Origin: Nanchangia anserum
GTDB taxonomy: Bacteria > Actinomycetota > Actinomycetes > Actinomycetales > Actinomycetaceae
Assembly (NCBI RefSeq): GCF_015240065.1
Contig: NZ_CP060506.1
Span: forward strand, 868,001-932,000
Direction: 5' to 3'
Length of the DNA stretch: 64,000 nt
Part shown: positions 1 through 64,000 of the stretch, piece after piece
Layout: each line of letters opens with the position of its first letter
How positions within the stretch are numbered: position 1 is the stretch's first letter
Made by a program: the position numbers and the translations under genes
The notes under the pieces: model-generated
Seen by the model: only the letters and a program-made list of their open reading frames with translations
What the model was told of the DNA's origin: nothing
Databases searched by the model: none

Positions 1-1
1 G

Positions 2-355
2 GAGGTGTGGGTGGCCGACGACGACTATCCCGTCATCTTGCCCCGCACGTCCGCGGCCCTATACATGCTCCAGCACGTGCGCGACGAGGCCCACCGTTTC
101 GCAATCACCGCCCACCGCAAGAAGCGTGCGCGCGCGATGACGCGTTCTCTCCTTGACGAGGTCGACGGACTCGGCCCGGCGCGCCAGCAGGCCCTGCTGC
201 GCGCGTTCGGGTCGGTGGCGAAGATGCGTCGGGCCGACGTGGGCGAGCTGGCGAAAACTCCGGGAATCGGGCCACGGTTGGCGGAGAATCTCTATGAGCT
301 CCTTCATCGCGATGACGCAAGTGGGGGTGCAAAAGCCGCGACCACGGCACAATAG
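2..355 (+). CDS. uvrC: UvrABC excinuclease subunit C, C-terminal end (partial)
   Basis: Only the last ~117 codons are present; the frame is open to the left edge. The visible part is the end of the UvrC endonuclease domain (RTSAALYMLQHVRDEAHRFA) followed by the tandem helix-hairpin-helix DNA-binding domain (DEVDGLGPARQQALLRAFGS and TPGIGPRLAENLYELL). UvrC makes the dual incision in nucleotide excision repair. The uvrC-rapZ-yvcK-whiA order is standard in Actinobacteria, which supports the call. Confidence 0.93.
   Translation, partial: EVWVADDDYPVILPRTSAALYMLQHVRDEAHRFAITAHRKKRARAMTRSLLDEVDGLGPARQQALLRAFGSVAKMRRADVGELAKTPGIGPRLAENLYELLHRDDASGGAKAATTAQ
348..353 (+). promoter_or_regulatory. Candidate -10 box of rapZ (possible leaderless start)
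   Basis: CACAAT lies exactly six bases before the rapZ ATG at 360 and overlaps the uvrC stop codon. It is a weaker fit (C for T in the first position) than the other boxes of this kind in the window. Confidence 0.35.
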
Positions 356-359
356 AGCC

Positions 360-1313
360 ATGAGTGTCGACCCGAATGATTCCGCGCTGTCTCCTCCCAC
401 CGTTCCCGAGGGCGTGCCGCAGCTGGACGCCGATCAGGTGTTGCCGACCCCTCACCAGCCCGAGCTGCTCATCATCACGGGCATGTCGGGAGCAGGTCGA
501 TCGCGGGCGGCGCAGGCGCTGGAGGACCTCGACTGGTACGTCGTCGACAATCTGCCCCCGCATATGCTCATTCCCTTCGCCGACCTGATGACTCCCGATG
601 GTGGGGGCGTGCACCGCCTGGCCGCCGTGGTGGACGCGCGCTCGGGCGAATTTTTCGACCGCCTGGCCGCGGTGCTCGACGACCTCCAGGTGCGCGACGT
701 CAACTACCGCATTGTCTTTCTCGACGCCGACGACGACACCCTCGTTCGGCGCTACGAGTCGAATCGCCGCCCCCACCCCATGCAGGACGGTGGGCGGATC
801 ATGACGGGGATCAGTCGCGAGCGCGCCCTGCTGGCCCCCGTTCGCTCGCGCGCCGACGTCCTCATCGACTCCTCGCACATGAACGTCCACGACCTCGCTC
901 GCCACATGCGCGACGTCGTCGCGGGCGAGACCGAGGAACAGGTGCGGTTGACGATCATGTCGTTTGGGTTCAAGCACGGGATTCCTCTTGATGCCGACTG
1001 GGTTGCCGACATGCGCTACCTGCAAAACCCCTACTGGATCGCCGAGCTGCGCCACCTCACGGGATTGGATGCGCCGGTGGCCGACTACGTCCTCAATCAG
1101 CCCGGTGCCAAGGAGTTCGGCCGCGCCTATGTCGCCATGCTGACCCCGATCCTCGACGGCTTTGCCCGTGAGCTCAAGCCGTTCATCACGGTGGCCATCG
1201 GGTGCACGGGGGGCCGGCATCGCTCGGTCGCCATGACCGAGTTCATCGCCGCGGCGCTGCGAGAGAAGGGACTGCCCGTTCGGACGCTGCACCGCGACAT
1301 GGGGAAGGCGTAA
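360..1313 (+). CDS. rapZ: RNase adapter protein RapZ (nucleotide-binding)
   Basis: A 317-residue protein of the RapZ/YvcJ family. The P-loop GMSGAGRS is at residues 41-48; Arg in place of Lys in this loop is common in actinobacterial members. The conserved C-terminal signature VAIGCTGGRHRSV, followed by LREKGLPVRTLHRDMGK, is intact. The family binds GTP/ATP; in E. coli RapZ targets GlmZ sRNA for decay, but the actinobacterial role is not established. I chose ATG 360 because the N-terminus before the P-loop has normal length and upstream codons belong to uvrC. It leads the rapZ-yvcK-whiA cluster, five bases before yvcK. Confidence 0.95.
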   Translation: MSVDPNDSALSPPTVPEGVPQLDADQVLPTPHQPELLIITGMSGAGRSRAAQALEDLDWYVVDNLPPHMLIPFADLMTPDGGGVHRLAAVVDARSGEFFDRLAAVLDDLQVRDVNYRIVFLDADDDTLVRRYESNRRPHPMQDGGRIMTGISRERALLAPVRSRADVLIDSSHMNVHDLARHMRDVVAGETEEQVRLTIMSFGFKHGIPLDADWVADMRYLQNPYWIAELRHLTGLDAPVADYVLNQPGAKEFGRAYVAMLTPILDGFARELKPFITVAIGCTGGRHRSVAMTEFIAAALREKGLPVRTLHRDMGKA

Positions 1314-1318
1314 GCATC

Positions 1319-2320
1319 ATGGATACGCTGCTTGATTCGGCCGGGTGGGTCACGCGGGGCGCATCGGGGCCGCGCATCGTCGCGCTTGGTGGCGGTCACG
1401 GTCTGTCGGCGACACTGCGCGCGCTGCGCCACGTCACCCGCCGGCTGACGGCAGTTGTCACGGTGGCAGACGACGGGGGATCGTCGGGGCGGCTGCGTCA
1501 TGAACTCGGCGTGCTGCCGCCCGGAGACCTGCGCATGGCGCTGTCGGCCCTGTGCGATGAGACGGAATGGGGGCTGACGTGGCGCGACGCCATGCAGCAC
1601 CGATTTACCTCCGAGGGCGATCTCGACGGTCACGCCCTGGGCAATCTCCTCATCGTCACGCTGTGGGAGCTGCTCGGCGACTCCATCGACGGCCTCGACT
1701 GGGTGGCGCGTCTGCTCGGCTGCCACGGGCGAGTCTTGCCGATGGCGGCGGTGCCGATGGATATCGAGGCGACGATCGTCAACGACGGGCATTCCTCGCG
1801 CGTGCGCGGCCAAGCGCGGGTAGCCACGGCCATCGGCGAGGTCCGCGACATTCGCCTCATCCCCAACGACCCGCCGGTCTACGACGAGGTCATTTCCGCC
1901 GTGCGTGAGGCCGACGCCGTCGTGTTGGGGCCGGGATCGTGGTACACCTCCGTCATTCCCCACCTGCTCGTCGCCCCCTTGGCCGAGGCGCTGCGGGAGA
2001 CCGCGGCGCGCCGCATCGTCGTGATGAATCTCGAGGCGCAAAAGGAGACCGAGGGGCTGAGCGTGTCCGACCACCTGCGCACCCTGCGCTCCTACGCCCC
2101 CGATTTGGCCCTCGACGTCGTTGTCTGCGACCCCTCCGTGCTCGACGATGACGACGATCTCGACACCGTCGCCGAGGAGGCCGGGGGACACGTGTTGCTG
2201 CGCCAGGTTCGCGCCGGCGACGGCTCGTCGCGTCACGACCCGCTGCGTCTGGCCGCCGCCCTGCGCGATGCGCTCGAGGGGTTCCTCGCCGACGTCGGCA
2301 CACGCGAAGTGCGCCGCTAG
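1319..2320 (+). CDS. yvcK: Gluconeogenesis factor YvcK/CofD-like family protein
   Basis: A 333-residue member of the YvcK (UPF0052/CofD-like) family. It shows the N-terminal nucleotide-binding loop IVALGGGHGLSATL (about residues 20-33), the VADDGGSSGRLR motif and GNLLIVTLWELLGD. In Bacillus and mycobacteria YvcK/CuvA is needed for growth on gluconeogenic carbon and for cell-wall homeostasis, and binds UDP-sugars. It starts five bases after rapZ and precedes whiA, the conserved actinobacterial arrangement. No disruption is seen. Confidence 0.94.
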   Translation: MDTLLDSAGWVTRGASGPRIVALGGGHGLSATLRALRHVTRRLTAVVTVADDGGSSGRLRHELGVLPPGDLRMALSALCDETEWGLTWRDAMQHRFTSEGDLDGHALGNLLIVTLWELLGDSIDGLDWVARLLGCHGRVLPMAAVPMDIEATIVNDGHSSRVRGQARVATAIGEVRDIRLIPNDPPVYDEVISAVREADAVVLGPGSWYTSVIPHLLVAPLAEALRETAARRIVVMNLEAQKETEGLSVSDHLRTLRSYAPDLALDVVVCDPSVLDDDDDLDTVAEEAGGHVLLRQVRAGDGSSRHDPLRLAAALRDALEGFLADVGTREVRR

Positions 2321-2326
2321 CTCGCT

Positions 2327-2332
2327 TAGAAT
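2327..2332 (+). promoter_or_regulatory. Candidate -10 box of whiA
   Basis: TAGAAT about 37 bases before the whiA ATG, in the short yvcK-whiA gap, predicts a ~30-base leader. No convincing -35 is visible. Confidence 0.4.
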
Positions 2333-2368
2333 ACTCGGCGCCGGCTAGTGAGGGACGAAAGGGGCATC

Positions 2369-3370
2369 ATGTCGCTGACGTTGGACATGAAGAAGGAGTT
2401 GGCTCGCGCCCGGTGCGTGAAGCACTCTGAGCAGAAGGCGGAAGTCACCGCCCTCGTGCGCTTCGCCGGCGGGCTGACCCTGGTCAAGGGCGGCATCATC
2501 ATTGAATCCGAACTCGATTCGCGCCTGGCGGCACTGCGGCTCATCGGTTACCTGCGCTCCCTGTACGGCATCGACCCGAACGTCATCCTCGTCAAGGCCG
2601 GCAGCATCCACCGCTACGACCGCTATCTCGTGCGCGTCGTCGAAGGAGCCAACCACCTGGCCCGGCAGACGGGTCTGCTGGATCGCTTCGGGCGCCCGGT
2701 CAGGGGAATGCCTCCCTCGGTCGTGTCGGGCGGGATCGGCGAGGCCCTGGCCGTGTGGCGCGGCGCGTTTCTCGCGCGCGGGTCGCTCACGGAGCCGGGG
2801 CGGTCGTGTTCGTTGGAGATTTCGTGTCCGGGCTCGGAGGCGGCACTCGCCCTCGTTGGGGCGGCTCGGCGGCTCGACGTCGCCGCGAAGTCGCGCGAGG
2901 CACGCGGCGCCGATCGCGTCGTCGTTCGCGAAACCGAGGCCATCGGGCGGCTCATCGAGCTACTGGGGGCACAACAGACGCTGGAAAACTGGCGGTCCCT
3001 TCAGGAAAAGCGCGAGGCTCGCGGGTCGGTGAACCGCCTGGCGAATTTCGACGACGCTAACCTGCGTCGCTCCGCCCGCGCCGCTGTTGCGGCGGCGGCT
3101 CGCGTCAGTCGCGCCTTCGAGATCCTCGGCGACGACATTCCCGACCACCTGCGCGCGGCCGGACAGCTGAGGTTGGCTCATCGCGACGCCTCGCTGGAGG
3201 AGCTCGGCAAGGCAGCCAACCCGCCGCTCACCAAGGATGCGGTCGCCGGGCGGATCCGACGGCTGCTGGCCGCCGCTGATAAACGGGCCAAAGAACTCGG
3301 CATCGCCGACACCCAATCGGGCATCGGTGAGGACCTTGACGACCCGGGTTCTTCGCTCAGCGCGAAATAG
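2369..3370 (+). CDS. whiA: DNA-binding protein WhiA (sporulation/division regulator family)
   Basis: A 333-residue WhiA homologue: an N-terminal LAGLIDADG homing-endonuclease-like domain ([19 protein letters not shown], later [12 protein letters not shown]) and a C-terminal helix-turn-helix ([24 protein letters not shown]). In Streptomyces WhiA acts with WhiB on division and sporulation genes; non-sporulating actinobacteria keep it. I chose ATG 2369, preceded by GAAAGGGG, over an in-frame GTG at 2348 because the family begins shortly before the [10 protein letters not shown] segment. Confidence 0.95.
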
Positions 3371-4575
<1,205 letters not shown>

Positions 4576-4608
4576 GTCCAGCCTCGGATGGCGAATCCGC
4601 TGTGAGGG

Positions 4609-4642
4609 ACACGCCCGTGCACCTTGGGGTGTGCGGGCGTGT
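4609..4642 (+). terminator. Hairpin between gap and pgk
   Basis: ACACGCCCG at 4609-4617 pairs with CGGGCGTGT at 4634-4642, with partial further pairing in the loop. There is no long T tract, as is usual for high-GC terminators. It could reduce read-through from gap into pgk. Confidence 0.6.
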
Positions 4643-4685
4643 TCGCTACCGGCGGTGACGCCAGCAGAAGGAAACAGGAGAATCC

Positions 4686-5876
4686 ATGCGAACAATCGAT
4701 ACGTTGGGCGATCTGCGCGGCAAGCGCGTTCTCGTCCGCTCCGATTTCAACGTCCCGTTGAAGGACGGCGTCATCACCGACGACGGCCGTATCAAGGCTG
4801 CGCTGCCGACCCTGACGCGTCTCGTCGAGGCCGGTGCCAAGGTCGTCATCCTCGCCCATCTGGGCCGCCCCAAGGGTGAGGTCAAGCCCGAATTCTCGCT
4901 GGCGCCCGTCGCGAAGCGCCTGGGTGAACTCATCGATGCCCCCGTGACGCTGGCCAGCGACGTCGTTGGCGACAGCGCGCAGGCCGTGGTCGCGAGCCTC
5001 GGCGAGGGCGAAATCGCCCTGCTGGAAAACGTCCGCTACGACGCGCGCGAAAACTCCAAGGATGACGCGGCGCGCGCCGAGCTGGCCGCAGAATACGCCA
5101 AGCTCGCCGACGTCTTCGTCTCCGACGGCTTCGGTGTCGTCCACCGCAAGCAGGCCTCGGTTTACGACGTGGCCAAGCTGCTGCCCAGCGCTGCGGGCGA
5201 ACTCGTCGTCAAGGAAATCGAGTCGCTGCGTCGCGCCACCGACAACCCCGAGCGTCCCTACGGCGTCGTGCTCGGCGGGTCGAAGGTCTCCGACAAGCTC
5301 GGGGTTATCAAGAACCTGCTCGAGAAGGCCGACTTCCTTCTCATCGGCGGCGGCATGGCCTACACGTTCCTCGCGGCTCAGGGGTACTCGGTCGGCACCT
5401 CGCTGCTCGAAAAGGACCAGATCGACACGGTCAAGGGCTACATCGAGACGGCCGCGGCGAAGGGCGTTGACCTGGTCCTGCCGGTCGACACCGTCGTTGC
5501 TCTCGAGTTCAAGGCTGATGCTCCGGCCAGCGTCGTCGACGCGGACGCGATCCCGGACGACCAGATGGGCCTCGACATCGGCCCGAAGACGGCGAAGCTG
5601 TTTGCCGACAAGATCGCCTCGGCGAAGACCGTCGCCTGGAACGGCCCCATGGGCGTGTTCGAGATGGAGGCGTTCGCCGCCGGCACCAAGGCCGTCGCCC
5701 AGGCGCTGTCGGAGTCGTCGTGCTTCTCGGTTATCGGTGGCGGCGACTCGGCCGCTGCCGTGCGCCAGCTGGGCTTCGACGAGTCGACCTTCTCCCACAT
5801 TTCCACTGGCGGTGGCGCCTCCCTCGAACTCCTCGAGGGCAAGACGCTTCCCGGCATCGCAGTTTTGGAGGACTAG
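4686..5876 (+). CDS. pgk: Phosphoglycerate kinase
   Basis: A 396-residue PGK, making ATP and 3-phosphoglycerate from 1,3-bisphosphoglycerate. The N-terminal substrate motif [11 protein letters not shown], the HLGRPKG loop, the [13 protein letters not shown] segment and the C-terminal nucleotide motif [11 protein letters not shown] are all present. ATG 4686 follows an AACAGGAG ribosome-binding site. tpiA starts four bases after the stop, so the two are probably translationally coupled. Confidence 0.98.
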
Positions 5877-5880
5877 TTTC

Positions 5881-6660
5881 ATGGCACGCACCCCCCTGAT
5901 GGCTGGTAACTGGAAGATGAACCTCGACTACCTCGAGGGGATTCACCTGGTCCAGCAGCTCGATCTCGACCTTCGCGACCACAACTTCGATTGGTCCAGC
6001 GCGGATGTCGTCGTGATCCCGCCGTTCACCTCGATCCGCTCCGTCCAGACGGTCGTCGAGGGCGACGAGATGAAGATCGCCTACGGCGCCCAGGACGTCT
6101 CGGTTCACGACAACGGCGCGTACACGGGCGAGGTCTCGGCGCCGATGCTCAAGAAGCTCGGCTGCAGCTACATCGTCGTCGGCCACTCCGAGCGCCGCGA
6201 ATACCACAACGAGTCGGACGAACTCGTCGGCAAGAAGGCTCAGGTTGCCCTGGCCGCCGGGATGACGCCGATCATCTGCTGTGGTGAAGGTCTCGACGTC
6301 CGCAAGGCGGGCGAACACGTGGCGCACGTCGTCGCTCAGATCAAGGGCGCATTCGCCGGCATCAGCGCCGAGGACGCCGTCAAGACTGTCGTTGCCTACG
6401 AGCCCATCTGGGCGATCGGCACCGGCGAGGTCGCGACGCCCGAGGATGCTCAGGAAGTCTGCGAGGCCATCCGCGCAACCCTGGCCGAGCTCTACTCGGC
6501 TGAGGCCGCGGACCAGATCCGGGTTCTTTACGGCGGTTCGGTGAAGTCGTCGAACGTCGCCGACATCATGGCCAAGCCCGACGTCGACGGTGCCCTCGTG
6601 GGTGGCGCGTCACTGAAGGCTGAGGAATTCTCGAAGATCGCCCGTTTCGCCCAGGCGTAA
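5881..6660 (+). CDS. tpiA: Triosephosphate isomerase
   Basis: A 259-residue TIM-barrel enzyme interconverting dihydroxyacetone phosphate and glyceraldehyde-3-phosphate. Visible signatures are AGNWKMN (Asn/Lys active site), GHSERR (catalytic His), [11 protein letters not shown] (catalytic Glu) and YGGSVKSSN (phosphate loop). It lies four bases after pgk and is followed by a strong terminator hairpin. Confidence 0.98.
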
Positions 6661-6673
6661 CGGCTTCGCGCAC

Positions 6674-6708
6674 CGGGCCCCGCCAGCAAATGTGCTTGGC
6701 GGGGCCCG
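6674..6708 (+). terminator. Intrinsic-type terminator after tpiA
   Basis: CGGGCCCCGCCA (6674-6685) and TGGCGGGGCCCG (6697-6708) form a perfect 12-bp GC-rich stem with an 11-base loop directly after the tpiA stop, closing the gap-pgk-tpiA unit. Confidence 0.8.
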
Positions 6709-6755
6709 ACTGCGCTATTGTGGCTATGTTTGACTACCCACATGCGAGGTGACCA

Positions 6756-7007
6756 GTGAACGCTATCGGGATCGTGACGGTTGTGTGCCAGGTGCTGCTG
6801 GTGCTGTCCAGCCTGTTCCTCATCCTCACCGTCCTCATGCACAAGGGCAAAGGCGGTGGCCTGTCGGATATGTTCGGTGGCGGTTTCACCTCGACCGCGG
6901 GATCCTCGGGCGTGGCGGAACGCAACCTCAACCGCATCACCGTGGGATTCGCGATCATCTGGATCGTCGTCGTCATCATCCTCGGGGTGCTGACCCGCCT
7001 GGGGTAG
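6756..7007 (+). CDS. secG: Preprotein translocase subunit SecG
   Basis: An 83-residue protein with two hydrophobic segments (about residues 5-25 and 58-80) around a glycine-rich cytoplasmic loop (MHKGKGGGLSDMFGGGF, then STAGSSGVAERNLNR), the SecG pattern. It is the small accessory subunit of the SecYEG channel. GTG 6756 follows GAGGTGACC. secG after tpiA is the usual actinobacterial order; a terminator separates them here. Confidence 0.95.
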   Translation: MNAIGIVTVVCQVLLVLSSLFLILTVLMHKGKGGGLSDMFGGGFTSTAGSSGVAERNLNRITVGFAIIWIVVVIILGVLTRLG

Positions 7008-7024
7008 TCATCGCGAATATGACG

Positions 7025-7050
7025 AAGCCGGGACCATGTGGTCCCGGCTT
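7025..7050 (+). terminator. Terminator after secG
   Basis: AAGCCGGGACCA and TGGTCCCGGCTT form a perfect 12-bp stem 17 bases after the secG stop. It sits between convergent secG and tkt. Confidence 0.8.
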
Positions 7051-7056
7051 TCGTGT

Positions 7057-7090
7057 CCCCGTCGCCGCACCCTGGGGTGCAGCGACGGGG
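7057..7090 (-). terminator. Terminator after tkt (convergent side)
   Basis: CCCCGTCGC (7057-7065) pairs with GCGACGGGG (7082-7090), with an inner stem around GCACCC/GGGTGC. It follows the tkt stop when read on the minus strand and stands beside the secG terminator. Confidence 0.7.
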
Positions 7091-7110
7091 GAGCGGAGGC
7101 GGCTAGGCGG

Positions 7111-9191
7111 TCACTTCGCGGCAGCCTCAACCTGGCGCATGGCCGCGTCGACAACCGCTTCGGCGGTGAAACCAAAGTGCTCGAAGAGCTGATCGGCCGA
7201 GCCAACCTGACCAAAGCCCGTCATGGCGATGGCCTCGCCGGTGCATCCCAGGTAGCGCAGCCACGGTTCGGCAATGCCGGCCTCGATGCTCACGCGGCGC
7301 TCACCTCGGGCAGGAGGACGGAATCGCGGTAGGCCTGGTCCTGGTCGTCGAACCATTCCATGCACGGCACCGAGACGACGCGCGCGCCGATTCCCCGCTC
7401 GGCGAGGAGGCGCTGAGCCTCAAGGCAGTACTGGACCTCGGATCCCGAGCCCATGAGGATGACGTCGACATCGCCCGCCGGGTCCGACAGGACGTAGGCG
7501 CCGCGCTTGACTCCGTCGGCCGCGGCCAGCGCACCCTCGCCGCGGGCCGGGTTGGGCAGGGCCTGGCGGGTGAGGACGAGGCCAACGGGGCCGGCCGTCT
7601 GCTCGAGCGAGCAGGCCCACGCCTCGGCGGTCTCGGCCGCGTCGGCGGGCGAACGATCGACAGGTTAGGGATCGCGCGATACGCCGCGAGGTGCTCGACC
7701 GGTTGGTGGGTGGGGCCGTCCTCGCCGACGCCGATCGAATCGTGCGTCCACACGTACGTCACCGGCAATCCCATGAGCGCCGCCAGGCGCACCGCCGCCG
7801 CGCATGTAGTCGGAAAAGACGAAGAACGTCCCGCCGTAGACGCGGGTGAGCCCGTCAAGGGCAATGCCGTTCATGATGGCCGCCATCGCGTGCTCACGCA
7901 CGCCAAAGTGGAGGTTGCGCCCGTAGGGGCCACCCGACCACATGGAGGTTTGGCGAGAGGCGGGAATAAACGACGGCTCGCCCATGATCGCCGTGTTGTT
8001 CGACCCGGCGAGATCCGCCGAGCCGCCCCACAGCTCGGGCAGCGTCGGCGCCAACGCGTTGAGGACCGCCCCTGATGCCGCGCGCGTCGCCAGGGCCTTG
8101 CCTTCCTCAAACGTCGGCAGGTTCTCGCGCATGTCGGGGGTGCGACGGTCGGCGCGCAGCCGCTCGAGCAGGCGCGCGCCGTCGGGGTTCGCCTCGCTCC
8201 ACGCCGTAAAGGCCGCGTCCCAGGTCTCGCGCAGGCTGCGGCCACGTTGGGCCGCGTTGTCGCGCGCGTGCGCGACGGCCTCGTCGTCGATGGCGAACAT
8301 GGCGTCGGGGTCGAGGCCGAGCGCTTCCTTGAGGCCGCGCAGCTCGTCGCCGCCGAGCTTGGCTCCGTGAATCGCTCCCGTGTTCTGCTTCGTCGGGCTG
8401 GGCCAGCCGATGATCGTGCGCAGGGCGATGATCGAGGGTTTCGTCGTTTCGGCCTTTGCGGCGGTGAGCGCGGCATCGAGCGAGACCACGTCCTCGCTGT
8501 AGGAGCCATCGGAGTTCAGCCAATCGACGCGCTGGGTGTGCCAGCCGTAGGACTCGAAGCGCGCGAGGACGTCTTCGTTGAACGACACCGACGTGTCGTC
8601 CTCGATGGAGATGTGGTTGTCGTCCCAGATGACGATGAGGTTGCCCAGTTCCTGGGTGCCGGCGAGTGAACACGCCTCGGCCGAGATGCCCTCCTGCAAG
8701 CACCCGTCGCCGGCAATGACGTAGACGTCGTGGGCGAACGGGGAGTCATCGCCGCCCTCGGGATCGAAGATGCCCTTGTCGCGGCGCTGCGCCATGGCGA
8801 AACCGACGGCGGAGGCGAGCCCCGATCCCAGGGGACCGGTTGTAATTTCAATGCCCTTCGTCCAGCGATACTCGGGGTGTCCCGGTGTTGCCGAACCCAT
8901 CGTGCGGAACTTCTTGAGGTCGTCGAGTTCGAGGCCCATGCCCGCCAGGTACAGCTGAACGTACTGCAACAGTGACGCGTGGCCGGCCGACAGGACAAAC
9001 CGGTCGCGACCGAGCCACTGATCGTCTGCCGGATCAATGCGCAGGTGACGCTGATAGATGAGGTAGGCGGCGGCGGCCAGCGAAATTGGGGTTCCGGGGT
9101 GGCCGGAGCCGGCCTGCTCGACCGCGTCCGCGGCCAGCACCTTGGCCTGGGTCACTGCTCGGTCATCGAGAGAGTTCCACTGCAGGGTCAT
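7111..9191 (-). CDS. tkt: Transketolase, reading frame broken three times
   Basis: Thiamine-diphosphate enzyme of the pentose phosphate pathway, about 693 residues once frames are joined. The N-terminal part is intact: [13 protein letters not shown], the ThDP motif [18 protein letters not shown], then [13 protein letters not shown]. The frame then shifts near 7802 (one extra base), near 7650 (one missing, inside [15 protein letters not shown]) and near 7300 (one missing, before [14 protein letters not shown]). Conserved transketolase sequence, including [24 protein letters not shown], continues through all three. The net corrected length is divisible by three. ATG 9191 has GAGGA ten bases upstream. 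I read these as probable sequence errors; a true pseudogene is possible. Confidence 0.9.
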
Positions 9192-9331
9192 GGTGTGATT
9201 GTCCTCTTTTCCTCGTTTTCGCTCTGTCGCCTTTGAACAGCGGCGCAGCCTCTGCCAGTGTATCGAGGCCACCCGCCGCAGCTCGGCCGTTTATGCCGGC
9301 CCGCAGCGCGCGGACGCCGGTGGAGGCCACA

Positions 9332-9337
9332 TACAAT
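9332..9337 (+). promoter_or_regulatory. -10 box of xerD (leaderless-type)
   Basis: TACAAT lies seven bases before GTG 9345, which would place the transcription start at or next to the start codon. Confidence 0.5.
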
Positions 9338-9344
9338 CGTGCAC

Positions 9345-10271
9345 GTGAACGCGATTGAGCAGGCATGCCGGCGTTTTGGCGACCACGTGGCCCTCGAGCG
9401 CCAGGCATCCGCGCACACATGTGCAGCTTATCGACGCGACCTCGATCGCTTCTGCGACTACCTGAAAGTTGAGCAGATTACCGATCTGCGCGACATTACG
9501 CCCCAGATCGTCGAGAGCTACCTCGCCGCCTGCCGGACCGGGGCGGACGGGCGTCATTCCTTGGCTGCCTCGTCGAGCGCACGGATGCTCTCGTCGGTGC
9601 GATCCTTCCTCGCGTTTTCCGTCGACGAGGGACTGATCGCCGACAACCCGGCCGCCCGCGTGCATCGACCGAAGCAGGATCGCCGCCTGCCGAAGGCCCT
9701 CTCACTCGATGACGTCAACCGGCTGTTGGCGGCCAGCTCGGGCGAGGGTGCCATCGACATTCGCAACCGGGCCTTGCTCGAGCTGCTCTACGGCACGGGG
9801 GCGCGAATCTCGGAGGCCGTCGCGCTCGCCGTTGACGACGTCGATGTCCACGCTACCCAGCCGATCGTGCGCCTCATGGGCAAGGGGCGTAAGGAGCGCA
9901 TCGTGCCGCTGGGCACGTACGCGTGTCAGGCGCTCGAACACTACCTGGTCCGCGTCCGCCCCGACCTGGCCGCACGGGGAGAAGGAACACCGGCGCTCTT
10001 CCTCAACACCCGCGGGCGCGCGCTGTCGCGGCAATCGGCGTGGGGGATTTTGCGTAAGGTGGCCGATGCGGCGGGGATCTCGCAGGCCGTATCGCCGCAC
10101 ACGCTGCGCCACTCGTTTGCCACCCACATGCTTGAGGGCGGTGCCGACGTCCGCGTCGTCCAGGAACTGCTCGGCCACGCATCCGTCGTGACGACCCAGA
10201 TATACACGCAGGTGACGATCCAGATGCTGCGCGAGGTCTACGCGACGACTCACCCGCGCGCACGCGGATGA
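9345..10271 (+). CDS. xerD: Site-specific tyrosine recombinase XerD
   Basis: A 308-residue phage-integrase-family recombinase with an N-terminal SAM-like core-binding domain and a C-terminal catalytic domain. The catalytic set is complete: Arg154 (TGARISE), Lys180 (MGKGRKE), His252 and Arg255 (HTLRHSFATHML), His278 (LLGHAS) and Tyr287 (QIYTQVT). XerD with XerC resolves chromosome dimers at dif. The start is uncertain: GTG 9339 or 9345 are both in frame; I prefer 9345 because of the TACAAT box at the leaderless distance. It heads xerD-parA-scpA-scpB, a chromosome-segregation cluster. Confidence 0.93.
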   Translation: MNAIEQACRRFGDHVALERQASAHTCAAYRRDLDRFCDYLKVEQITDLRDITPQIVESYLAACRTGADGRHSLAASSSARMLSSVRSFLAFSVDEGLIADNPAARVHRPKQDRRLPKALSLDDVNRLLAASSGEGAIDIRNRALLELLYGTGARISEAVALAVDDVDVHATQPIVRLMGKGRKERIVPLGTYACQALEHYLVRVRPDLAARGEGTPALFLNTRGRALSRQSAWGILRKVADAAGISQAVSPHTLRHSFATHMLEGGADVRVVQELLGHASVVTTQIYTQVTIQMLREVYATTHPRARG

Positions 10272-10303
10272 TGGCAGCGCGCTCGCGTATCGGCGCAGTG
10301 TAA

Positions 10304-10309
10304 TAACGT
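10304..10309 (+). promoter_or_regulatory. -10 box of parA-like gene (leaderless-type)
   Basis: TAACGT lies six bases before GTG 10316. The AGAGGG between them touches the start codon and so cannot act as a normal ribosome-binding site. Confidence 0.45.
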
Positions 10310-10315
10310 AGAGGG

Positions 10316-11165
<850 letters not shown>

Positions 11166-11182
<17 letters not shown>

Positions 11183-11972
11183 GGCGACGGGACGGCTCGA
11201 CCAGTTTTCTCTCGAGCTCGACAATTTCACGGGGCCGCTCGACCTGTTGCTGTCCCTCATCACCCGTCGTCGCCTCGACATCACCGAGGTAGCGCTGAGC
11301 GAGGTGACGGACGAGTTCCTCGCGCACATGCGCCGCTATCCCGATCTGTCGCAGACCTCGGAGTTCGTTGTCATCGCCGCGACCCTGCTCGACATCAAAG
11401 CGACGCGCCTGCTGCCCGGCAGCGAGGACGACCCGGACGACATCGACTATCTCGAGGCACGAGATCTGCTGTTTGCGCGTCTCCTGCAGTACCGGGCCTA
11501 CAAGGAGGCGGCGCAGCAGCTGCGCCGGTTGGCCGATGCGGAATCGCACTACGTTGCGCGTGGCGTCGAGCTAGAGGAGCGATTTCGCAGCCTCGTGCCC
11601 GAGGTCGAGGTACGCGCGACACCCGAGCAGCTGGCCCGCATCGCCGCGCTGGCGTTGTCACAGAGCCGCCCGAGCGTGGCACTGACCCATCTGCACGATC
11701 CCGTCGTGCCCGTGCGCAGTCAAATTCGGGCGATTCTCGAGGCGTTGGGACGCCGGGACAGCCAGACGTTCGACGAGCTCATCGCCGATGCCGATCGGCC
11801 GGCCGTCATCGTCTCGCGGTTTCTCGCCCTGCTCGAGCTCTATCGGGCACGGCTCGTGTCGCTGAGCCAAGACGGCGCGCTGGCCACCCTCGGCGTCACC
11901 TACACTCCCGAGGGGGACGGTGTGAGCGGTCCCGATTGGGCCATCATGAGCGAGAGGGGTGACGATGAGTGA
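11166..11972 (+). CDS. scpA: Segregation and condensation protein A (ScpA)
   Basis: A 268-residue kleisin of the bacterial SMC condensin. The N-terminal SMC-binding segment reads FSLELDNFTGPLDLLLSLITRRRLDITEVALSEVTDEF; the C-terminal winged-helix region has TFDELIADADRPAVIVSRFLALLELYR. GTG 11166 overlaps the end of the parA-like gene by 17 bases and gives VASPREATGRLDQFSLEL. It overlaps scpB by eight bases, consistent with coupled production of the ScpA-ScpB subcomplex. Confidence 0.93.
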
Positions 11973-12537
11973 GGCGCAGCCGATGCTCGCTGCCGGAGTA
12001 GAGGCCATCCTCATGGTCGCCGAGCGCGCGGTGAGCGCCCGCGAGATCGCGGTGGCGCTGGAAGCTGACGAGCGCGCGGTCGAGGCAACGCTGCGGGCAC
12101 TCGCCGACGAATATGCCGGGGCCGCAGGTGCGCGCCCGCGAGGATTCGTGCTGCGCGAGATCGCAACGGGCTGGCGGCTGTTCTCGGCACCGGCGTGGTC
12201 CGACGCTGTTGGGCGCTTCGTCGTGGGGACTCACCCCGCCAAACTGTCAGCCGCCGCCCTCGAGACCCTCGCGATCGTTGCCTACCGCCAACCGGTCACC
12301 CGCGCACAAATCGCCAACGTCCGCGGGGTGAGCGTCGACGGCGTCGTGCGGACCCTGCTGACCCACGACCTCATCGAGGAGGCGGGAGCACTGCCGACGG
12401 GGGCCATCACCTATCGCACGACCGAGGCGTTTGTCGAGAAGATGGGCCTGGCGAGCCTCGACGATCTGCCCGCGTTGGCCCCGTATCTGCCCGGAGATGA
12501 CGAACTCGATGCGCTGAATGCGCAGGTGGAGGGATGA
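11965..12537 (+). CDS. scpB: Segregation and condensation protein B (ScpB)
   Basis: A 190-residue ScpB: tandem winged helices, with the family signature ALETLAIVAYRQPVTRAQIANVRGVSVDGVVRTLL. It dimerises and binds ScpA in the SMC complex. ATG 11965 is preferred to the in-frame GTG 11959 because GAGAGGGG precedes it at suitable spacing. The next gene starts four bases after its stop. Confidence 0.93.
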   Translation: MSEAQPMLAAGVEAILMVAERAVSAREIAVALEADERAVEATLRALADEYAGAAGARPRGFVLREIATGWRLFSAPAWSDAVGRFVVGTHPAKLSAAALETLAIVAYRQPVTRAQIANVRGVSVDGVVRTLLTHDLIEEAGALPTGAITYRTTEAFVEKMGLASLDDLPALAPYLPGDDELDALNAQVEG

Positions 12538-12540
12538 GAG

Positions 12541-13284
12541 ATGAGTGAGGCCACGCGAAACGGTGGCGAACGCGTGCAGAAGGTGTTGGCGCGTGCCGGG
12601 GTGGCGTCGCGGCGCGCATGTGAGCAGCTGATGACCGCCGGCCGCGTCCGCGTCAACGGCGAGGTCGTTGACGAGCTGGGGGCACGCATCGATCCCGATA
12701 CCGCGATCGTTCACGTTGACGGCCGGCGCGTCTTCCTCACCGACGACCACCTCACCGTCATCCTCAACAAGCCCGCCGGCGTGGTTTCGGCTATGGACGA
12801 TCCGCGCGGGCGCAACACCCTGGCCCCCTACGCCGCCCGCTACGGCAAGCGGTTGTACCACGTCGGTCGTCTCGACCAGGCCACCGAGGGCCTCATCGTG
12901 TTGACGAACGACGGTGAGCTGGCGAACCGACTCATGCATCCGCGCTACGAGGTCTCCAAGACCTACCTGGCGCAGGTGGAGGGCGACTTCACGCCCGGCG
13001 ACGCCAAGCGCCTGCGCGAGGGAGTGGAACTCGACGACGGGCTCGCGCGTGCCGATCGCGTGACCATCAAGGATCGTCACGGTGGGCGCACGCTCGTCGA
13101 AATCGTTCTGCATTCGGGCAAGAATCGCATCGTCAGGCGTATGTGCCAGGCCGTGTCTCACCCGGTTGCGAGGCTCGTACGCACCCACATCGGCCCGCTC
13201 AGCCTGCATCCGCTCACGCCGGGGGAGACCCGAAGACTCACCGACGATGAACTGACCGAGCTCATGGAGATGGTCGGCCTATGA
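12541..13284 (+). CDS. 23S rRNA pseudouridine synthase, RsuA/RluB family
   Basis: A 247-residue enzyme with an N-terminal S4 RNA-binding domain (ERVQKVLARAGVASRRACEQLMTAG... RVRVNG) and the RsuA-type catalytic domain. The active-site segment VGRLDQATEGLIVLTNDGELANRL holds the catalytic Asp, and KNRIVRRMCQAVSHPV is conserved. It is probably RluB-like (23S rRNA helix 89 region), inferred from its place after scpB. Its stop overlaps the tyrA ATG in an ATGA. Confidence 0.92.
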   Translation: MSEATRNGGERVQKVLARAGVASRRACEQLMTAGRVRVNGEVVDELGARIDPDTAIVHVDGRRVFLTDDHLTVILNKPAGVVSAMDDPRGRNTLAPYAARYGKRLYHVGRLDQATEGLIVLTNDGELANRLMHPRYEVSKTYLAQVEGDFTPGDAKRLREGVELDDGLARADRVTIKDRHGGRTLVEIVLHSGKNRIVRRMCQAVSHPVARLVRTHIGPLSLHPLTPGETRRLTDDELTELMEMVGL

Positions 13285-14382
13285 GCGCCCAGACGACAGG
13301 TCCCGTGCTCATCGTCGGCACCGGGTTGTTGGGAACCTCGATCGGGATGGCCCTGCGCCGCCTCGGCGTCGAGGTGGAGTTGGCCGATGCGTCGCCCTCG
13401 GCGCTGGCGTTGGCCCGTGACATGGGTGCCGGCATGATCGCGCACGAGGGTGTCGATCCCGCGCTCGTCGTCGTGGCCACCCCGCCCGACGTCACCGCGC
13501 GTGTCATCGACGAGGCGCTGCGTGAACACCCGCGTGCCATCGTCACGGACGTCGCTTCGGTGAAGACGATCATCGCGCGCGAGCTCGAGGCATGCGGGGC
13601 CGATACGACGCGCTACGTCGGTTCTCATCCGATGGCCGGGCGTGAGCGCTCCGGGGCGGGCGCCGCCGCGCGATCTGTTTCGCCAGCGACCGTGGGTTAT
13701 CGCGCCCGTGGCTGGCTCGGCTGAGCGCGCGATCCGCATCGTGCGCAGCCTCGCCCTCGACGTCGGGGCCCTGCCGCTGGACTACCGTGCGGAGGATCAC
13801 GACGCCGCCGTTGCCTGCGTGTCCCATGTTCCCCAGCTCATGGCGTCGCTGCTCGCCGCAAGTTTGACGCGCGCCCCGCAGGAGGCGTTGGGGCTGTCGG
13901 GGCAGGGACTGCGTGACTCAACGCGGATCGCCCATTCGGATCCGCGGCTGTGGGCGGCGATCGTCGGCGGCAACTCGCGCGAGATCGCCGAGGTTTTGCG
14001 TGGCATTTCGCGCGACCTGCTCGACCTGCTCCACAGCCTCGACTCCGCCGCTGGCGACCCGCTCGCCCCCGGCCTCGTCGCGCAGGTGACAAAGGTGCTG
14101 GAGGCGGGGAACGACGGCGTCGAGCGCATCCCCGGCAAGCACGGTGGCGCCCCGCGACGCTACGCGGAGGTCAGTGTCCTCGTCCCCGACACCCCCGGCC
14201 ACCTGGGGCGGTTGTTCACCGAACTGGGGGAGGCCGACGTCAACATCGAGGACTTTGCCCTCGAGCACTCCGCCGGCGCGCCCATGGGCGTGGGACGGGT
14301 GCTCGTCGATCCTGCCGCCGCGGCACCGGCGCGAGCCTGGCTCACCGATCACGGGTGGACCGTGCTCGACGGGGCGCACTGA
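13281..14382 (+). CDS. tyrA: Prephenate dehydrogenase, frame broken once
   Basis: NAD(P)-dependent prephenate dehydrogenase of tyrosine synthesis, about 366 residues after joining. The Rossmann loop VLIVGTGLLGTSIGMALRR opens the protein and VGSHPMAGRERSG is the conserved substrate His motif. Near 13670 the frame moves by one base (one extra, or two lost) in a GCC/GCG-rich stretch, and the enzyme continues as RPWVIAPV, then YRAEDHDAAVACVSHVPQL. A C-terminal ACT-like segment (EVSVLVPDTPGHLGRLFTEL) suggests feedback control. As given it would end as a 147-residue fragment; sequence error is likely. Confidence 0.88.
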
Positions 14383-14423
14383 CAGGCGCGATAATAGGCG
14401 GACACACATATTCGGGAGGAAGA

Positions 14424-15119
14424 ATGACCACTTCGTCACGTCCCATCGGTGAGCGCGCTCTCGGACGCGGTCTCGTCATCGCGATCGACGGCCCGTCGGG
14501 GTCGGGGAAATCCACGGTTGCGCGCACGGTCGCCGCCGATATCTCGGCATCTTATTTGGACACCGGTGCCATGTATCGGGCACTGACGTGGTCGCTGTTG
14601 CACCGTCGAATCGACGTCACCGATCACGCGCGGGTCGCCAGCCACGCGCGCGAATGTGCGCTCGACATCGACACGGCTCCCTATGCTCCCCGCTTCGCCG
14701 TCGGTGGGGTCGACGTGACCCAGCAGATCCGCGGCGTCGACGTCACCTCAGCGGTGTCCGAGGTCGCAGCTAATCCCGAGGTGCGCTCGGTGTTGATCGC
14801 CTCCCAGCGTCACCTCATTGCCCAGGCGCGGGAGTCGGGGAAGGGCATGGTCGCCGAGGGCCGCGACATCACGACGGTCGTCGCCCCTGACGCCGACGTG
14901 CGCATCCTCATTACGGCGTCGGCTGAGGAGCGTGAGCGTCGTCGTCGCGCCGAAGCGGGTGAGGCCAGTGCGGCCTCGATGGCGCGGCGCGATGCGCGGG
15001 ACTCCCAGGTCAACGACTTCATCACCCCGAGTGAGGGGGTCACGCTCATCGATACGACCCAGATGACTCTCCCCGAGGTCGTCAATGCCGTTTTGGCGCT
15101 CATTGACGAGCGCGTGTGA
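14424..15119 (+). CDS. cmk: Cytidylate kinase
   Basis: A 231-residue (d)CMP kinase. The P-loop IDGPSGSGKST is at about residues 21-31; YLDTGAMYRALTW and the NMP-binding segment are conserved; VAEGRDITTVVAPDADVRILITA and RRDARDSQVND match the family. ATG 14424 follows GGGAGGA. It lies between tyrA and der, the normal actinobacterial order. Confidence 0.95.
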   Translation: MTTSSRPIGERALGRGLVIAIDGPSGSGKSTVARTVAADISASYLDTGAMYRALTWSLLHRRIDVTDHARVASHARECALDIDTAPYAPRFAVGGVDVTQQIRGVDVTSAVSEVAANPEVRSVLIASQRHLIAQARESGKGMVAEGRDITTVVAPDADVRILITASAEERERRRRAEAGEASAASMARRDARDSQVNDFITPSEGVTLIDTTQMTLPEVVNAVLALIDERV

Positions 15120-15138
15120 GCGCTGCGGGGATGCCCCG

Positions 15139-15144
15139 TAGAAT
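15139..15144 (+). promoter_or_regulatory. -10 box of der (leaderless-type)
   Basis: TAGAAT lies six bases before the der GTG, with no Shine-Dalgarno sequence between. This is the cleanest leaderless-type start in the window. Confidence 0.55.
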
Positions 15145-15150
15145 GACTGC

Positions 15151-16599
15151 GTGAGTGAGATTGACCAGGAAGCCCGCAGCGCGGAGGCGCTCAAGGCAGG
15201 GCTAGAGGATTACGCGCTATCCGATGAGGATCGCGCGCTGCTGGCGGCCGAATACGACCCGGAGCCTGTGCCTCCCGAGAAGACCTTGCCGGTGCTAGCC
15301 GTCGTCGGGCGTCCTAACGTTGGCAAGTCGACGCTGGTCAACCGCGTATTGGGGCAGCGCCAGGCCGTCGTCCAGGACATGCCCGGGGTCACGCGTGACC
15401 GCGTGCGCTACCCGGCCGAATGGGCCGGCCGCGACTTCATCCTTCTCGACACCGGCGGATGGGAGATCGGCGTCGACGGCCTCGACGAGGCCGTGTCTCG
15501 TCAGGCGGAGGCCTCGGTCGACGACGCCGACGCGATCGTCTTCGTCGTTGACGCGGTCGTCGGCGCGACGGACACCGACATGCAGGTGGCCCGAATGCTT
15601 CAGCGGTGCGGCAAACCCGTCATCGTCGCGGCGAATAAGGTCGATTCCGCCTCGCAGCTGCCCGATGTCGCCTCGCTGTGGTCGCTCGGTCTGGGCGAGC
15701 CGTTCCCCGTTTCTGCGCTGCACGGGCGTGGATCCGGCGATCTGCTCGATCGCTGCCTGAAGATCCTTCCCGAACGGGGCAGTGTCTCCGTTCCCACGGG
15801 ACCCCAGCCCGGTCGGGTGGCCCTTGTCGGACGCCCTAATGTCGGCAAGTCGTCGCTGCTCAACGCCCTGTTGGGTGAGGAGCGCGTCGTCGTCGACGCG
15901 GTTGCCGGGACGACGCGCGACCCCGTCGACGAAACCGTCATGATCGGGCAGACGCCGTGGCGGTTTGTCGACACGGCGGGTATTCGCCGCAAAATGCACA
16001 AGTCGCGCGGGGCAGACTTCTACGCCTCGCTGCGCACGTCGCGGGCTATCGAGGAAGCCGACATCGCGATGGTGCTGCTGGACGCCTCCCAGCCGCTGAG
16101 CGAACAGGATCAGCGCATCGTTTCCCAGGCCGTCGAGGCTGGACGTGGCATCGTCATCGTCAACAACAAGTGGGACCTCGTCGACGAAGACCGCCAGGAC
16201 GAGTTGGCGCGCGAATACGAGCGCGAACTCGCGCACGTCGGGTGGGCGCGGCGCATCAATATCTCAGCCAAGACGACATGGCACACGAACCGGATCGAAC
16301 GTGCGCTCAACGAGACGCTCGACGGGTGGCGTACCCGGATCCCGACGGGACGCCTGAACGCGTTCCTTGGACAGCTCATGGCGGCCAATCCCCACCCCGT
16401 GCGTGGAGGGAAGCAGCCGCGGATCCTGTTTGGCACCCAGGTTCACGCCTGCCCGCCCCGGTTCGTCCTATTCACGACGGGTTTCCTCGATCCGGGATAC
16501 CGCCGCTTCATCGAGCGGCGTCTGCGCGAAGAATACGGCTTCGTCGGCACCCCGATTCAGATCGGCGTGCGCGTGCGCGAAAAGCGCCGCCGTCGCTAA
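15151..16599 (+). CDS. der: Ribosome biogenesis GTPase Der (EngA)
   Basis: A 482-residue double-GTPase. The first G domain has [22 protein letters not shown] and NKVD; the second has [23 protein letters not shown] and NNKWDL; a C-terminal KH-like domain follows ([10 protein letters not shown]... [14 protein letters not shown]). It acts in 50S subunit assembly and is essential in most bacteria. An acidic N-terminal extension of about 50 residues precedes the first G domain, as in other actinobacterial homologues. Confidence 0.97.
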
Positions 16600-16624
16600 C
16601 GAGAGAGTGAGGACCAGGCTCGAT

Positions 16625-17899
16625 ATGCCGACATTGACATTTGACGCGACGTGTTCCGCCGCTGAGCTCGACGAAATCGTCGAGGCGTCGCCGACGCCGG
16701 AGCCATTGCAGCTCGCGGCGTGGGCCGAAGTCAAGAGCGCCGACTGGGACGCCGAGCGCTTCGGGATCCGTCACGAGGGTCGCCTCGTCGGGACGTGCCA
16801 GGTGCTCTATCGCCGCCTCGGCGGGCGTCGCCTGGTGACGCTCGCCTACACCGCGCGCGGCCCGGTGTTCGCCCGCGATGACGTTCCCGCTCAGTGGTAC
16901 GTCGAGGTGTACCGTCACGTTCACCGTCTCGCCTTGCGTCGGCGCGCTCTCGTGCTCCACGTCGACCCGCCGGTATTGCGGGCGAAGGGGCGCGAGCTGT
17001 ACCGAGCGCTTCGCCAGCTCGGCTACGCCCATCAGGGCTTTTACACGGATATGCGCGAGATCCAGCCGCGCGCCTCGATGATGGTGACGTTGCCGAGCGA
17101 TCCCGACGCCATTGACGACGCGTTGCCGAAGAAGATGCGCCAATACACCCGGCGCGCACGCAAGCGCCCGTTTATCTATCGTGCGGTTGGACCAGACGAT
17201 CTCGACGACTTCATGCAGGTCATCACCGTCATGGCGCAGCGTCAAGAGATCGCCATGCGCGATGCCGGATACTTCGCCGAGATGATGCGGGCCTTTGAGG
17301 GACACTGCGAGGCGACGGTCGCCTATCTCGACATCGCCGCCGCAATCGAGGACGCCGACCGCTCGCTGGCCAAACAGCAGGTGCAGCGCGAGCGTTCGGC
17401 GAAGTCGCTGGAGGCGAAATGGACGAAGAAGGCCGAGGCTGGCCTCGCTGACCTGGATCGGGGGATCGAGAGGCTGCGCGAGCAGCGCGCCGAGCTGGCC
17501 AGCTGGGATGTCACCGAGCTGCCGCTGGCGTGCTCGCTCGTCCTCTACAGTGGCAACCGCGCCAGCTATCTCTATGGCGGCTCGACGAACGATCTGCGCA
17601 ACTACTACGCGCCCTACGCCCTCATCTCGACGCGCATGCAGCAGGCGGCTCGCCGCTTCGCCGGCGTCGAATCCGAGTTCGTCTTCGATTTCGGCGGTGT
17701 CTCGGGCGAGACCGATCCGGCCAAGGACCCCCGACACGGCGGGTTGTACACGTTTAAGGCGGCGTGGGGCTGCGACATGATCGAATACGTCGGCGAGTTC
17801 ACCCGACCCATCCTGCCGGGGATCGGTCACGCATTCACGCCGGCGACGCGCACCTACAAGCGCCTGCGCGAGTGGCGGCGACGCCGAGGCGCCTCGTAG
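16625..17899 (+). CDS. FemABX-family peptidoglycan cross-bridge aminoacyltransferase
   Basis: A 424-residue Fem-family protein. Two GNAT-like halves are interrupted by a charged coiled coil at about residues 240-293, the family hallmark. The C-terminal half carries ASYLYGGSTNDLRNYYAPYALISTRMQQA and FDFGGVSGETDPAKDPRHGGLYTFKAAWG, typical of MurN/FemX enzymes. These transfer an amino acid from tRNA to the peptidoglycan stem peptide at the cytoplasmic membrane. Which amino acid cannot be read from sequence. It follows der by 25 bases and ends in front of a strong hairpin. Confidence 0.88.
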   Translation: MPTLTFDATCSAAELDEIVEASPTPEPLQLAAWAEVKSADWDAERFGIRHEGRLVGTCQVLYRRLGGRRLVTLAYTARGPVFARDDVPAQWYVEVYRHVHRLALRRRALVLHVDPPVLRAKGRELYRALRQLGYAHQGFYTDMREIQPRASMMVTLPSDPDAIDDALPKKMRQYTRRARKRPFIYRAVGPDDLDDFMQVITVMAQRQEIAMRDAGYFAEMMRAFEGHCEATVAYLDIAAAIEDADRSLAKQQVQRERSAKSLEAKWTKKAEAGLADLDRGIERLREQRAELASWDVTELPLACSLVLYSGNRASYLYGGSTNDLRNYYAPYALISTRMQQAARRFAGVESEFVFDFGGVSGETDPAKDPRHGGLYTFKAAWGCDMIEYVGEFTRPILPGIGHAFTPATRTYKRLREWRRRRGAS

Positions 17900-17922
17900 C
17901 AGCGCGAGATACGCGAGATAGA

Positions 17923-17954
17923 CGTGTGCCCGCCCCGACCGGGGCGGGCACACG
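17923..17954. terminator. Bidirectional terminator hairpin
   Basis: A perfect 14-bp stem, CGTGTGCCCGCCCC with its complement, around loop GACC. It stands between the convergent femX-like and MFS genes and can serve both. Confidence 0.85.
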
Positions 17955-17974
17955 CGTAAGGCCAATGGGGTTGG

Positions 17975-19396
17975 CTAGTTGAGCGCTGGCACCTTGGCGG
18001 GCGCCGGCGAGTGCGAGGTCTCGAGCTCGTCGATGTCGAGGACCCGAGTCTCGGGAATCGTCAGCAACGCGATGAGCGTCATCGCCGACATGACGACGAG
18101 ATAGAGGCCGACGGTCCCGGGACCGTAGCGCGAGGCGAGCCACGTCGCGATGAAGGGCGCAACCGCGGCACCAATGATCGAGGCGACGTTGTAGGCCACC
18201 GCCGAACCGGTGTAGCGCACGTTCGTCGGGAAAAGCTCGGGTAGCAGCGCCGACTGGATGCCGAATGTCAGGCCCATGAGCGCCATGCCGATGAACATGA
18301 ACACGGTCATGAGGGCGAGGTTTGCGTGCTCCGCCGTCCCCATCCGCTCGGCGTCGAGGAAGAGACCGAACGTCAGCCCAAACAGGATCATTCCCACGGT
18401 GACGCGGATGAGGAGGCGGCGTCGGCCCCAGCGATCACCCAGCCATCCCGAAACGGGAGTCATGAGAGCGAAGGCGAGGATCGTGATGAGCTGAATGACG
18501 AGGAACTTGTGGTAGGAGATCCCGAGATAGCCCTCCTCGACGGGAGAGATGGCGTAGGAGAGGATCCACGTCGTCATGAGGTAGAACAGCGTGTAGGTGG
18601 CGACCATGACGAAGGTGCCCTGGATCATCTGCACCCACGAGGTCTTGCACGCCTCGAGCAGCGGGGCCTTGGCAACCTTGCCCGAACGCTGGATCCGGGC
18701 GAAGGAACGGGTTTCTTCGAGCTTGAAACGCACATAGAGGCCGAGGGCGACGATGACGGCCGAGAACAGGAACGGCAGGCGCCACCCCCACACGAGGAAC
18801 GCCTGGGAGGACTCGGTGTTAGCCGAATCGTAGTTCATGACGCGGGTGAGCAGCAGGAAGAAGCCGTTCGCGAGGAAAAAGCCGATCGGGGCTCCCAGCT
18901 GGGGCCACATGGCGTCGAAACCGCGCTTGCCTGGGCGGGAGTTCTCGCCGGCGAGCAGCGACGCCCCCGACCATTCACCGCCGAGCCCGAGGCCCTGACT
19001 AAACCGCATGATCGCGAGCATGGCCGGGGCCCACAGACCGATCTGCGCATAGGTCGGCAACAGGCCGATGATGACCGTCGCGATGCCCATCGTCAGCAGC
19101 GAGGCGACGAGGGTGACTTTGCGGCCAACCCGGTCGCCGAAGTGGCCGAAGAGGATCGATCCGATGGGGCGGGCGATGAAGGCGACTCCAAACGTCGCCA
19201 GGGAGGCGAGGAGCGCACCGGTGCGCGAGGACGCGTGGAAGAACAGCAGCGGGAACACGCTGATCGCGGCGGTCGCGTAGGCGTAGAAGTCGTAGAACTC
19301 GATGGTCGTGCCGACCAGCGAGGAGACGATGATGCGGGCTTTGGCGCGTCCGTGGGGAATCTGGGGAGCGGGCGCCGTCGTTCGTGGTGCACTCAT
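17975..19396 (-). CDS. MFS transporter, metabolite:H+ symporter (MHS) family
   Basis: A 473-residue integral membrane protein with about 12 transmembrane segments. The N-terminal motif SSLVGTTIEFYDFYAYATAAISVFPLLFF is typical of the MHS subfamily (ShiA/ProP/KgtP type), as are HFGDRVGRK after helix 2 and GLGLGGEWSGASLL. Members import osmolytes, shikimate, dicarboxylates or related acids with protons; the substrate cannot be assigned. ATG 19396 is supported by a TAGCAT box seven bases upstream. It stands alone on the minus strand beside a tRNA cluster. Confidence 0.9.
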   Translation of the reverse strand: MSAPRTTAPAPQIPHGRAKARIIVSSLVGTTIEFYDFYAYATAAISVFPLLFFHASSRTGALLASLATFGVAFIARPIGSILFGHFGDRVGRKVTLVASLLTMGIATVIIGLLPTYAQIGLWAPAMLAIMRFSQGLGLGGEWSGASLLAGENSRPGKRGFDAMWPQLGAPIGFFLANGFFLLLTRVMNYDSANTESSQAFLVWGWRLPFLFSAVIVALGLYVRFKLEETRSFARIQRSGKVAKAPLLEACKTSWVQMIQGTFVMVATYTLFYLMTTWILSYAISPVEEGYLGISYHKFLVIQLITILAFALMTPVSGWLGDRWGRRRLLIRVTVGMILFGLTFGLFLDAERMGTAEHANLALMTVFMFIGMALMGLTFGIQSALLPELFPTNVRYTGSAVAYNVASIIGAAVAPFIATWLASRYGPGTVGLYLVVMSAMTLIALLTIPETRVLDIDELETSHSPAPAKVPALN

Positions 19397-19403
19397 GGTC
19401 GCG

Positions 19404-19409
19404 ATGCTA
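19404..19409 (-). promoter_or_regulatory. -10 box of MFS gene (leaderless-type)
   Basis: TAGCAT on the minus strand is separated by seven bases from the ATG, and no ribosome-binding site is visible. Confidence 0.45.
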
Positions 19410-19597
19410 AAAAGCCGCTCACAAACCGCCACGGATGCGTCCATATGCTGATTAGGGCGGGGCGGGTGGGCAGCAGGCGCGCGTGGTGCCGCGAGGGCCG
19501 CGAATCGGCGTTATACGGCGAATTTTGGCCTCTATCGGCTATCGCGCCGGCTGGCATCGGCGGCGGCAGAATGTGACGACCGGCACGGGGATCCGAT

Positions 19598-19627
19598 TTG
19601 CCATCCGCGCGGCGTAGTGGCTATAAA
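19598..19627 (+). promoter_or_regulatory. Promoter of the tRNA cluster
   Basis: TTGCCA (19598-19603), an 18-base spacer and TATAAA (19622-19627) form a near-consensus vegetative promoter. The predicted start is about six bases before tRNA-Gly. Confidence 0.7.
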
Positions 19628-19639
19628 TGATGGTGCATT

Positions 19640-19713
19640 GCGGATGTAGCTCAGTTGGTAGAGCATCACCTTGCCCAAGGTGAGGGTCGCGGGTTCGAGT
19701 CTCGTCATCCGCT
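19640..19713 (+). tRNA. tRNA-Gly (GCC) with an eight-base anticodon loop
   Basis: The cloverleaf is clear: acceptor GCGGATG/CATCCGC, D-arm GCTC/GAGC, anticodon stem TCACC/GGTGA, and T-arm with loop TTCGAGT. The anticodon loop reads TTGCCCAA, eight bases instead of TTGCCAA, so the gene is 74 rather than 73 bases. The extra C makes the decoding frame ambiguous; the identity comes from the whole body, which is a normal actinobacterial tRNA-Gly(GCC). CCA is not encoded. See findings. Confidence 0.88.
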
Positions 19714-19722
19714 CGAAGGGCA

Positions 19723-19750
19723 GGGTACCGGCTCGGCCGGTGCCCTTTTT
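19723..19750 (+). terminator. Intrinsic terminator inside the tRNA cluster
   Basis: GGGTACCGGC, loop TCG, GCCGGTGCCC (one G-T pair), then TTTTT at 19746-19750. It lies between tRNA-Gly and tRNA-Cys, so the Cys and Val tRNAs need read-through or their own promoter. Confidence 0.8.
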
Positions 19751-19755
19751 CCTTT

Positions 19756-19826
19756 GGTGGGTTGGCCGAGTGGCTAGGCAGCGGCCTGCAAAGCCGTATA
19801 CACCGGTTCGAATCCGGTACCCACCT
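19756..19826 (+). tRNA. tRNA-Cys (GCA)
   Basis: Acceptor GGTGGGT/ACCCACC, D-arm with GAGTGGCTAGGC, anticodon stem GCGGC/GCCGT with loop CTGCAAA (anticodon GCA), and T-arm CCGGTTCGAATCCGG. CCA is not encoded. tRNA-Val begins one base after its discriminator. Confidence 0.95.
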
Positions 19827-19827
19827 C

Positions 19828-19905
19828 GGGCGATTGGCGCAGTTTGGTTAGCGCGTTTCCTTGACACGGAAGAGGTCGCTGGTTCGAGTCCAGTATCGCC
19901 CACCA
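19828..19905 (+). tRNA. tRNA-Val (GAC)
   Basis: Acceptor GGGCGAT/ATCGCCC, anticodon loop TTGACAC (anticodon GAC), T-arm CTGGTTCGAGTCCAG, and an encoded CCA end at 19903-19905. Confidence 0.95.
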
Positions 19906-19952
19906 TCGGGGCCGCAATACGCGGCCCTTTGGTGTATGAGGAGGACTCGATC

Positions 19953-21104
19953 GTGACGATTGTCGATGAGCTGGCCCGCTACACCCACACGCGCGCTGCG
20001 GATTGGTTCGTTCTCGCGCGTGCTCGCGACGGGCTGCGTCTCGTCGGTGAGGCTGTGGCCGACGTCCGGGGGCCGGGCGACGTCGTCACGCAGGCCTTCA
20101 CCTGTGTCAGCGCCGTCACGCCGTTCATCGCTACGGGGCACACGCCGATCTATGGCGATATTGATCCCGACACGTATGCGCTCGATCCGGCCCGGTTGCC
20201 GCTGACGCCGCGCACGCGCGCCGTCGTTGCCCAACACACGTTCGGCATGATCGGCGAGGAAACTGCTGCGCTGGCCGAGCGTGCCCACCGCGCGGGTGCG
20301 ATCCTCATCGAGGACTCGGCGCACTGCGTCGCGCGACTGGGACGCCGCGACGGACAACCGGTGGCGGACGTGTCCGTGCACTCGTTCGGCGCCGAGAAAA
20401 TCCTGCCGACGAGCTTTGGCGGTGCCCTGTGGGTCAATCCCGACATCGAGGACCAGAATCTGCGCCATGCCATCATCGCGCGTGCGCGGCGGCTCCAGGC
20501 CCTCAGCGGTCGCGAGAAGGTGGCCGCGGCCAGCTACCGGTGGCAGCTGCGGGTGTACTCGCGCACGGGCAGCTGGGGGCAGCGTCTGCAAGATCGTGCC
20601 AGCCACGCCGGCCTGTTCTGGCCCCCGGTCACGGCGGGGGAGACCGCGGGGGAGTCGGCACCCGCGCGCGCGGCCTCGCGCTCGATGACGCGCGCGGTGT
20701 CGCGTGCGCTTGTCGAGCTACCGGCCAACCTCGCCCACCGTCGAGACGTCGCACGGCGTGCCCTGGAGGTGCTCGGGTCGAGCGTCGAAATCCCCGCGTT
20801 GGCTCGCTCAGGGCAGCCGCTCACGCGTCTGCCGCTGGCGATTCCGCACGAGAGCGGGCTCAGCGGTGAGGAGGCGTTTGCGTCGCTAAGCGCGGGCGGC
20901 ATACGCATCGGCAAGTGGTATCGCCCGAGCCTTTTCCCCGGGGTCGCCGATCCCCGGTACTACAACCTCGATCCCGATCTCACCGATCTTCCTGAGACCC
21001 GCCGCTTGACCGCGCAGGTGCTCAACCTCATGCTGCGCGGCAGCGCCGACGAGGTGTGCGCGGCGGCGCGTGCCGTGCGCGATCTCGTCGAGCGCGGGCG
21101 CTAG
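19953..21104 (+). CDS. DegT/DnrJ/EryC1/StrS-family PLP aminotransferase
   Basis: A 383-residue fold-type I PLP protein. ILIEDSAH at residues 117-124 holds the Asp that contacts the pyridine nitrogen, and SFGAEK ends in the likely Schiff-base Lys149, followed by TSFGGALWV. The family aminates keto-sugars for surface glycans or antibiotics; some members have other roles. GTG 19953 is chosen for the GAGGAGGA before it. It stands alone downstream of the tRNA cluster, with no other nucleotide-sugar gene near, and its stop overlaps the stop of the convergent ATP-grasp gene within CTAG. The substrate is unknown. Confidence 0.85.
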   Translation: MTIVDELARYTHTRAADWFVLARARDGLRLVGEAVADVRGPGDVVTQAFTCVSAVTPFIATGHTPIYGDIDPDTYALDPARLPLTPRTRAVVAQHTFGMIGEETAALAERAHRAGAILIEDSAHCVARLGRRDGQPVADVSVHSFGAEKILPTSFGGALWVNPDIEDQNLRHAIIARARRLQALSGREKVAAASYRWQLRVYSRTGSWGQRLQDRASHAGLFWPPVTAGETAGESAPARAASRSMTRAVSRALVELPANLAHRRDVARRALEVLGSSVEIPALARSGQPLTRLPLAIPHESGLSGEEAFASLSAGGIRIGKWYRPSLFPGVADPRYYNLDPDLTDLPETRRLTAQVLNLMLRGSADEVCAAARAVRDLVERGR

Positions 21105-22345
21105 GAGTTGAGCTCGGCCTCGGCGTAACGCAGGGTGTCGCGGCTGAGCCGGGCGTCCATCCGCAGGTTCGACACGACGCGCTGCGGTGAGAGGTCCTTG
21201 CTGTACCACAGGGTGTGCAGGCGCCGGTGCGAGGCCGCTTCGGTGACGAGGGGGCGCAGCTCGGGAGCACAGTGGCGCCTGACGACGGGGTAGGGGATGG
21301 TCATCCACAATCCTGCCTGCTCCGCCGCCTCGAATGGGCGCGGCGAGCCGTAGACCATGTCGTCGACGCAGTGGCGCACGAGATTGACGTTGCCCGCCAG
21401 CGTGTAGAAGGACGATGCCCCAAGCCGCAGATTCGCCTCGAGAACGTGGTAATCGCCGCTGTCGCGGTCGAGGAGAAAGTCGAAGTTGGCAAACCCGCGA
21501 TAGTTGTGCGCGTCGAGGAAGGATCGGATCTTCTCGGTGAGGGCGTCGTCGCGAAGGGCGACGATGGCGTTGTTATTGCCCACGCGCTGCGGATGCCGAT
21601 CCGTCACGGCCACTTGGCCGACGCAGATGGCGCGCAGCCGCCCGTCGGTGTCGGAATACGTGTTGGCCACGCGCATGACGGACTCGTTGCCCGAAAGATA
21701 GCGCTGGAGGATGAGCCCGTCGTCGTAGCCGCCGGCGCGAATGCGCGCAATCGTCGACACCAGCTCGTCCAGGGTCGAGATGAGATAGACCTTCTTGCGC
21801 CCGGCGAAATTCAGCCGCGGATAGATGTCGGTGTTCGTCGGCTTGAGGATCAGGGGGAAGGTCAGTCCGCGAGCATCGAGACGGGCCTGGTCGCAGACGT
21901 CGCCGGGACCGAGGACGTCCGTCGTCGGGTAGACGAGGCCGGCTCGATCACACGCCGCGTAGAAGTGATCCTTCTCGGCCAGGGTGCGCTGGGCCTCGGC
22001 GTCGATGCACGGCAGGGTGTAGAGCCGGGCGAGTTCGTCGTGATGTTCGGCGATGATCGTCGAATACATCTCGATGGTGGAAAAGAGAATCGGGCGGCGC
22101 GTGGGAAACTTCCCGGCAACCTCGCGCAGCGTGGCGATCACGGTATCGGGTTGATCGAAGTTGGGAACCTCGATGACGTCGAGGATCGCCGAATGCGCGG
22201 TCTCGCCGAGGCGCGCCCGCCCAAGCGCGAGCGAGCGAACGCCGTAGGCCATGTGCAGGCTGCGTGCGATCGTGTATGCGCCTAGCCCTGTCCCGAGGAT
22301 GACGGGAACAAAGTCGTCATTTCCGTACCCATCCGCGATAGCCAT
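21101..22345 (-). CDS. ATP-grasp carboxylate-amine ligase-like protein
   Basis: A 414-residue ATP-grasp protein. Visible parts are an N-terminal pre-ATP-grasp domain (VPVILGTGLGAYTIARSLH), TFPLILKPTN (ATP-binding Lys), LILQRYLSGNESVMRV and the metal-binding segment FLLDRDSGDYHVLEANLRLGASSF. The layout resembles carboxylate-amine ligases such as D-aspartate ligase of peptidoglycan cross-bridges. That function here is inference. ATG 22345 is chosen because GGAGG lies six bases upstream; an ATG two codons earlier is too close. It lies 42 bases downstream of the acyltransferase on the same strand. Confidence 0.75.
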   Translation of the reverse strand: MAIADGYGNDDFVPVILGTGLGAYTIARSLHMAYGVRSLALGRARLGETAHSAILDVIEVPNFDQPDTVIATLREVAGKFPTRRPILFSTIEMYSTIIAEHHDELARLYTLPCIDAEAQRTLAEKDHFYAACDRAGLVYPTTDVLGPGDVCDQARLDARGLTFPLILKPTNTDIYPRLNFAGRKKVYLISTLDELVSTIARIRAGGYDDGLILQRYLSGNESVMRVANTYSDTDGRLRAICVGQVAVTDRHPQRVGNNNAIVALRDDALTEKIRSFLDAHNYRGFANFDFLLDRDSGDYHVLEANLRLGASSFYTLAGNVNLVRHCVDDMVYGSPRPFEAAEQAGLWMTIPYPVVRRHCAPELRPLVTEAASHRRLHTLWYSKDLSPQRVVSNLRMDARLSRDTLRYAEAELNS

Positions 22346-22387
22346 CCTCATCCTCCCGCTTCTCGCCAGTGCACTAGCTGCATCGTA

Positions 22388-23344
22388 TCAGCGGCGCTTG
22401 GCACCACCACGGTGAGGCCGCGACAGCGTCCACGACAGCGGTCGGTACCCACGTGCCGCCGTCAGGGCGAGCGAGAGCGCGACGGTTGCCACGCAGACGA
22501 GCACGCCGATTCCGGGGACCGGGCGCAGGGTGACGCCGAGGAATAACCCGATCGGCCAGTGGCACACGTAGAGGGCCAACGAGCCGCGGCCGAGCCACGC
22601 GCACGCCCTCGCCGCGCGGGTGTGCGCGGGCAGCATCATCGCCCACGCCAACAGCAGGGCAATGACGGCGAAGCACCGGATGAGCCGCACCCAGTCGGGA
22701 CCGATGCCCCAGATGGTGGCGGTCGCCGAGACCGCGAGCGCGCCTGCCAGACTCAGCCACGCCAGGGCAGCGTTGCTCGGAGCCCGAGAGGCGAGTGCGT
22801 GGACGCGTCCGGCCAGGGCCATGCCGCAGAAGAAGAAGGCCGCATAGCCGAGGTGCTCATCCCAGCCGGTGACGAGCGGTAGGGCCGATAGTGGCAGCGA
22901 GACGAGGGCGAGACACCACGCGGGCACCCACCGGCTGAGGCAGGCGAGGGCGCAGAAGAGGAAGAGGAATTCGAGGAACCACAGGTAGGACACGTCGGTG
23001 AGGACGTCGGCGCGCGCCAGGGCAGCGGGCCCGCCGGCACGTAGTCGGTTGATGACGTGCCAGATGACGAGGGGCCACAGGATCGTGTCGCACTTGGCGA
23101 GGAGGAAGCGCGCGGGGCCACGGCGTAGCGAGCGGGGGATGAGCAGTCCCGAGGCGAAGAACAGCGCGGGCAGGTGGAACGACTTCAGGGCGGCGTTTAG
23201 GGTCACCTCGATCTCGGACGGTGGCCGGCCGGTGTAGGCGGCGAGGAAAAACCGCAGGTGGATGAGGACGACGGCCCCGATCGTGATTCCCTTGATGGCG
23301 TCGAGCCAGATGAGCCGGCCCGTCGCGCCCTGCCGCGCATTCAT
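22388..23344 (-). CDS. Membrane acyltransferase (acyltransferase 3 family)
   Basis: A 318-residue, strongly hydrophobic protein with about 10 transmembrane helices. The N-terminal signature RLIWLDAIKGITIGAVVLIH, with its helix-1 His, and SFHLPALFFASGLLI match acyltransferase-3 (OafA/NodX-like) proteins, which O-acetylate surface sugars or peptidoglycan. ATG 23344 is favoured by a TACGAT box seven bases upstream; ATG 23353 lies inside that box. It precedes the ATP-grasp gene and is divergent from the PTS operon. The acceptor is unknown. Confidence 0.82.
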   Translation of the reverse strand: MNARQGATGRLIWLDAIKGITIGAVVLIHLRFFLAAYTGRPPSEIEVTLNAALKSFHLPALFFASGLLIPRSLRRGPARFLLAKCDTILWPLVIWHVINRLRAGGPAALARADVLTDVSYLWFLEFLFLFCALACLSRWVPAWCLALVSLPLSALPLVTGWDEHLGYAAFFFCGMALAGRVHALASRAPSNAALAWLSLAGALAVSATATIWGIGPDWVRLIRCFAVIALLLAWAMMLPAHTRAARACAWLGRGSLALYVCHWPIGLFLGVTLRPVPGIGVLVCVATVALSLALTAARGYRPLSWTLSRPHRGGAKRR

Positions 23345-23351
23345 AGAGAGC

Positions 23352-23357
23352 ATCGTA
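23352..23357 (-). promoter_or_regulatory. -10 box of acyltransferase gene (leaderless-type)
   Basis: TACGAT on the minus strand ends seven bases before ATG 23344. There is no ribosome-binding site. Confidence 0.45.
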
Positions 23358-23394
23358 CGTGTCGCTGCGCCTGCCACCGAGCAGGGCTGATTCC

Positions 23395-23423
23395 TTGTCT
23401 GCCTCCTGACACGTCGATATAGT
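23395..23423 (+). promoter_or_regulatory. Promoter of the PTS operon
   Basis: TTGTCT (23395-23400), exactly 17 bases, then TATAGT (23418-23423). The predicted start near 23430 places the RAT element at the very 5' end of the transcript. Confidence 0.75.
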
Positions 23424-23434
23424 GGGATCACATC

Positions 23435-23463
23435 GGGATTGTGACTCTCGCGAGGCAAGACCC
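23435..23463 (+). promoter_or_regulatory. RAT (ribonucleic antiterminator) site for BglG/LicT-type protein
   Basis: The element opens with GGGATTGTGACT and closes with AGGCAAGACCC, separated by six bases. Known RAT sites read GGATTGTTACTG ... CAGGCAAAACC, so both conserved halves match closely and the GG/CC closing pairs are kept. It lies between the promoter and the PTS start, and the cognate BglG-family gene is third in the same operon. Confidence 0.85.
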
Positions 23464-23482
23464 GTCACAACTTCGCGACGGG
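23461..23482 (+). terminator. Alternative hairpin overlapping the RAT and the ribosome-binding site
   Basis: CCCGTC (23461-23466) pairs with GACGGG (23477-23482). The left arm uses the last three bases of the RAT, so the two folds exclude each other as in classical antitermination. There is no T tract; the right arm overlaps the GGGAG before GTG 23491, so control of translation is an alternative reading. Confidence 0.6.
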
Positions 23483-23490
23483 AGTATGCC

Positions 23491-25059
23491 GTGGCTACCA
23501 CTCACCCGGCGTCATGGAAGACGCGCGCGGGATCCTCATTCAAACAAGCTCAGAAGATCGGCAAGGCGTTCATGCTGCCGATCGCCATCTTGCCCGCAGC
23601 CGGCCTCTTGCTCGGTATTGGCGGGGCGCTATCCAATCCGACGACTGTTCAGGCCTATCCCGTTCTGGATAACGTCGTCGCCCAGACAATCTTCAAGGTC
23701 ATGGCCGACGCGGGGACGGTTGTCTTTAACAACCTGGCGCTCCTGCTGAGCATCGGACTGTGCATCGGCCTGGCCAGGCGCGACAAGGGCACGGCCGCGC
23801 TCGCCGGCATCGTTGGCTATCTCGTCATGACGGGGACGACGGCGTCCCTGCTGTCGGTCTTCGATCCCGAGGGCGAGGCGGTCGATACCGGGATCGTCGG
23901 CGCGCTCGTCATCGGCGCGCTGGCCGTGTGGCTGCACAACCGCTACCACAACATCGCACTACCCCAGATCCTCGGGTTCTTCGGCGGGTCGCGTTTCGTG
24001 CCCATCGCGGTCTCGCTCGTCGCGATTCCGCTGGGTGCGCTGTTCTTCTTCGTGTGGCCGCCCATCCAGCACCTCATGGTCAGCGCGGGTGCGCAGATCT
24101 CGCACATGGGCGTTTTCGGCACCTTCCTCTACGGGTTCTTGCTGCGCCTGTCGGGTGCCGTCGGCCTCCATCACATGATTTACCCGATGTTCTGGTACAC
24201 CCCGCTGGGTGGCACCGAAGTCGTTGCCGGCCAGACGGTCTCGGGTGCGCAGAAGATCTTCTTTGCCCAGCTGGCCGATCCCAATCATCACGGGCTGTTC
24301 ACGGCCGGGACGAAGTACTTTGCCGGTCGCTTCGACACGATGATGTTCGGGCTTCCCGGTGCCTGCCTGGCGATGTATCACGCGGTTCCCAAGGGTCGGC
24401 GCAAGAAGTATGCCGGCCTGTTCCTCGGGGTTGCCCTCACCTCGTTCATCACGGGCATCACCGAGCCCATCGAATACATGTTCCTCTTCGTCGCCCCGCT
24501 GCTTTACGTCATCCACTCGGTGATGGACGGGCTGTCGTTCATGATCGCGGACCTGTTGCAGATCCGGATCGGCAACACGTTCTCGGGTGGGGCTATCGAC
24601 TACACGCTGTTCGGCATCTTGCAGGGGCAAGATAAGACGCACTTCCTCTACGTGTTGCCGCTGGGCGTCGTGTGGTTCGCCCTGTACTACGCGATCTTTA
24701 GGGGCTACATCGCCCTGCGTAACGTCGCGACTCCCGGACGCTTCGAGGACACGGATGCGCCCGCGGATACGGCGGAACCGCAGGCAGCTGCGGGCAGCTC
24801 CGGGGAAAGCGACATGGAGGCGGCCTCGCGCGAGATCATCGCCGCGCTGGGGGGAGCCGATAACCTCGAGGACGTCGACGCCTGCATCACCCGGTTGCGC
24901 GTCGCCGTCACCGATCCGGCCAAGGTCGACAAGGACCGCCTCAAACAGCTCGGCGCCGTCGACGTCTTCGAGGTGGCTGGGGGAGTCCAGGCCGTGTACG
25001 GAGGCAAGGCCGTGCTGTATAAATCCCACATCAACGAGATGCTGGGTCGAGACGACTAG
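23491..25059 (+). CDS. PTS system glucose-type EIIBC component
   Basis: A 522-residue membrane permease of the glucose/N-acetylglucosamine PTS family. The EIIC domain (about 1-410) has roughly ten membrane segments and the sugar-site motif GITEPIEYMFLFVAPLLY. After a flexible acidic linker, the EIIB domain carries the phosphorylated Cys465 in DACITRLRV. It imports and phosphorylates a hexose using phosphate from EIIA. GTG 23491 is chosen for the GGGAG before it. EIIA is a separate gene 11 bases downstream. Glucose versus GlcNAc specificity is not resolved. Confidence 0.92.
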   Translation: MATTHPASWKTRAGSSFKQAQKIGKAFMLPIAILPAAGLLLGIGGALSNPTTVQAYPVLDNVVAQTIFKVMADAGTVVFNNLALLLSIGLCIGLARRDKGTAALAGIVGYLVMTGTTASLLSVFDPEGEAVDTGIVGALVIGALAVWLHNRYHNIALPQILGFFGGSRFVPIAVSLVAIPLGALFFFVWPPIQHLMVSAGAQISHMGVFGTFLYGFLLRLSGAVGLHHMIYPMFWYTPLGGTEVVAGQTVSGAQKIFFAQLADPNHHGLFTAGTKYFAGRFDTMMFGLPGACLAMYHAVPKGRRKKYAGLFLGVALTSFITGITEPIEYMFLFVAPLLYVIHSVMDGLSFMIADLLQIRIGNTFSGGAIDYTLFGILQGQDKTHFLYVLPLGVVWFALYYAIFRGYIALRNVATPGRFEDTDAPADTAEPQAAAGSSGESDMEAASREIIAALGGADNLEDVDACITRLRVAVTDPAKVDKDRLKQLGAVDVFEVAGGVQAVYGGKAVLYKSHINEMLGRDD

Positions 25060-25070
25060 GAGGAGCTGAC

Positions 25071-25565
25071 ATGTTTGGCTGGAAAAAGAAGACGCAGCCG
25101 GCTGGCGGCGACGACCTCATCAGTCCCGTCGACGGTCAGCTCATCGAGCTTGCCGCTGTTCCCGACCCCCTGTTTTCGTCGGGCAAACTAGGCCCGGGCT
25201 TTGCCGTGGAGCCGCACGGGACCACCGTGGCGGCCCCGGTTGCCGGTGAGATCATGCTCGTTGCCGACACCGCGCACGCCTTCGCCATCACGACCCAACT
25301 CGGTGTCGAGGTCCTCGTCCACATCGGCGTCGACACCGTGTCGCTTAACGGGCGCGGCTTCCACGTCGTCGAGGGAATACGCGCGGGGGTGCGCGTGAGC
25401 GCGGGCGAGGCGATCGTCGAGATCGACCTCGACACGCTGAGAACGCAGGCTCCGTCGAGCGCCGTCGTCGTCGCCGTGACCAACGCGGCCAAGGGCTTTG
25501 ACGTGTCGGCACCGAATCTGTCGGCGGGCCCGGGCGAGGCCGTCCTCACCGTGCGGGAAGCCTAA
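25071..25565 (+). CDS. PTS glucose-type EIIA component
   Basis: A 164-residue EIIA(Glc)-family protein. The active-site His84 lies in VEVLVHIGVDTVSL and the supporting His69 in DTAHAFAI; SPVDGQLIELAAVPDPLFSSGKLG is the family N-terminus. It accepts phosphate from HPr and passes it to EIIB. GAGGAG precedes the ATG. Its stop codon directly abuts the ATG of the antiterminator gene, so the three genes form one transcript. Confidence 0.94.
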   Translation: MFGWKKKTQPAGGDDLISPVDGQLIELAAVPDPLFSSGKLGPGFAVEPHGTTVAAPVAGEIMLVADTAHAFAITTQLGVEVLVHIGVDTVSLNGRGFHVVEGIRAGVRVSAGEAIVEIDLDTLRTQAPSSAVVVAVTNAAKGFDVSAPNLSAGPGEAVLTVREA

Positions 25566-26443
25566 ATGAGATCGGGGACCTACACCGTCGTGAGGACGTT
25601 CAACACGAACGTCGTTCTCGCCTTCGATTCGGCGAACTCGCGCGTCGTCATCTGCACGGGCAAAGGCGTGGCCTACGGACTCGGCCACGGTGATGTCGTT
25701 CGCGATGACGCGATTGAAGCCGTGTTTGTCCCCGAATCCTCCCCGCGCTCGGGAGCGCTCGCCCAGGCCCTGGGCTTGAGCGACCCGCGCGTCTTCGACG
25801 TCGCCCGTGCCATCTGCGAGATGGCCGGGCGACGCCTGGGGCTCACACGCCCCGAAGTCCTCGTTCTCGCGCTCGCCGACCACCTCGACCAGGCCCAGCG
25901 GCGCGCACGCGAGGGCATCGTCGTCGACATTCCCCTCGTGTGGGAAGTCGCCCACCTGTATCCGGCCGAACTCGCCGCGGGCCACGAAGCCCTGCGCATC
26001 GTCGAGGAGCGTCTGGGGTGAGGCTGCCCGAGGCGGAGGCCACCGCCTGCGCGCTGCACTTCGTCGGGGCCCAGTTCGATCGAGTGCCGGTCGATCTCAC
26101 CGTGAAGATGACGCGGACGCTGGAGCGCATCTTCGACTGCCTCGACGAGCAGGCGGGCCGGACGCTGCCGCGTTGGGATCAACCAGCCGCGCGATTTGTC
26201 ACCCACCTGCGCTTCCTGTTCGTGCGTCTGGCTTCGGGCGAGGACGTCGTGAGCGTCCCCTCGGCCCTGACGCGCGCACTGAGCGAGGTCGACGCCAGCG
26301 TGCGTGACTCGACGACGGCTATCGCGCGCGTCATCGAGGAGGAATGGGGCCGCCCCATCGGGGAGGACGAGTGGGCCTATGTCGCCCTGCACGTCTACCG
26401 CCTCCTCGACCACGTCGCGGCCTCGTCGCGGCCGACGTCGTAG
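25566..26443 (+). CDS. BglG/LicT-family transcription antiterminator, frame broken once
   Basis: An RNA-binding antiterminator of about 292 residues after joining. Residues 1-57 form the co-antiterminator RNA-binding domain (NTNVVLAFDSANSRVVICTGKGVAYG). PRD1 has the conserved His in LALADHLDQA; PRD2 has TACALHFVGAQF and ARFVTHLRFLFVRLASG. Just after EERLG at about 26020 a G is missing from a G run, and PRD2 continues in the next frame as VRLPEAEATACALHF. It should bind the RAT in its own operon leader, with PRD phosphorylation reporting sugar supply. Without correction it would be PRD1-only. Confidence 0.88.
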
Positions 26444-26451
26444 GCGTGTCC

Positions 26452-26457
26452 TATCAT
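26452..26457 (+). promoter_or_regulatory. -10 box of pepC (leaderless-type)
   Basis: TATCAT, then CCGGGT, then ATG 26464: six-base spacing and no ribosome-binding site. Confidence 0.55.
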
Positions 26458-26463
26458 CCGGGT

Positions 26464-27790
26464 ATGACGCTTACTCCGGAACTCCTCGATCATTTTCGTG
26501 CGACCTACGAGGCCGACCCGACGAATCGACTCGTCGAGGGGGCCGTCGCTCACGTGGGAATTGAGCGTGCCGCGTACAACCCGGCGGCGCTGGCGCGCCA
26601 TACGTTCGAGTTTTCGATCAGCGTCGACACGGGCGAGATCACCGATCAGCGCAAGAGCGGGCGGTGCTGGCTGTTTGCTTCCCTCAATTCGCTGCGCCCG
26701 GCGGTGATGGCGCGCCTCAATGTCGAGACTATGGAGTTTTCCCAGTCTTATCTGTTCTTTTACGACAAGCTCGAAAAGGCCGCGACATTTCTCGACCACG
26801 TTGTCGACACCCTCGACGCTCCCGACGACGACCGCGCGTTCAGGCTCGCGCTGACAACGCACGTCAGCGACGGCGGGGACTGGGATTACTTTGTGTCGCT
26901 CATCGCCAAGTGGGGGATCGTGCCCCACCAGGCGATGCCCGACAGCTTCAACGCCACGGATTCCGCTCGCTTCGTCACCCACATGGAGCTGCGGCTCAAG
27001 CGCCGCGGCCCAGATGCGCCAGGCACATGCGCGAGGCCACGACGACGACATCGAGGACATTCGCCACGCGACCCTGGCCGACATCTATACGATTGCGCGC
27101 AAGGCGCTGGGCAATCCGCCGACCACGTTCACGTTCGAATACCGCGACAAAGACAAGGTGTTTCATCGGATTGGTCCGACGAGTCCGCGCGAATTCTTTG
27201 CCGATTACATCGGTGAGGCCGAACTCGACAAGCGCATCGTCATCGGGTGCGACCCGCGCCCCGAACACCCGGTTGGCCGCGTGTTGACGGTGCCGTTCTA
27301 TCGTTCGGTCAGCGAGGGCCGCGCCGTGGGCCTCCTCAATGTGCCCATGGATGCGATGGCGAGCGCGGGCATCGCCCAGCTCAAGGCGGGACGAGCGGTC
27401 TATTTCAGCTGCGACGTCGATCGCGACACCGATCGCGAGGCCGGCATCATGGATCCCGATCTCTACCGGTGGGACGAGACGCTGACACCGCTGGGGGAGT
27501 TCCCCGACGCCGATCGAGCGAGGTACGCGGCGCTAGAGCCGAGCCACGCGATGACGTTCACCGGGGTCAACCTCGCCGACGACGGTACGCCGCTGACATG
27601 GCGGGTGGAGAACTCCTGGGGCGAAAAGTACGGACGCAAGGGCATCTTCTCCATGTCTCACTCATGGTTTGTCCGCCACATGGTCACGTGCGTGGTCGAA
27701 CGGGAATTTATCGACCCGGCCTACCTGAGCGGTCTCGATGCGGAACCCGTCGAGCTGGCGGCGTGGGATCCTCTCTTCTCGGGCGTGTGA
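26464..27790 (+). CDS. pepC: Aminopeptidase C (bleomycin hydrolase family), frame broken once
   Basis: A C1B cysteine peptidase of about 441 residues after joining. The catalytic Cys lies in KSGRCWLFASLNSLRP, His in EPSHAMTFTGVNL and Asn in WRVENSWGEKYG, all conserved. Near 27005 the frame moves by one (one extra base, or two lost) in GCGCCGCGG, and the protein resumes as AAAQMRQAHARGHDDD. PepC is a cytoplasmic hexameric aminopeptidase of broad specificity. As given the protein would lose its His and Asn. Sequence error is the likely cause. Confidence 0.9.
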
Positions 27791-27827
27791 GGAGCGGTGC
27801 CGCTTTCTCGGTATTGGGAGCGGCGGG

Positions 27828-27833
27828 TAGACT
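27828..27833 (+). promoter_or_regulatory. Candidate -10 box of thrS
   Basis: TAGACT lies 36 bases before the thrS GTG, giving a ~30-base leader that contains CGAAAGG. No T-box or other long leader fits in the 79-base gap. Confidence 0.4.
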
Positions 27834-27869
27834 GTGGCCCACAGTATTCCGTGACGAAAGGACCCCGCA

Positions 27870-29864
27870 GTGTCGGCATATAACGCGACGATCGACGGAG
27901 TGGTGACGACGATCGAGCCGGGCACGACGGGGACCGACCTGTTCGGCGACAATCGTGCGATCGTCGCGATGGCGATCGACGGCACGCCGGTCGATCTCTA
28001 TCGGCCGATTCCCGAAGGCGCCGAGGTCGAAGCGATCACGATCGATTCTCCGCGAGGCCTCGACATCTTGCGGCATTCGTGTACCCACGTCATGGCGCAG
28101 GCCGTTCAAGAGATGTTCCCTGACGTCAACCTCGGCATCGGGCCCTTTATCGAGGACGGCTTTTACTACGACTTCGGCAACATCGACGCCGTGACCCCGC
28201 AGCTGCTCAAGCAAATCGAGAAGCGGATGAAGCGCATTGTCAAGGAGGGCCAACGTTTTGTCCGCCGCGACATCACCGCCGAGCAGGCGCGGGTCGAGCT
28301 GGCTGAACAGCCCTACAAGCTCGAGCTCATTGAGACCAAGGGACATGGTGCCGACGGGGCGGCAGTCGAAATCGGCGGCGACGGGTTGACGATGTACGAC
28401 AACGAGCGCCGCAATGGTGAGGTCGTCTGGACCGACCTGTGCCGTGGCCCCCACCTGCCGTCGACGAAACTCATCGGCAACGGTTTTGCGCTGACGAAGT
28501 CCTCGGCCGCCTACTGGAAGGGCGACCAGGACAACGACAATCTTCAGCGCATCTACGGCACCGCGTGGGCCAGCAAAGACGATTTGGTGGCGTACCAGCG
28601 TCGCATCGAGGAGGCCGAGCGCCGCGATCACCGCCGGCTCGGCAAGCAGCTCGACCTGTTCTCCTTCCCCGACGAGATCGGTTCGGGTTTGCCGGTGTTC
28701 CACCCCAAGGGCGCGATCATCCGGCAGGAGATGGAGAATTACGCCCGCCAGCGTCACATCGACTCGGGCTATCAGTTCGTCTACTCGCCCCACATCACCA
28801 AGGGCCAGCTGTTCGAGACGTCGGGGCACCTTGAGTGGTATCGCGACGGCATGTTCCCGGCGATGCACGTCGACGAGGAGCGCGATGAGGCCGGCAACGT
28901 GACGAAGGCGGGGCAGGACTACTACCTCAAGCCGATGAACTGCCCCATGCACAACCTCATCTTTGCCTCGCGCGGGCGCTCCTACCGCGACCTGCCGCTG
29001 CGGCTGTTCGAATTCGGCACGGTCTACCGCTACGAGAAGTCGGGCGTCATTCACGGGCTCACCCGCGCGCGCGGTTTCACCCAGGACGATTCCCACATCT
29101 ACTGCACGCGCGAGCAGATGCGCGAGGAGCTGTCGTCGCTGCTGACGTTTGTTCTCGACCTCCTGCGCGACTACGGGCTAGACGACTTCTACCTGGAGCT
29201 GTCGACGAAGAATCCCAAGAAGTTCGTCGGCGACGACGACGTGTGGGAGGAGGCGACGGCCACGCTCGCCGAGGTCGCGGAGGCATCGGGGCTCGAGCTC
29301 GTTCCCGACCCCGAGGGTGCCGCCTTCTACGGCCCGAAGATCTCGGTGCAGGCACGCGACGCGATTGGGCGCACCTGGCAGATGTCGACGATCCAGCTCG
29401 ATTTCAACCTGCCCGAACGCTTCGACCTCGAATACACGGCCGAGGACGGCACCCGCAAGCGCCCCGTGATGATTCACCGTGCCCTCTTCGGGTCGATCGA
29501 GCGCTTCTTCGGGGTCCTCCTCGAGCACTACTCCGGGGCGTTCCCGGCGTGGCTGGCGCCCGTGCAGGTGCGCTGCGTTCCCGTGGCCGACGCGTTCAAC
29601 GACTATCTTGCCGACGTCGCCGCGAAACTTCGCGCCCAGGGGATCCGCGTCGAGGTCGACACCTCCGACGATCGCTTCGGCAAGAAGATCCGCAACGCCT
29701 CGACTGAGAAGATCCCGTTCGTCCTCATCGCCGGCGGCGAGGACGCCGAGGCCGGGGCCGTGTCGTTCCGCTACCGCGACGGCCGCCAGGACAATGGCGT
29801 TGCCATTGACGAGGCGATCGAGCGCATCGTCGAGGTCGTGAGGACGCGCGTCAATGACCTGTGA
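27870..29864 (+). CDS. thrS: Threonine-tRNA ligase
   Basis: A 664-residue class II synthetase. A TGS domain is followed by the editing domain ([18 protein letters not shown]), the catalytic core ([33 protein letters not shown]; later [34 protein letters not shown], split here only by description), and the anticodon-binding domain. It attaches threonine to tRNA-Thr. GTG 27870 is the start; the HIT gene ATG lies inside its last codons. It heads the run thrS-HIT-pgsA-patA-pimA, a standard actinobacterial arrangement. Confidence 0.97.
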
Positions 29865-30423
29865 GGTTCCCCCGGCTGAGGCGGCGTCGGCGTTTGCCGG
29901 TGACACCGACGGCTTCGAGCGTCTGTGGACCCCGCACCGGTGGGTCTACATCTCGGGCGAGGAGAAGCCAAAGGATGCCACGAGCGAGGAGTGCCCGTTC
30001 TGCGCCGCGCCGGGGCGCGGTGACGAGGAGGGACTCATCGTCTACCGCGGCACCCACGTCTTCGTCCTCATGAATCTCTTCCCCTACAACGCCGGCCACG
30101 TCCTCGTGTGCCCGTATCGCCACGTCTCGGGCTACATCGACCTCGACGCCGACGAGCGCGCCGAGTTTGGCGAGGTGACGGCTCAGGCCATCCGGGTCAT
30201 TCAAGGCTCGTCGGGGTGCCAGGGGCTCAATCTTGGGATGAACCAGGGCCAGGTCGCGGGGGCCGGAATTGCCGCCCACCTCCATCAGCACATCGTGCCG
30301 CGCTGGCTCGGAGACGCCAATTTCTTCCCCCTGATCGCCCAGGTCAAGGCCGTGCCCGAGCTCATCGGACAGGCCCGGGAGCGGTTGGCTCGCGACTGGG
30401 ATACGTACGCGCACGGTGAGTGA
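29854..30423 (+). CDS. HIT-family nucleotide-binding protein
   Basis: A 189-residue histidine-triad protein. The triad reads [10 protein letters not shown] near residue 143; CPFC (about residue 48) and a His of HVLVCPYRH could bind zinc. Actinobacterial homologues between thrS and pgsA are Ap4A phosphorylase/HIT-like hydrolases acting on dinucleotides such as Ap4A or AMP conjugates. It overlaps thrS by 11 bases, implying translational coupling. The exact substrate is not known. Confidence 0.9.
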
Positions 30424-30437
30424 CGGGAAGGAACGCA

Positions 30438-31061
30438 ATGCTCGGACAGCACGGCCGCTCGGTGACGAAGGCGATCTTTGAGGCTCCCGCACGTGGGCTT
30501 GCTCGCGCGGGGGTGACGCCCAACCACGTGACGGTGGCGGGCACACTTGTCACCGTCGTCGCCTCGATCGTACTGCTCGGGTGGGGCCACCTCATCATCG
30601 GTCCGATTGTGCTGGGCATCATCTTGTTTGCCGACTCCCTCGACGGCACGCTGGCACGTCTGACCGGTACGTCGTCGCGGTTCGGCGCCTTCCTCGATTC
30701 GACACTCGATCGCATCGGTGACGGCGCCGTCTTCGGATCGCTGACAGCCTATGCCGCGATGGGGTTGGAACCGAGTGCGGCGCGCACGTGCGCGGTACTC
30801 GCGGGCATCGTCGCAATCGTCGGGGCCGCCGCCGTGCCCTATGCCCGCGCGCGCGGAGAGTCCGTCGGGGTCGTCGCCTCGGTTGGGATTGCCGAGCGCA
30901 CCGATCGCCTCGTCATCTCGTTGGTGCTGGCGTTTGTCACCGGCATCGGCCTGTCCGAGTGGTTCCTTGCCGCGGGACTCCTCATCGTCGCCGGCGCCTC
31001 GACCATCACCGTCGTTCAGCGGATCGCCTACGTCGCCCGTCACATCGAGGAGGAGCGGTGA
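30438..31061 (+). CDS. pgsA: CDP-alcohol phosphatidyltransferase (phosphatidylinositol phosphate synthase-like)
   Basis: A 207-residue membrane enzyme. The full CDP-alcohol phosphotransferase motif is present: Asp66, Asp69, Gly70, Ala73, Arg74, Gly83, Asp87, Asp91. In this operon context homologues make phosphatidylinositol phosphate from CDP-diacylglycerol and inositol phosphate, the first step towards phosphatidylinositol mannosides. ATG 30438 is chosen because AAGGA precedes it by six bases; GTG 30420 overlaps the HIT stop but lacks a site. Its stop overlaps the next start in GTGA. Confidence 0.9.
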   Translation: MLGQHGRSVTKAIFEAPARGLARAGVTPNHVTVAGTLVTVVASIVLLGWGHLIIGPIVLGIILFADSLDGTLARLTGTSSRFGAFLDSTLDRIGDGAVFGSLTAYAAMGLEPSAARTCAVLAGIVAIVGAAAVPYARARGESVGVVASVGIAERTDRLVISLVLAFVTGIGLSEWFLAAGLLIVAGASTITVVQRIAYVARHIEEER

Positions 31062-31981
31062 GCCTGCTCCTCACCGGTGCCGTGGGCCTGGCCGAGGTGA
31101 CGCCACCGCGCATCCTCGAGGTCGGTGCCCGCGTCGTCGGCAGCGCGGTGGCTGCGCGCGGGGGAGAGGGCATCGACTACCTGCGCGCGCACCTGTCGCG
31201 ACTGCTGGGGCGTCCGGCTTCGGCTGGCGAGGTACGCGAGGCGATGACGAGCTACATGCGCTACTTCGCCCAGGCCTGTTCGCTCGGTGGAGTCAGCGCC
31301 AACGAGATCGACGCCCGCGTCGAGGTGCGCGGGCGCATCGACGCCGTGCGTGCCGGCTTGCAGGCGGGGCCCGTTGTCGTCGCGCTGACCCATTCGGCGA
31401 ATTGGGATCTCGCCGGGGCCTGGGCCGCCCGACACGGCGCCGATGTCGTCACCGTCGCCGAGAGAATCGAGCCGCCCGAGCTGTTCGACATGTTCATGCG
31501 CGTGCGCCGTGGCGTCGGCATGGAAATCATCTCGGCCACGCCGGGCCAGCGCATCTTCGACGACCTGGTTGCGCGGGTGCGCGGACGTTCATGCCTGGTG
31601 GCGCTGCTTGCCGACCGCGACATTACCGGGCGCGGCGTCGAGGTCGACCTCGCCGGCGGGCGTGCTCTCGTGGCCGCGGGACCGGCGGCGCTGGCTGCGC
31701 GCCTGAACGCCCCCCTCATCCCCGTCGACGTGCGCGAGCGTCGCCTGAGCGGTGCCGCGCGCTCTCTCGCCCGGGCCTCGTGGGGCATTACCCTCGAATT
31801 CGCCGACCCCGTCGCCGTCACCGACGTCGCGGCGACGACCCAGCGGTGGGTCGACGCCGTGAGCGAGCGGTTGCGCCAGCACCCGACGTCGTGGCACATG
31901 CTTCAGCCCCTGTTCATCGACGAGCTTGATCCCGAACGACTGGCGCGTTCGCGCGCCAGGCTCGCCAAGGAGGACGCGTGA
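31058..31981 (+). CDS. patA: Phosphatidylinositol mannoside acyltransferase (LpxL/HtrB-like)
   Basis: A 307-residue acyltransferase of the lysophospholipid/lauroyl type. The catalytic HX4D is His112-Asp117 in ALTHSANWDLAG. In mycobacteria PatA (Rv2611c) acylates the mannose of PIM; the gene order pgsA-patA-pimA is the same here. It acts at the inner face of the membrane. GTG 31058 and its stop at 31979 both overlap neighbours by four bases (GTGA), so the genes are tightly coupled. Confidence 0.88.
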   Translation: MSLLLTGAVGLAEVTPPRILEVGARVVGSAVAARGGEGIDYLRAHLSRLLGRPASAGEVREAMTSYMRYFAQACSLGGVSANEIDARVEVRGRIDAVRAGLQAGPVVVALTHSANWDLAGAWAARHGADVVTVAERIEPPELFDMFMRVRRGVGMEIISATPGQRIFDDLVARVRGRSCLVALLADRDITGRGVEVDLAGGRALVAAGPAALAARLNAPLIPVDVRERRLSGAARSLARASWGITLEFADPVAVTDVAATTQRWVDAVSERLRQHPTSWHMLQPLFIDELDPERLARSRARLAKEDA

Positions 31982-33141
31982 AGATCGGCCTGGTCTGCCC
32001 CTACAGTTTCGACGTCCCCGGCGGGGTCCAGTCGCATGTGCGCGACCTCGCCGTGGAGCTGCGCGGGCGCGGTAACGACGTCGAGATTTTCGCGCCGGCA
32101 TCGACGCAGCCGGGGATCGAGGGATTCCACTCGGCCGGGTCGGCCGTGCGCGTGCCCTACAACGGCTCGGTGGCGCGGCTGTGCTTTGGCCCGTTGGCGC
32201 GCTCGCGCACCCGCGCATGGCTCGCGCAGGGAAACTTCGACGTCGTTCACATCCACGAGCCCCTCATTCCCTCGGTATCGTTGCTTGCGCTCGCCGCCGC
32301 CGAATGCCCCGTTGTCGCGACATTTCACCTGGCCAACGAGCTTTCCTACGCCTACGTCGCCTCCGTGCCCTTCCTCACGCGGCTGTCCGAGAAGATCACG
32401 GCGCGCATCGCGGTTTCGGCCGAGGCGCGACGCACTCTCGTTACCCACCACGGCGGCGACGCCGTCATCATTCCCAACGGCGTTGCGGTCGCCGACTTTG
32501 CGGCTGAGCCTCGTCCGGCGTGGCAGGCGACCCCCGAGCGCCCCGTGTTCGCCTTCCTGGGCCGCCTTGACGAGGAGCGCAAGGGGCTGCCGATCCTCGC
32601 CGGTGCCATCGAGGCCGTCCTCGCGGCGTGCCCGGGAGCGCGATTTCTCATCGCCGGGCGCGGGGAGGTGCCCGATTCCCTCGGGTTGGCTCGCTACGGT
32701 GACGCTGTCGAGCTGCTCGGACCTGTTAGCGACGAGGAAAAGGCCCAGTTGTTGGCGGGAGCGACAGCCTATATCGCGCCCCAGACGGGCGGGGAGTCCT
32801 TCGGCATTGTCCTCGTCGAGGCGATGGCCGCGGGAACGCTCACCGTAGCCTCGAACATTCCGGCCTTCGCCGCGGTTCTCGATTCGGGTCGGGCGGGCAG
32901 GCTGTTTAACCCCGGCGATAGCGGCGACCTTGCACGTGTCCTCATCGAGACCCTCGAGCATCCCGATCAACGAGACGACCTGGCTGCGCGTGGGCGCTCT
33001 CGCTCGGCGATGTACGACTGGGGGCGCGTGGGCGACGAGATCGTCGCCGTCTACGACACCGTCGCAACGATGAATCGGGCGGGCGGTGGCGAGCTGGCGA
33101 CAGGTGCGGTCGACGAGGCTGAGAGCAGCGAGCATGAGTGA
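31978..33141 (+). CDS. pimA: GDP-mannose:phosphatidylinositol alpha-mannosyltransferase (PimA-like)
   Basis: A 387-residue GT4, GT-B-fold glycosyltransferase. VCPYSFDVPGGVQSHVRDLAVEL is the PimA-type N-terminus with its Gly-Gly loop. VIPNGVAVADF, FLGRLDEERKGLPILAGAI and the catalytic EX7E region TGGESFGIVLVEAMAAG follow. It adds the first mannose to phosphatidylinositol at the cytoplasmic membrane face. It overlaps patA by four bases and the next gene by eight. Confidence 0.92.
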   Translation: MKIGLVCPYSFDVPGGVQSHVRDLAVELRGRGNDVEIFAPASTQPGIEGFHSAGSAVRVPYNGSVARLCFGPLARSRTRAWLAQGNFDVVHIHEPLIPSVSLLALAAAECPVVATFHLANELSYAYVASVPFLTRLSEKITARIAVSAEARRTLVTHHGGDAVIIPNGVAVADFAAEPRPAWQATPERPVFAFLGRLDEERKGLPILAGAIEAVLAACPGARFLIAGRGEVPDSLGLARYGDAVELLGPVSDEEKAQLLAGATAYIAPQTGGESFGIVLVEAMAAGTLTVASNIPAFAAVLDSGRAGRLFNPGDSGDLARVLIETLEHPDQRDDLAARGRSRSAMYDWGRVGDEIVAVYDTVATMNRAGGGELATGAVDEAESSEHE

Positions 33142-33748
33142 AAGCGCATGGTGGCTCGTCCTCGCTCTCGTCTGCCTCGCCGTGGCGGCCGTCCTCGCCT
33201 GGCGCCAGGCCGTGCGGCTCGATCGCCTGCATCGCCAGGTGCTTCAGGCCCGCGCCGGCCTCGACGTCCTCCTCGTGCGACGGGCGTGGGCGGCGATGGC
33301 GCTGGCAACATCGGAGCTGCTCGATCCCGCCTCGGCGGCGCTCATCGCCTCGGCCGCGCGCGATTGCCTCGATGCGGCTCCCGCCCTCACCGCCGATGCC
33401 ATGCAACCGCAGCGCAGCTACACCCTGTCCGACGTCGCCGAGACCCGCCACTCACAGCCGCGTCAGGTCTGTGAGTCGGTTCTCACCCAGGTGCTCCGAC
33501 ACACGCTGTCGCGACAGGTTCGCGCCGAGCTCGAGAGCGATGCGCCCGGGCGGGCGCTCGTTGCCGAATTGTGGCAGGCAAACCAGCGCGTCGCCTATGC
33601 CCGCCGGTTCCACAACGATCACGTCGCCCGAACCCGCAAGCTGCGCGCGGGCGTGTTGGCGCGGAGCCTCCGTTTGGCGGGACGCGCGCCGTGGCCCGAG
33701 ACCATCGACATCGATGACACCTTGACGAGCGTGGGGGAGGGCGCGTGA
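33134..33748 (+). CDS. Membrane-anchored protein of the PIM operon, LemA-like
   Basis: A 204-residue protein with one N-terminal transmembrane helix (WWLVLALVCLAVAAVLAW, about residues 6-23), then a mainly helical, Ala/Arg-rich domain. ELWQANQRVAYARRFHNDHVARTRKLR near the C-terminus resembles the LemA-family segment ARRFYND; the similarity is limited and this is inference. It overlaps both pimA and prsW, so it is made with the PIM enzymes. Function unknown. Confidence 0.7.
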   Translation: MSESAWWLVLALVCLAVAAVLAWRQAVRLDRLHRQVLQARAGLDVLLVRRAWAAMALATSELLDPASAALIASAARDCLDAAPALTADAMQPQRSYTLSDVAETRHSQPRQVCESVLTQVLRHTLSRQVRAELESDAPGRALVAELWQANQRVAYARRFHNDHVARTRKLRAGVLARSLRLAGRAPWPETIDIDDTLTSVGEGA

Positions 33749-34964
33749 GCACATCCGAGTCGGCCTCCACGCAGCGTTTTCGCCTCGCCGCGCGTTATCG
33801 CCCCGATCCCCTCATCCCTGAACCGCAGTTCGTCGAGACGGCGGCCTATCACACGTCGCTTGGCAAGATGGCGCGATCCCCGCGCGCGTGGCTGGAATGG
33901 ATCATCGCTCTGGCAAGCGTCGTCGGCTTCCTCGTTATCGTCGGCCTCGTCGTCTCGCGCAGCGGGGTGATGGCGAGCACCCTGGGCATCATCGCCGCTG
34001 CTGTTCCGCTCCTCGTCGTCACGGGAACATTCGTGTGGATCGATCGGTGGGAACCCGAACCCGTGTGGTTGTGTGTCCTCGCCTTCGCCTGGGGGCGGGA
34101 GTTGCGACATCGCTGGCGCTCGTCTCGAACACGACAATGCAGATGATGCTGGGAGCGGCCACGACGAATCCCGATGATGCCGAGGCGTTGACGGCGAGCG
34201 TCGTCGCTCCCGTTGTCGAAGAGACCCTCAAGGGGATCGGTGTCGTCATCGTCATGCTCGCGCGCCGCCGCTCTGTGACCTCTCCCCTCGACGGAGTCGT
34301 CATCGCCGGCCTGGTGGGTGCGGGCTTCGCGTTTACCGAAAACATCCTCTATTTCCTCAACGCCGGTGACGAGATTCTCGTGGTCTTTATCCTGCGAGCA
34401 ATACTGTCGCCGTTTTGTCACTCGATGTTTACCTCCCTCATCGGGCTGGCTATGGCGATCGCCCTGACGCGCTTGCGGCGTCGCCGAGCGTGGATGGGCA
34501 CTGTTCCCGTCGGGTGGGCGAGCGCCGTCGTCCTTCACTCCCTGTGGAACGGACTCGCGAGCTTCACCGAGGGCTCGTTCGTCAGGAGCTACGTCCTCTT
34601 TTGGCTGCCGTTCTTTTTCGGGTGGTTCCTCATCATCTCGCTCTCGGCGGCCAAGCAGCGCCGGTGGATACGGGCAGGACTACAGGCATTCGCCGAGGCG
34701 GGCTGGCTCCACCCCGGTGAAGTCGAGATGGTGACGTCGCTGACGTGGCGACGCTTTGCCAAGCGGCGGGCGCGGGCGGTATCGCGGCGCGCCGCCCGGG
34801 CCATGCGAGACTTCCAGCACGCAGCCGCACGCCTCGGGTTGACCTACGTCGCCTCTGTCCGATTGGGGTCCTCGCCCGAGCGCGCCGAGATGACCCGCTC
34901 GGAGTTGAGCGCGCTGGTGGCTGCCCGCAGCGTCGTCGCGGCCGAGCGTGGCGAGCACGCATGA
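33745..34964 (+). CDS. PrsW-family intramembrane metalloprotease, frame broken once
   Basis: A multi-pass membrane protein of about 406 residues after joining. The catalytic motifs are APVVEETLKGIG (EExxK), AGFAFTENILYFL (ExxN-like), SPFCHSMFTSLIG and LHSLWNGLA. In Bacillus PrsW cleaves the anti-sigma factor RsiW; here no anti-sigma gene is near. Near 34095 one G is missing from a run of five, after VWLCVLAFAWG, and the protein resumes as AGVATSLALVSNTTMQMM. GTG 33745 overlaps the preceding stop. A soluble Arg-rich C-terminus of about 110 residues follows the last helix. Confidence 0.87.
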
Positions 34965-34984
34965 GGGGCGAGCACGCATGAGGG
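34951..34984 (+). repeat. 17-bp tandem duplication at the prsW/nudix junction
   Basis: GCGAGCACGCATGAGGG occurs twice in immediate succession (34951-34967 and 34968-34984). The first copy holds the prsW stop (TGA at 34962), the second the NUDIX start (ATG at 34978). Removing one copy would recreate an ATGA overlap. Confidence 0.9.
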
Positions 34985-35532
34985 GGTTGAGCGCGGAATG
35001 GCAGCCCGGGCCAGACGGGACGCCCTATCGGCGTGCGGCGCGGGTCATCCCCATCGCGGCGTCCGGGCGCGTGCTCCTCGTTCTCGGCCACGACTTCGCC
35101 GACACCACTCGGCGTTGGTGGTTCACCGTGGGCGGTGGTATCGGTCCCGATGAGGATCCGCGCGCGGCAGCAGCGCGCGAACTCTACGAGGAGACGGGGA
35201 TCCGGGCCCGGCCCGACGATCTCGAGGGGCCGGTGTTGAGGCGGTACTCGCGGTTTGAGTTTGTCGAGGTCAGCGCCCGCCAAGACGAAGTGTTCTATCT
35301 GTTGCGCCTGGAGCGCGAAGAGAGACCGCGAGCAGGGGAGTGGACCGAGCTTGAACGCGACGTCCTCGACGAACTCGCGTGGTGGGATGTCGACGAGCTG
35401 GCGCACGCGGCGCGCGATGGGGCGACCGTCTACCCACCGGTGTTGCCCGAGCTGGTGGCCTCGTGGATAGAGGGCTGGGATGGAACGTGTCCGCTCATCG
35501 ACGAGGTCGGCGCTGACGCGGCGACGCCGTGA
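34978..35532 (+). CDS. NUDIX hydrolase
   Basis: A 184-residue NUDIX protein with a complete Nudix box, GGIGPDEDPRAAAARELYEE followed by TGI. The family cleaves nucleoside diphosphates linked to another group; the substrate is not predictable. ATG 34978 is chosen because GAGGGG lies nine bases upstream, supplied by the first copy of the 17-bp repeat. It closes the PIM operon run. NUDIX genes in this position are known in other actinobacteria. Confidence 0.9.
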   Translation: MRGLSAEWQPGPDGTPYRRAARVIPIAASGRVLLVLGHDFADTTRRWWFTVGGGIGPDEDPRAAAARELYEETGIRARPDDLEGPVLRRYSRFEFVEVSARQDEVFYLLRLEREERPRAGEWTELERDVLDELAWWDVDELAHAARDGATVYPPVLPELVASWIEGWDGTCPLIDEVGADAATP

Positions 35533-35613
35533 GCGGCAGCTTCGACTCTCTCCGCTACACTTGAGGCGATAAACGTGCCACCGAGCGGTGGATCATGACC
35601 AAGGAGAGGGTAT

Positions 35614-36375
35614 ATGTCGGGTCACTCCAAATGGGCAACGACCAAGCATAAGAAGGCCGCGATCGACGCCAAGCGCGGCAAGCTGTTTGCCCGCCTCATC
35701 AAGAACATTGAGGTCGCGGCGCGCACGGGCGGCGGCGACCCTGCGGGAAACCCGACCCTCTACGACGCCATCCAAAAGGCCAAGAAGAACTCGGTCCCGG
35801 CCGACAACATCGACCGCGCCGTCAAGCGTGGCTCGGGTGCCGAGGCCGGGGGCGCGGACTGGGAAACGATCATGTACGAGGGCTATGGTCCCGCCGGCGT
35901 CGCCTTCCTCGTCGAGTGCCTCACCGATAACCGCAACCGCGCGGCCTCGGATGTGCGCACGGCGTTCAACCGTCACGGCGGCTCGCTGGCCGACCCCGGG
36001 TCGGTGTCCTACCTGTTCACCCGCCGCGGTGTCGTCGAGGTTCCCGCGGCCGACGGCGTGGATGAGGACACCGTGACGATGGCGGTCCTCGAGGCGGGCG
36101 CCGACGAGGTCGAGGCCACCGATGCGGGCTTCGTCGTGTTCTGTGAGGCCTCCGACGTCGTCGCCGTGCGCACCGCGCTGCAGGAGGCGGGGATCGAGTA
36201 CGATTCGGCGGAGTCGAAGTGGATCGCCTCGACCAGCGTCGAGCTCGATCTCGACAAGTACAAGTCCGTCATGCGGCTCTACGACGCCCTTGAGGATTCC
36301 GACGACGTCCAGGAAATCTCGACGTCGATGTCCGTTTCCGACGAGGTTCTCGCCGCATACGCCGACGAGGCGTAA
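35614..36375 (+). CDS. YebC/PmpR-family transcriptional regulator or translation factor
   Basis: A 253-residue YebC/TACO1-family protein beginning with the signature [58 protein letters not shown] is split between domains 1 and 2 as usual. Members act as DNA-binding regulators or, in recent work, relieve ribosome stalling at proline runs; which applies here is unknown. A strong AAGGAGAGG precedes the ATG. It precedes ruvCAB as in most bacteria, but with a permease gene between. Confidence 0.95.
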
Positions 36376-36378
36376 TCC

Positions 36379-37131
36379 GTGACCGGCGCCGCGGTTCTTG
36401 CCGTATTGGCGCTGACGGTCATCATCGGCACCATGGCGCAGCGCATCTGCGGCATGGGACTGGGACTCATCGCCGTACCGGTCTTCGTGTTCGTCACGGG
36501 ACCGGTACTCGGCGTCCTCACGATCAACGCCGCGGCCTTCGTCGCCGGTCTCGCGATCGCGTGGAGCCTGCGCGTCGACATCTTGTGGCACCGTTGGCGC
36601 GTCATCGCCGCGTGGGCGATCGTCGGAACGATCCCCGGGTGGGCGCTGGTGACGTGGCTGCCGCGCAGCGTCCTCGAGCTGACCATTGGGGTAGGCCTCG
36701 TCGCGTCGTTGGCAGCGTCTCTCCTCATGGCGTCGCATCTGCCGCGGATTCCCAAGCAGGCGCTGGGGGCATGCGGTTTCATCGGCGCGATCCTCAATAC
36801 GACAGTCGGACAGGCCGCCCCGATCATGGTGGCCTATCAGCGAGCGACGCGGTGGGATCAGCGGACGTTTCAGGCCACGCTGCAGCCGTCCTTTCTGGTC
36901 ATGAACGCCGCCAGCGTTCTCGCCAAGGGAGTCGGCATCGACATTGCGGCGCCGCCGCTCGGCTACGGTGTCTACATCGCCACGGTGGGCACCGGCGTGC
37001 TCGTCGGGATCATCGCCGGCGAGCTCGCTGCCGCGCACGTGTCGATTTCGCTGGCGCGCACGCTCGCGTTGACGGTCGCCTGCGTCGGAGCCGTCGCCAC
37101 GTGCGTTCACGGCATCGTCGGCATTGTCTAG
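36379..37131 (+). CDS. TSUP (TauE/SafE) family permease
   Basis: A 250-residue hydrophobic protein with about eight membrane segments and the TauE/SafE pattern: MAQRICGMGLGLIAVPVFVF near the N-terminus and GFIGAILNTTVGQAAPIMVAYQ in the middle repeat. TSUP proteins move sulfite, sulfoacetate or similar anions. It starts four bases after yebC and ends 12 bases before ruvC, all on one strand, so it is probably co-transcribed with DNA-repair genes. Substrate unknown. Confidence 0.85.
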   Translation: MTGAAVLAVLALTVIIGTMAQRICGMGLGLIAVPVFVFVTGPVLGVLTINAAAFVAGLAIAWSLRVDILWHRWRVIAAWAIVGTIPGWALVTWLPRSVLELTIGVGLVASLAASLLMASHLPRIPKQALGACGFIGAILNTTVGQAAPIMVAYQRATRWDQRTFQATLQPSFLVMNAASVLAKGVGIDIAAPPLGYGVYIATVGTGVLVGIIAGELAAAHVSISLARTLALTVACVGAVATCVHGIVGIV

Positions 37132-37143
37132 GGGAGGCAGATC

Positions 37144-37773
37144 GTGCGCATTCTCGGTATTGATCCCGGTATCACCCGGTGCGGGATCGGCGTCATCGAC
37201 ATGGGCGAGGACCGTCGCGCTCGCCTCGTTCACGTCGAGGTCGCCCGCTCGCCGGCGACGCTGGCGACCCATTTTCGGCTGCGTGACATCGGGCAGAAGA
37301 TCGAAGCGGCAATCGATCGCTTCGCGCCCGACGTCGCGGCGATCGAACGCGTCTTCGCCCACGACAATCTGCAATCGGTGACGACGACGATGCAGGTCAT
37401 GGGTGTCGCCATGTACTGCGCCGGCACGCGCAACCTCGCGATGGCCGTTCACACCCCTTCGCAGGTGAAGTCGGCGGTGACGGGATCGGGGGTCGCCTCA
37501 AAGGCGCAGGTCCAGCACATGGTCTCGCGCATCCTCGGGTTGGACGGAATCGTTCGTCCCGCCGATGCCGCCGACGCCCTGGCGATTGCCATCTGTCATG
37601 GCTGGCGCGGCGACAACCTCCAGGGAGAGGGCGGCGACGAGCAATTCAGCGTGTCGCTGTCGGGGGGCGTGACGACGAAAAAGGCCCTGACGCCGGCACA
37701 GCAGCAATGGGCGCAGGCCCAGGCTCTGGCGCGGCGCACGGGCGCGGTGGATCCGCGTCGAGGCCGCCGCTAG
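37144..37773 (+). CDS. ruvC: Holliday junction endonuclease RuvC
   Basis: A 209-residue RNase H-fold resolvase. RILGIDPGITRCGIGVID carries the first catalytic Asp, AAIERVFAHDNLQSV a catalytic Glu, and DAADALAIAICHGW the C-terminal acidic pair. It cuts Holliday junctions bound by RuvAB. GTG 37144 follows GGGGAGG. The C-terminus has an extra ~35 residues compared with E. coli RuvC. Confidence 0.96.
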   Translation: MRILGIDPGITRCGIGVIDMGEDRRARLVHVEVARSPATLATHFRLRDIGQKIEAAIDRFAPDVAAIERVFAHDNLQSVTTTMQVMGVAMYCAGTRNLAMAVHTPSQVKSAVTGSGVASKAQVQHMVSRILGLDGIVRPADAADALAIAICHGWRGDNLQGEGGDEQFSVSLSGGVTTKKALTPAQQQWAQAQALARRTGAVDPRRGRR

Positions 37774-37776
37774 AAT
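37771..37776 (+). promoter_or_regulatory. Candidate -10 box of ruvAB
   Basis: TAGAAT overlaps the ruvC stop, 30 bases before the ruvA GTG. A ribosome-binding site (GAGGAAGGGGAG) follows. I see no LexA-type GAAC...GTTC box next to it. Confidence 0.4.
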
Positions 37777-37806
37777 CGGACAGACGTTCGAGGAAGGGGA
37801 GAGTGC

Positions 37807-38397
37807 GTGATCGCTCAGCTGTCGGGGAACCTCGTCGCAGTGACACCGGATCGCGTCATCATCGATGTCGCCGGTGTCGGCTATGAGGTCCTCGTGACCC
37901 CGACGACCTCTGCCGGCCTGCACACTGGGCAGTCGGCGACCCTGTCGACCTACCTCGTCGTGCGTGAGGACGCCCTGACCCTGTACGGCTTCACCGACGC
38001 CGATGAGCGCGCCACCTTCCTGACTCTGCTCTCGGTCAGTGGCATCGGCCCAAAACTTGCGCTTGCCGCCCTCGCCGCGCTCACGCCCGACGAGCTGCGC
38101 GCGGCGGTGGCGACGGGCGACGAGGACGCCCTGTGCCGGATCGCCGGCGTGGGTAAGAAGTCGGCGCGACGGATGATAGCGAGCATCGGCGACAAGCTGG
38201 GACCCGCCGCGGCCCCCCTGCCGCCGATGTCCGCGGCGACGGCCGAGGATCCCCTCGTCTCGGCGCTAGAGAACCTCGGGTGGCCCCACGCGAGCGCACT
38301 CGAAGCCGTCGCAGCCGAGCGCGCCGCGAATCCCGGTGCCGACGATGCCCAGGCATTGCGCGGAGCCCTGCAATACCTAGGAGCACAGCGTGGATGA
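37807..38397 (+). CDS. ruvA: Holliday junction branch migration protein RuvA
   Basis: A 196-residue RuvA: N-terminal OB fold ([28 protein letters not shown]), tandem HhH motifs ([16 protein letters not shown] and [16 protein letters not shown]), and the C-terminal RuvB-binding domain ending in [13 protein letters not shown]. It holds the four-way junction while RuvB pumps DNA. It overlaps ruvB by eight bases. Confidence 0.96.
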
Positions 38398-39418
38398 CGC
38401 CTACGTGTCGCCGGTCGACGCCGGCGCAGACGACCTCGAGCGCGCCGCGGAAGCGGCGCTGCGACCGAAGCTTCTCGAGGACTTCGTCGGTCAGCCGGTC
38501 GTGCGCAAGCAGCTCAACCTCGTCCTCACCGCGGCGAAACAGCGCGGCGTGTGCCCCGACCACGTGCTGCTGTCGGGGCCTCCCGGGCTGGGCAAGACGA
38601 CGCTGGCGATGATCATTGCCCAGGAGCTGGGGACGGCGCTGCGCCTCACCTCGGGGCCAGCGATTCAACACGCGGGTGACCTCGCGTCGATTCTGTCGTC
38701 GCTGCAAGAGGGCGACGTGTTGTTCATCGACGAGATCCACCGCCTCTCGCGCACCGCCGAGGAAATGCTCTACCTGGCGATGGAGGACTTCCGCGTCGAC
38801 GTCGTCGTCGGGAAGGGGCCCGGTGCCACGTCCATTCCTCTGACGCTGCCGCCCTTCACCGTCGTCGGTGCGACGACGCGCGCGGGGTTGCTGCCCGCTC
38901 CCTTGCGCGATCGTTTCGGTTTTACCGGGCATCTCGACTACTACTCCGAGACGGAGCTGGCCCAGGTGGTCACGCGCTCGGCGGCGCTGCTCGCCTTCAC
39001 CCTCGACGCCGATGCCGCGACCGAGGTCGCGTCGCGCTCGCGCGGGACGCCCCGCATCGCCAACCGGCTGCTGCGCCGGGTCATGGACTACGCCCAGGTG
39101 CATGGCGACACCCCAACCGGCACGCTGCCAATTGCCCGCGCGGCCCTGGATCTGTTCGAGGTGGATCCGGCGGGTTTAGACCGTCTCGACCGCGCCGTGC
39201 TCGACGCGCTATGCCGGCGCTTTGCCGGGGGACCGGTGGGACTGACGACGCTGGCGCAGACGGTCGGGGAAGAGACCGAGACCGTCGAGACGGTCGCCGA
39301 GCCCTACCTCGTTCGCGAGGGCTACATTCAGCGCACCTCGCGCGGGCGAGTGGCCACGCCTCAAGCGTGGCGCCACTTGGGATTGACCCCGCCAGATCAG
39401 CCGTGGCTGGCGGGTTAG
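38390..39418 (+). CDS. ruvB: Holliday junction branch migration ATPase RuvB
   Basis: A 342-residue AAA+ motor. Walker [16 protein letters not shown], Walker [13 protein letters not shown], sensor 1 [19 protein letters not shown] and the C-terminal winged helix ([20 protein letters not shown]) are present. Its stop codon lies inside a terminator-like hairpin. Confidence 0.97.
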
Positions 39419-39427
39419 CCCGCCAGC
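39406..39427 (+). terminator. Terminator overlapping the ruvB stop
   Basis: GCTGGCGGG, loop TTAG, CCCGCCAGC: a perfect 9-bp stem whose loop contains the ruvB stop codon. Confidence 0.65.
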
Positions 39428-39484
39428 TGCCACTCTCGCGGGGCGCGATGCCTCACAAAGATGGGGCTGGCCCGATTTCTCCCG

Positions 39485-39490
39485 TAGAAT
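39485..39490 (+). promoter_or_regulatory. Candidate -10 box of yajC-secDF
   Basis: TAGAAT lies 37 bases before the yajC ATG, after the ruvB terminator, so it could start the yajC-secD-secF transcript. GAGGAG lies before the ATG. Confidence 0.45.
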
Positions 39491-39527
39491 CGCAGGCGTT
39501 TGTCAATCGCTATCGAGGAGCTGCACC

Positions 39528-39983
39528 ATGGGTCTGGAATCCCTGCTACTCATCTTTGTTGTCTTCATCGTCTTCATGTTCTTCCAGTCGCGCCAGATGA
39601 AGAAGCGCCAGCAGGAGCAGCAGCAGACCCGCGACGAGCGGCTGGCCCCGGGCGTGTGGGTCATGACGACCGCCGGCTTCTACGGCCGCTTTGTTGATCG
39701 CGACGGTCAGGTCGTCATCCTCGAGACCGCGGACGGGGTCGAGACCTACTGGGATCAGCGCGCCGTTCGCGACGTCCTCGACGAGCTTCCCTTCGACACG
39801 GCCCAGCCGGTCGACACGACTCAGCCGGTCGATGAGGGCGAGGCCGGCGTTATCGACGTCGAGGCCCCCCCGAGGATCCTCTCCGCGAGAACACCGATCA
39901 GGCAGGCAAGGCGGGCGAGAACTAGGCCGATGCGCCCACGCGTTATGCTGATCGGGTCTCATCGGACCCTCACCGAAATTTAA
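39528..39983 (+). CDS. yajC: Preprotein translocase subunit YajC, C-terminus probably frameshifted
   Basis: A single N-terminal membrane helix (SLLLIFVVFIVFMFFQSRQMKKRQQ split by its charged end) is followed by the YajC domain (LAPGVWVMTTAGFYGRFVDRDG...VETYWDQRAV). YajC binds SecDF. As given it has 151 residues with a basic tail. In the frame one base over, after a run of seven C at 39865-39871, the tail reads EDPLRENTDQAGKAGEN and stops at 39925. That hydrophilic ending fits the family better, so one C is probably missing and the true protein would have about 132 residues. Confidence 0.88.
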   Translation: MGLESLLLIFVVFIVFMFFQSRQMKKRQQEQQQTRDERLAPGVWVMTTAGFYGRFVDRDGQVVILETADGVETYWDQRAVRDVLDELPFDTAQPVDTTQPVDEGEAGVIDVEAPPRILSARTPIRQARRARTRPMRPRVMLIGSHRTLTEI

Positions 39984-39998
39984 AGGAAGACACCACTA

Positions 39999-41819
39999 GT
40001 GGCCAGCCGCACGAAACATTCTCATCCGGGGCGCACACTCATCGTCCTATTTGTTCTCATCGCTGTCCTCGCGGGCACGTTGATCGCGGGTGTCGTCATG
40101 AAGAAGACGACGCCGACCCCGGCCCTCGCGCTCGATCTCGAGGGCGGGACTCAACTCATCCTCGCCCCGAAGGTCAATGCCGAAGCCGGCGGGCGCGGGA
40201 CGCTGAGCGACGAGGACATGACCCAGGCGATCGATATCATTCGCCAGCGCGTCGATGCCTCGGGCGTCGCCGAGGCCGAGATCACCTCCCAGGGGTCGCG
40301 CAACATCGTCGTCTCGCTGCCCGGCAACCCGAGCGAGGAAACGCTCGACCTCGTCCGCCAGTCTGCCGAGCTGAACTTCCGCTCCGTCCTCGCCGTCGGT
40401 TCCCCCCAGTCGGCGTATGCGGCGGCCGTGGCTCAGGCAAAAAGCTCCGATGCCAACGCCGATGTCTCCGCGCTCGGCGACGCTGCGAGCTACGCCAAGA
40501 CCCAGGCCGACATCAACCACGACGGGGTCATCGAGGACAAGCCGGCCTCGACCCCGAAGGATTCCTCGGATGACGCGTGGATTACCGAACGCGTGATTGA
40601 GCAGTACCTCGCCCTCGACTGCACGAATAAGGCCGCGCGCGAGGGTGGGGACTCGGGCGATCCCAAGGCCCCGCTGGTCACGTGTGACAAACAGGGCACG
40701 CAGAAGTACATCCTCTCGCCCGTCGATGTCCGCGGCGCCGAGATCACGTCGGCCCAGGGCACCGCGGCGACGAACGATCAGGGGCAGGCCACTGGCGGTT
40801 GGCAGGTGACCCTCGAATTCTCCAAGACCGGCGCCAAGCAGTTCGCCCAGGTGTCGAAGCGGCTCTATGAGTTCCGCCAATCCCAGCAAACGAGCGCCGT
40901 TACGGGCATGCCCGACTCGCAGAAGAACCAGTTTGCCATCGTCCTCGACGGCATCGTCATCTCGGCTCCCGGCATCGTCGATCCCATCCTCAACGGGCAG
41001 GCGCGCATCAGCGGCGACTTCACCCGCACCGAGGCGACGACGCTGGCCAACCAGCTGCAGTTCGGATCTCTGCCGCTGAACTTCGAGGTTCAGCAGGAAC
41101 AGCAGATCTCGGCCACCCTCGGGGCGGATCAGCTGCGGTGGGGCGTCATCGCCGGCCTCATCGGCCTGATCCTCATCGTCTTCTACATGGTGTGGCAGTA
41201 TCGCGGCCTCGCGATCGTCTCGGTTGGCTCGCTCGTCATCGCCGCGGCGCTGGCCTACTTGGCCATCGCCCTGCTGTCGTGGTCGATGGGATACCGCCTG
41301 TCTCTTGCGGGCGTCGCCGGCATCATCATTTCGATCGGGACGACAGCCGACTCGTTCATCGTCTACTTCGAGCGCATCCGCGATGAGGTACGCGACGGCC
41401 GCCCGCTGCGTTCTGCCGTGGCCGAGGGCTGGGTGCGCGCGCGACGGACGATTCTCACCTCCGACGCCGTCAACCTGCTGGCCGCGTTGGTCCTGTACTT
41501 CCTCGCCGTCTCCGGCGTCCAGGGCTTCGCGTTCACCCTCGGGGTCATGACGATCATCGACCTGATCGTCATCTTCCTCTTCACTCACCCGATGATGGCC
41601 CTGCTCATCAAGCTGCGGTTCTTCGGAGAGGGACACCGGCTGTCGGGCCTCGATCCCGAACACCTCGGCGCGACGAAACGCACATACGCCTACGCCGGCC
41701 GCGGCCAGGTTCGGCGCGTGAAGTCGGCCTACCGCACCGGCGAGGACGCGACCGAAGACGCCGCGGGGGAGCCCGCCGAGGAAGCGACGGCCACGAGTGA
41801 AAAGGAGGACGCGCGATGA
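39999..41819 (+). CDS. secD: Protein translocase subunit SecD
   Basis: A 606-residue RND-like membrane protein with six predicted helices: one near the N-terminus (LIVLFVLIAVLAGTLIAGVV) and five after residue ~375. LDLEGGTQLIL begins the large periplasmic P1 domain, and GTTADSFIVYFERIRDEVRDGR is the conserved cytoplasmic loop. With SecF it uses proton motive force to help pull secreted proteins out. GTG 39999 follows AAAGGAAG. Its stop overlaps the secF ATG. Confidence 0.96.
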   Translation: MASRTKHSHPGRTLIVLFVLIAVLAGTLIAGVVMKKTTPTPALALDLEGGTQLILAPKVNAEAGGRGTLSDEDMTQAIDIIRQRVDASGVAEAEITSQGSRNIVVSLPGNPSEETLDLVRQSAELNFRSVLAVGSPQSAYAAAVAQAKSSDANADVSALGDAASYAKTQADINHDGVIEDKPASTPKDSSDDAWITERVIEQYLALDCTNKAAREGGDSGDPKAPLVTCDKQGTQKYILSPVDVRGAEITSAQGTAATNDQGQATGGWQVTLEFSKTGAKQFAQVSKRLYEFRQSQQTSAVTGMPDSQKNQFAIVLDGIVISAPGIVDPILNGQARISGDFTRTEATTLANQLQFGSLPLNFEVQQEQQISATLGADQLRWGVIAGLIGLILIVFYMVWQYRGLAIVSVGSLVIAAALAYLAIALLSWSMGYRLSLAGVAGIIISIGTTADSFIVYFERIRDEVRDGRPLRSAVAEGWVRARRTILTSDAVNLLAALVLYFLAVSGVQGFAFTLGVMTIIDLIVIFLFTHPMMALLIKLRFFGEGHRLSGLDPEHLGATKRTYAYAGRGQVRRVKSAYRTGEDATEDAAGEPAEEATATSEKEDAR

Positions 41820-42931
41820 TGTCGTTCGCCCAGTGGGGTAACGAGCTATACGCGGGAACCCGCTCCTACAGCATTGTCGGACACCGCAAACAGTGGCTGT
41901 CGATCGGCCTGGTGTTCATCGTCCTCTCGGTCATCTTGCTCATTGTTCCCGGGCTGAGCCAATCGATTGAGTTTCGCGGCGGCACCGAGTTCACGGTCTC
42001 GCACGTGCGCGAGGCAAACCAGGCCCCGGCGCGCACCGTCATCACGGAACTCAAGCAGCTGGACGGGGCATCGGTGACGTCACTGGGTCAGTCGGGTGTG
42101 CGTATCCAGTCGGGGACCATGTCGACGTCCGACTCGCGTGAGGTCGTCGACCGGCTGGCGAAGGCCTACAAGGTCGATGCCGACGAGGTTGCCTCGACGG
42201 GGATCGGCCCGTCGTGGGGACGCGACGTCACGGTGAAGGCGGCGACCTCGCTCGCCGTGTTCTTCGTCCTCGTCGGACTCATGCTCGCCATCTACTTCAA
42301 GACGGTGACGATGGCCGCGGCGGCGCTGTTTGCCCTGTGCCACGACGTCCTCATCACCGCGGCGATCTTCGCGATCACCCGGGTGGAGGTCTCGCCCGCC
42401 ACCGTCATCGGTGTGCTGACGATTCTCGCGTTCTCGCTCTACGACACGGTCGTCGTGTTCGATAAGGTGCGCGAGCTGACGACGGACTTCACGCAGCAGT
42501 CGCGCTCGACCTACGCCGAACTCGTCAATCTGTCGGTCAATCAGACGATGGTGCGCTCGATCAACACCTCGGTCGTCGCGATCTTGCCCATCGGGGCGAT
42601 TCTGTTCGTGTCGACCGTGGTGCTTGGCGGGGGAACCCTACGTGACATCTCCATGGCGCTCTTCATCGGCACGATCGTCGGCACGTGGTCGTCGATCTTC
42701 ATCGCCTCCCCGGCCCTCGTGTTCATGCGTGAGCGCACGAAGAAGGTCGCCGAGCACACGAAGCTCGTCCTTCAGCGGCGTCAGGGGATCTCGAATCGCG
42801 CGCTGCGCCAGGGCACGGTCAGCGTCGATCCCGCCGAGGCCGGTGACGATGTCGCCGCCAAGCCGCTCGTCGCCGGTCATCATCGGGGACGGGCCGCCCA
42901 GCCGAGCCGAAAGCCGAGGAGCAAACGATGA
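41816..42931 (+). CDS. secF: Protein translocase subunit SecF
   Basis: A 371-residue partner of SecD with six predicted helices. IEFRGGTEFTV marks the P1 domain, YDTVVVFDKVRELT and NQTMVRSINTSVVAILPIGAI the conserved RND-like segments. A basic tail (QPSRKPRSKR) ends it. Start is ATG 41816 or the next ATG at 41819, both overlapping the secD stop. apt begins inside the last codon. Confidence 0.96.
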   Translation: MMSFAQWGNELYAGTRSYSIVGHRKQWLSIGLVFIVLSVILLIVPGLSQSIEFRGGTEFTVSHVREANQAPARTVITELKQLDGASVTSLGQSGVRIQSGTMSTSDSREVVDRLAKAYKVDADEVASTGIGPSWGRDVTVKAATSLAVFFVLVGLMLAIYFKTVTMAAAALFALCHDVLITAAIFAITRVEVSPATVIGVLTILAFSLYDTVVVFDKVRELTTDFTQQSRSTYAELVNLSVNQTMVRSINTSVVAILPIGAILFVSTVVLGGGTLRDISMALFIGTIVGTWSSIFIASPALVFMRERTKKVAEHTKLVLQRRQGISNRALRQGTVSVDPAEAGDDVAAKPLVAGHHRGRAAQPSRKPRSKR

Positions 42932-43500
42932 CGGCATCCACTCCTGCGCCCGTGACGGAACTCGTCGCGCTGCCAAGTGAGCTGGGAGAGCTCGTGACCT
43001 CGCACATGCGCGAGATCCCCGACTTTCCCACGCTGGGCGTGCTGTTTCGCGACATTAGCCCCCTGTTTGCCGCGGGGGAGGATTTCGCCCGCTTCATCCG
43101 GATGCTCGCCGCTCACTATCGCGGTCGCATCGACGCCATCGCCGGCCTGGAGTCGCGCGGGTTTCCCCTCGCGGCGCCGCTGGCGGTCGAACTTGGTCTC
43201 CCCATGATCATGATTCGCAAGGCAGGCAAGCTGCCGGGCCCGGTGCTGCGCGAGGACTACGAGCTCGAATACGCCACCGCCTCGATGGAGATCCAGCCCT
43301 TCACCGTCGCTGAAGACCAGCGGGTCCTCATCGTTGACGACGTCCTTGCCACCGGTGGGACGGCGAACGCATCCATCAATCTCATCGAGCGTTCGGGTGG
43401 TATCGCCCAGGAGTTCCTTGTGCTCATGGAGCTCACCGATCTCGGGGGCCGGGCGCGGCTTCCCGAGCGCGTGGCCTGTCAGGCGCTGCTGACGCTCTAG
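42928..43500 (+). CDS. apt: Adenine phosphoribosyltransferase
   Basis: A 190-residue type I phosphoribosyltransferase making AMP from adenine and PRPP. IPDFPTLGVLFRDISPLFAAG is the Apt N-terminal signature, and VLIVDDVLATGGTANASINLI the PRPP-binding loop. The secDF-apt-rel order is conserved in actinobacteria and links purine salvage to the (p)ppGpp enzyme next door. It overlaps secF by four bases. Confidence 0.95.
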   Translation: MTASTPAPVTELVALPSELGELVTSHMREIPDFPTLGVLFRDISPLFAAGEDFARFIRMLAAHYRGRIDAIAGLESRGFPLAAPLAVELGLPMIMIRKAGKLPGPVLREDYELEYATASMEIQPFTVAEDQRVLIVDDVLATGGTANASINLIERSGGIAQEFLVLMELTDLGGRARLPERVACQALLTL

Positions 43501-43510
43501 CACCAACCGT

Positions 43511-43552
43511 GAGGCGGCGGGTATCGGGACCACTCGATTACCCCGCCGCCTC
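43511..43552 (+). terminator. Terminator between apt and rel
   Basis: GAGGCGGCGGG (43511-43521) pairs perfectly with CCCGCCGCCTC (43542-43552), with further pairing ATCG/CGAT inside the loop. Confidence 0.75.
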
Positions 43553-43603
43553 AGGCGTCCTCCCACGCTGTGGCCTCGCGCACACGTTTGTGTCGTCGAT
43601 GGC

Positions 43604-43609
43604 TAAACT
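43604..43609 (+). promoter_or_regulatory. -10 box of rel (leaderless-type)
   Basis: TAAACT, then TGGCGT, then ATG 43616. Spacing is six bases and there is no ribosome-binding site. Confidence 0.55.
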
Positions 43610-43615
43610 TGGCGT

Positions 43616-45928
43616 ATGAGCGAGAATACGTCGAACGCGACCGATCCCGTCGCTATGCCGTCGTCGCGGGTGCGCTCGTCACTCGCGTGGTTCGGGGGAC
43701 GTGCGAAGGGCGTCGATCCCGAGATACAGGGCCTCGTGCGTTCGCTTCGCGCCAACCATCCCAAGGCCGACATCGACTTGGTCAAGCGCGCCTATCACAC
43801 GGCAAAACACTGGCACAGCGGCCAGATGCGCAAATCCGGGGAGCCCTACATCACCCACCCGGTTGCCGTCGCGACAATCCTGGCCGACCTCGGCATGACC
43901 GATACGACGGTGGCCGGGGCGCTGCTGCACGACACGGTCGAGGACACCGAGTACTCGCTGGCGGATCTGACCCGCGACTTCGGCGAGGACATCGCCCTCC
44001 TCGTCGACGGGGTGACCAAACTCGACAAGGTAACCTACGGCGAGGCCGCGCAGGCCGAGACGGTACGCAAAATGATCATCGCGATGTCGCGTGACATCCG
44101 CGTCCTCGTCATCAAGCTCGGAGACCGGCTGCACAACGCGCGGACGTGGAAATACGTCAAGCCCGAATCGGCCAGGCGCAAGGCGCGCGAGACGCTGGAG
44201 ATCTATGCCCCGCTTGCCCACCGCCTCGGCATGAACACGATCAAGTGGGAACTCGAAGACCGCGCCTTTCGCCAGATGTATCCCGACATCTACGAGGAGA
44301 TCGACCACCTCGTCAGTGAGCGTGCACCCCAACGCGAGCAGTACCTGGCTGACGTCATCAGCCAGATCGAGGCGGATCTGCGGCGTAACCAGATCACCGG
44401 CGCGGTGACGGGGCGGCCGAAGCACCACTATTCGATCTATCAAAAGATGATCGTGCGCGGTCGCCAGTTCGACGACATTTACGACCTCGTTGGCGTGCGC
44501 GTCCTCGTCAACACCGTCCGCGATTGCTACGGGGTCCTCGGCGCGCTGCACGCGCGCTGGAACCCCATTCCCGGGCGGTTTAAGGACTACATCGCCATGC
44601 CGAAGTTCAACCTTTACCAGTCGCTACACACGACGGTGCTGGGGCCTGGTGGCAAGCCGGTCGAGATTCAGATTCGCACTCACGAGATGCACCGGCGCGC
44701 CGAATACGGCGTGGCTGCGCACTGGAAGTACAAGGAAGATCCGAATGCCAAGGGCGACACCCCCGCGAAGTCGACCGTCCTCGACGAGGCCGGCGACATG
44801 GGATGGCTGCGCCAGCTCGTCGATTGGCAGCGCGACACCCAGGATCCCGGTGAATTCCTCGATCAGCTGCGCTACGAAATGTCGGGATCGCAGGTCTACG
44901 TCTTCACCCCGGCCGGCCAGGTCAAAGCTCTACCGGCTGGGTCAACTCCGGTCGATTTTGCCTACGCCGTCCACACCGAGATCGGCGCCAAGACTGTGGG
45001 AGCGCGCGTCAACGGCTCCCTGGTGCCGCTGGATACGAAGCTCGATAACGGTGACACCGTCGAGGTGCTGACGACGAAGTCCGACGCGGCGGGTCCCTCG
45101 CGCGACTGGTTGAACTTCGTCGCCTCGGCGCGGGCGCGCAACAAGATCAAGGCGTGGTTCTCGAAGGAGCGCCGCGAGGAGGCGGCCGAGCGCGGCCAGA
45201 ATGCTCTCGCCACGGCCATGCGCAAGGCAAACCTGCCCGTGCAGCGGCTCATGTCGCGCGAGGGGATGATCGCGCTGGCAGCCGATTTTGGCTACCAGGA
45301 CGTCTCCGGGCTCTACCAGGCCGTCGGCGAGCACCATATTCACCCCTCCACGGTGGTCAGCCGCCTCATCGAGGTCAACGGCGGCTACTCGGGGGCCGAG
45401 GAAACGCTCGCCGAGGCGGTTACCCCGACCGATCTGGCACCGCGGGAGGCCCGGGATCTCTCGAGTCCGACCGATACCGGCATCGTCGTTGAGGGCATGA
45501 ATGAGGGCGACATCTGGTCGAAACTCGCCAAATGCTGCAATCCGATTCCCGGCGACGACATCATCGGGTTCGTCACCCGCGGCCAAGGCGTGTCGGTTCA
45601 CCGCGACGACTGCACGAATGCCAAGCAGCTCCAGCGCCATCCCGAACGCCTCGTCAACGTGTCGTGGACGGCGCGCCCGGCGGCAAAGTTCCGGGTCGAG
45701 GTCGAGGTGCGTTCCCTCGACCGCGAGGGACTGCTCAACGACATCACCAAGGTGCTTTCGGACTATCACGTCAACATCTTGTCGGGATCCATGGGCACCT
45801 CGCGCGACCGCGTCGCCGTGACCCGCTTTAGCTTCGAGATGGCGGAGGCGCGCTACCTCAAGGCTCTGCTGGGTGCGATTCGCCGCATTGACGGGGTGTT
45901 CTCGGCTGAGCGGTCACTCGGCCACTAG
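43616..45928 (+). CDS. rel: Bifunctional (p)ppGpp synthetase/hydrolase RelA/SpoT
   Basis: A 770-residue long Rel. The HD hydrolase domain (HPVAVATILADLGMTDTTVA, LLHDTVEDTEYSLADL), synthetase domain (GRPKHHYSIYQKMIVRGR, YDLVGVRVLV), TGS domain (VYVFTPAGQVKALPAGSTPVDFAYAVH, split by its own turns) and a C-terminal ACT domain (VEVRSLDREGLLNDITKVLS) are all recognisable. HD residues are intact, so it should both make and degrade the alarmone. The probable leaderless start would make its translation respond differently from its leadered neighbours. Confidence 0.96.
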   Translation: MSENTSNATDPVAMPSSRVRSSLAWFGGRAKGVDPEIQGLVRSLRANHPKADIDLVKRAYHTAKHWHSGQMRKSGEPYITHPVAVATILADLGMTDTTVAGALLHDTVEDTEYSLADLTRDFGEDIALLVDGVTKLDKVTYGEAAQAETVRKMIIAMSRDIRVLVIKLGDRLHNARTWKYVKPESARRKARETLEIYAPLAHRLGMNTIKWELEDRAFRQMYPDIYEEIDHLVSERAPQREQYLADVISQIEADLRRNQITGAVTGRPKHHYSIYQKMIVRGRQFDDIYDLVGVRVLVNTVRDCYGVLGALHARWNPIPGRFKDYIAMPKFNLYQSLHTTVLGPGGKPVEIQIRTHEMHRRAEYGVAAHWKYKEDPNAKGDTPAKSTVLDEAGDMGWLRQLVDWQRDTQDPGEFLDQLRYEMSGSQVYVFTPAGQVKALPAGSTPVDFAYAVHTEIGAKTVGARVNGSLVPLDTKLDNGDTVEVLTTKSDAAGPSRDWLNFVASARARNKIKAWFSKERREEAAERGQNALATAMRKANLPVQRLMSREGMIALAADFGYQDVSGLYQAVGEHHIHPSTVVSRLIEVNGGYSGAEETLAEAVTPTDLAPREARDLSSPTDTGIVVEGMNEGDIWSKLAKCCNPIPGDDIIGFVTRGQGVSVHRDDCTNAKQLQRHPERLVNVSWTARPAAKFRVEVEVRSLDREGLLNDITKVLSDYHVNILSGSMGTSRDRVAVTRFSFEMAEARYLKALLGAIRRIDGVFSAERSLGH

Positions 45929-46459
45929 CCGCGCCAGCAGGCGCCGCGCAGCCGGAACTCCGGTGAGCTGACGCTGGGCGCTCGCGTGAGCGAGGGCGTC
46001 GGCGGGGCGCAGACCTGTGGGCGCCAAGGCGCCAAGCAGCCCGTGCACGGCTGCCTCATCGGCGGCACACGCGGCGTCAACGACGAGTTGACGCGGCGAA
46101 GCCACGACGAGACCACGCCACGAGGTATCGACGTCGTAGGAGCTCGGCACGACAGCGAGATGCTTGCGGATACCCGTACGCCACTGACGTGTCACCGCGA
46201 GGTCGGCCAGGCGAGGAGGCGCGCCGCCTGTCCACAGCCACCGCGCCGTGACGCCGCGAACGATGACATGGGTGGGGACGCCGGCGCGGATAACTGCGGC
46301 GCGTCCCTCGATCGACGCGACGAGATCGGGCGGGCAGAGAACACCGACGAGCGGCTCGATGAGAGTCCCATCGTGGCGTGCGCCCTCAAGCAGGCGCGCG
46401 GCCGCGGGGCTGCGCGGGCGCGGCGGGGACGAGACTTCAGTGACAACCACACAACTCAC
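45914..46459 (-). CDS. AbiEi-like hypothetical protein
   Basis: A 181-residue protein, 3' end overlapping rel by 15 bases. The order GVPTHVIVRGVTARWLW, a basic middle, then SWRGLVVASPRQLVVDAACAADEAAVHGLLGAL recalls the C-terminal half of AbiEi/DUF559-associated proteins, where a short VASPxRTLVDLA-like motif is typical. The resemblance is by pattern only. The usual N-terminal winged helix is not evident and no nucleotidyltransferase toxin is adjacent. Function unknown. Confidence 0.6.
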   Translation of the reverse strand: MSCVVVTEVSSPPRPRSPAAARLLEGARHDGTLIEPLVGVLCPPDLVASIEGRAAVIRAGVPTHVIVRGVTARWLWTGGAPPRLADLAVTRQWRTGIRKHLAVVPSSYDVDTSWRGLVVASPRQLVVDAACAADEAAVHGLLGALAPTGLRPADALAHASAQRQLTGVPAARRLLARLVAE

Positions 46460-46530
46460 CCACCCAGCTTTGCCGATCGCACGCGGTTGCGGGCGGGCAG
46501 GTGGCGAGTGTGGATAACGGTGTGCGCGCG

Positions 46531-47883
46531 TTAGCGCTGGATCGATTGCACCTGCTCGAGCCAGGCGCGACGAGCCGCGAGGTTCTTCTCGAGTTCGGCA
46601 ACCTTCGCCTCGTCGCCGCCAGCACGCGCGGCCTCGATCTGCCCCTCGAGTTCGGCGATGAGGGTCTGCAGCTGCCCGGCCATTCCCTCAGCACGGGCCT
46701 GCGTCTCGGGGTTCGTCCGACGCCACTCGGCTTCCTCGGCCTCACGCAGGGCATCCTCGACGGCGCGCATGCGCGCATCGATGCGGCTCATGGCGTGACG
46801 CGGCACCATCCCGGCTTCGTCCCACGCGTCCTGAATCGGCGCGAGGGCGCGGCGGGCCGCGCGCACATCGGTGATCGGCAGCAGAGCTTCGGCCTGGGCG
46901 GCCAGCTCCTCCTTGACCTTGAGGTTGTCCTCGAACTGGGCATCGAGCTCGGCGGTGTGGGCGTGGCGGGCGTCAAAGAAGCGCTGCTGAGCGGTGTTGA
47001 ACCGCTCCCACAGGGCATCGTCATCGCGCCGGGACGCGCGCCCCGCCGCCTTCCACTGGCTCATGAGGTCGCGGAACGCACCCGCCGTTGCCCCCCACTC
47101 GGTCGACGTCGACAGCCGCTCGGCCTCGGCGATGAGCTGCTCCTTGCGGCGCTTGGCCCGCTCCTGTTCGGCGTCGAGTTTCGAGAAGAACTCTCGGCGG
47201 TGCTTGTCGAAGACGGAGCGTGCCGAGGAAAACTGCTTCCACAGCTCGTCTTCGCTCGCCCGGTCCAGACGTGGGCTCGTGCGCTGCTCGGTCTTCCATT
47301 CCTCGAGCAGGTCGCGGAAACGCTGACCCGACTGCTTCCACTGGGTGCGGGCCGGATCCTGCTCGGCGAGGCGGCGAGCTTCGTCGACGATGGCCTGGCG
47401 GCGCTCACGAGCCTGTTTCTTCGCTTCAGCTCGCTCGATGCCAATGCGCTCCTTGCGTTCCTCACCGGCGCGATGCAGTTGCTCGACGCGTTCACGCAGC
47501 CCGGGCAGGTCGCCAACTGCGGCAGGCGCCTCAACCTGCTCGCGCAGGCTCGCCAGCGTCTGGTCGATCTCGCGTCCGCCCAGGTGAGGAAGACGCTTCT
47601 CGAACAGATCGACCTGGGAGACGAGCTCCAGGTAGCGGCGAACGTACATTTGCAGCGGATCCGGCGGAACCTGCTCGGGGAATTGCCCAACTTCGCGTTC
47701 GCCGTCGGCCTCGCGGACCCACACTCGCCCCTGGTCATCGACGCGACCGAACGCCTTCGCCGCCTCAACGAGGTGCGGGGCGGGAGGCGTGGGAGCCGGT
47801 GCCGCGGGCGTGGGCATGACGGGGCCGCGCATGGGGAAGGGACGCGGTTTCGGGAAGTGGGTGGACTCACCGGATGAGGTCAC
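46531..47883 (-). CDS. DUF349 domain-containing protein
   Basis: A 450-residue, strongly charged, mostly coiled-coil protein with repeated DUF349 units. Each contains a Trp-rich helix pattern such as WKQSGQRFRDLLEEWK, LWKQFSSARSVFDKHRREFF, FRDLMSQWKAAGRASRRDDD and LWERFNTAQQRFFDARHAHT. A Pro/Ala-rich N-terminus of about 35 residues precedes them. The start GTG 47883 has AAGGA at good spacing. The family function is unknown. It is divergent from the MBL gene. Confidence 0.88.
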   Translation of the reverse strand: MTSSGESTHFPKPRPFPMRGPVMPTPAAPAPTPPAPHLVEAAKAFGRVDDQGRVWVREADGEREVGQFPEQVPPDPLQMYVRRYLELVSQVDLFEKRLPHLGGREIDQTLASLREQVEAPAAVGDLPGLRERVEQLHRAGEERKERIGIERAEAKKQARERRQAIVDEARRLAEQDPARTQWKQSGQRFRDLLEEWKTEQRTSPRLDRASEDELWKQFSSARSVFDKHRREFFSKLDAEQERAKRRKEQLIAEAERLSTSTEWGATAGAFRDLMSQWKAAGRASRRDDDALWERFNTAQQRFFDARHAHTAELDAQFEDNLKVKEELAAQAEALLPITDVRAARRALAPIQDAWDEAGMVPRHAMSRIDARMRAVEDALREAEEAEWRRTNPETQARAEGMAGQLQTLIAELEGQIEAARAGGDEAKVAELEKNLAARRAWLEQVQSIQR

Positions 47884-47949
47884 TGCTGTTCCTTACATGT
47901 TGGCTGGACCGAAGGACGTCGGCCCGCACCGGGTGTGAAGTTCATCCCT

Positions 47950-47979
47950 AGTCTAGGCGTAATGGGCGGATGAGGTCAT
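47950..47979 (-). promoter_or_regulatory. Candidate promoter of the DUF349 gene
   Basis: On the minus strand ATGACC (47979-47974), 18 bases, TAGACT (47955-47950), giving a leader of about 60 bases. The -10 lies within a near-palindrome, CCTAGTCTAGG, which could also be an operator. Confidence 0.4.
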
Positions 47980-48012
47980 CTTGGCCGATTCAGTGTCGCC
48001 GCGGTGGCGCAT

Positions 48013-48018
48013 TAGGCT
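48013..48018 (+). promoter_or_regulatory. -10 box of MBL-fold gene (leaderless-type)
   Basis: TAGGCT, then TGAGGC, then ATG 48025; six-base spacing. The GAGG inside the spacer is too close to act as a ribosome-binding site. Confidence 0.45.
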
Positions 48019-48024
48019 TGAGGC

Positions 48025-48747
48025 ATGATCGTCGATCTCATCGTCTCTGACTTCCTCGACGCCAATTGCTATGTCGTGGCCCCGGCCCGCGGTGGCCAGG
48101 CCCTCGTCATCGATCCGGGGGCGGGCACCGCGGCCGAGATTTCGCGCCGGCTTGCCGCCTACGACCTCTCGATCGGGGCGGTGCTGCTCACCCACGGGCA
48201 TCCCGATCACGTGTGGGATGCGGCCGCGGTGGCGGGACAGGCGCCGGTGTACGTGCCTGAACCCGATCTCTACCGTCTCGACGATCCTGCATCGGCGGCG
48301 AATATGGGCGAGGTCTTCGCCGCCGCGCTCTCCCAGCTGCCGATGCCATGGCGCACACCGGAGAACCTCCGTGCGGTCCCCGCGCAGGCCGCCAGCCAGC
48401 CCGTCGAGCTCGTCGACGATCTCGCGGTGCGGATGCTACCGGCACCCGGCCACTCCGAGGGGTCAGCCGTGTTCTTCGTCGCCGGTCCCATTACCGAGGG
48501 CAGCGCCGTCGCGTGTGGCGAAGACGCCGCGCTCATCTGCTTCGACGGTGACGTCATTTTTGCCGGCGCGATCGGGCGCACCGACCTGCCCGGTGGCGAC
48601 AGCCGGCAGATGATGCATTCGCTGCGCACGCTCCTCAATGTCGTCGATCCCGAGACGGTCCTGCTGCCCGGGCATGGTCCGGCGACAACGATGGGCCGCG
48701 AAGCCCAGACGAATCCCTACCTCAACCAGGCCCGCCACGTCGGCTAG
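48025..48747 (+). CDS. MBL-fold metallohydrolase (glyoxalase II-like)
   Basis: A 240-residue metallo-beta-lactamase-fold protein. The metal motif is LLTHGHPDHVWDAA (HxHxDH), with a further His in PAPGHSEGSAVFF, Asp in CFDGDVIFAGAIGRTDLPGGD, and His in LLPGHGPATTMG. This is the hydroxyacylglutathione-hydrolase/YcbL subgroup; the natural thioester is unknown. MBL upstream of hisS is conserved in actinobacteria; 25 bases separate them. Confidence 0.93.
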   Translation: MIVDLIVSDFLDANCYVVAPARGGQALVIDPGAGTAAEISRRLAAYDLSIGAVLLTHGHPDHVWDAAAVAGQAPVYVPEPDLYRLDDPASAANMGEVFAAALSQLPMPWRTPENLRAVPAQAASQPVELVDDLAVRMLPAPGHSEGSAVFFVAGPITEGSAVACGEDAALICFDGDVIFAGAIGRTDLPGGDSRQMMHSLRTLLNVVDPETVLLPGHGPATTMGREAQTNPYLNQARHVG

Positions 48748-48772
48748 CCGGCGCTATTCAGGAGAACCCACC

Positions 48773-49100
48773 ATGGAAAATCTCGTCAGCCTCTCCGGCT
48801 TCCCCGAGGGAGACCTCGAGGCCACCATCGTCGAAAACTTCGTCGTCTCCACGCTCCAGCGCACCTTTGAACTCCACGGGTTTGCCCGCCTGAGCACCCG
48901 AGCGGTTGAGCCGGTCAAGGAACTACTGGCCAAGGGCGAGACCTCGAAAGAGATCTACCTGCTGCGGCGCCTCCAAGAGGATCCCGTGCGCGCCGCCCAA
49001 TCGAAGAAGCAGCTGGGCCTCCACTTCGACCTGACCGTGCCCTTCGCCCGCTACGTGCGCGAAAACGCCGGCCGCCTGGATTTCCCCTTCAAGCGCTACC
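48773..49100 (+). other. Note: N-terminal third of hisS, catalytic motif 1 and 2 region
   Basis: The hisS N-terminus carries HFDLTVPFARYVREN (ATP/His-site loop) and FPFKRYQIQKVWRGERPQDGR is split between motif 2 strands just downstream. The region is intact, which matters because neighbouring aspS and deaD-like genes carry frame breaks. Confidence 0.6.
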
Positions 49101-50095
49101 AAATCCAGAAAGTCTGGCGTGGCGAGCGACCCCAGGACGGGCGCTTCCGCGAATTCATCCAGGCCGATATCGACGTCGTAGGCGACGGCACCCTGCCCTT
49201 CGCCTACGAGGTCGAGGTCGCCCTCGTCATGGCCGATGCCCTGGCGGCACTGCCGATCCCCGAGGCAACGATCCTCGTCAACAACCGCAAGGTCGTGCAG
49301 GGCTTTTGCGAGGCGCTCGGCATCGACGACGTCGAGGGGGCACTGCGTAGCCTCGACAAGCTCGACAAGATCGGCCCCGACGGCGTCGCCGCCGAGATGC
49401 GCGAGCTGGGATTTGCCGAGGACGCCATCGCCAAGCTCGCGCAGATGGCCCAGATCGGCGGGGGCGCGAGCGAGGTCCGCGAGGGACTCGCCGTCCTCGA
49501 GGTCGACTCGCCCACCCTGCGTGAGGGCGTCGACGAACTGTGCGCGCTGCTGGAGGAGACCGATCGGCGCCGCCCCGGGCGCGTGCGTGCCCAGCTGCGC
49601 ATTGCCCGCGGCCTCGACTACTACACGGGCACGGTCTACGAAACCGAGATCGCCGGTCACGCCGACCTCGGGTCGATCTGCTCGGGAGGGCGCTACGATT
49701 CGCTGGTTCGTCAGGGCAAGCGAACGTTCCCTGGCGTGGGGCTGTCGATCGGGGTCTCCCGCCTGGTCTCGCGCATGCTCAGCGCCTCCATGGTGAGCGT
49801 GTCGCGCAAGGTACCGACGGTCGTCCTCGTGGCCGTCACCGACGAGGAGGCTCGCCCCGATTCGATCGCGGTGGCCGAGGCGCTGCGCGAGCGCGGAATC
49901 GCCTGCGACGTCGCTCCCGAGGCCCAGAAATTCGGCAAGCAGATCAAGTTCGCCGACAAGCGGGGGATTCCCTATGTGTGGTTTCCGCTCACGGGTGAGG
50001 TCAAGGACATTCGCACGGGCGAGCAGGTCGCTGCCGACCCGGGCACGTGGATGCCGCCGGCGGTCGACCTGCACCCCGAGGTGCGTCCGGCTTAG
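48773..50095 (+). CDS. hisS: Histidine-tRNA ligase
   Basis: A 440-residue class II synthetase. HFDLTVPFARYVREN, KRYQIQKVWRGERPQDGRF (motif 2), the histidine-specific ARGLDYYTGTVYE, and the motif 3 segment GVGLSIGVSRLVSRML are present. The C-terminal anticodon-binding domain (VVLVAVTDEEARPDSIAVAE) follows. ATG 48773 is preceded by AGGAGA. It converges on the helicase gene; the two stop codons overlap within TTAG. Confidence 0.96.
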   Translation: MENLVSLSGFPEGDLEATIVENFVVSTLQRTFELHGFARLSTRAVEPVKELLAKGETSKEIYLLRRLQEDPVRAAQSKKQLGLHFDLTVPFARYVRENAGRLDFPFKRYQIQKVWRGERPQDGRFREFIQADIDVVGDGTLPFAYEVEVALVMADALAALPIPEATILVNNRKVVQGFCEALGIDDVEGALRSLDKLDKIGPDGVAAEMRELGFAEDAIAKLAQMAQIGGGASEVREGLAVLEVDSPTLREGVDELCALLEETDRRRPGRVRAQLRIARGLDYYTGTVYETEIAGHADLGSICSGGRYDSLVRQGKRTFPGVGLSIGVSRLVSRMLSASMVSVSRKVPTVVLVAVTDEEARPDSIAVAEALRERGIACDVAPEAQKFGKQIKFADKRGIPYVWFPLTGEVKDIRTGEQVAADPGTWMPPAVDLHPEVRPA

Positions 50096-51848
50096 TCGCG
50101 CTGTTCGCGCGGCTTCTTCCGCGACTTGGTGCCGCGCCCGGCCCGCGGCGATCCCGCGCGGTCGGGCCTGCCGCGATCCTCGCGAATCTTCAGCGCGCGC
50201 CCACCGATGCGGGCCCGCGCGATTTTCGCTGCGCTCGAGTGATCGAGATTGGCGATCTCGACGAGCGAGAACGACGGATAGATGTCGATCGACCCGAGTG
50301 CCTTGCCCGGGATGCCGCCCTCGCCCGTGATGGCACCGACGATGGCGCCCGGCCCCACGCCGTCGCGCTTGCCAACCTCGATGCGATAGCGGCGTGCCCC
50401 GCGCATCGACGGGGGACGCGAGGCCTGGCGGCGGGGATTCTTGCGGCCAGACTTGGGCGCCTTGTCGCGCCCGCCTTCGAAGGACGCCGAGACGAAGCGG
50501 CCCCACTCGTCGACCTTTTCTTCCCGGCGAATCCGCCCGGGCGAAGTCCGCTTCGACGGAGTCGGCCCGGCATCGCCACACGCCAGCGCCAGCAGCGCCG
50601 CGGCGATGTCGCCGATGTCGAGACCCTGGGTGCGCTGAATGTCCTGGAGGGCGTGATAGTAGACCTCGAGTTCGGCCTGATCGAGGCGCTGCCCACACCG
50701 ATTGAGCAGCGCCTGGGCACGATGGGCCGCCACTTGCGCGGGGGAGGGAATGAAGGTCTCCGTCATCTCGGTGCCCGTGAGCGAGACGATCTTCGTCATC
50801 CGGTAGCGCTCGCGCGGGGTGAAGAACGTCAGGGCGGTGCCCGTCCGCCCGGCCCTGCCCGTGCGGCCAATGCGATGGACGTAGGCCTCGGCCTCGCGCG
50901 GCACGTCATAGTTGATGACGAGCCCGAGGCGCTCGACGTCGAGGCCGCGCGCGGCGACGTCGGTGGCGACGAGAACATCGAGCTTGGCCGAACGCAGCCG
51001 GGCGATGATGCGCTCGCGCTCGTCCTGGGCGACGTCACCCGAGAGCGCGGCCGCCTTGATGCCCACCTGCTGCAGGTCGGTGGCGATTTCCTCGGCATCG
51101 GCGCGGGTGCGCACGAACACGATGCGGCGTCGGCATCGCTCGTTGCCAACACGCGCTGTAGGGCCTCCATCTTGAACTTGAAGGGCACCACCGCGTACGT
51201 CTGGGTCACCGTGTCCACGGTCGAGGACTGCGGCGCGACCTCGATCGAGACGGGATCGGTGAGGTAGCGGTCGGCGACCTTGAGGATGGCGGGCGGCATC
51301 GTCGCCGAAAACAGCGCCTTGCGTGCACCATCGGGAATGAAGGCGCTGATCTGCTCGACGTCCTCGGCGAACCCCATGCGCAGCATCTCGTCGGCCTCGT
51401 CGAGAACGAAGAAATCGACGCCGTCGAGAACGAGTTCGCCGCGCTCCATGAGGTCGATGACGCGCCCCGGGGTGCCCACGCACACCTGCGCCCCACGGCG
51501 CAGCGCCCCGATCTGCGGGCCGTAGGCCGACCCGCCGTAGACGCAGACGACGCGGACGTCATCGAGTGCGCGGGCAAACTCCTCAAGCGCCTTCGCCGAC
51601 TGTTGGGCGAGTTCGCGCGTCGGGGCGAGAACGAGGGCCTGGAGGCCGGGTTGCGAGGTCACCTGGGCCAGCAGCGGCAGCCCGAACGCCGCGGTCTTCC
51701 CCGTGCCCGTTTGCGCGACGCCGACGAGATCGCGGCCCTCCATGAGGGGGCCGATCGCCTCGCGCTGGATCTCGGTGGGCTCGCGATACCCTGCCGCGTC
51801 GACGGCATCGAGGAGGGGTTGGGGGAGGGGAAGGTCGACAAAGGACAT
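50092..51848 (-). CDS. DEAD-box ATP-dependent RNA helicase, frame broken once
   Basis: About 585 residues after joining. The first RecA domain has the Q motif region ([15 protein letters not shown]), [35 protein letters not shown] and SATMPP. After VLATSDADA, near 51135, one base is missing and the second RecA domain continues as [20 protein letters not shown], with [16 protein letters not shown] and [14 protein letters not shown] DbpA-like RNA-binding domain ([22 protein letters not shown]) and a basic tail end it. DeaD/CsdA-like role in ribosome assembly or RNA turnover is likely. As given it would lack domain 2. Confidence 0.9.
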
Positions 51849-51977
51849 GCGGCGCCACTTTCATACTCGGGCCAGGCTGGCACTCCACCCTATCGATTCG
51901 CCTCATGGCCACCTAGCGACACCGTTGTGGTCTCTCCCACGCGGCGGCGCCGTTTTTCGCGCGATGCCCAAGCGCCG

Positions 51978-51983
51978 TAGACT
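51978..51983 (+). promoter_or_regulatory. Candidate -10 box of aspS
   Basis: TAGACT lies 46 bases before the aspS GTG in the 181-base divergent gap with the helicase gene. A TTTTCG 18 bases upstream is a weak -35. AAAGGG serves as ribosome-binding site. Nothing else is recognisable in the gap. Confidence 0.4.
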
Positions 51984-52029
51984 GGGCCAATCATCGCTGT
52001 CATGGCCGAAAACGAAAGGGATAGGCATC

Positions 52030-53823
52030 GTGGAGAGAACTCACTACGCCGGCTACCTGCGCGCCGCCGACGCCGGAACGACCGTCACCCTCGCCGGGTG
52101 GGTCGATCGGCGCCGCGACCATGGAGGGGTGGCGTTCATCGACCTGCGTGACGCCTCCGGCATTGCCCAGGTCGTCATCCACGACGAAGAGGTGGCCTCG
52201 CAGCTGCGCGCCGAATACGTCATCGCCGTCACCGGTGAGGTCCACGCCCGCCCGGCCGGCAACGAAAACCCGTCCCTTCCGTCGGGCGAGATCGAGGTCT
52301 ACGCCTCGAACGTGGAGGTCCTCAATCCCGCCGCCGCGCTGCCGTTCCAGGTGTCCGAGCACGCCGAGGACTCGGGACAGGTGGGCGAGGAGACCCGGCT
52401 GCGGTATCGCTACCTCGACCTGCGTCGCAAGCCGATTCACGACGCGATCGTCTTGCGCTCGAAGGTGTCGAAGGCCGCGCGCGATACGCTCGCCGGTTTC
52501 GACTTTGTCGAGGTGGAGACACCGACGTTGACGCGTTCGACCCCCGAGGGCGCGCGCGACTTCCTCGTGCCCGCGCGCCTGGCGCCGGGATCGTGGTACG
52601 CCCTGCCCCAGTCGCCCCAGCTGTTCAAGCAGCTGCTCATGGTCGGCGGGATTGAGCGCTACTACCAAATTGCGCGCTGCTACCGCGACGAGGACTTCCG
52701 CGCCGACCGGCAGCCTGAATTCACCCAGCTCGACATCGAGATGTCTTTCATCGACCAAGAAGACGTCATCGCGGTCGCCGAAGCGGTTCTGCACAACGTT
52801 TTTGCCCTCATCGATGTCAAGGTCCCGCGCCCGATCCGGCGGATGACGTATGCCGAGGCCATGGAGAAGTACGGCACCGACAAGCCCGATCTGCGTTTCG
52901 GCCTCGAACTCATCGATCTGTCCGACTACTTCGCGAACACGCCGTTCCGGGTCTTCCAGGCCGATTACGTCGGCGCCGTCGTCATGCCCGGCGGTGGCTC
53001 CCAGCCGCGGCGGACCTTCGATAAGTGGCAGGACTGGGCGCGCTCGCGTGGGGCGAGGGGCCTGGCCTACGTCACCGTTGCCGAGGACGGCACGGTGGGC
53101 GGGCCGGTGGCGAAGAACATTTCGCCGGCCGAGCGCGACGGGCTGCTTGAGGCCACCGGCGCCTCGGCGGGAGACTGCATCTTCTTCGCCGCGGGGGAGC
53201 GCGACGCCTCGCGTGCGCTGCTCGGTGCCGCACGACTCGAGATCGGGCAGCGCTGCGGCCTCATCGATCCCGACCGTTGGGAGTTCGTGTGGGTCGTCGA
53301 CGCGCCCCTGTTCAAGCCCTCGGCCGCCGCGAAGGCCGATGGCGACGTGGCGCTGGGGGCGTCGGCATGGACCGCGGTTCACCACGCGTTCACCTCGCCC
53401 AAGCCCGAGTGGCTGGATAAGTTTGAAGAGGATCCGGGCAACGCCCTGGCCTACGCCTACGACATCGTCCTCAACGGCAACGAGATCGGTGGCGGCTCGA
53501 TCCGTATTCACCGCCGCGACGTCCAAGAGCGCGTCTTCTCGGTGATGGGGATCGCGCCGGAGGAAGCGCAGGAGAAGTTCGGCTTCCTCCTCGAGGCCTT
53601 TAAGTACGGCGCGCCCCCGCACGGCGGAATCGCCTTCGGGTGGGACCGCATCGTGGGCCTCATGAGTCACGCCGATTCCATCCGCGACGTCATCGCGTTC
53701 CCGAAGTCGGGTGGCGGCTACGATCCGCTGACCGACGCGCCGGCGCCGATCACCCTGAGCAGCGCGCTGAGGCCGGGGTCGACTACACCGGCGACGACGA
53801 GGACTGATCAGACACGATCGTAG
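52030..53823 (+). CDS. aspS: Aspartate-tRNA ligase, C-terminal tail frameshifted
   Basis: A 597-residue class IIb synthetase as given. The N-terminal OB fold ([24 protein letters not shown] split by its strands), motif 1-2 ([45 protein letters not shown]), a GAD insertion and motif 3 ([13 protein letters not shown]) are intact. After DAPAPIT at about 53754 the tail leaves the family pattern. One frame over it reads [16 protein letters not shown] and stops at 53807, so one C is probably missing. Only the last ~20 residues are affected. It may be discriminating or non-discriminating. Confidence 0.94.
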
Positions 53824-53856
53824 CGGCGCGCTCGGGGCATCGTCCCGGGCGCGCCG
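53824..53856 (+). terminator. Terminator after aspS
   Basis: CGGCGCGC-T-CGGG pairs with CCCG-G-GCGCGCCG, about 13 bp including one T-G pair, immediately after the aspS stop. Confidence 0.8.
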
Positions 53857-53897
53857 TGCACATTCGGTCGGGGCCGGCGCGGCGCGGCCGTCATCGC

Positions 53898-53903
53898 TAC
53901 GAT
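53898..53903 (+). promoter_or_regulatory. -10 box of yciO-type gene (leaderless-type)
   Basis: TACGAT, then GGAGGC, then ATG 53910. The GGAGG would be next to the start codon, too close for normal initiation, so the leaderless reading is preferred. Confidence 0.45.
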
Positions 53904-53909
53904 GGAGGC

Positions 53910-54542
53910 ATGAGCGCCTACCTTGATATTCACCCGGTCGACCCCCAGCCACGCCTCATTCGCAAGGCGGTGGACATCATCAACGACGGCGGTGTCATTG
54001 CGTATCCGACGGATTCGGGATACGCGGTTGGCTGCAAGCTCGGCAACCGCGCCGGGCTGGAGCGCATTCAGAAGATCCGCAAGCTCCCGTCGAGCCACAA
54101 CTACACGCTCGTGTGCCACGACTTCTCTCAGCTCGGGCACATGGTCATCGTCGATAATGCGGCCTACCGGGTCATCAAGGCGCTGACGCCGGGACCCTTC
54201 ACGTTCATCATGAAGGGCGACCGCGAGATTCCTCGGATTATGCTCAACCCGAAGAAGAAGACGGTGGGGGCGCGCATTCCCAACCACAAGACGGCGTTGG
54301 CCCTCGTTGCCGAACTCGGCGAACCCATCATGTCCTCGACGCTCATCATGCCCGATCGCAACGAGCCGGAATCGAACGGCTGGGCGATCCGCGACGAGAT
54401 CGGCTACCTGCTCGACGCCGTCATTGAGGGCGAGATCGGCCAGGCCGGAGCGACGACCGTCATCGACATGACCGGCCCCGAAGGGCCCGTCGTCGTGCGT
54501 CAGGGTGCCGGCGACGCCTCGGCTTACTTCGACCAGGCGTAG
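53910..54542 (+). CDS. L-threonylcarbamoyladenylate synthase-type protein (Sua5/YciO/YrdC family)
   Basis: A 210-residue YrdC-fold protein. GGVIAYPTDSGYAVGCKLGNRAGLERIQKIRKLP contains the KxR...SxN nucleotide site, and TPGPFTFIMKG and VGARIPNH are conserved. It resembles the YciO branch, whose role in t6A synthesis is doubtful, more than classical Sua5 (no C-terminal Sua5 domain). It precedes rarA by 14 bases. Confidence 0.85.
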   Translation: MSAYLDIHPVDPQPRLIRKAVDIINDGGVIAYPTDSGYAVGCKLGNRAGLERIQKIRKLPSSHNYTLVCHDFSQLGHMVIVDNAAYRVIKALTPGPFTFIMKGDREIPRIMLNPKKKTVGARIPNHKTALALVAELGEPIMSSTLIMPDRNEPESNGWAIRDEIGYLLDAVIEGEIGQAGATTVIDMTGPEGPVVVRQGAGDASAYFDQA

Positions 54543-54556
54543 GCGAATCGGAGCGA

Positions 54557-55896
54557 ATGGATCTCTTCGATTCGGCCCTGCACGAGGCTTCTGGAGTTCC
54601 CGACGTCACGGCGGGTGCCCCGCTCGCTGTACGGATGCGGCCACAGGTTCTCGACGACCTCGTCGGCCAGGACGACCTCGTTGCACCGGGATCACGCTGC
54701 GTCGCCTCATCGACGGCTCGGGCGGGGCGTCTGGGGCATCGTCGGTCATCTTGTGGGGTGGCCCGGGCACGGGCAAGACGACGATCGCCTACCTCATCGC
54801 TCGCGCCGGGGCCCGTCGCTTCGTCGAGGTCTCGGCCGTCAGCGCCGGCGTCAAGGATGTGCGTGCCGTTATCGATGACGCGAAGCGACGACTGGGGGCG
54901 TCGGGGGAGCAGACCGTGCTCTTCGTCGACGAGGTTCACCGCTTCTCGAAATCTCAGCAAGATGCGCTGCTACCCGCGGTGGAGAACCGCTGGGTCGTCC
55001 TCGTCGCCGCGACGACCGAGAATCCCGCGTTTTCCGTCATCTCTCCGCTGATTTCGCGTTCGCTCGTCATCACGTTGAACGAGCTTGGCCCCGATGACGT
55101 GCGTCGCGTCGTCGACCGCGCCCTGCGCGATCGGCGGGGCCTCGCCGAGGCATTCACGCTGTCCACCGAGGCCACCGACGCACTCGTGCGCATGGCCGGA
55201 GCCGACGCGCGTCGCTCGCTGACCCTGCTCGAAGCCGCGTCGCACGCGGCCGCCGACGCCGCCAGGGGCGAGATCACCGTCGCCGATATTGAGGCGGCGG
55301 CCAATAAGCACTATTCGACCTATGACGTCGACGATCACTACGACGTAATTTCGGCGTTCATCAAGTCGATGCGCGGCTCAGACCCGGATGCGGCCATTCA
55401 CTACCTCGCACGCATGATCGACGCCGGCGAAGACCCGCGCTTCATCGCTCGGCGCATCATGATTTGCGCGGCCGAAGACGTCGGCCTGGCTGACCCGACG
55501 ATTCTTCAACTGGCGGTCGCCGCCGCCCAGACAGTCGAGAAGATCGGAATGCCGGAAGGGCGCATTCCGCTGGCGGAGGCGACGATCGCCGTCGCGCTGG
55601 CGCCAAAGTCGAATCGGGCATATCAGGCGATCAATGAGGCGCTGGCCGACGTGCGTTCGGGTAAGACCGGTGCCGTCCCCACTCATCTGCGCGACTCGCA
55701 CTACCCGGGTGCACCGCGCCCGGGAACGCCGGGTGCCTATCGCTACGCCCACGACTACCCCCACGCGGTCGTCGCTCAGGACTACCTTCCCGCCGAGCTC
55801 GCCGACGTGACGTATTACACCCCGAGTGGGCGCGGTTATGAGGCGACGCTCACGAATCGCCTACAGAAGGTGCGGGCGCTGCAACGAATGCGCTAA
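54557..55896 (+). CDS. rarA: Replication-associated recombination protein A (RarA/MgsA), frame broken once
   Basis: An AAA+ ATPase of about 446 residues after joining. The N-terminus MDLFDSALHEASGVPDVTAG... PLAVRMRPQVLDDLVGQDDL is in one frame. After LVAPGS at about 54692 one C is missing, and the protein continues as LRRLIDGSGG with Walker A GGPGTGKTTIAYLIA, Walker B VLFVDEVHRFSKSQQDALLP and the C-terminal tetramerisation domain (YDVISAFIKSMRGSDPDAAIHYLARMI). It acts at stalled replication forks. The ATG has GAGCGAATGG upstream. Confidence 0.9.
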
Positions 55897-56010
55897 GGTT
55901 GCCGAGTTGCCGCCTGGCAATCCGGGGTCTTGGCCCGAGAGGCTGACCCCACCTCCCGCTCACGCGGGGGTGAAACAGTTGATTTCGGAAGACAGAAAAG
56001 GTGGTTCGCT
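55897..56010 (+). promoter_or_regulatory. Structured rpsD leader
   Basis: Three small hairpins in 114 bases: TTGCC/GGCAA (55907-55920), GGGGTC/GACCCC (55924-55950) and CCCGC/GCGGG (55955-55968). The site AAAAGGTGG lies before the ATG. S4 regulates its own synthesis in some bacteria, so the leader may be a target; no known motif is recognised. Confidence 0.4.
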
Positions 56011-56631
56011 ATGTCGACCCGCACGCGTAAGCAGGTGCGCCTCTCGCGCGCCCTCGGTATCGCCCTGACCCCCAAGGCTCAGCGCTACCTCGAGAAGCGT
56101 CCCTACGGCCCCGGTGAGCACGGCCGTGCCCGCCGTCGCAACGAGTCGGACTACGCCGTTCGACTCAAGGAGAAGCAGCGTCTGCGCGCCCAGTACTACA
56201 TTCGCGAGGCCCAGATGCGCCGCGCGTTCGAAGAGGCCCGCCGCATGAGTGGCCAGACCGGTGACAACCTGGTGGCCCTGCTCGAGTCGCGCCTCGACGC
56301 CCTCGTTCTGCGTTCGGGCTTCGCGCGCACGATGCCGCAGGCCCGTCAGACGGTCGTGCACCGCCACGTCCTCGTTGACGGCAAGATCGTCGATCGCCCG
56401 TCGTTCCGCGTCAAGCCCGGTCAGACCATCCAGATCAAGCCCACCTCGCAGGTGAAGGATCCCTTCCAGGTGGCCGCTGCCGGTGCGCACCGCGACGTCC
56501 TGCCCGACGTGCCCCCCTACCTCAACGTCGAGCTCGAGAAGCTCCAGGCGACCCTGCAGCGCCTCCCCGAGCGCGCTGAGGTTCCGGTGATCTGCGACGT
56601 CCAGCTGGTCGTCGAGCACTACTCGCGCTAA
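56011..56631 (+). CDS. rpsD: 30S ribosomal protein S4
   Basis: A 206-residue S4 of the cysteine-free (non-zinc) type. The N-terminus STRTRKQVRLSRALGIALTPKAQRYLEKRP replaces the usual four-Cys cluster. The S4 RNA-binding domain is SRLDALVLRSGFARTMPQARQTVVHRHVLVDGK, split by its loop. As in many actinobacteria, rpsD stands alone near alaS instead of in the rpsM-rpsK-rpoA operon. It ends before a strong terminator. Confidence 0.96.
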   Translation: MSTRTRKQVRLSRALGIALTPKAQRYLEKRPYGPGEHGRARRRNESDYAVRLKEKQRLRAQYYIREAQMRRAFEEARRMSGQTGDNLVALLESRLDALVLRSGFARTMPQARQTVVHRHVLVDGKIVDRPSFRVKPGQTIQIKPTSQVKDPFQVAAAGAHRDVLPDVPPYLNVELEKLQATLQRLPERAEVPVICDVQLVVEHYSR

Positions 56632-56642
56632 TCTCATGTGTT

Positions 56643-56676
56643 CTCGGCCCCGCCCGGATAACCGGGCGGGGCCGAG
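56643..56676 (+). terminator. Terminator after rpsD
   Basis: A perfect 15-bp GC-rich stem starting CTCGGCCCCGCCCGG, with loop ATAA, 12 bases after the rpsD stop. Confidence 0.85.
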
Positions 56677-56728
56677 GCATAGGTGGTATAGGGTGTGAAA
56701 CGGCGATTCCCCACGAAAGGATTGGACC

Positions 56729-57094
56729 ATGAGCGTAGGTAGCATCGCGGCACTTATCGCCGCTCTTGCCTTCGTTGTCCTCGTCGCCATCACGGCGGTG
56801 CCCCTGCTCAAGCTGGGGAAGGTTTTCGACCAGCTGAGCGCCTCGATCCGCGAGGTCGCGACGAACGCGAACGGGACGATTGTTGAAGCCAATCAGGTGG
56901 TTCGCGACGCCAATGCCCAGCTCAGTCGGGTGGACGCGGTGACGACGTCGGCTGCTCAGGTCAGCCAGGACATCTCCGCGCTGTCGGCTCTCGTCTCGGC
57001 GACGTTGGGCGGCCCCCTCATTAAGCTTGCCGCGTTCACACACGCCACGCGCAGCCTGCTGCGTCCCGACGATCGCTCGGGTGAGCAGCGATGA
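56729..57094 (+). CDS. DUF948 domain-containing membrane protein
   Basis: A 121-residue protein: one N-terminal transmembrane helix (IAALIAALAFVVLVAITAVPLLKLG), then a heptad-like amphipathic stretch rich in Ala, Val, Asn and Gln (LSASIREVATNANGTIVEAN...), typical of DUF948. Its place before alaS is conserved in actinobacteria. Function unknown. The ATG follows CGAAAGGA. Confidence 0.85.
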   Translation: MSVGSIAALIAALAFVVLVAITAVPLLKLGKVFDQLSASIREVATNANGTIVEANQVVRDANAQLSRVDAVTTSAAQVSQDISALSALVSATLGGPLIKLAAFTHATRSLLRPDDRSGEQR

Positions 57095-57273
57095 AGCGCG
57101 TCGTCGGTGCCGGGGTGACTCTCGTCGCTCTCGGGGCAATCGCGTGGTCCATTCCTCCGGTGCGCTCGGCCATGACGAGCGCGGCAACCCGTTTTACGCG
57201 GGCCTATAGCGAGCGCGAGCAGCAGCAGCTGCGCGCCGTCCTCATGAGCGAATCGCTGCCCCTGGCGCGGTGA
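57091..57273 (+). CDS. Small membrane protein upstream of alaS
   Basis: A 60-residue protein with one N-terminal hydrophobic helix (VVGAGVTLVALGAIAWSIPPV) and a short charged tail. It overlaps the DUF948 gene by four bases (ATGA). Small proteins in this position occur in other actinobacteria. Function unknown. Confidence 0.7.
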   Translation: MKRVVGAGVTLVALGAIAWSIPPVRSAMTSAATRFTRAYSEREQQQLRAVLMSESLPLAR

Positions 57274-57311
57274 CCTCCCACGTTTTTGACATCTGCTGAA
57301 GGTATTCCTCT

Positions 57312-60011
57312 ATGCGTACTGCGGAAATTCGTCGCCGTTGGCTCGACTTTTTCGGTAAGAACGATCACCAGCTGTGTGACTCCGTCCCGCTCGTGTCGTC
57401 GGATCCCTCGATTCTCTTCACGATTGCCGGGATGGTTCCGTTCATCCCCTACATCGTCGGCACGGAGAAGGCACCGTGGCCGCGCGCCGCGAGCGTGCAG
57501 AAGTGCATTCGGACAAACGACATCGACGAAGTCGGCAAGACGACGCGGCACGGGACGTTTTTCCAGATGTGCGGCAACTTTTCGTTCGGCGACTATTTCA
57601 AAGAGGGCGCCTCGCGCTACGCGTGGGACCTCCTCACCGGCTCGCTCGACGACGGCAAGTACGGTCTTGACGGCGACAAGCTGTGGGTGACCATCTGGGA
57701 GCACGACGACGAGGCTCGCCGGATCTGGCTCAACGACATCGGCCTGGATCCCGCCCATTTGCAGGAGCTGCCGCGCGAGGAGATCTTCTGGCACACGGGG
57801 CAGCCCGGTCCGGCCGGTCCCTGTGCCGAGATCCACCTCGATCGCGGTCCCGAGTACGGTCCTGAAGGCGGACCGGAAGCGGACACGAAGGGGGATCGCT
57901 ACCTCGAGATTTGGAACCTCGTCTTCGACGAGTTCCTGCGCGGTCCCGGCACCGGCAACGATTACGAGCTGATCGGCGACCTCGATGCGAAATGCATCGA
58001 TACGGGCCTGGGGCTGGAACGCCTCGCCTTCGTCCTGCAAGGCAAAGACAACATGTACGAGATCGACGAGGTCTTCCCCGTCATCGCGGCCGCTCAAGAG
58101 ATGTCGGGCAAGACCTACACGCTCGGAACGACGACGGCGAACCCCGACGACGTGCGCATGCGTATCGTCGCCGATCACGTGCGTTCGGCACTCATGCTCA
58201 TCAACGATGGCGTGCGCCCGGGCAACGACGGGCGCGGCTACGTGCTGCGCCGTCTCGTGCGCCGCGCCGTGCGCTCCATGCGGCTGCTCGGCGTTACCGA
58301 TCCCGTCCTGCCGACGCTGCTGCCGGTCTCGCAGGCGGCGATGGCGCCGTCCTATCCCGACCTTGTCGAGAACTGGGACGTCATCCAGCAGGTCGCCTAT
58401 GCCGAGGAGGAGTCCTTCCGCCGCACGTTGAGCGCGGGCACGACGATCCTCGACCAGGCGGTGTCGCGGGCGAAGGAGCGCGGCGACGACCAACGCGGCG
58501 TCGTCAGCGGCGAGGACGCATTCACACTGCACGACACGTACGGGTTCCCCATCGACCTCACTATCGAGATGGCTCACGAGAGCGGCGTCGAGGTCGACGA
58601 GGCGGCATTCCGCTCCCTCATGGAGGAACAGCGCACCCGAGCGCGCACCGATGCGCTGGAGAAGAAGCGCGGTCACGTCGACACGCACGTCTACCACGAT
58701 CTCGCCGACAAGGTCGGCGGTGCCGTGACGTTCCTCGGCTACACCGATGCCGAATGCACCGCGCGGGTCGTCGGCATTCTCGTTGACGGCCAGCCCGTCG
58801 CTGCCGTCACCGGTCCGGCTGAGGTCGAGGTCATTCTCGACCAGACCCCGTTCTACGCGGAGATGGGCGGTCAGCAGCCCGATCACGGAACCCTCACGTC
58901 CGCCGGTGCAACGGTGAACGTCACCGATGTGCAGGCGCCGATCAAGGGCCTGACGGTGCATCGTGGCACACTCGGCGAGGGCGAACTGGCGATCGACGAC
59001 ACCGTCGTGGCCGCGATCGATACCGCCCGGCGCACGGCGATCGCCCGCGCACACACGGCGACGCACATGGTGCACAAGGCGCTGCACGAGCACCTGGGGG
59101 AGCAGGCGACCCAAGCCGGTTCCGAGAATTCGCCGTCGCGGATGCGCTTCGACTTCCGTCACGGCCAGCAGATTCCCACCGACACGATGGAGGCCATCGA
59201 GGCGCGCGTGAACGAGCGCCTCACCGGCGATCTCCTCGTCACCGATCGCCAGATGCCGATCGACGAGGCCCGGGCCTCGGGCGCCATGGCGCTGTTCGGC
59301 GAGAAATATGGCGACGTCGTGCGGGTCGTCGACATCGGCGATGGCTGGTCGCGCGAGCTGTGCGCGGGCACCCACGTGCCGACGACCGGCCACATCGGGC
59401 GCATCACGGTGCTCGGCGAGTCGTCCATCGGCTCGGGCCTGCGTCGCATCGAGGCGCTCGTCGGCGACGGTGCCTACGACTATCAGGCCCGCGAACATGC
59501 CCTCGTCTCGCAGCTGTCTGGCCTCGTCGGCGTGGCGCCCGATCAGCTGGTGGCGCGCGTCGAGGCGCTCATGGACAAGCTCAAGGTCACGCAGAAGCAG
59601 ATGGCCAAGCTCGCCGAGGCTCAGCTGAGCGCACAGATCCCCGCGGCTGTCGATGCGGCTGTGTCCTACGGCAGCATCCGCGCTGTCGTTCACAGTCTCG
59701 GCGAGGTCTCCGGTGCCGACGCCGTGCGCAGTTTTGCGCTGGGCGTGCGTGAGCGCTTCGGTTCGGCTGCCGGCGTTGCCGTCATCATCGGCATCGCCAA
59801 GGGCCGCCCCGTCGTCGTCGTCGCGACGACGCCCGCCGCGCGCGATGCCGGCGTGCGCGCCGGCGACCTTGTGCGCGTTGCGGCCTCCGCCATGGGTGGA
59901 GGCGGCGGCGGTAAGGACGACGTTGCACAGGGGGGCGGCAAGGATGCCTCGCGCGTGGAGGACGCCCTCGCCGCTATCCGCGACCAGCTGACGCGCGGCG
60001 GGCGGGCCTAA
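57312..60011 (+). CDS. alaS: Alanine-tRNA ligase
   Basis: An 899-residue class II synthetase. The catalytic core (IRRRWLDFFGKNDHQLCDSVPLVSSDPSILFTIAGMVPF, split by motif 1) starts normally; the editing domain has zinc ligands in HTATHMVHKAL and CAGTHV; a C-terminal DHHA1 domain (GVAVIIGIAKGRPVVVVATT, GGGGGGKDDVAQGGGKD) ends it. It charges tRNA-Ala and clears mis-acylated Ser/Gly. No frame break is seen. ruvX starts one base after its stop. Confidence 0.97.
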   Translation: MRTAEIRRRWLDFFGKNDHQLCDSVPLVSSDPSILFTIAGMVPFIPYIVGTEKAPWPRAASVQKCIRTNDIDEVGKTTRHGTFFQMCGNFSFGDYFKEGASRYAWDLLTGSLDDGKYGLDGDKLWVTIWEHDDEARRIWLNDIGLDPAHLQELPREEIFWHTGQPGPAGPCAEIHLDRGPEYGPEGGPEADTKGDRYLEIWNLVFDEFLRGPGTGNDYELIGDLDAKCIDTGLGLERLAFVLQGKDNMYEIDEVFPVIAAAQEMSGKTYTLGTTTANPDDVRMRIVADHVRSALMLINDGVRPGNDGRGYVLRRLVRRAVRSMRLLGVTDPVLPTLLPVSQAAMAPSYPDLVENWDVIQQVAYAEEESFRRTLSAGTTILDQAVSRAKERGDDQRGVVSGEDAFTLHDTYGFPIDLTIEMAHESGVEVDEAAFRSLMEEQRTRARTDALEKKRGHVDTHVYHDLADKVGGAVTFLGYTDAECTARVVGILVDGQPVAAVTGPAEVEVILDQTPFYAEMGGQQPDHGTLTSAGATVNVTDVQAPIKGLTVHRGTLGEGELAIDDTVVAAIDTARRTAIARAHTATHMVHKALHEHLGEQATQAGSENSPSRMRFDFRHGQQIPTDTMEAIEARVNERLTGDLLVTDRQMPIDEARASGAMALFGEKYGDVVRVVDIGDGWSRELCAGTHVPTTGHIGRITVLGESSIGSGLRRIEALVGDGAYDYQAREHALVSQLSGLVGVAPDQLVARVEALMDKLKVTQKQMAKLAEAQLSAQIPAAVDAAVSYGSIRAVVHSLGEVSGADAVRSFALGVRERFGSAAGVAVIIGIAKGRPVVVVATTPAARDAGVRAGDLVRVAASAMGGGGGGKDDVAQGGGKDASRVEDALAAIRDQLTRGGRA

Positions 60012-60012
60012 C

Positions 60013-60498
60013 GTGGTGGTCGGGGTCATCGTCGGGATCGATGTGGGCAAGGCCCGCATCGGTGTGGCCCGATGTGACCCCGACGGCATCATGGCAGTGC
60101 CGGTCGCGACCGTGCGCGTTGATCAGTGGGGCAGCCACGTCGACGAGGTCGCCGAACTGATTGAGGCAGCCCGGGCTGCTCACGTTGTCATCGGCATGCC
60201 GCGCCGGCTATCCGGACAGCTGGGCGAGGCCGCGACGATGGCACTCGACTTCGCCCGCGAACTCGCCGCGGTGACCCACGCCGACATCACGATGGTCGAC
60301 GAGCGGATGACGTCGGTGTCGGCACATCGCGATTTGCGCAGTGCGGGGCTGTCATCTCGACACCATCGCGCCGTCGTCGACCAGCAAGCTGCAGTTATTA
60401 TGGTGGAACACACGTTGGATACCGTGCGCCGCACGGGAAGCCTCCCCGGCACCGCGCTGTCCGAGTGGTCCGACACATCACAGGAGGAAGCCAGGTGA
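60013..60498 (+). CDS. ruvX: Holliday junction resolvase-like YqgF/RuvX
   Basis: A 161-residue RNase H-fold protein. VIVGIDVGKARIGVARCDPDG carries the first catalytic Asp, and DITMVDERMTSVSAHRDLR and VDQQAAVIMVEHTLD the remaining acidic residues. YqgF is a 16S rRNA 5' pre-processing nuclease in E. coli, and a resolvase in mycobacteria. It overlaps mltG by four bases (GTGA). Confidence 0.93.
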   Translation: MVVGVIVGIDVGKARIGVARCDPDGIMAVPVATVRVDQWGSHVDEVAELIEAARAAHVVIGMPRRLSGQLGEAATMALDFARELAAVTHADITMVDERMTSVSAHRDLRSAGLSSRHHRAVVDQQAAVIMVEHTLDTVRRTGSLPGTALSEWSDTSQEEAR

Positions 60499-61845
60499 GC
60501 GACGTCGATCCGCACAACGCCTCAGCGAAGCGCTACCCGCCGCGTCGATCGCGCAGGCGCAGCGACGCTGAGGTCGATGCGCCCTCGCAGGCCCACCGCG
60601 CTGATGGCGCGTATGAGGCAGCTGATCCGGTGACCTCCGAAACTCCCGTGACGTCATCGGACGAGGACACGCAGGTCGGTATCCCGCAGGCCGTGCCCGC
60701 CGTGGCGCACGAGCATGTCGAGTCTGAACGCCCGCACGGTGAGGCGCGTCCCGAGGGACAGCCGACGCCGAGGCGCGGTATTGATCGCAAGCGGCAGCGA
60801 CGGCGTCGAACGATGATCCTCATCGCCGTTGCGGTGGCTGTCGTCGTTGCCGCGATCGCGTCGATCGGGTATCTCGGTGGGCTGCGCTCACTCGTCTCCG
60901 GTGCCGACGATTACGAGGGCCGAGGCAGCGGCGAGGTCTCGGTCACCATTCCCGAGGGCGCGACGGGTCGCGATATCGCGCAGATCCTCGCCGACGCGGA
61001 CGTCGTCGCGTCGCCGCAAGCCTTCGAAAACGCCTATTCGTCGTCGTCGCTGGCCAAGGGAATCCAGGCGGGCTCCTACACACTGCGCAAGCACATGTCC
61101 GCCTCCGAAGCCCTCGCCATGCTGCTCAATCCGGCCTCGAAAGCCGACCTGACGATCACCATCCCCGAAGGCTTCACGAAGGCCCAGGTCAAGGACCGGC
61201 TCGTGAGTATCGGGCAATTCAGTGCCGACGAGGTCGACAAGGCGATGGCAAACACCCAGGCGCTGGGCATTCCCGCCGAGGCCAACGGCAACATCGAAGG
61301 GTGGCTCGCCCCCGATACCTACACGATCGGCCCGAACGAATCGGCCGAGTCGTTGCTCAAGACCATGGTTAATTTGACGATCAAGCGGCTCGATGCTGCC
61401 GGCGTCAGCCCCGCCGATCGCCAGGCTGTGCTGACGAAGGGCTCGATTATCGAGCGCGAGGTCAACAAGGACGAGTACTACCCCATGGTTGCCCGCGTCG
61501 TCGAGAACCGGTTGAGCGACAACCCCGAGACGCACGGGCTGTTGCAGATGGACTCGACGGTGCTCTATGGCTTGGGCAAGACCGGCGGCATCCCCTCGCG
61601 CGACGATCTCGCGAAGGACACCCCGTACAACACGTACCTACACAAGGGACTCCCCCAGCCCGATCGGCGCCGTCGGCGAAAAGGCGATCGCCGCCGTCAT
61701 GAAGCCGAGTGCGGGCAACTGGATGTACTACGTGACGGTGAATCTCGAGACCGGTGAGACGAAGTTTGCCTCGACCCTGGACGAGCAGACGAAGAACACC
61801 GAAGAGCTCAAGCGCTATTGCAGCTCTCACCCGGACGTGTGCTGA
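60495..61845 (+). CDS. mltG: Endolytic transglycosylase MltG, frame broken once
   Basis: About 450 residues after joining. A ~100-residue disordered, charged cytoplasmic N-terminus precedes one transmembrane helix (MILIAVAVAVVVAAIASIGYL). A LysM-like region and the YceG domain follow, with the catalytic Glu in GSIIEREVNKDEYYPMVARVVENRL and the signature TPYNTYLHKGLP. Here, at a run of five C near 61650, the frame moves by one (one extra C or two lost), and the end continues as SPIGAVGEKAIAAVMKPSAG. MltG cuts nascent peptidoglycan glycan strands. Its stop overlaps the aroE ATG. Confidence 0.9.
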
Positions 61846-62672
61846 TGACCTATGCCGCCGTCGTCGGTGATCCCGTCGACCACTCGCTCTCACCGCTGCT
61901 TCACCGCGCCGCGTATGCGCACCTCGGCCTCGACTGGGACTACCGGCGGATGCGTGTGCGCGCGGGCGAGATCGCTCGCGTGCTCGCCGACCTCGACGGG
62001 GACTGCGTGGGGTTGAGCGTGACGATGCCGCACAAGCAGGACCTCGCGGCTCACCTCGATCACGTTGACGGCTTGGCGCAGGCCACGGGGGCTATCAACA
62101 CCGTCGTGTCGAGCGCGGGAATGCTCGCGGGCTTCAACACGGACGTCTACGGGATCGTCGAGGCCGTGCGCGCTCAAGTGGGGGAGCGGACGTGGCCGCG
62201 CGTATGCATTCTCGGTGCCGGCGCAACCGCGGCGTCGGCGATGGCCGCGGCGATTCAGCTGGGATGTCGCGACCTCAGCCTCGTCGCGCGGGCGTTTTCC
62301 GGACCCAAGCGCGCGGCTGCCGCCGCACACCGCCTGGGGGTTCACCCCACCCTCTTTCCCCTCGCTCACGCGGACACGGCGCAGCGTGCGCTCGCGCAGG
62401 CCGATCTCGTTATCTCCACGCTGCCGGGCGAGGCGGCCGCGCCGATCGCCTCGCAGGTGAAACTCCGTCCCGACACGGTCGTCCTCGACGTGTCGTACGC
62501 ACCGCGCCCGACTCCATGGGAACGCGCGTGTGCCGAGGCCGGGGCGACAGCGCTGTCCGGTCTCCACATGCTGATTCACCAGGCGCTCATGCAGGTTCAG
62601 CTGTTCAGCTCGCGTCAGGTCTCACCCGAGATCCTTTATGGCGCGCTCGAGGAGGCGGGGATCACGCCATGA
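61845..62672 (+). CDS. aroE: Shikimate dehydrogenase
   Basis: A 275-residue AroE-type enzyme reducing 3-dehydroshikimate with NADPH. VVGDPVDHSLSPLLHRAAYAHLGLDW, VTMPHKQDLAAHLD with the catalytic Lys, GAINTVV and the Rossmann loop ILGAGATAASAMAAAIQLG are present. ATG 61845 shares one base with the mltG stop and precedes the prepilin peptidase with a four-base overlap. Confidence 0.94.
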   Translation: MTYAAVVGDPVDHSLSPLLHRAAYAHLGLDWDYRRMRVRAGEIARVLADLDGDCVGLSVTMPHKQDLAAHLDHVDGLAQATGAINTVVSSAGMLAGFNTDVYGIVEAVRAQVGERTWPRVCILGAGATAASAMAAAIQLGCRDLSLVARAFSGPKRAAAAAHRLGVHPTLFPLAHADTAQRALAQADLVISTLPGEAAAPIASQVKLRPDTVVLDVSYAPRPTPWERACAEAGATALSGLHMLIHQALMQVQLFSSRQVSPEILYGALEEAGITP

Positions 62673-63314
62673 TGGGGATGCAGGTGCTTGCGGGCATCAT
62701 CGTCGGTGGCTGCGCGCTCGCCTATGCGCTGGGTCCGGGGTATCGCGCCCAGCGCATCTACGGTAAACGGTTCTCCCATGAGCCGACCTGGTGGGACGGA
62801 CGCGCGGCGATCGCCGTGCTTACTCTCGCCATTGGCGCGGTCTGTCTCGCCGGCACGTGGGGGAGCGCGAACGTCGTTCTCACGCTTCCGGTGCTCATTT
62901 TCGGCCCAACACTGGCTCATCGATCTCGCTGTGCACCGTCTTCCCAACGCCATTAACCTCGCGTTCGCCGTGGCCACCGTCGCGGCCGTTATCGTCGCAA
63001 GCGCGCTCGACGGTGACGCCACGCGGCTCGTGCGCATGGTGTGCGCGGGCGCGCTGTTCGGCCTGCTGTTTTTGCTCTCCAACTTCGTGCGTGGGGGCTT
63101 TGGGATGGGCGACGTCAAGCTCGCCCCCTCGGCCTTCGGCATGGCGGCGGCGGCCTCGCTAACAGGTCTGGGCATCATGACGATCGTGACCTTCGTCGGT
63201 GCCGGCCTCGCCGCGCTCATCCTCGTCGGCCTCAAGCGCGCGACGATGTCGTCGGCGCTGCCCATGGGACCGTGGATCATCCCCGGCCTCGTCGCGGCCA
63301 TCGCGGCGTCGTGA
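62669..63314 (+). CDS. A24-family prepilin peptidase, frame broken once
   Basis: A membrane aspartic peptidase of about 214 residues after joining, with roughly six helices. The second catalytic Asp lies in [16 protein letters not shown] (GxGD motif), the first in [14 protein letters not shown]. Near 62910 the frame moves by one after VLTLPVLIF, one extra base or two lost, and resumes as [12 protein letters not shown]. Such enzymes process type IV or Tad/Flp pilins. The same gene sits between aroE and aroC in mycobacteria (Rv2551c), so it need not imply pilus genes nearby. Confidence 0.85.
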
Positions 63315-63372
63315 GCTGTCCGAATGGGAGCGACGGCAGCGACGAGCCGGTGAACGTGGGACACTGACTAAC

Positions 63373-64000
63373 ATGCGTTGGCTCACAGCTGGTGAATCTC
63401 ATGGCCCCGCCCTCCTCGGCATTTTGGATGGGATGCCCTCCGGCGTCACCTTGACCACCGACATGGTGCGCGCGGCACTGGCCCGGCGTCGCCTCGGCCA
63501 TGGTCGTGGTGCTCGCCAGAAGTTCGAGCGCGACGAGGTCACCCTGAGCGGCGGGGTACGCCACGGCGTGACGACGGGTGCCCCGATCGGGATGACCATC
63601 GCGAACTCGGAATGGCCGAAGTGGGAGGTCGTCATGAGCGCCGACCCGGTCGCCCCCGAGGACCTGCTCATCGATGCTGGCACGGGCGATGAGCGCGAGA
63701 TCGCCCGGAACAAGAGGCTGACGAAGCCCCGCCCCGGGCACGCGGATCTCGCCGGCATGCTCGCCTACGACCACACCGACGCCCGCAACGTCCTCGAGCG
63801 CGCCTCGGCGCGGGAGACGGCCATGCGCGTGGGACTCGGCGCGTGCGCTCGGGCCTTCCTCACCCAGGCCGCGGGTATCGAGATTGTTTCCCACGTCGTC
63901 GCGATCGGCTCCGTCACGTCGGCCGCGCCGTGTCCACGCCCCGCTGACGCCGAGGCCCTCGACGCCAGCCCCGTGCGCTGCCTCGACGAGGAGACGCAGC
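63373..64000 (+). CDS. aroC: Chorismate synthase (partial, cut by window end)
   Basis: The first ~209 codons of AroC, which makes chorismate from EPSP using reduced [46 protein letters not shown] and [23 protein letters not shown] match the three family signatures, in order. ATG 63373 is the start; the frame is open at the right edge. With aroE it represents the shikimate cluster, whose aroK/aroB partners probably follow. Confidence 0.96.

Follow-up and report, generated by a model that had tools for sequence, protein, structure and literature searches.

Organisation of the locus

A locus beside a tRNA cluster of Nanchangia anserum raises the question of which of its unusual enzymes act together, and on which component of the cell envelope. 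In the window (the whole stretch of 64,000 nucleotides that was analysed), the tRNAs (19640-19905) are followed by a gene on the forward strand (degT; 19953..21104, GTG start) encoding a PLP enzyme of the DegT/DnrJ/EryC1/StrS fold (383 aa; PF01041, E = 3.8e-20). An ATP-grasp carboxylate-amine ligase gene lies on the reverse strand (21101..22345; 414 aa, with an alternative ATG at 22351), and a membrane acyltransferase gene (22388..23344, reverse strand; PF01757, E = 1.9e-22) precedes it in the same direction. These three genes lie where the first-pass annotation had placed them, and the ORF coordinates bear out the overlapping stops of the convergent degT and ligase genes (4 nt). The tRNA-Gly at 19640-19714 reads with an apparent extra base in its anticodon loop. 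That degT is a real gene is clear from its full-length orthologues (approximately 40% identity), which occur in a dozen further genomes of this family and in more of the order. Approximately 2 kb upstream of degT, beyond the interval considered in that annotation (19953-23344), a femX-like gene (16625..17899, forward strand) encodes a FemAB/FemX-type protein of 424 aa, predicted from its family to be an aminoacyl-tRNA-dependent peptidyltransferase.

Linkage of DegT, Fem and ATP-grasp genes

A set of DegT, Fem and ATP-grasp genes recurs across Actinomycetota. All three genes occurred within 8 kb in 59 of the 80 named DegT loci, a further eight loci held DegT with ATP-grasp and four held DegT with Fem, and most DegT loci outside the named set also had the three genes together. 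Same-strand clusters of the trio occurred in several gene orders. Six ORFs, all free of internal stops, were fusions: two joined all three domains (DegT-ATPgrasp-Fem in L102, 1252 aa; Fem-DegT-ATPgrasp in L112, 1204 aa), and four joined DegT to ATP-grasp (L110, L124, L144 and L155). The genera carrying the module include Cellulosimicrobium, Actinotalea, Demequina, Bifidobacterium and Olsenella.

The association also held at the genome level. Among 297 genomes of the order, all nine DegT-positive genomes encoded the ATP-grasp ligase, and FemAB was detected in eight of them by Pfam and in the ninth by a custom HMM. DegT was associated with both partners in this survey (Fisher p = 2e-5), and ATP-grasp and Fem alone were not associated with each other (p = 0.41). 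Fem and ATP-grasp, some at separate loci, were present in each of another 12 DegT-positive genomes of the family; overall, the three genes occurred in all 20 of the other DegT-positive Actinomycetota genomes checked. The three proteins also co-diverged (Mantel r 0.59-0.76). DegT, ATP-grasp and Fem are therefore members of one functional module. Fem and ATP-grasp occurred without DegT in 55 sampled genomes. Most Demequina species, for example, have these two but no DegT, which is present in D. aurantiaca, D. oxidasica, D. sediminicola and D. iriomotensis. The three Saccharibacteria genomes, in which DegT occurred without ATP-grasp and was joined by Fem in two, count against this reading of the module.

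Properties of the three proteins

The DegT protein falls within its superfamily by sequence (PF01041, 72.9 bits; cut-off 19.8), fold and active-site Lys, Asp and His. Its AF2 model (pLDDT 95.9) matched WbpE and DesI in Foldseek (TM 0.64-0.70), and the Schiff-base lysine K149, D121 and H124 all aligned to DesI. Eleven residues were invariant in 41 orthologues (E120, D121, A123, H124, S141, H143, S144, F145, G146, E148 and K149). The closest sequence and fold matches were sugar aminotransferases (WbpE, DesI and perosamine synthase), and the protein shares the fold and the lysine, Asp and His with these enzymes and ArnB. However, its C-terminal half was barely recognisable by sequence, and in alignments TxFGGA(I/V)W in this subfamily replaced the GEGG that usually follows the lysine in the sugar aminotransferases. 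Against models of named sugar aminotransferases (WecE, ArnB, DesI and PseC types), the best score was 48.8 bits, below every cut-off (375-650). Unlike the sugar enzymes, proteins of this type are fused or linked to peptide ligases rather than to sugar genes, and they form a subfamily of their own that goes with Fem and ATP-grasp ligases. A search of a plasmid collection for DegT yielded no match.

The ligase had no Pfam match of its own, and its fold (AF2 pLDDT 92.6) and homologues identified it as an ATP-grasp protein. It aligned over its full length with a ligase of Latilactobacillus curvatus (27% identity, E = 5e-51; profile E = 8e-79), whose gene adjoins an amino-acid racemase gene in the order aspS-racemase-ligase. 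We take this to be a lactic-acid-bacterial counterpart of Aslfm/Racfm, the D-aspartate ligase and aspartate racemase of Enterococcus faecium, which make an A4-type bridge. All 19 residues invariant across 39 relatives were present. With its fold, conserved active site and full-length homology to a racemase-linked ligase, the protein has the features of an Aslfm-type enzyme and is predicted to be a bridge ligase of the D-Asp/D-Glu type. A second ATP-grasp gene of the same genome was rejected as a functional substitute, having lost most catalytic residues. When genome contigs were searched with the single ligase sequence, no match was confirmed; the DegT alignment succeeded as a query for these contigs where the single sequence did not.

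The Fem protein, the sole FemAB protein found in a search of the genome, matched PF02388 over residues 12-398 (E = 1.3e-49), which covers the full-length FemAB domain, and contains a coiled-coil hairpin. In these respects it resembles FemX, FemA and MurM. It differs in falling short of the NCBIfam FemX model (84 bits; cut-off 500) and in that a PLP enzyme and a D-acid ligase regularly accompany it.

A proposed pathway for interpeptide bridge synthesis

The trio very probably builds short peptide bridges that cross-link the cell wall. We estimate a probability of approximately 0.7 that the three genes form a module for the peptidoglycan interpeptide bridge, with DegT acting in that pathway. The assignment to peptidoglycan is strongly supported. 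Recurrent neighbours of the module were the lipid II flippase MurJ (14 loci), NlpC/P60 proteins (11 loci) and a racemase of the Asp/Glu family (11 loci), a representative of which exceeded the asp_race cut-off; the remaining recurrent annotated neighbours of DegT loci were housekeeping genes. Whereas the first-pass annotation had seen no evident substrate, the interpeptide bridge is evident as such from Fem, MurJ, the racemase and the homology to D-Asp ligases.

The product is most likely a bridge capped with a D-acid, as follows from the homology of the ligase to the racemase-linked Lactobacillaceae ligase, in an Aslfm-like arrangement, and from the MurJ and racemase neighbours. Reports of L-Asp in place of D-Asp in some Actinotalea speak against this. 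The system resembles Aslfm/Racfm in its full-length ligase homology (via Latilactobacillus curvatus) and in the racemase near the ligase in those 11 loci. It differs in that Fem and DegT are partners of the ligase, so that the D-acid would probably be joined to a Fem-added residue and not directly to the stem lysine. In addition, a search of the Nanchangia anserum genome for Asp/Glu racemases found MurI and no dedicated aspartate racemase. D-Glu is therefore likelier than D-Asp as the capping acid in this organism, and we do not claim D-Asp specificity for its ligase.

The module would act on a lipid-linked or UDP-linked peptidoglycan precursor, and we infer both the order of the steps and the DegT reaction as follows. 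Fem would transfer an L-amino acid from aminoacyl-tRNA onto the side-chain amine of the diamino acid in the stem peptide. DegT might then work on the added residue, whose free alpha-amine can form an aldimine with PLP, and the alpha carbon would be converted from L to D, for example from L-Ser to D-Ser. Finally, the ATP-grasp ligase would cap this residue with a D-dicarboxylic acid (D-Glu or D-Asp) via the side-chain carboxyl.

Inversion of the newest bridge residue, still bound to the wall precursor, is a tentative proposal, about half as probable as the module itself, drawn from genomic context and one strain-matched wall. It is favoured because Actinotalea ferrariae CF5-4, with a wall of L-Orn-D-Ser-D-Asp (PMC8878594), is the same strain that carries the trio (L090), and because of the 55 genomes with Fem and ATP-grasp that do without DegT. 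The correlation of D-Ser with DegT comprises this strain-matched case together with background data on Cellulosimicrobium. Against inversion stand the nearest solved relatives of DegT, which are sugar aminotransferases, the DegT family itself, in which we know of no racemase or epimerase, and two reports of L-configured bridges (PMC6113628): L-Lys-L-Lys-D-Glu in Varibaculum cambriense, which has DegT with Fem (L092) and ATP-grasp, and Gly-L-Ser-D-Asp in Dermacoccaceae, where Flexivirga has DegT. Neither bridge fits an obligatory D residue, unless the stereochemical assignment is wrong or species-specific.

Alternative explanations

DegT could instead belong to the same bridge module as a PLP racemase or transaminase of free amino acids that provides D-Ser, or some other D-amino acid, for ligation. 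The linkage evidence and the D-Ser in Actinotalea walls (PMC8878594) suit this view, and with MurI alone in the present genome a role in D-Asp supply is formally possible. We nevertheless consider it unlikely. Fem transferases use aminoacyl-tRNA, normally charged with L-amino acids, so that free D-Ser would require another ligase; DegT accompanies Fem without the ATP-grasp ligase in two of three Saccharibacteria genomes; and the racemase in 11 module loci already covers D-Asp supply there, which disfavours DegT as its source. Somewhat less probable still is amino transfer, in which DegT would make or modify a non-standard bridge amino acid and epimerise nothing. The fold and the intact K149, D121 and H124 agree with such an activity, and Fic25 of Streptomyces ficellus (8gyh, 8gyj), a Foldseek match, shows that sugars are not the only substrates of the fold, as its 8gyj structure holds PLP in an adduct with an amino-acid-like substrate. 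Yet readable wall reports on DegT-positive taxa list Ser, Lys, Gly, D-Asp and D-Glu and no unusual amino acid, and neither a keto-acid nor an oxidoreductase partner was found among the recurrent annotated neighbours. Fic25 belongs to secondary metabolism, and we know of no Fem or D-acid ligase partner for it.

It is improbable that DegT serves a wall glycan as an ordinary nucleotide-sugar aminotransferase and lies near bridge ligases by chance. Its best matches in sequence and fold are of this kind, but the ligase fusions, the linkage in 59 of 80 loci, the genome-wide co-occurrence and scores of at most 49 bits against the sugar models argue otherwise. No sugar dehydrogenase, dehydratase or glycosyltransferase was found among the recurrent annotated neighbours of the pair, and an amino sugar, one of the products put forward in the first-pass annotation, is therefore unlikely. 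That annotation had coupled DegT and the ligase to the membrane acyltransferase, as enzymes that could together equip the cell envelope with an unusual amino acid or amino sugar. The coupling of DegT to ATP-grasp and the link to the envelope were upheld, and the pair does co-occur in relatives, with the Fem aminoacyltransferase as its real third partner. The acyltransferase gene lies approximately 40 nt upstream of the ligase gene and shares its strand, so the two could be co-transcribed in this genome. However, no homologue adjoined the pair in any other locus compared, including that of the sister species G001, which rules out the acyltransferase as a module member and makes the original grouping very improbable.

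Implications for wall diversity in Actinomycetota

Peptidoglycan bridge types have been used in actinobacterial taxonomy for half a century, and to our knowledge no enzymes have been assigned to bridges in which a residue from Fem is combined with a D-acid, in particular to those containing D-Ser. The ligase and Fem are of kinds already known; the proposed DegT step in bridge synthesis is previously undescribed. A literature search that took in few of the IJSEM papers on wall stereochemistry returned no paper linking DegT with Fem and ATP-grasp. The conserved, and even fused, DegT-Fem-ATPgrasp module thus provides three candidate genes for such mixed bridges. If the proposed inversion is correct, it would explain how D-serine enters bridges although Fem normally delivers L-amino acids, and the module would add a DegT enzyme whose substrate is a wall peptide and not a sugar. 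The presence of the module in cultivable genera makes this bridge step accessible to genetics and chiral wall analysis.

Composition of the gene module

The window (G000:C1:868001-932000 of the single-contig, 1.9 Mb genome) encodes a DegT-family PLP enzyme (19953-21104, plus strand) and an ATP-grasp ligase (21101-22345, minus strand), whose convergent stops overlap by 4 nt. The first-pass annotation had grouped this pair with an acyltransferase-3 membrane protein; the three ORFs and the overlap were confirmed. In the neighbourhoods of DegT orthologues from relatives, however, the ligase recurred together with a FemAB-family protein, and the acyltransferase was not found. Thus, ACYLTRANSFERASE leaves the gene set and is replaced by the Fem protein, while the DegT-ligase pair stands. 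The acyltransferase-3 protein upstream of the ligase (22388-23344, minus strand) was particular to N. anserum among the loci examined. The FemAB-family protein (16625-17899, plus strand; PF02388, E = 1.3e-49), the sole one found by a search of the genome, is encoded 2 kb upstream of degT, with an MFS transporter gene and three tRNAs between them; in the sister species (G001) the genes run degT, ligase, fem, and this insertion is absent.

A tRNA-Gly copy at 19640-19714 (plus strand) has one extra C in its anticodon loop (8-nt loop, GCCC), whereas a normal GCC anticodon is seen in the genome's other tRNA-Gly copy (G000:C1:971525-971600) and in those of relatives. Three readings are offered: an error of assembly, a tRNA of the frameshift-suppressor type, or one released from translation near femX.

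Distribution, linkage and co-occurrence

Full-length orthologues of the DegT subfamily (ca. 40% identity) occurred in a minority of relatives, with strong matches in 12 others among 200 family genomes and profile-search matches in eight genomes besides our own from other families of the order (n = 297) and in eight others among 396 more distant phylum members. The three genes lay together in most DegT loci of these order- and phylum-level genomes. Scanning 84,980 species genomes, with exact short patterns required, yielded 141 DegT loci. The best 80 of these 141, which were named and analysed, belonged to Cellulomonas, Cellulosimicrobium, Actinotalea, Luteimicrobium, Sanguibacter, Demequina, Flexivirga, Timonella, Varibaculum, Arcanobacterium, Bifidobacterium, Olsenella and other Atopobiaceae, Collinsella and Candidatus Saccharibacteria. 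Within 8 kb, DegT was accompanied by both partners at 59 of these 80 loci, by ATP-grasp without Fem at eight and by Fem without ATP-grasp at four; it stood alone at nine, mostly in Saccharibacteria. Moreover, two genomes encode the trio as one protein of 1200-1250 aa with differing domain orders (L102, DegT-ATPgrasp-Fem; L112, Fem-DegT-ATPgrasp), four further genomes carry DegT-ATPgrasp fusions, and none of these six genes contained internal stops. The trio is therefore conserved across the phylum, at times as a single protein.

In Saccharibacteria-type genomes (L121, L126, L135, L141, L143, L146, L151, L157 and L161), DegT has tsaD on one side and a class I aminoacyl-tRNA synthetase gene on the other, and Fem genes flank it on either side in some of them; the ligase was absent from the three such genomes tested. 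In genome G148, a stretch of 12 kb (L045:7584-19157) encodes DegT together with a pair of ATP-grasp ligases and a pair of Fem proteins, which perhaps serve a longer or mixed bridge.

The tie among the three proteins goes beyond synteny. Among the 297 genomes of the order, ATP-grasp was found in 148, FemAB by Pfam in 119 and DegT in nine, eight of which held both partners (Fisher p = 2e-5); in the ninth, a purpose-built HMM found the Fem protein that Pfam had missed. ATP-grasp and Fem on their own were unassociated in this sample (p = 0.41). All 12 further DegT-positive family genomes held both partners, unlinked cases included; the Fem of G148, missed by the genome-wide Pfam search, was recovered by a separate search. 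Protein distances of the three also correlated (Mantel r 0.59-0.76). Since 55 genomes combine ATP-grasp and Fem without DegT, DegT is an optional extra step and no general need of such bridges.

A probable role in peptidoglycan bridge synthesis

The recurrent neighbours of DegT included the lipid II flippase MurJ (14 loci), NlpC/P60 wall hydrolases (11 loci) and an Asp/Glu-family racemase (11 loci), whose Actinotalea representative exceeded the aspartate-racemase cut-off. The window ligase keeps 19/19 family-invariant residues, has a predicted ATP-grasp fold and shows full-length homology to a Lactobacillaceae carboxylate-amine ligase from an aspS-racemase-ligase cluster, the same type of arrangement as that of the D-aspartate ligase Aslfm with Racfm. 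D-Asp and D-Glu cross-links require ATP-grasp ligases, and glycine and L-residues require Fem ligases (PMC2922099). As MurI is its single Asp/Glu racemase, D-Glu is the likeliest cap in N. anserum. Taken together, we consider the trio to be one peptidoglycan-bridge module, with DegT acting in that pathway, at a probability of about 0.72; the bridge role taken alone is somewhat more probable.

A second ATP-grasp paralogue of N. anserum (G000:C1:979325-980545; L047:8926-10248) has an intact ORF adjoining a glycogen-debranching-type gene. Because most of the 19 invariant residues are lost, it is probably a non-catalytic relic. A comparably diverged copy occurs in this context in the sister species as well.

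Possible function of the DegT-fold enzyme

The enzyme has the DegT fold, with WbpE, DesI and Fic25 among the fold matches, and its catalytic residues (Lys149, Asp121 and His124) do not vary within the subfamily. No named sugar-aminotransferase model reached its cut-off on the protein, and the survey of recurrent neighbours of DegT loci found no sugar genes, which counts against the amino-sugar chemistry suggested in the first-pass annotation. DegT accompanies Fem and a D-acid ligase yet is dispensable for that combination; it would thus change the residue that Fem added, conceivably by inverting it from L to D. The one strain-matched wall, L-Orn-D-Ser-D-Asp in Actinotalea ferrariae CF5-4 (PMC8878594), which holds the trio (L090), supports a D residue. 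DegT is also present in Varibaculum and Flexivirga, against this reading given the L-configured bridge residues reported for Varibaculum cambriense (L-Lys-L-Lys-D-Glu) and Dermacoccaceae (Gly-L-Ser-D-Asp) (PMC6113628). For Sanguibacter, Ser is given without configuration (PMC3035225). Epimerisation by DegT is therefore a tentative proposal, less likely than not. Cellulomonas flavigena (L-Orn-D-Asp; PMC3035266), Pengzhenrongella (L-Orn-D-Glu; PMC11165906) and Jonesia (L-Lys-L-Ser-D-Glu; PMC3035236) were not among the best 80 of 141 DegT matches, which is weak evidence for a D residue because of this limit and of the exact short patterns required.

Bridge synthesis by Fem proteins and by Aslfm-type ligases is already known; a third component that is a DegT-fold PLP enzyme, conserved and in some genomes even fused, was not found in the literature searched. 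The choice of the DegT-ligase pair as the best candidate for undescribed chemistry proved a good intuition.
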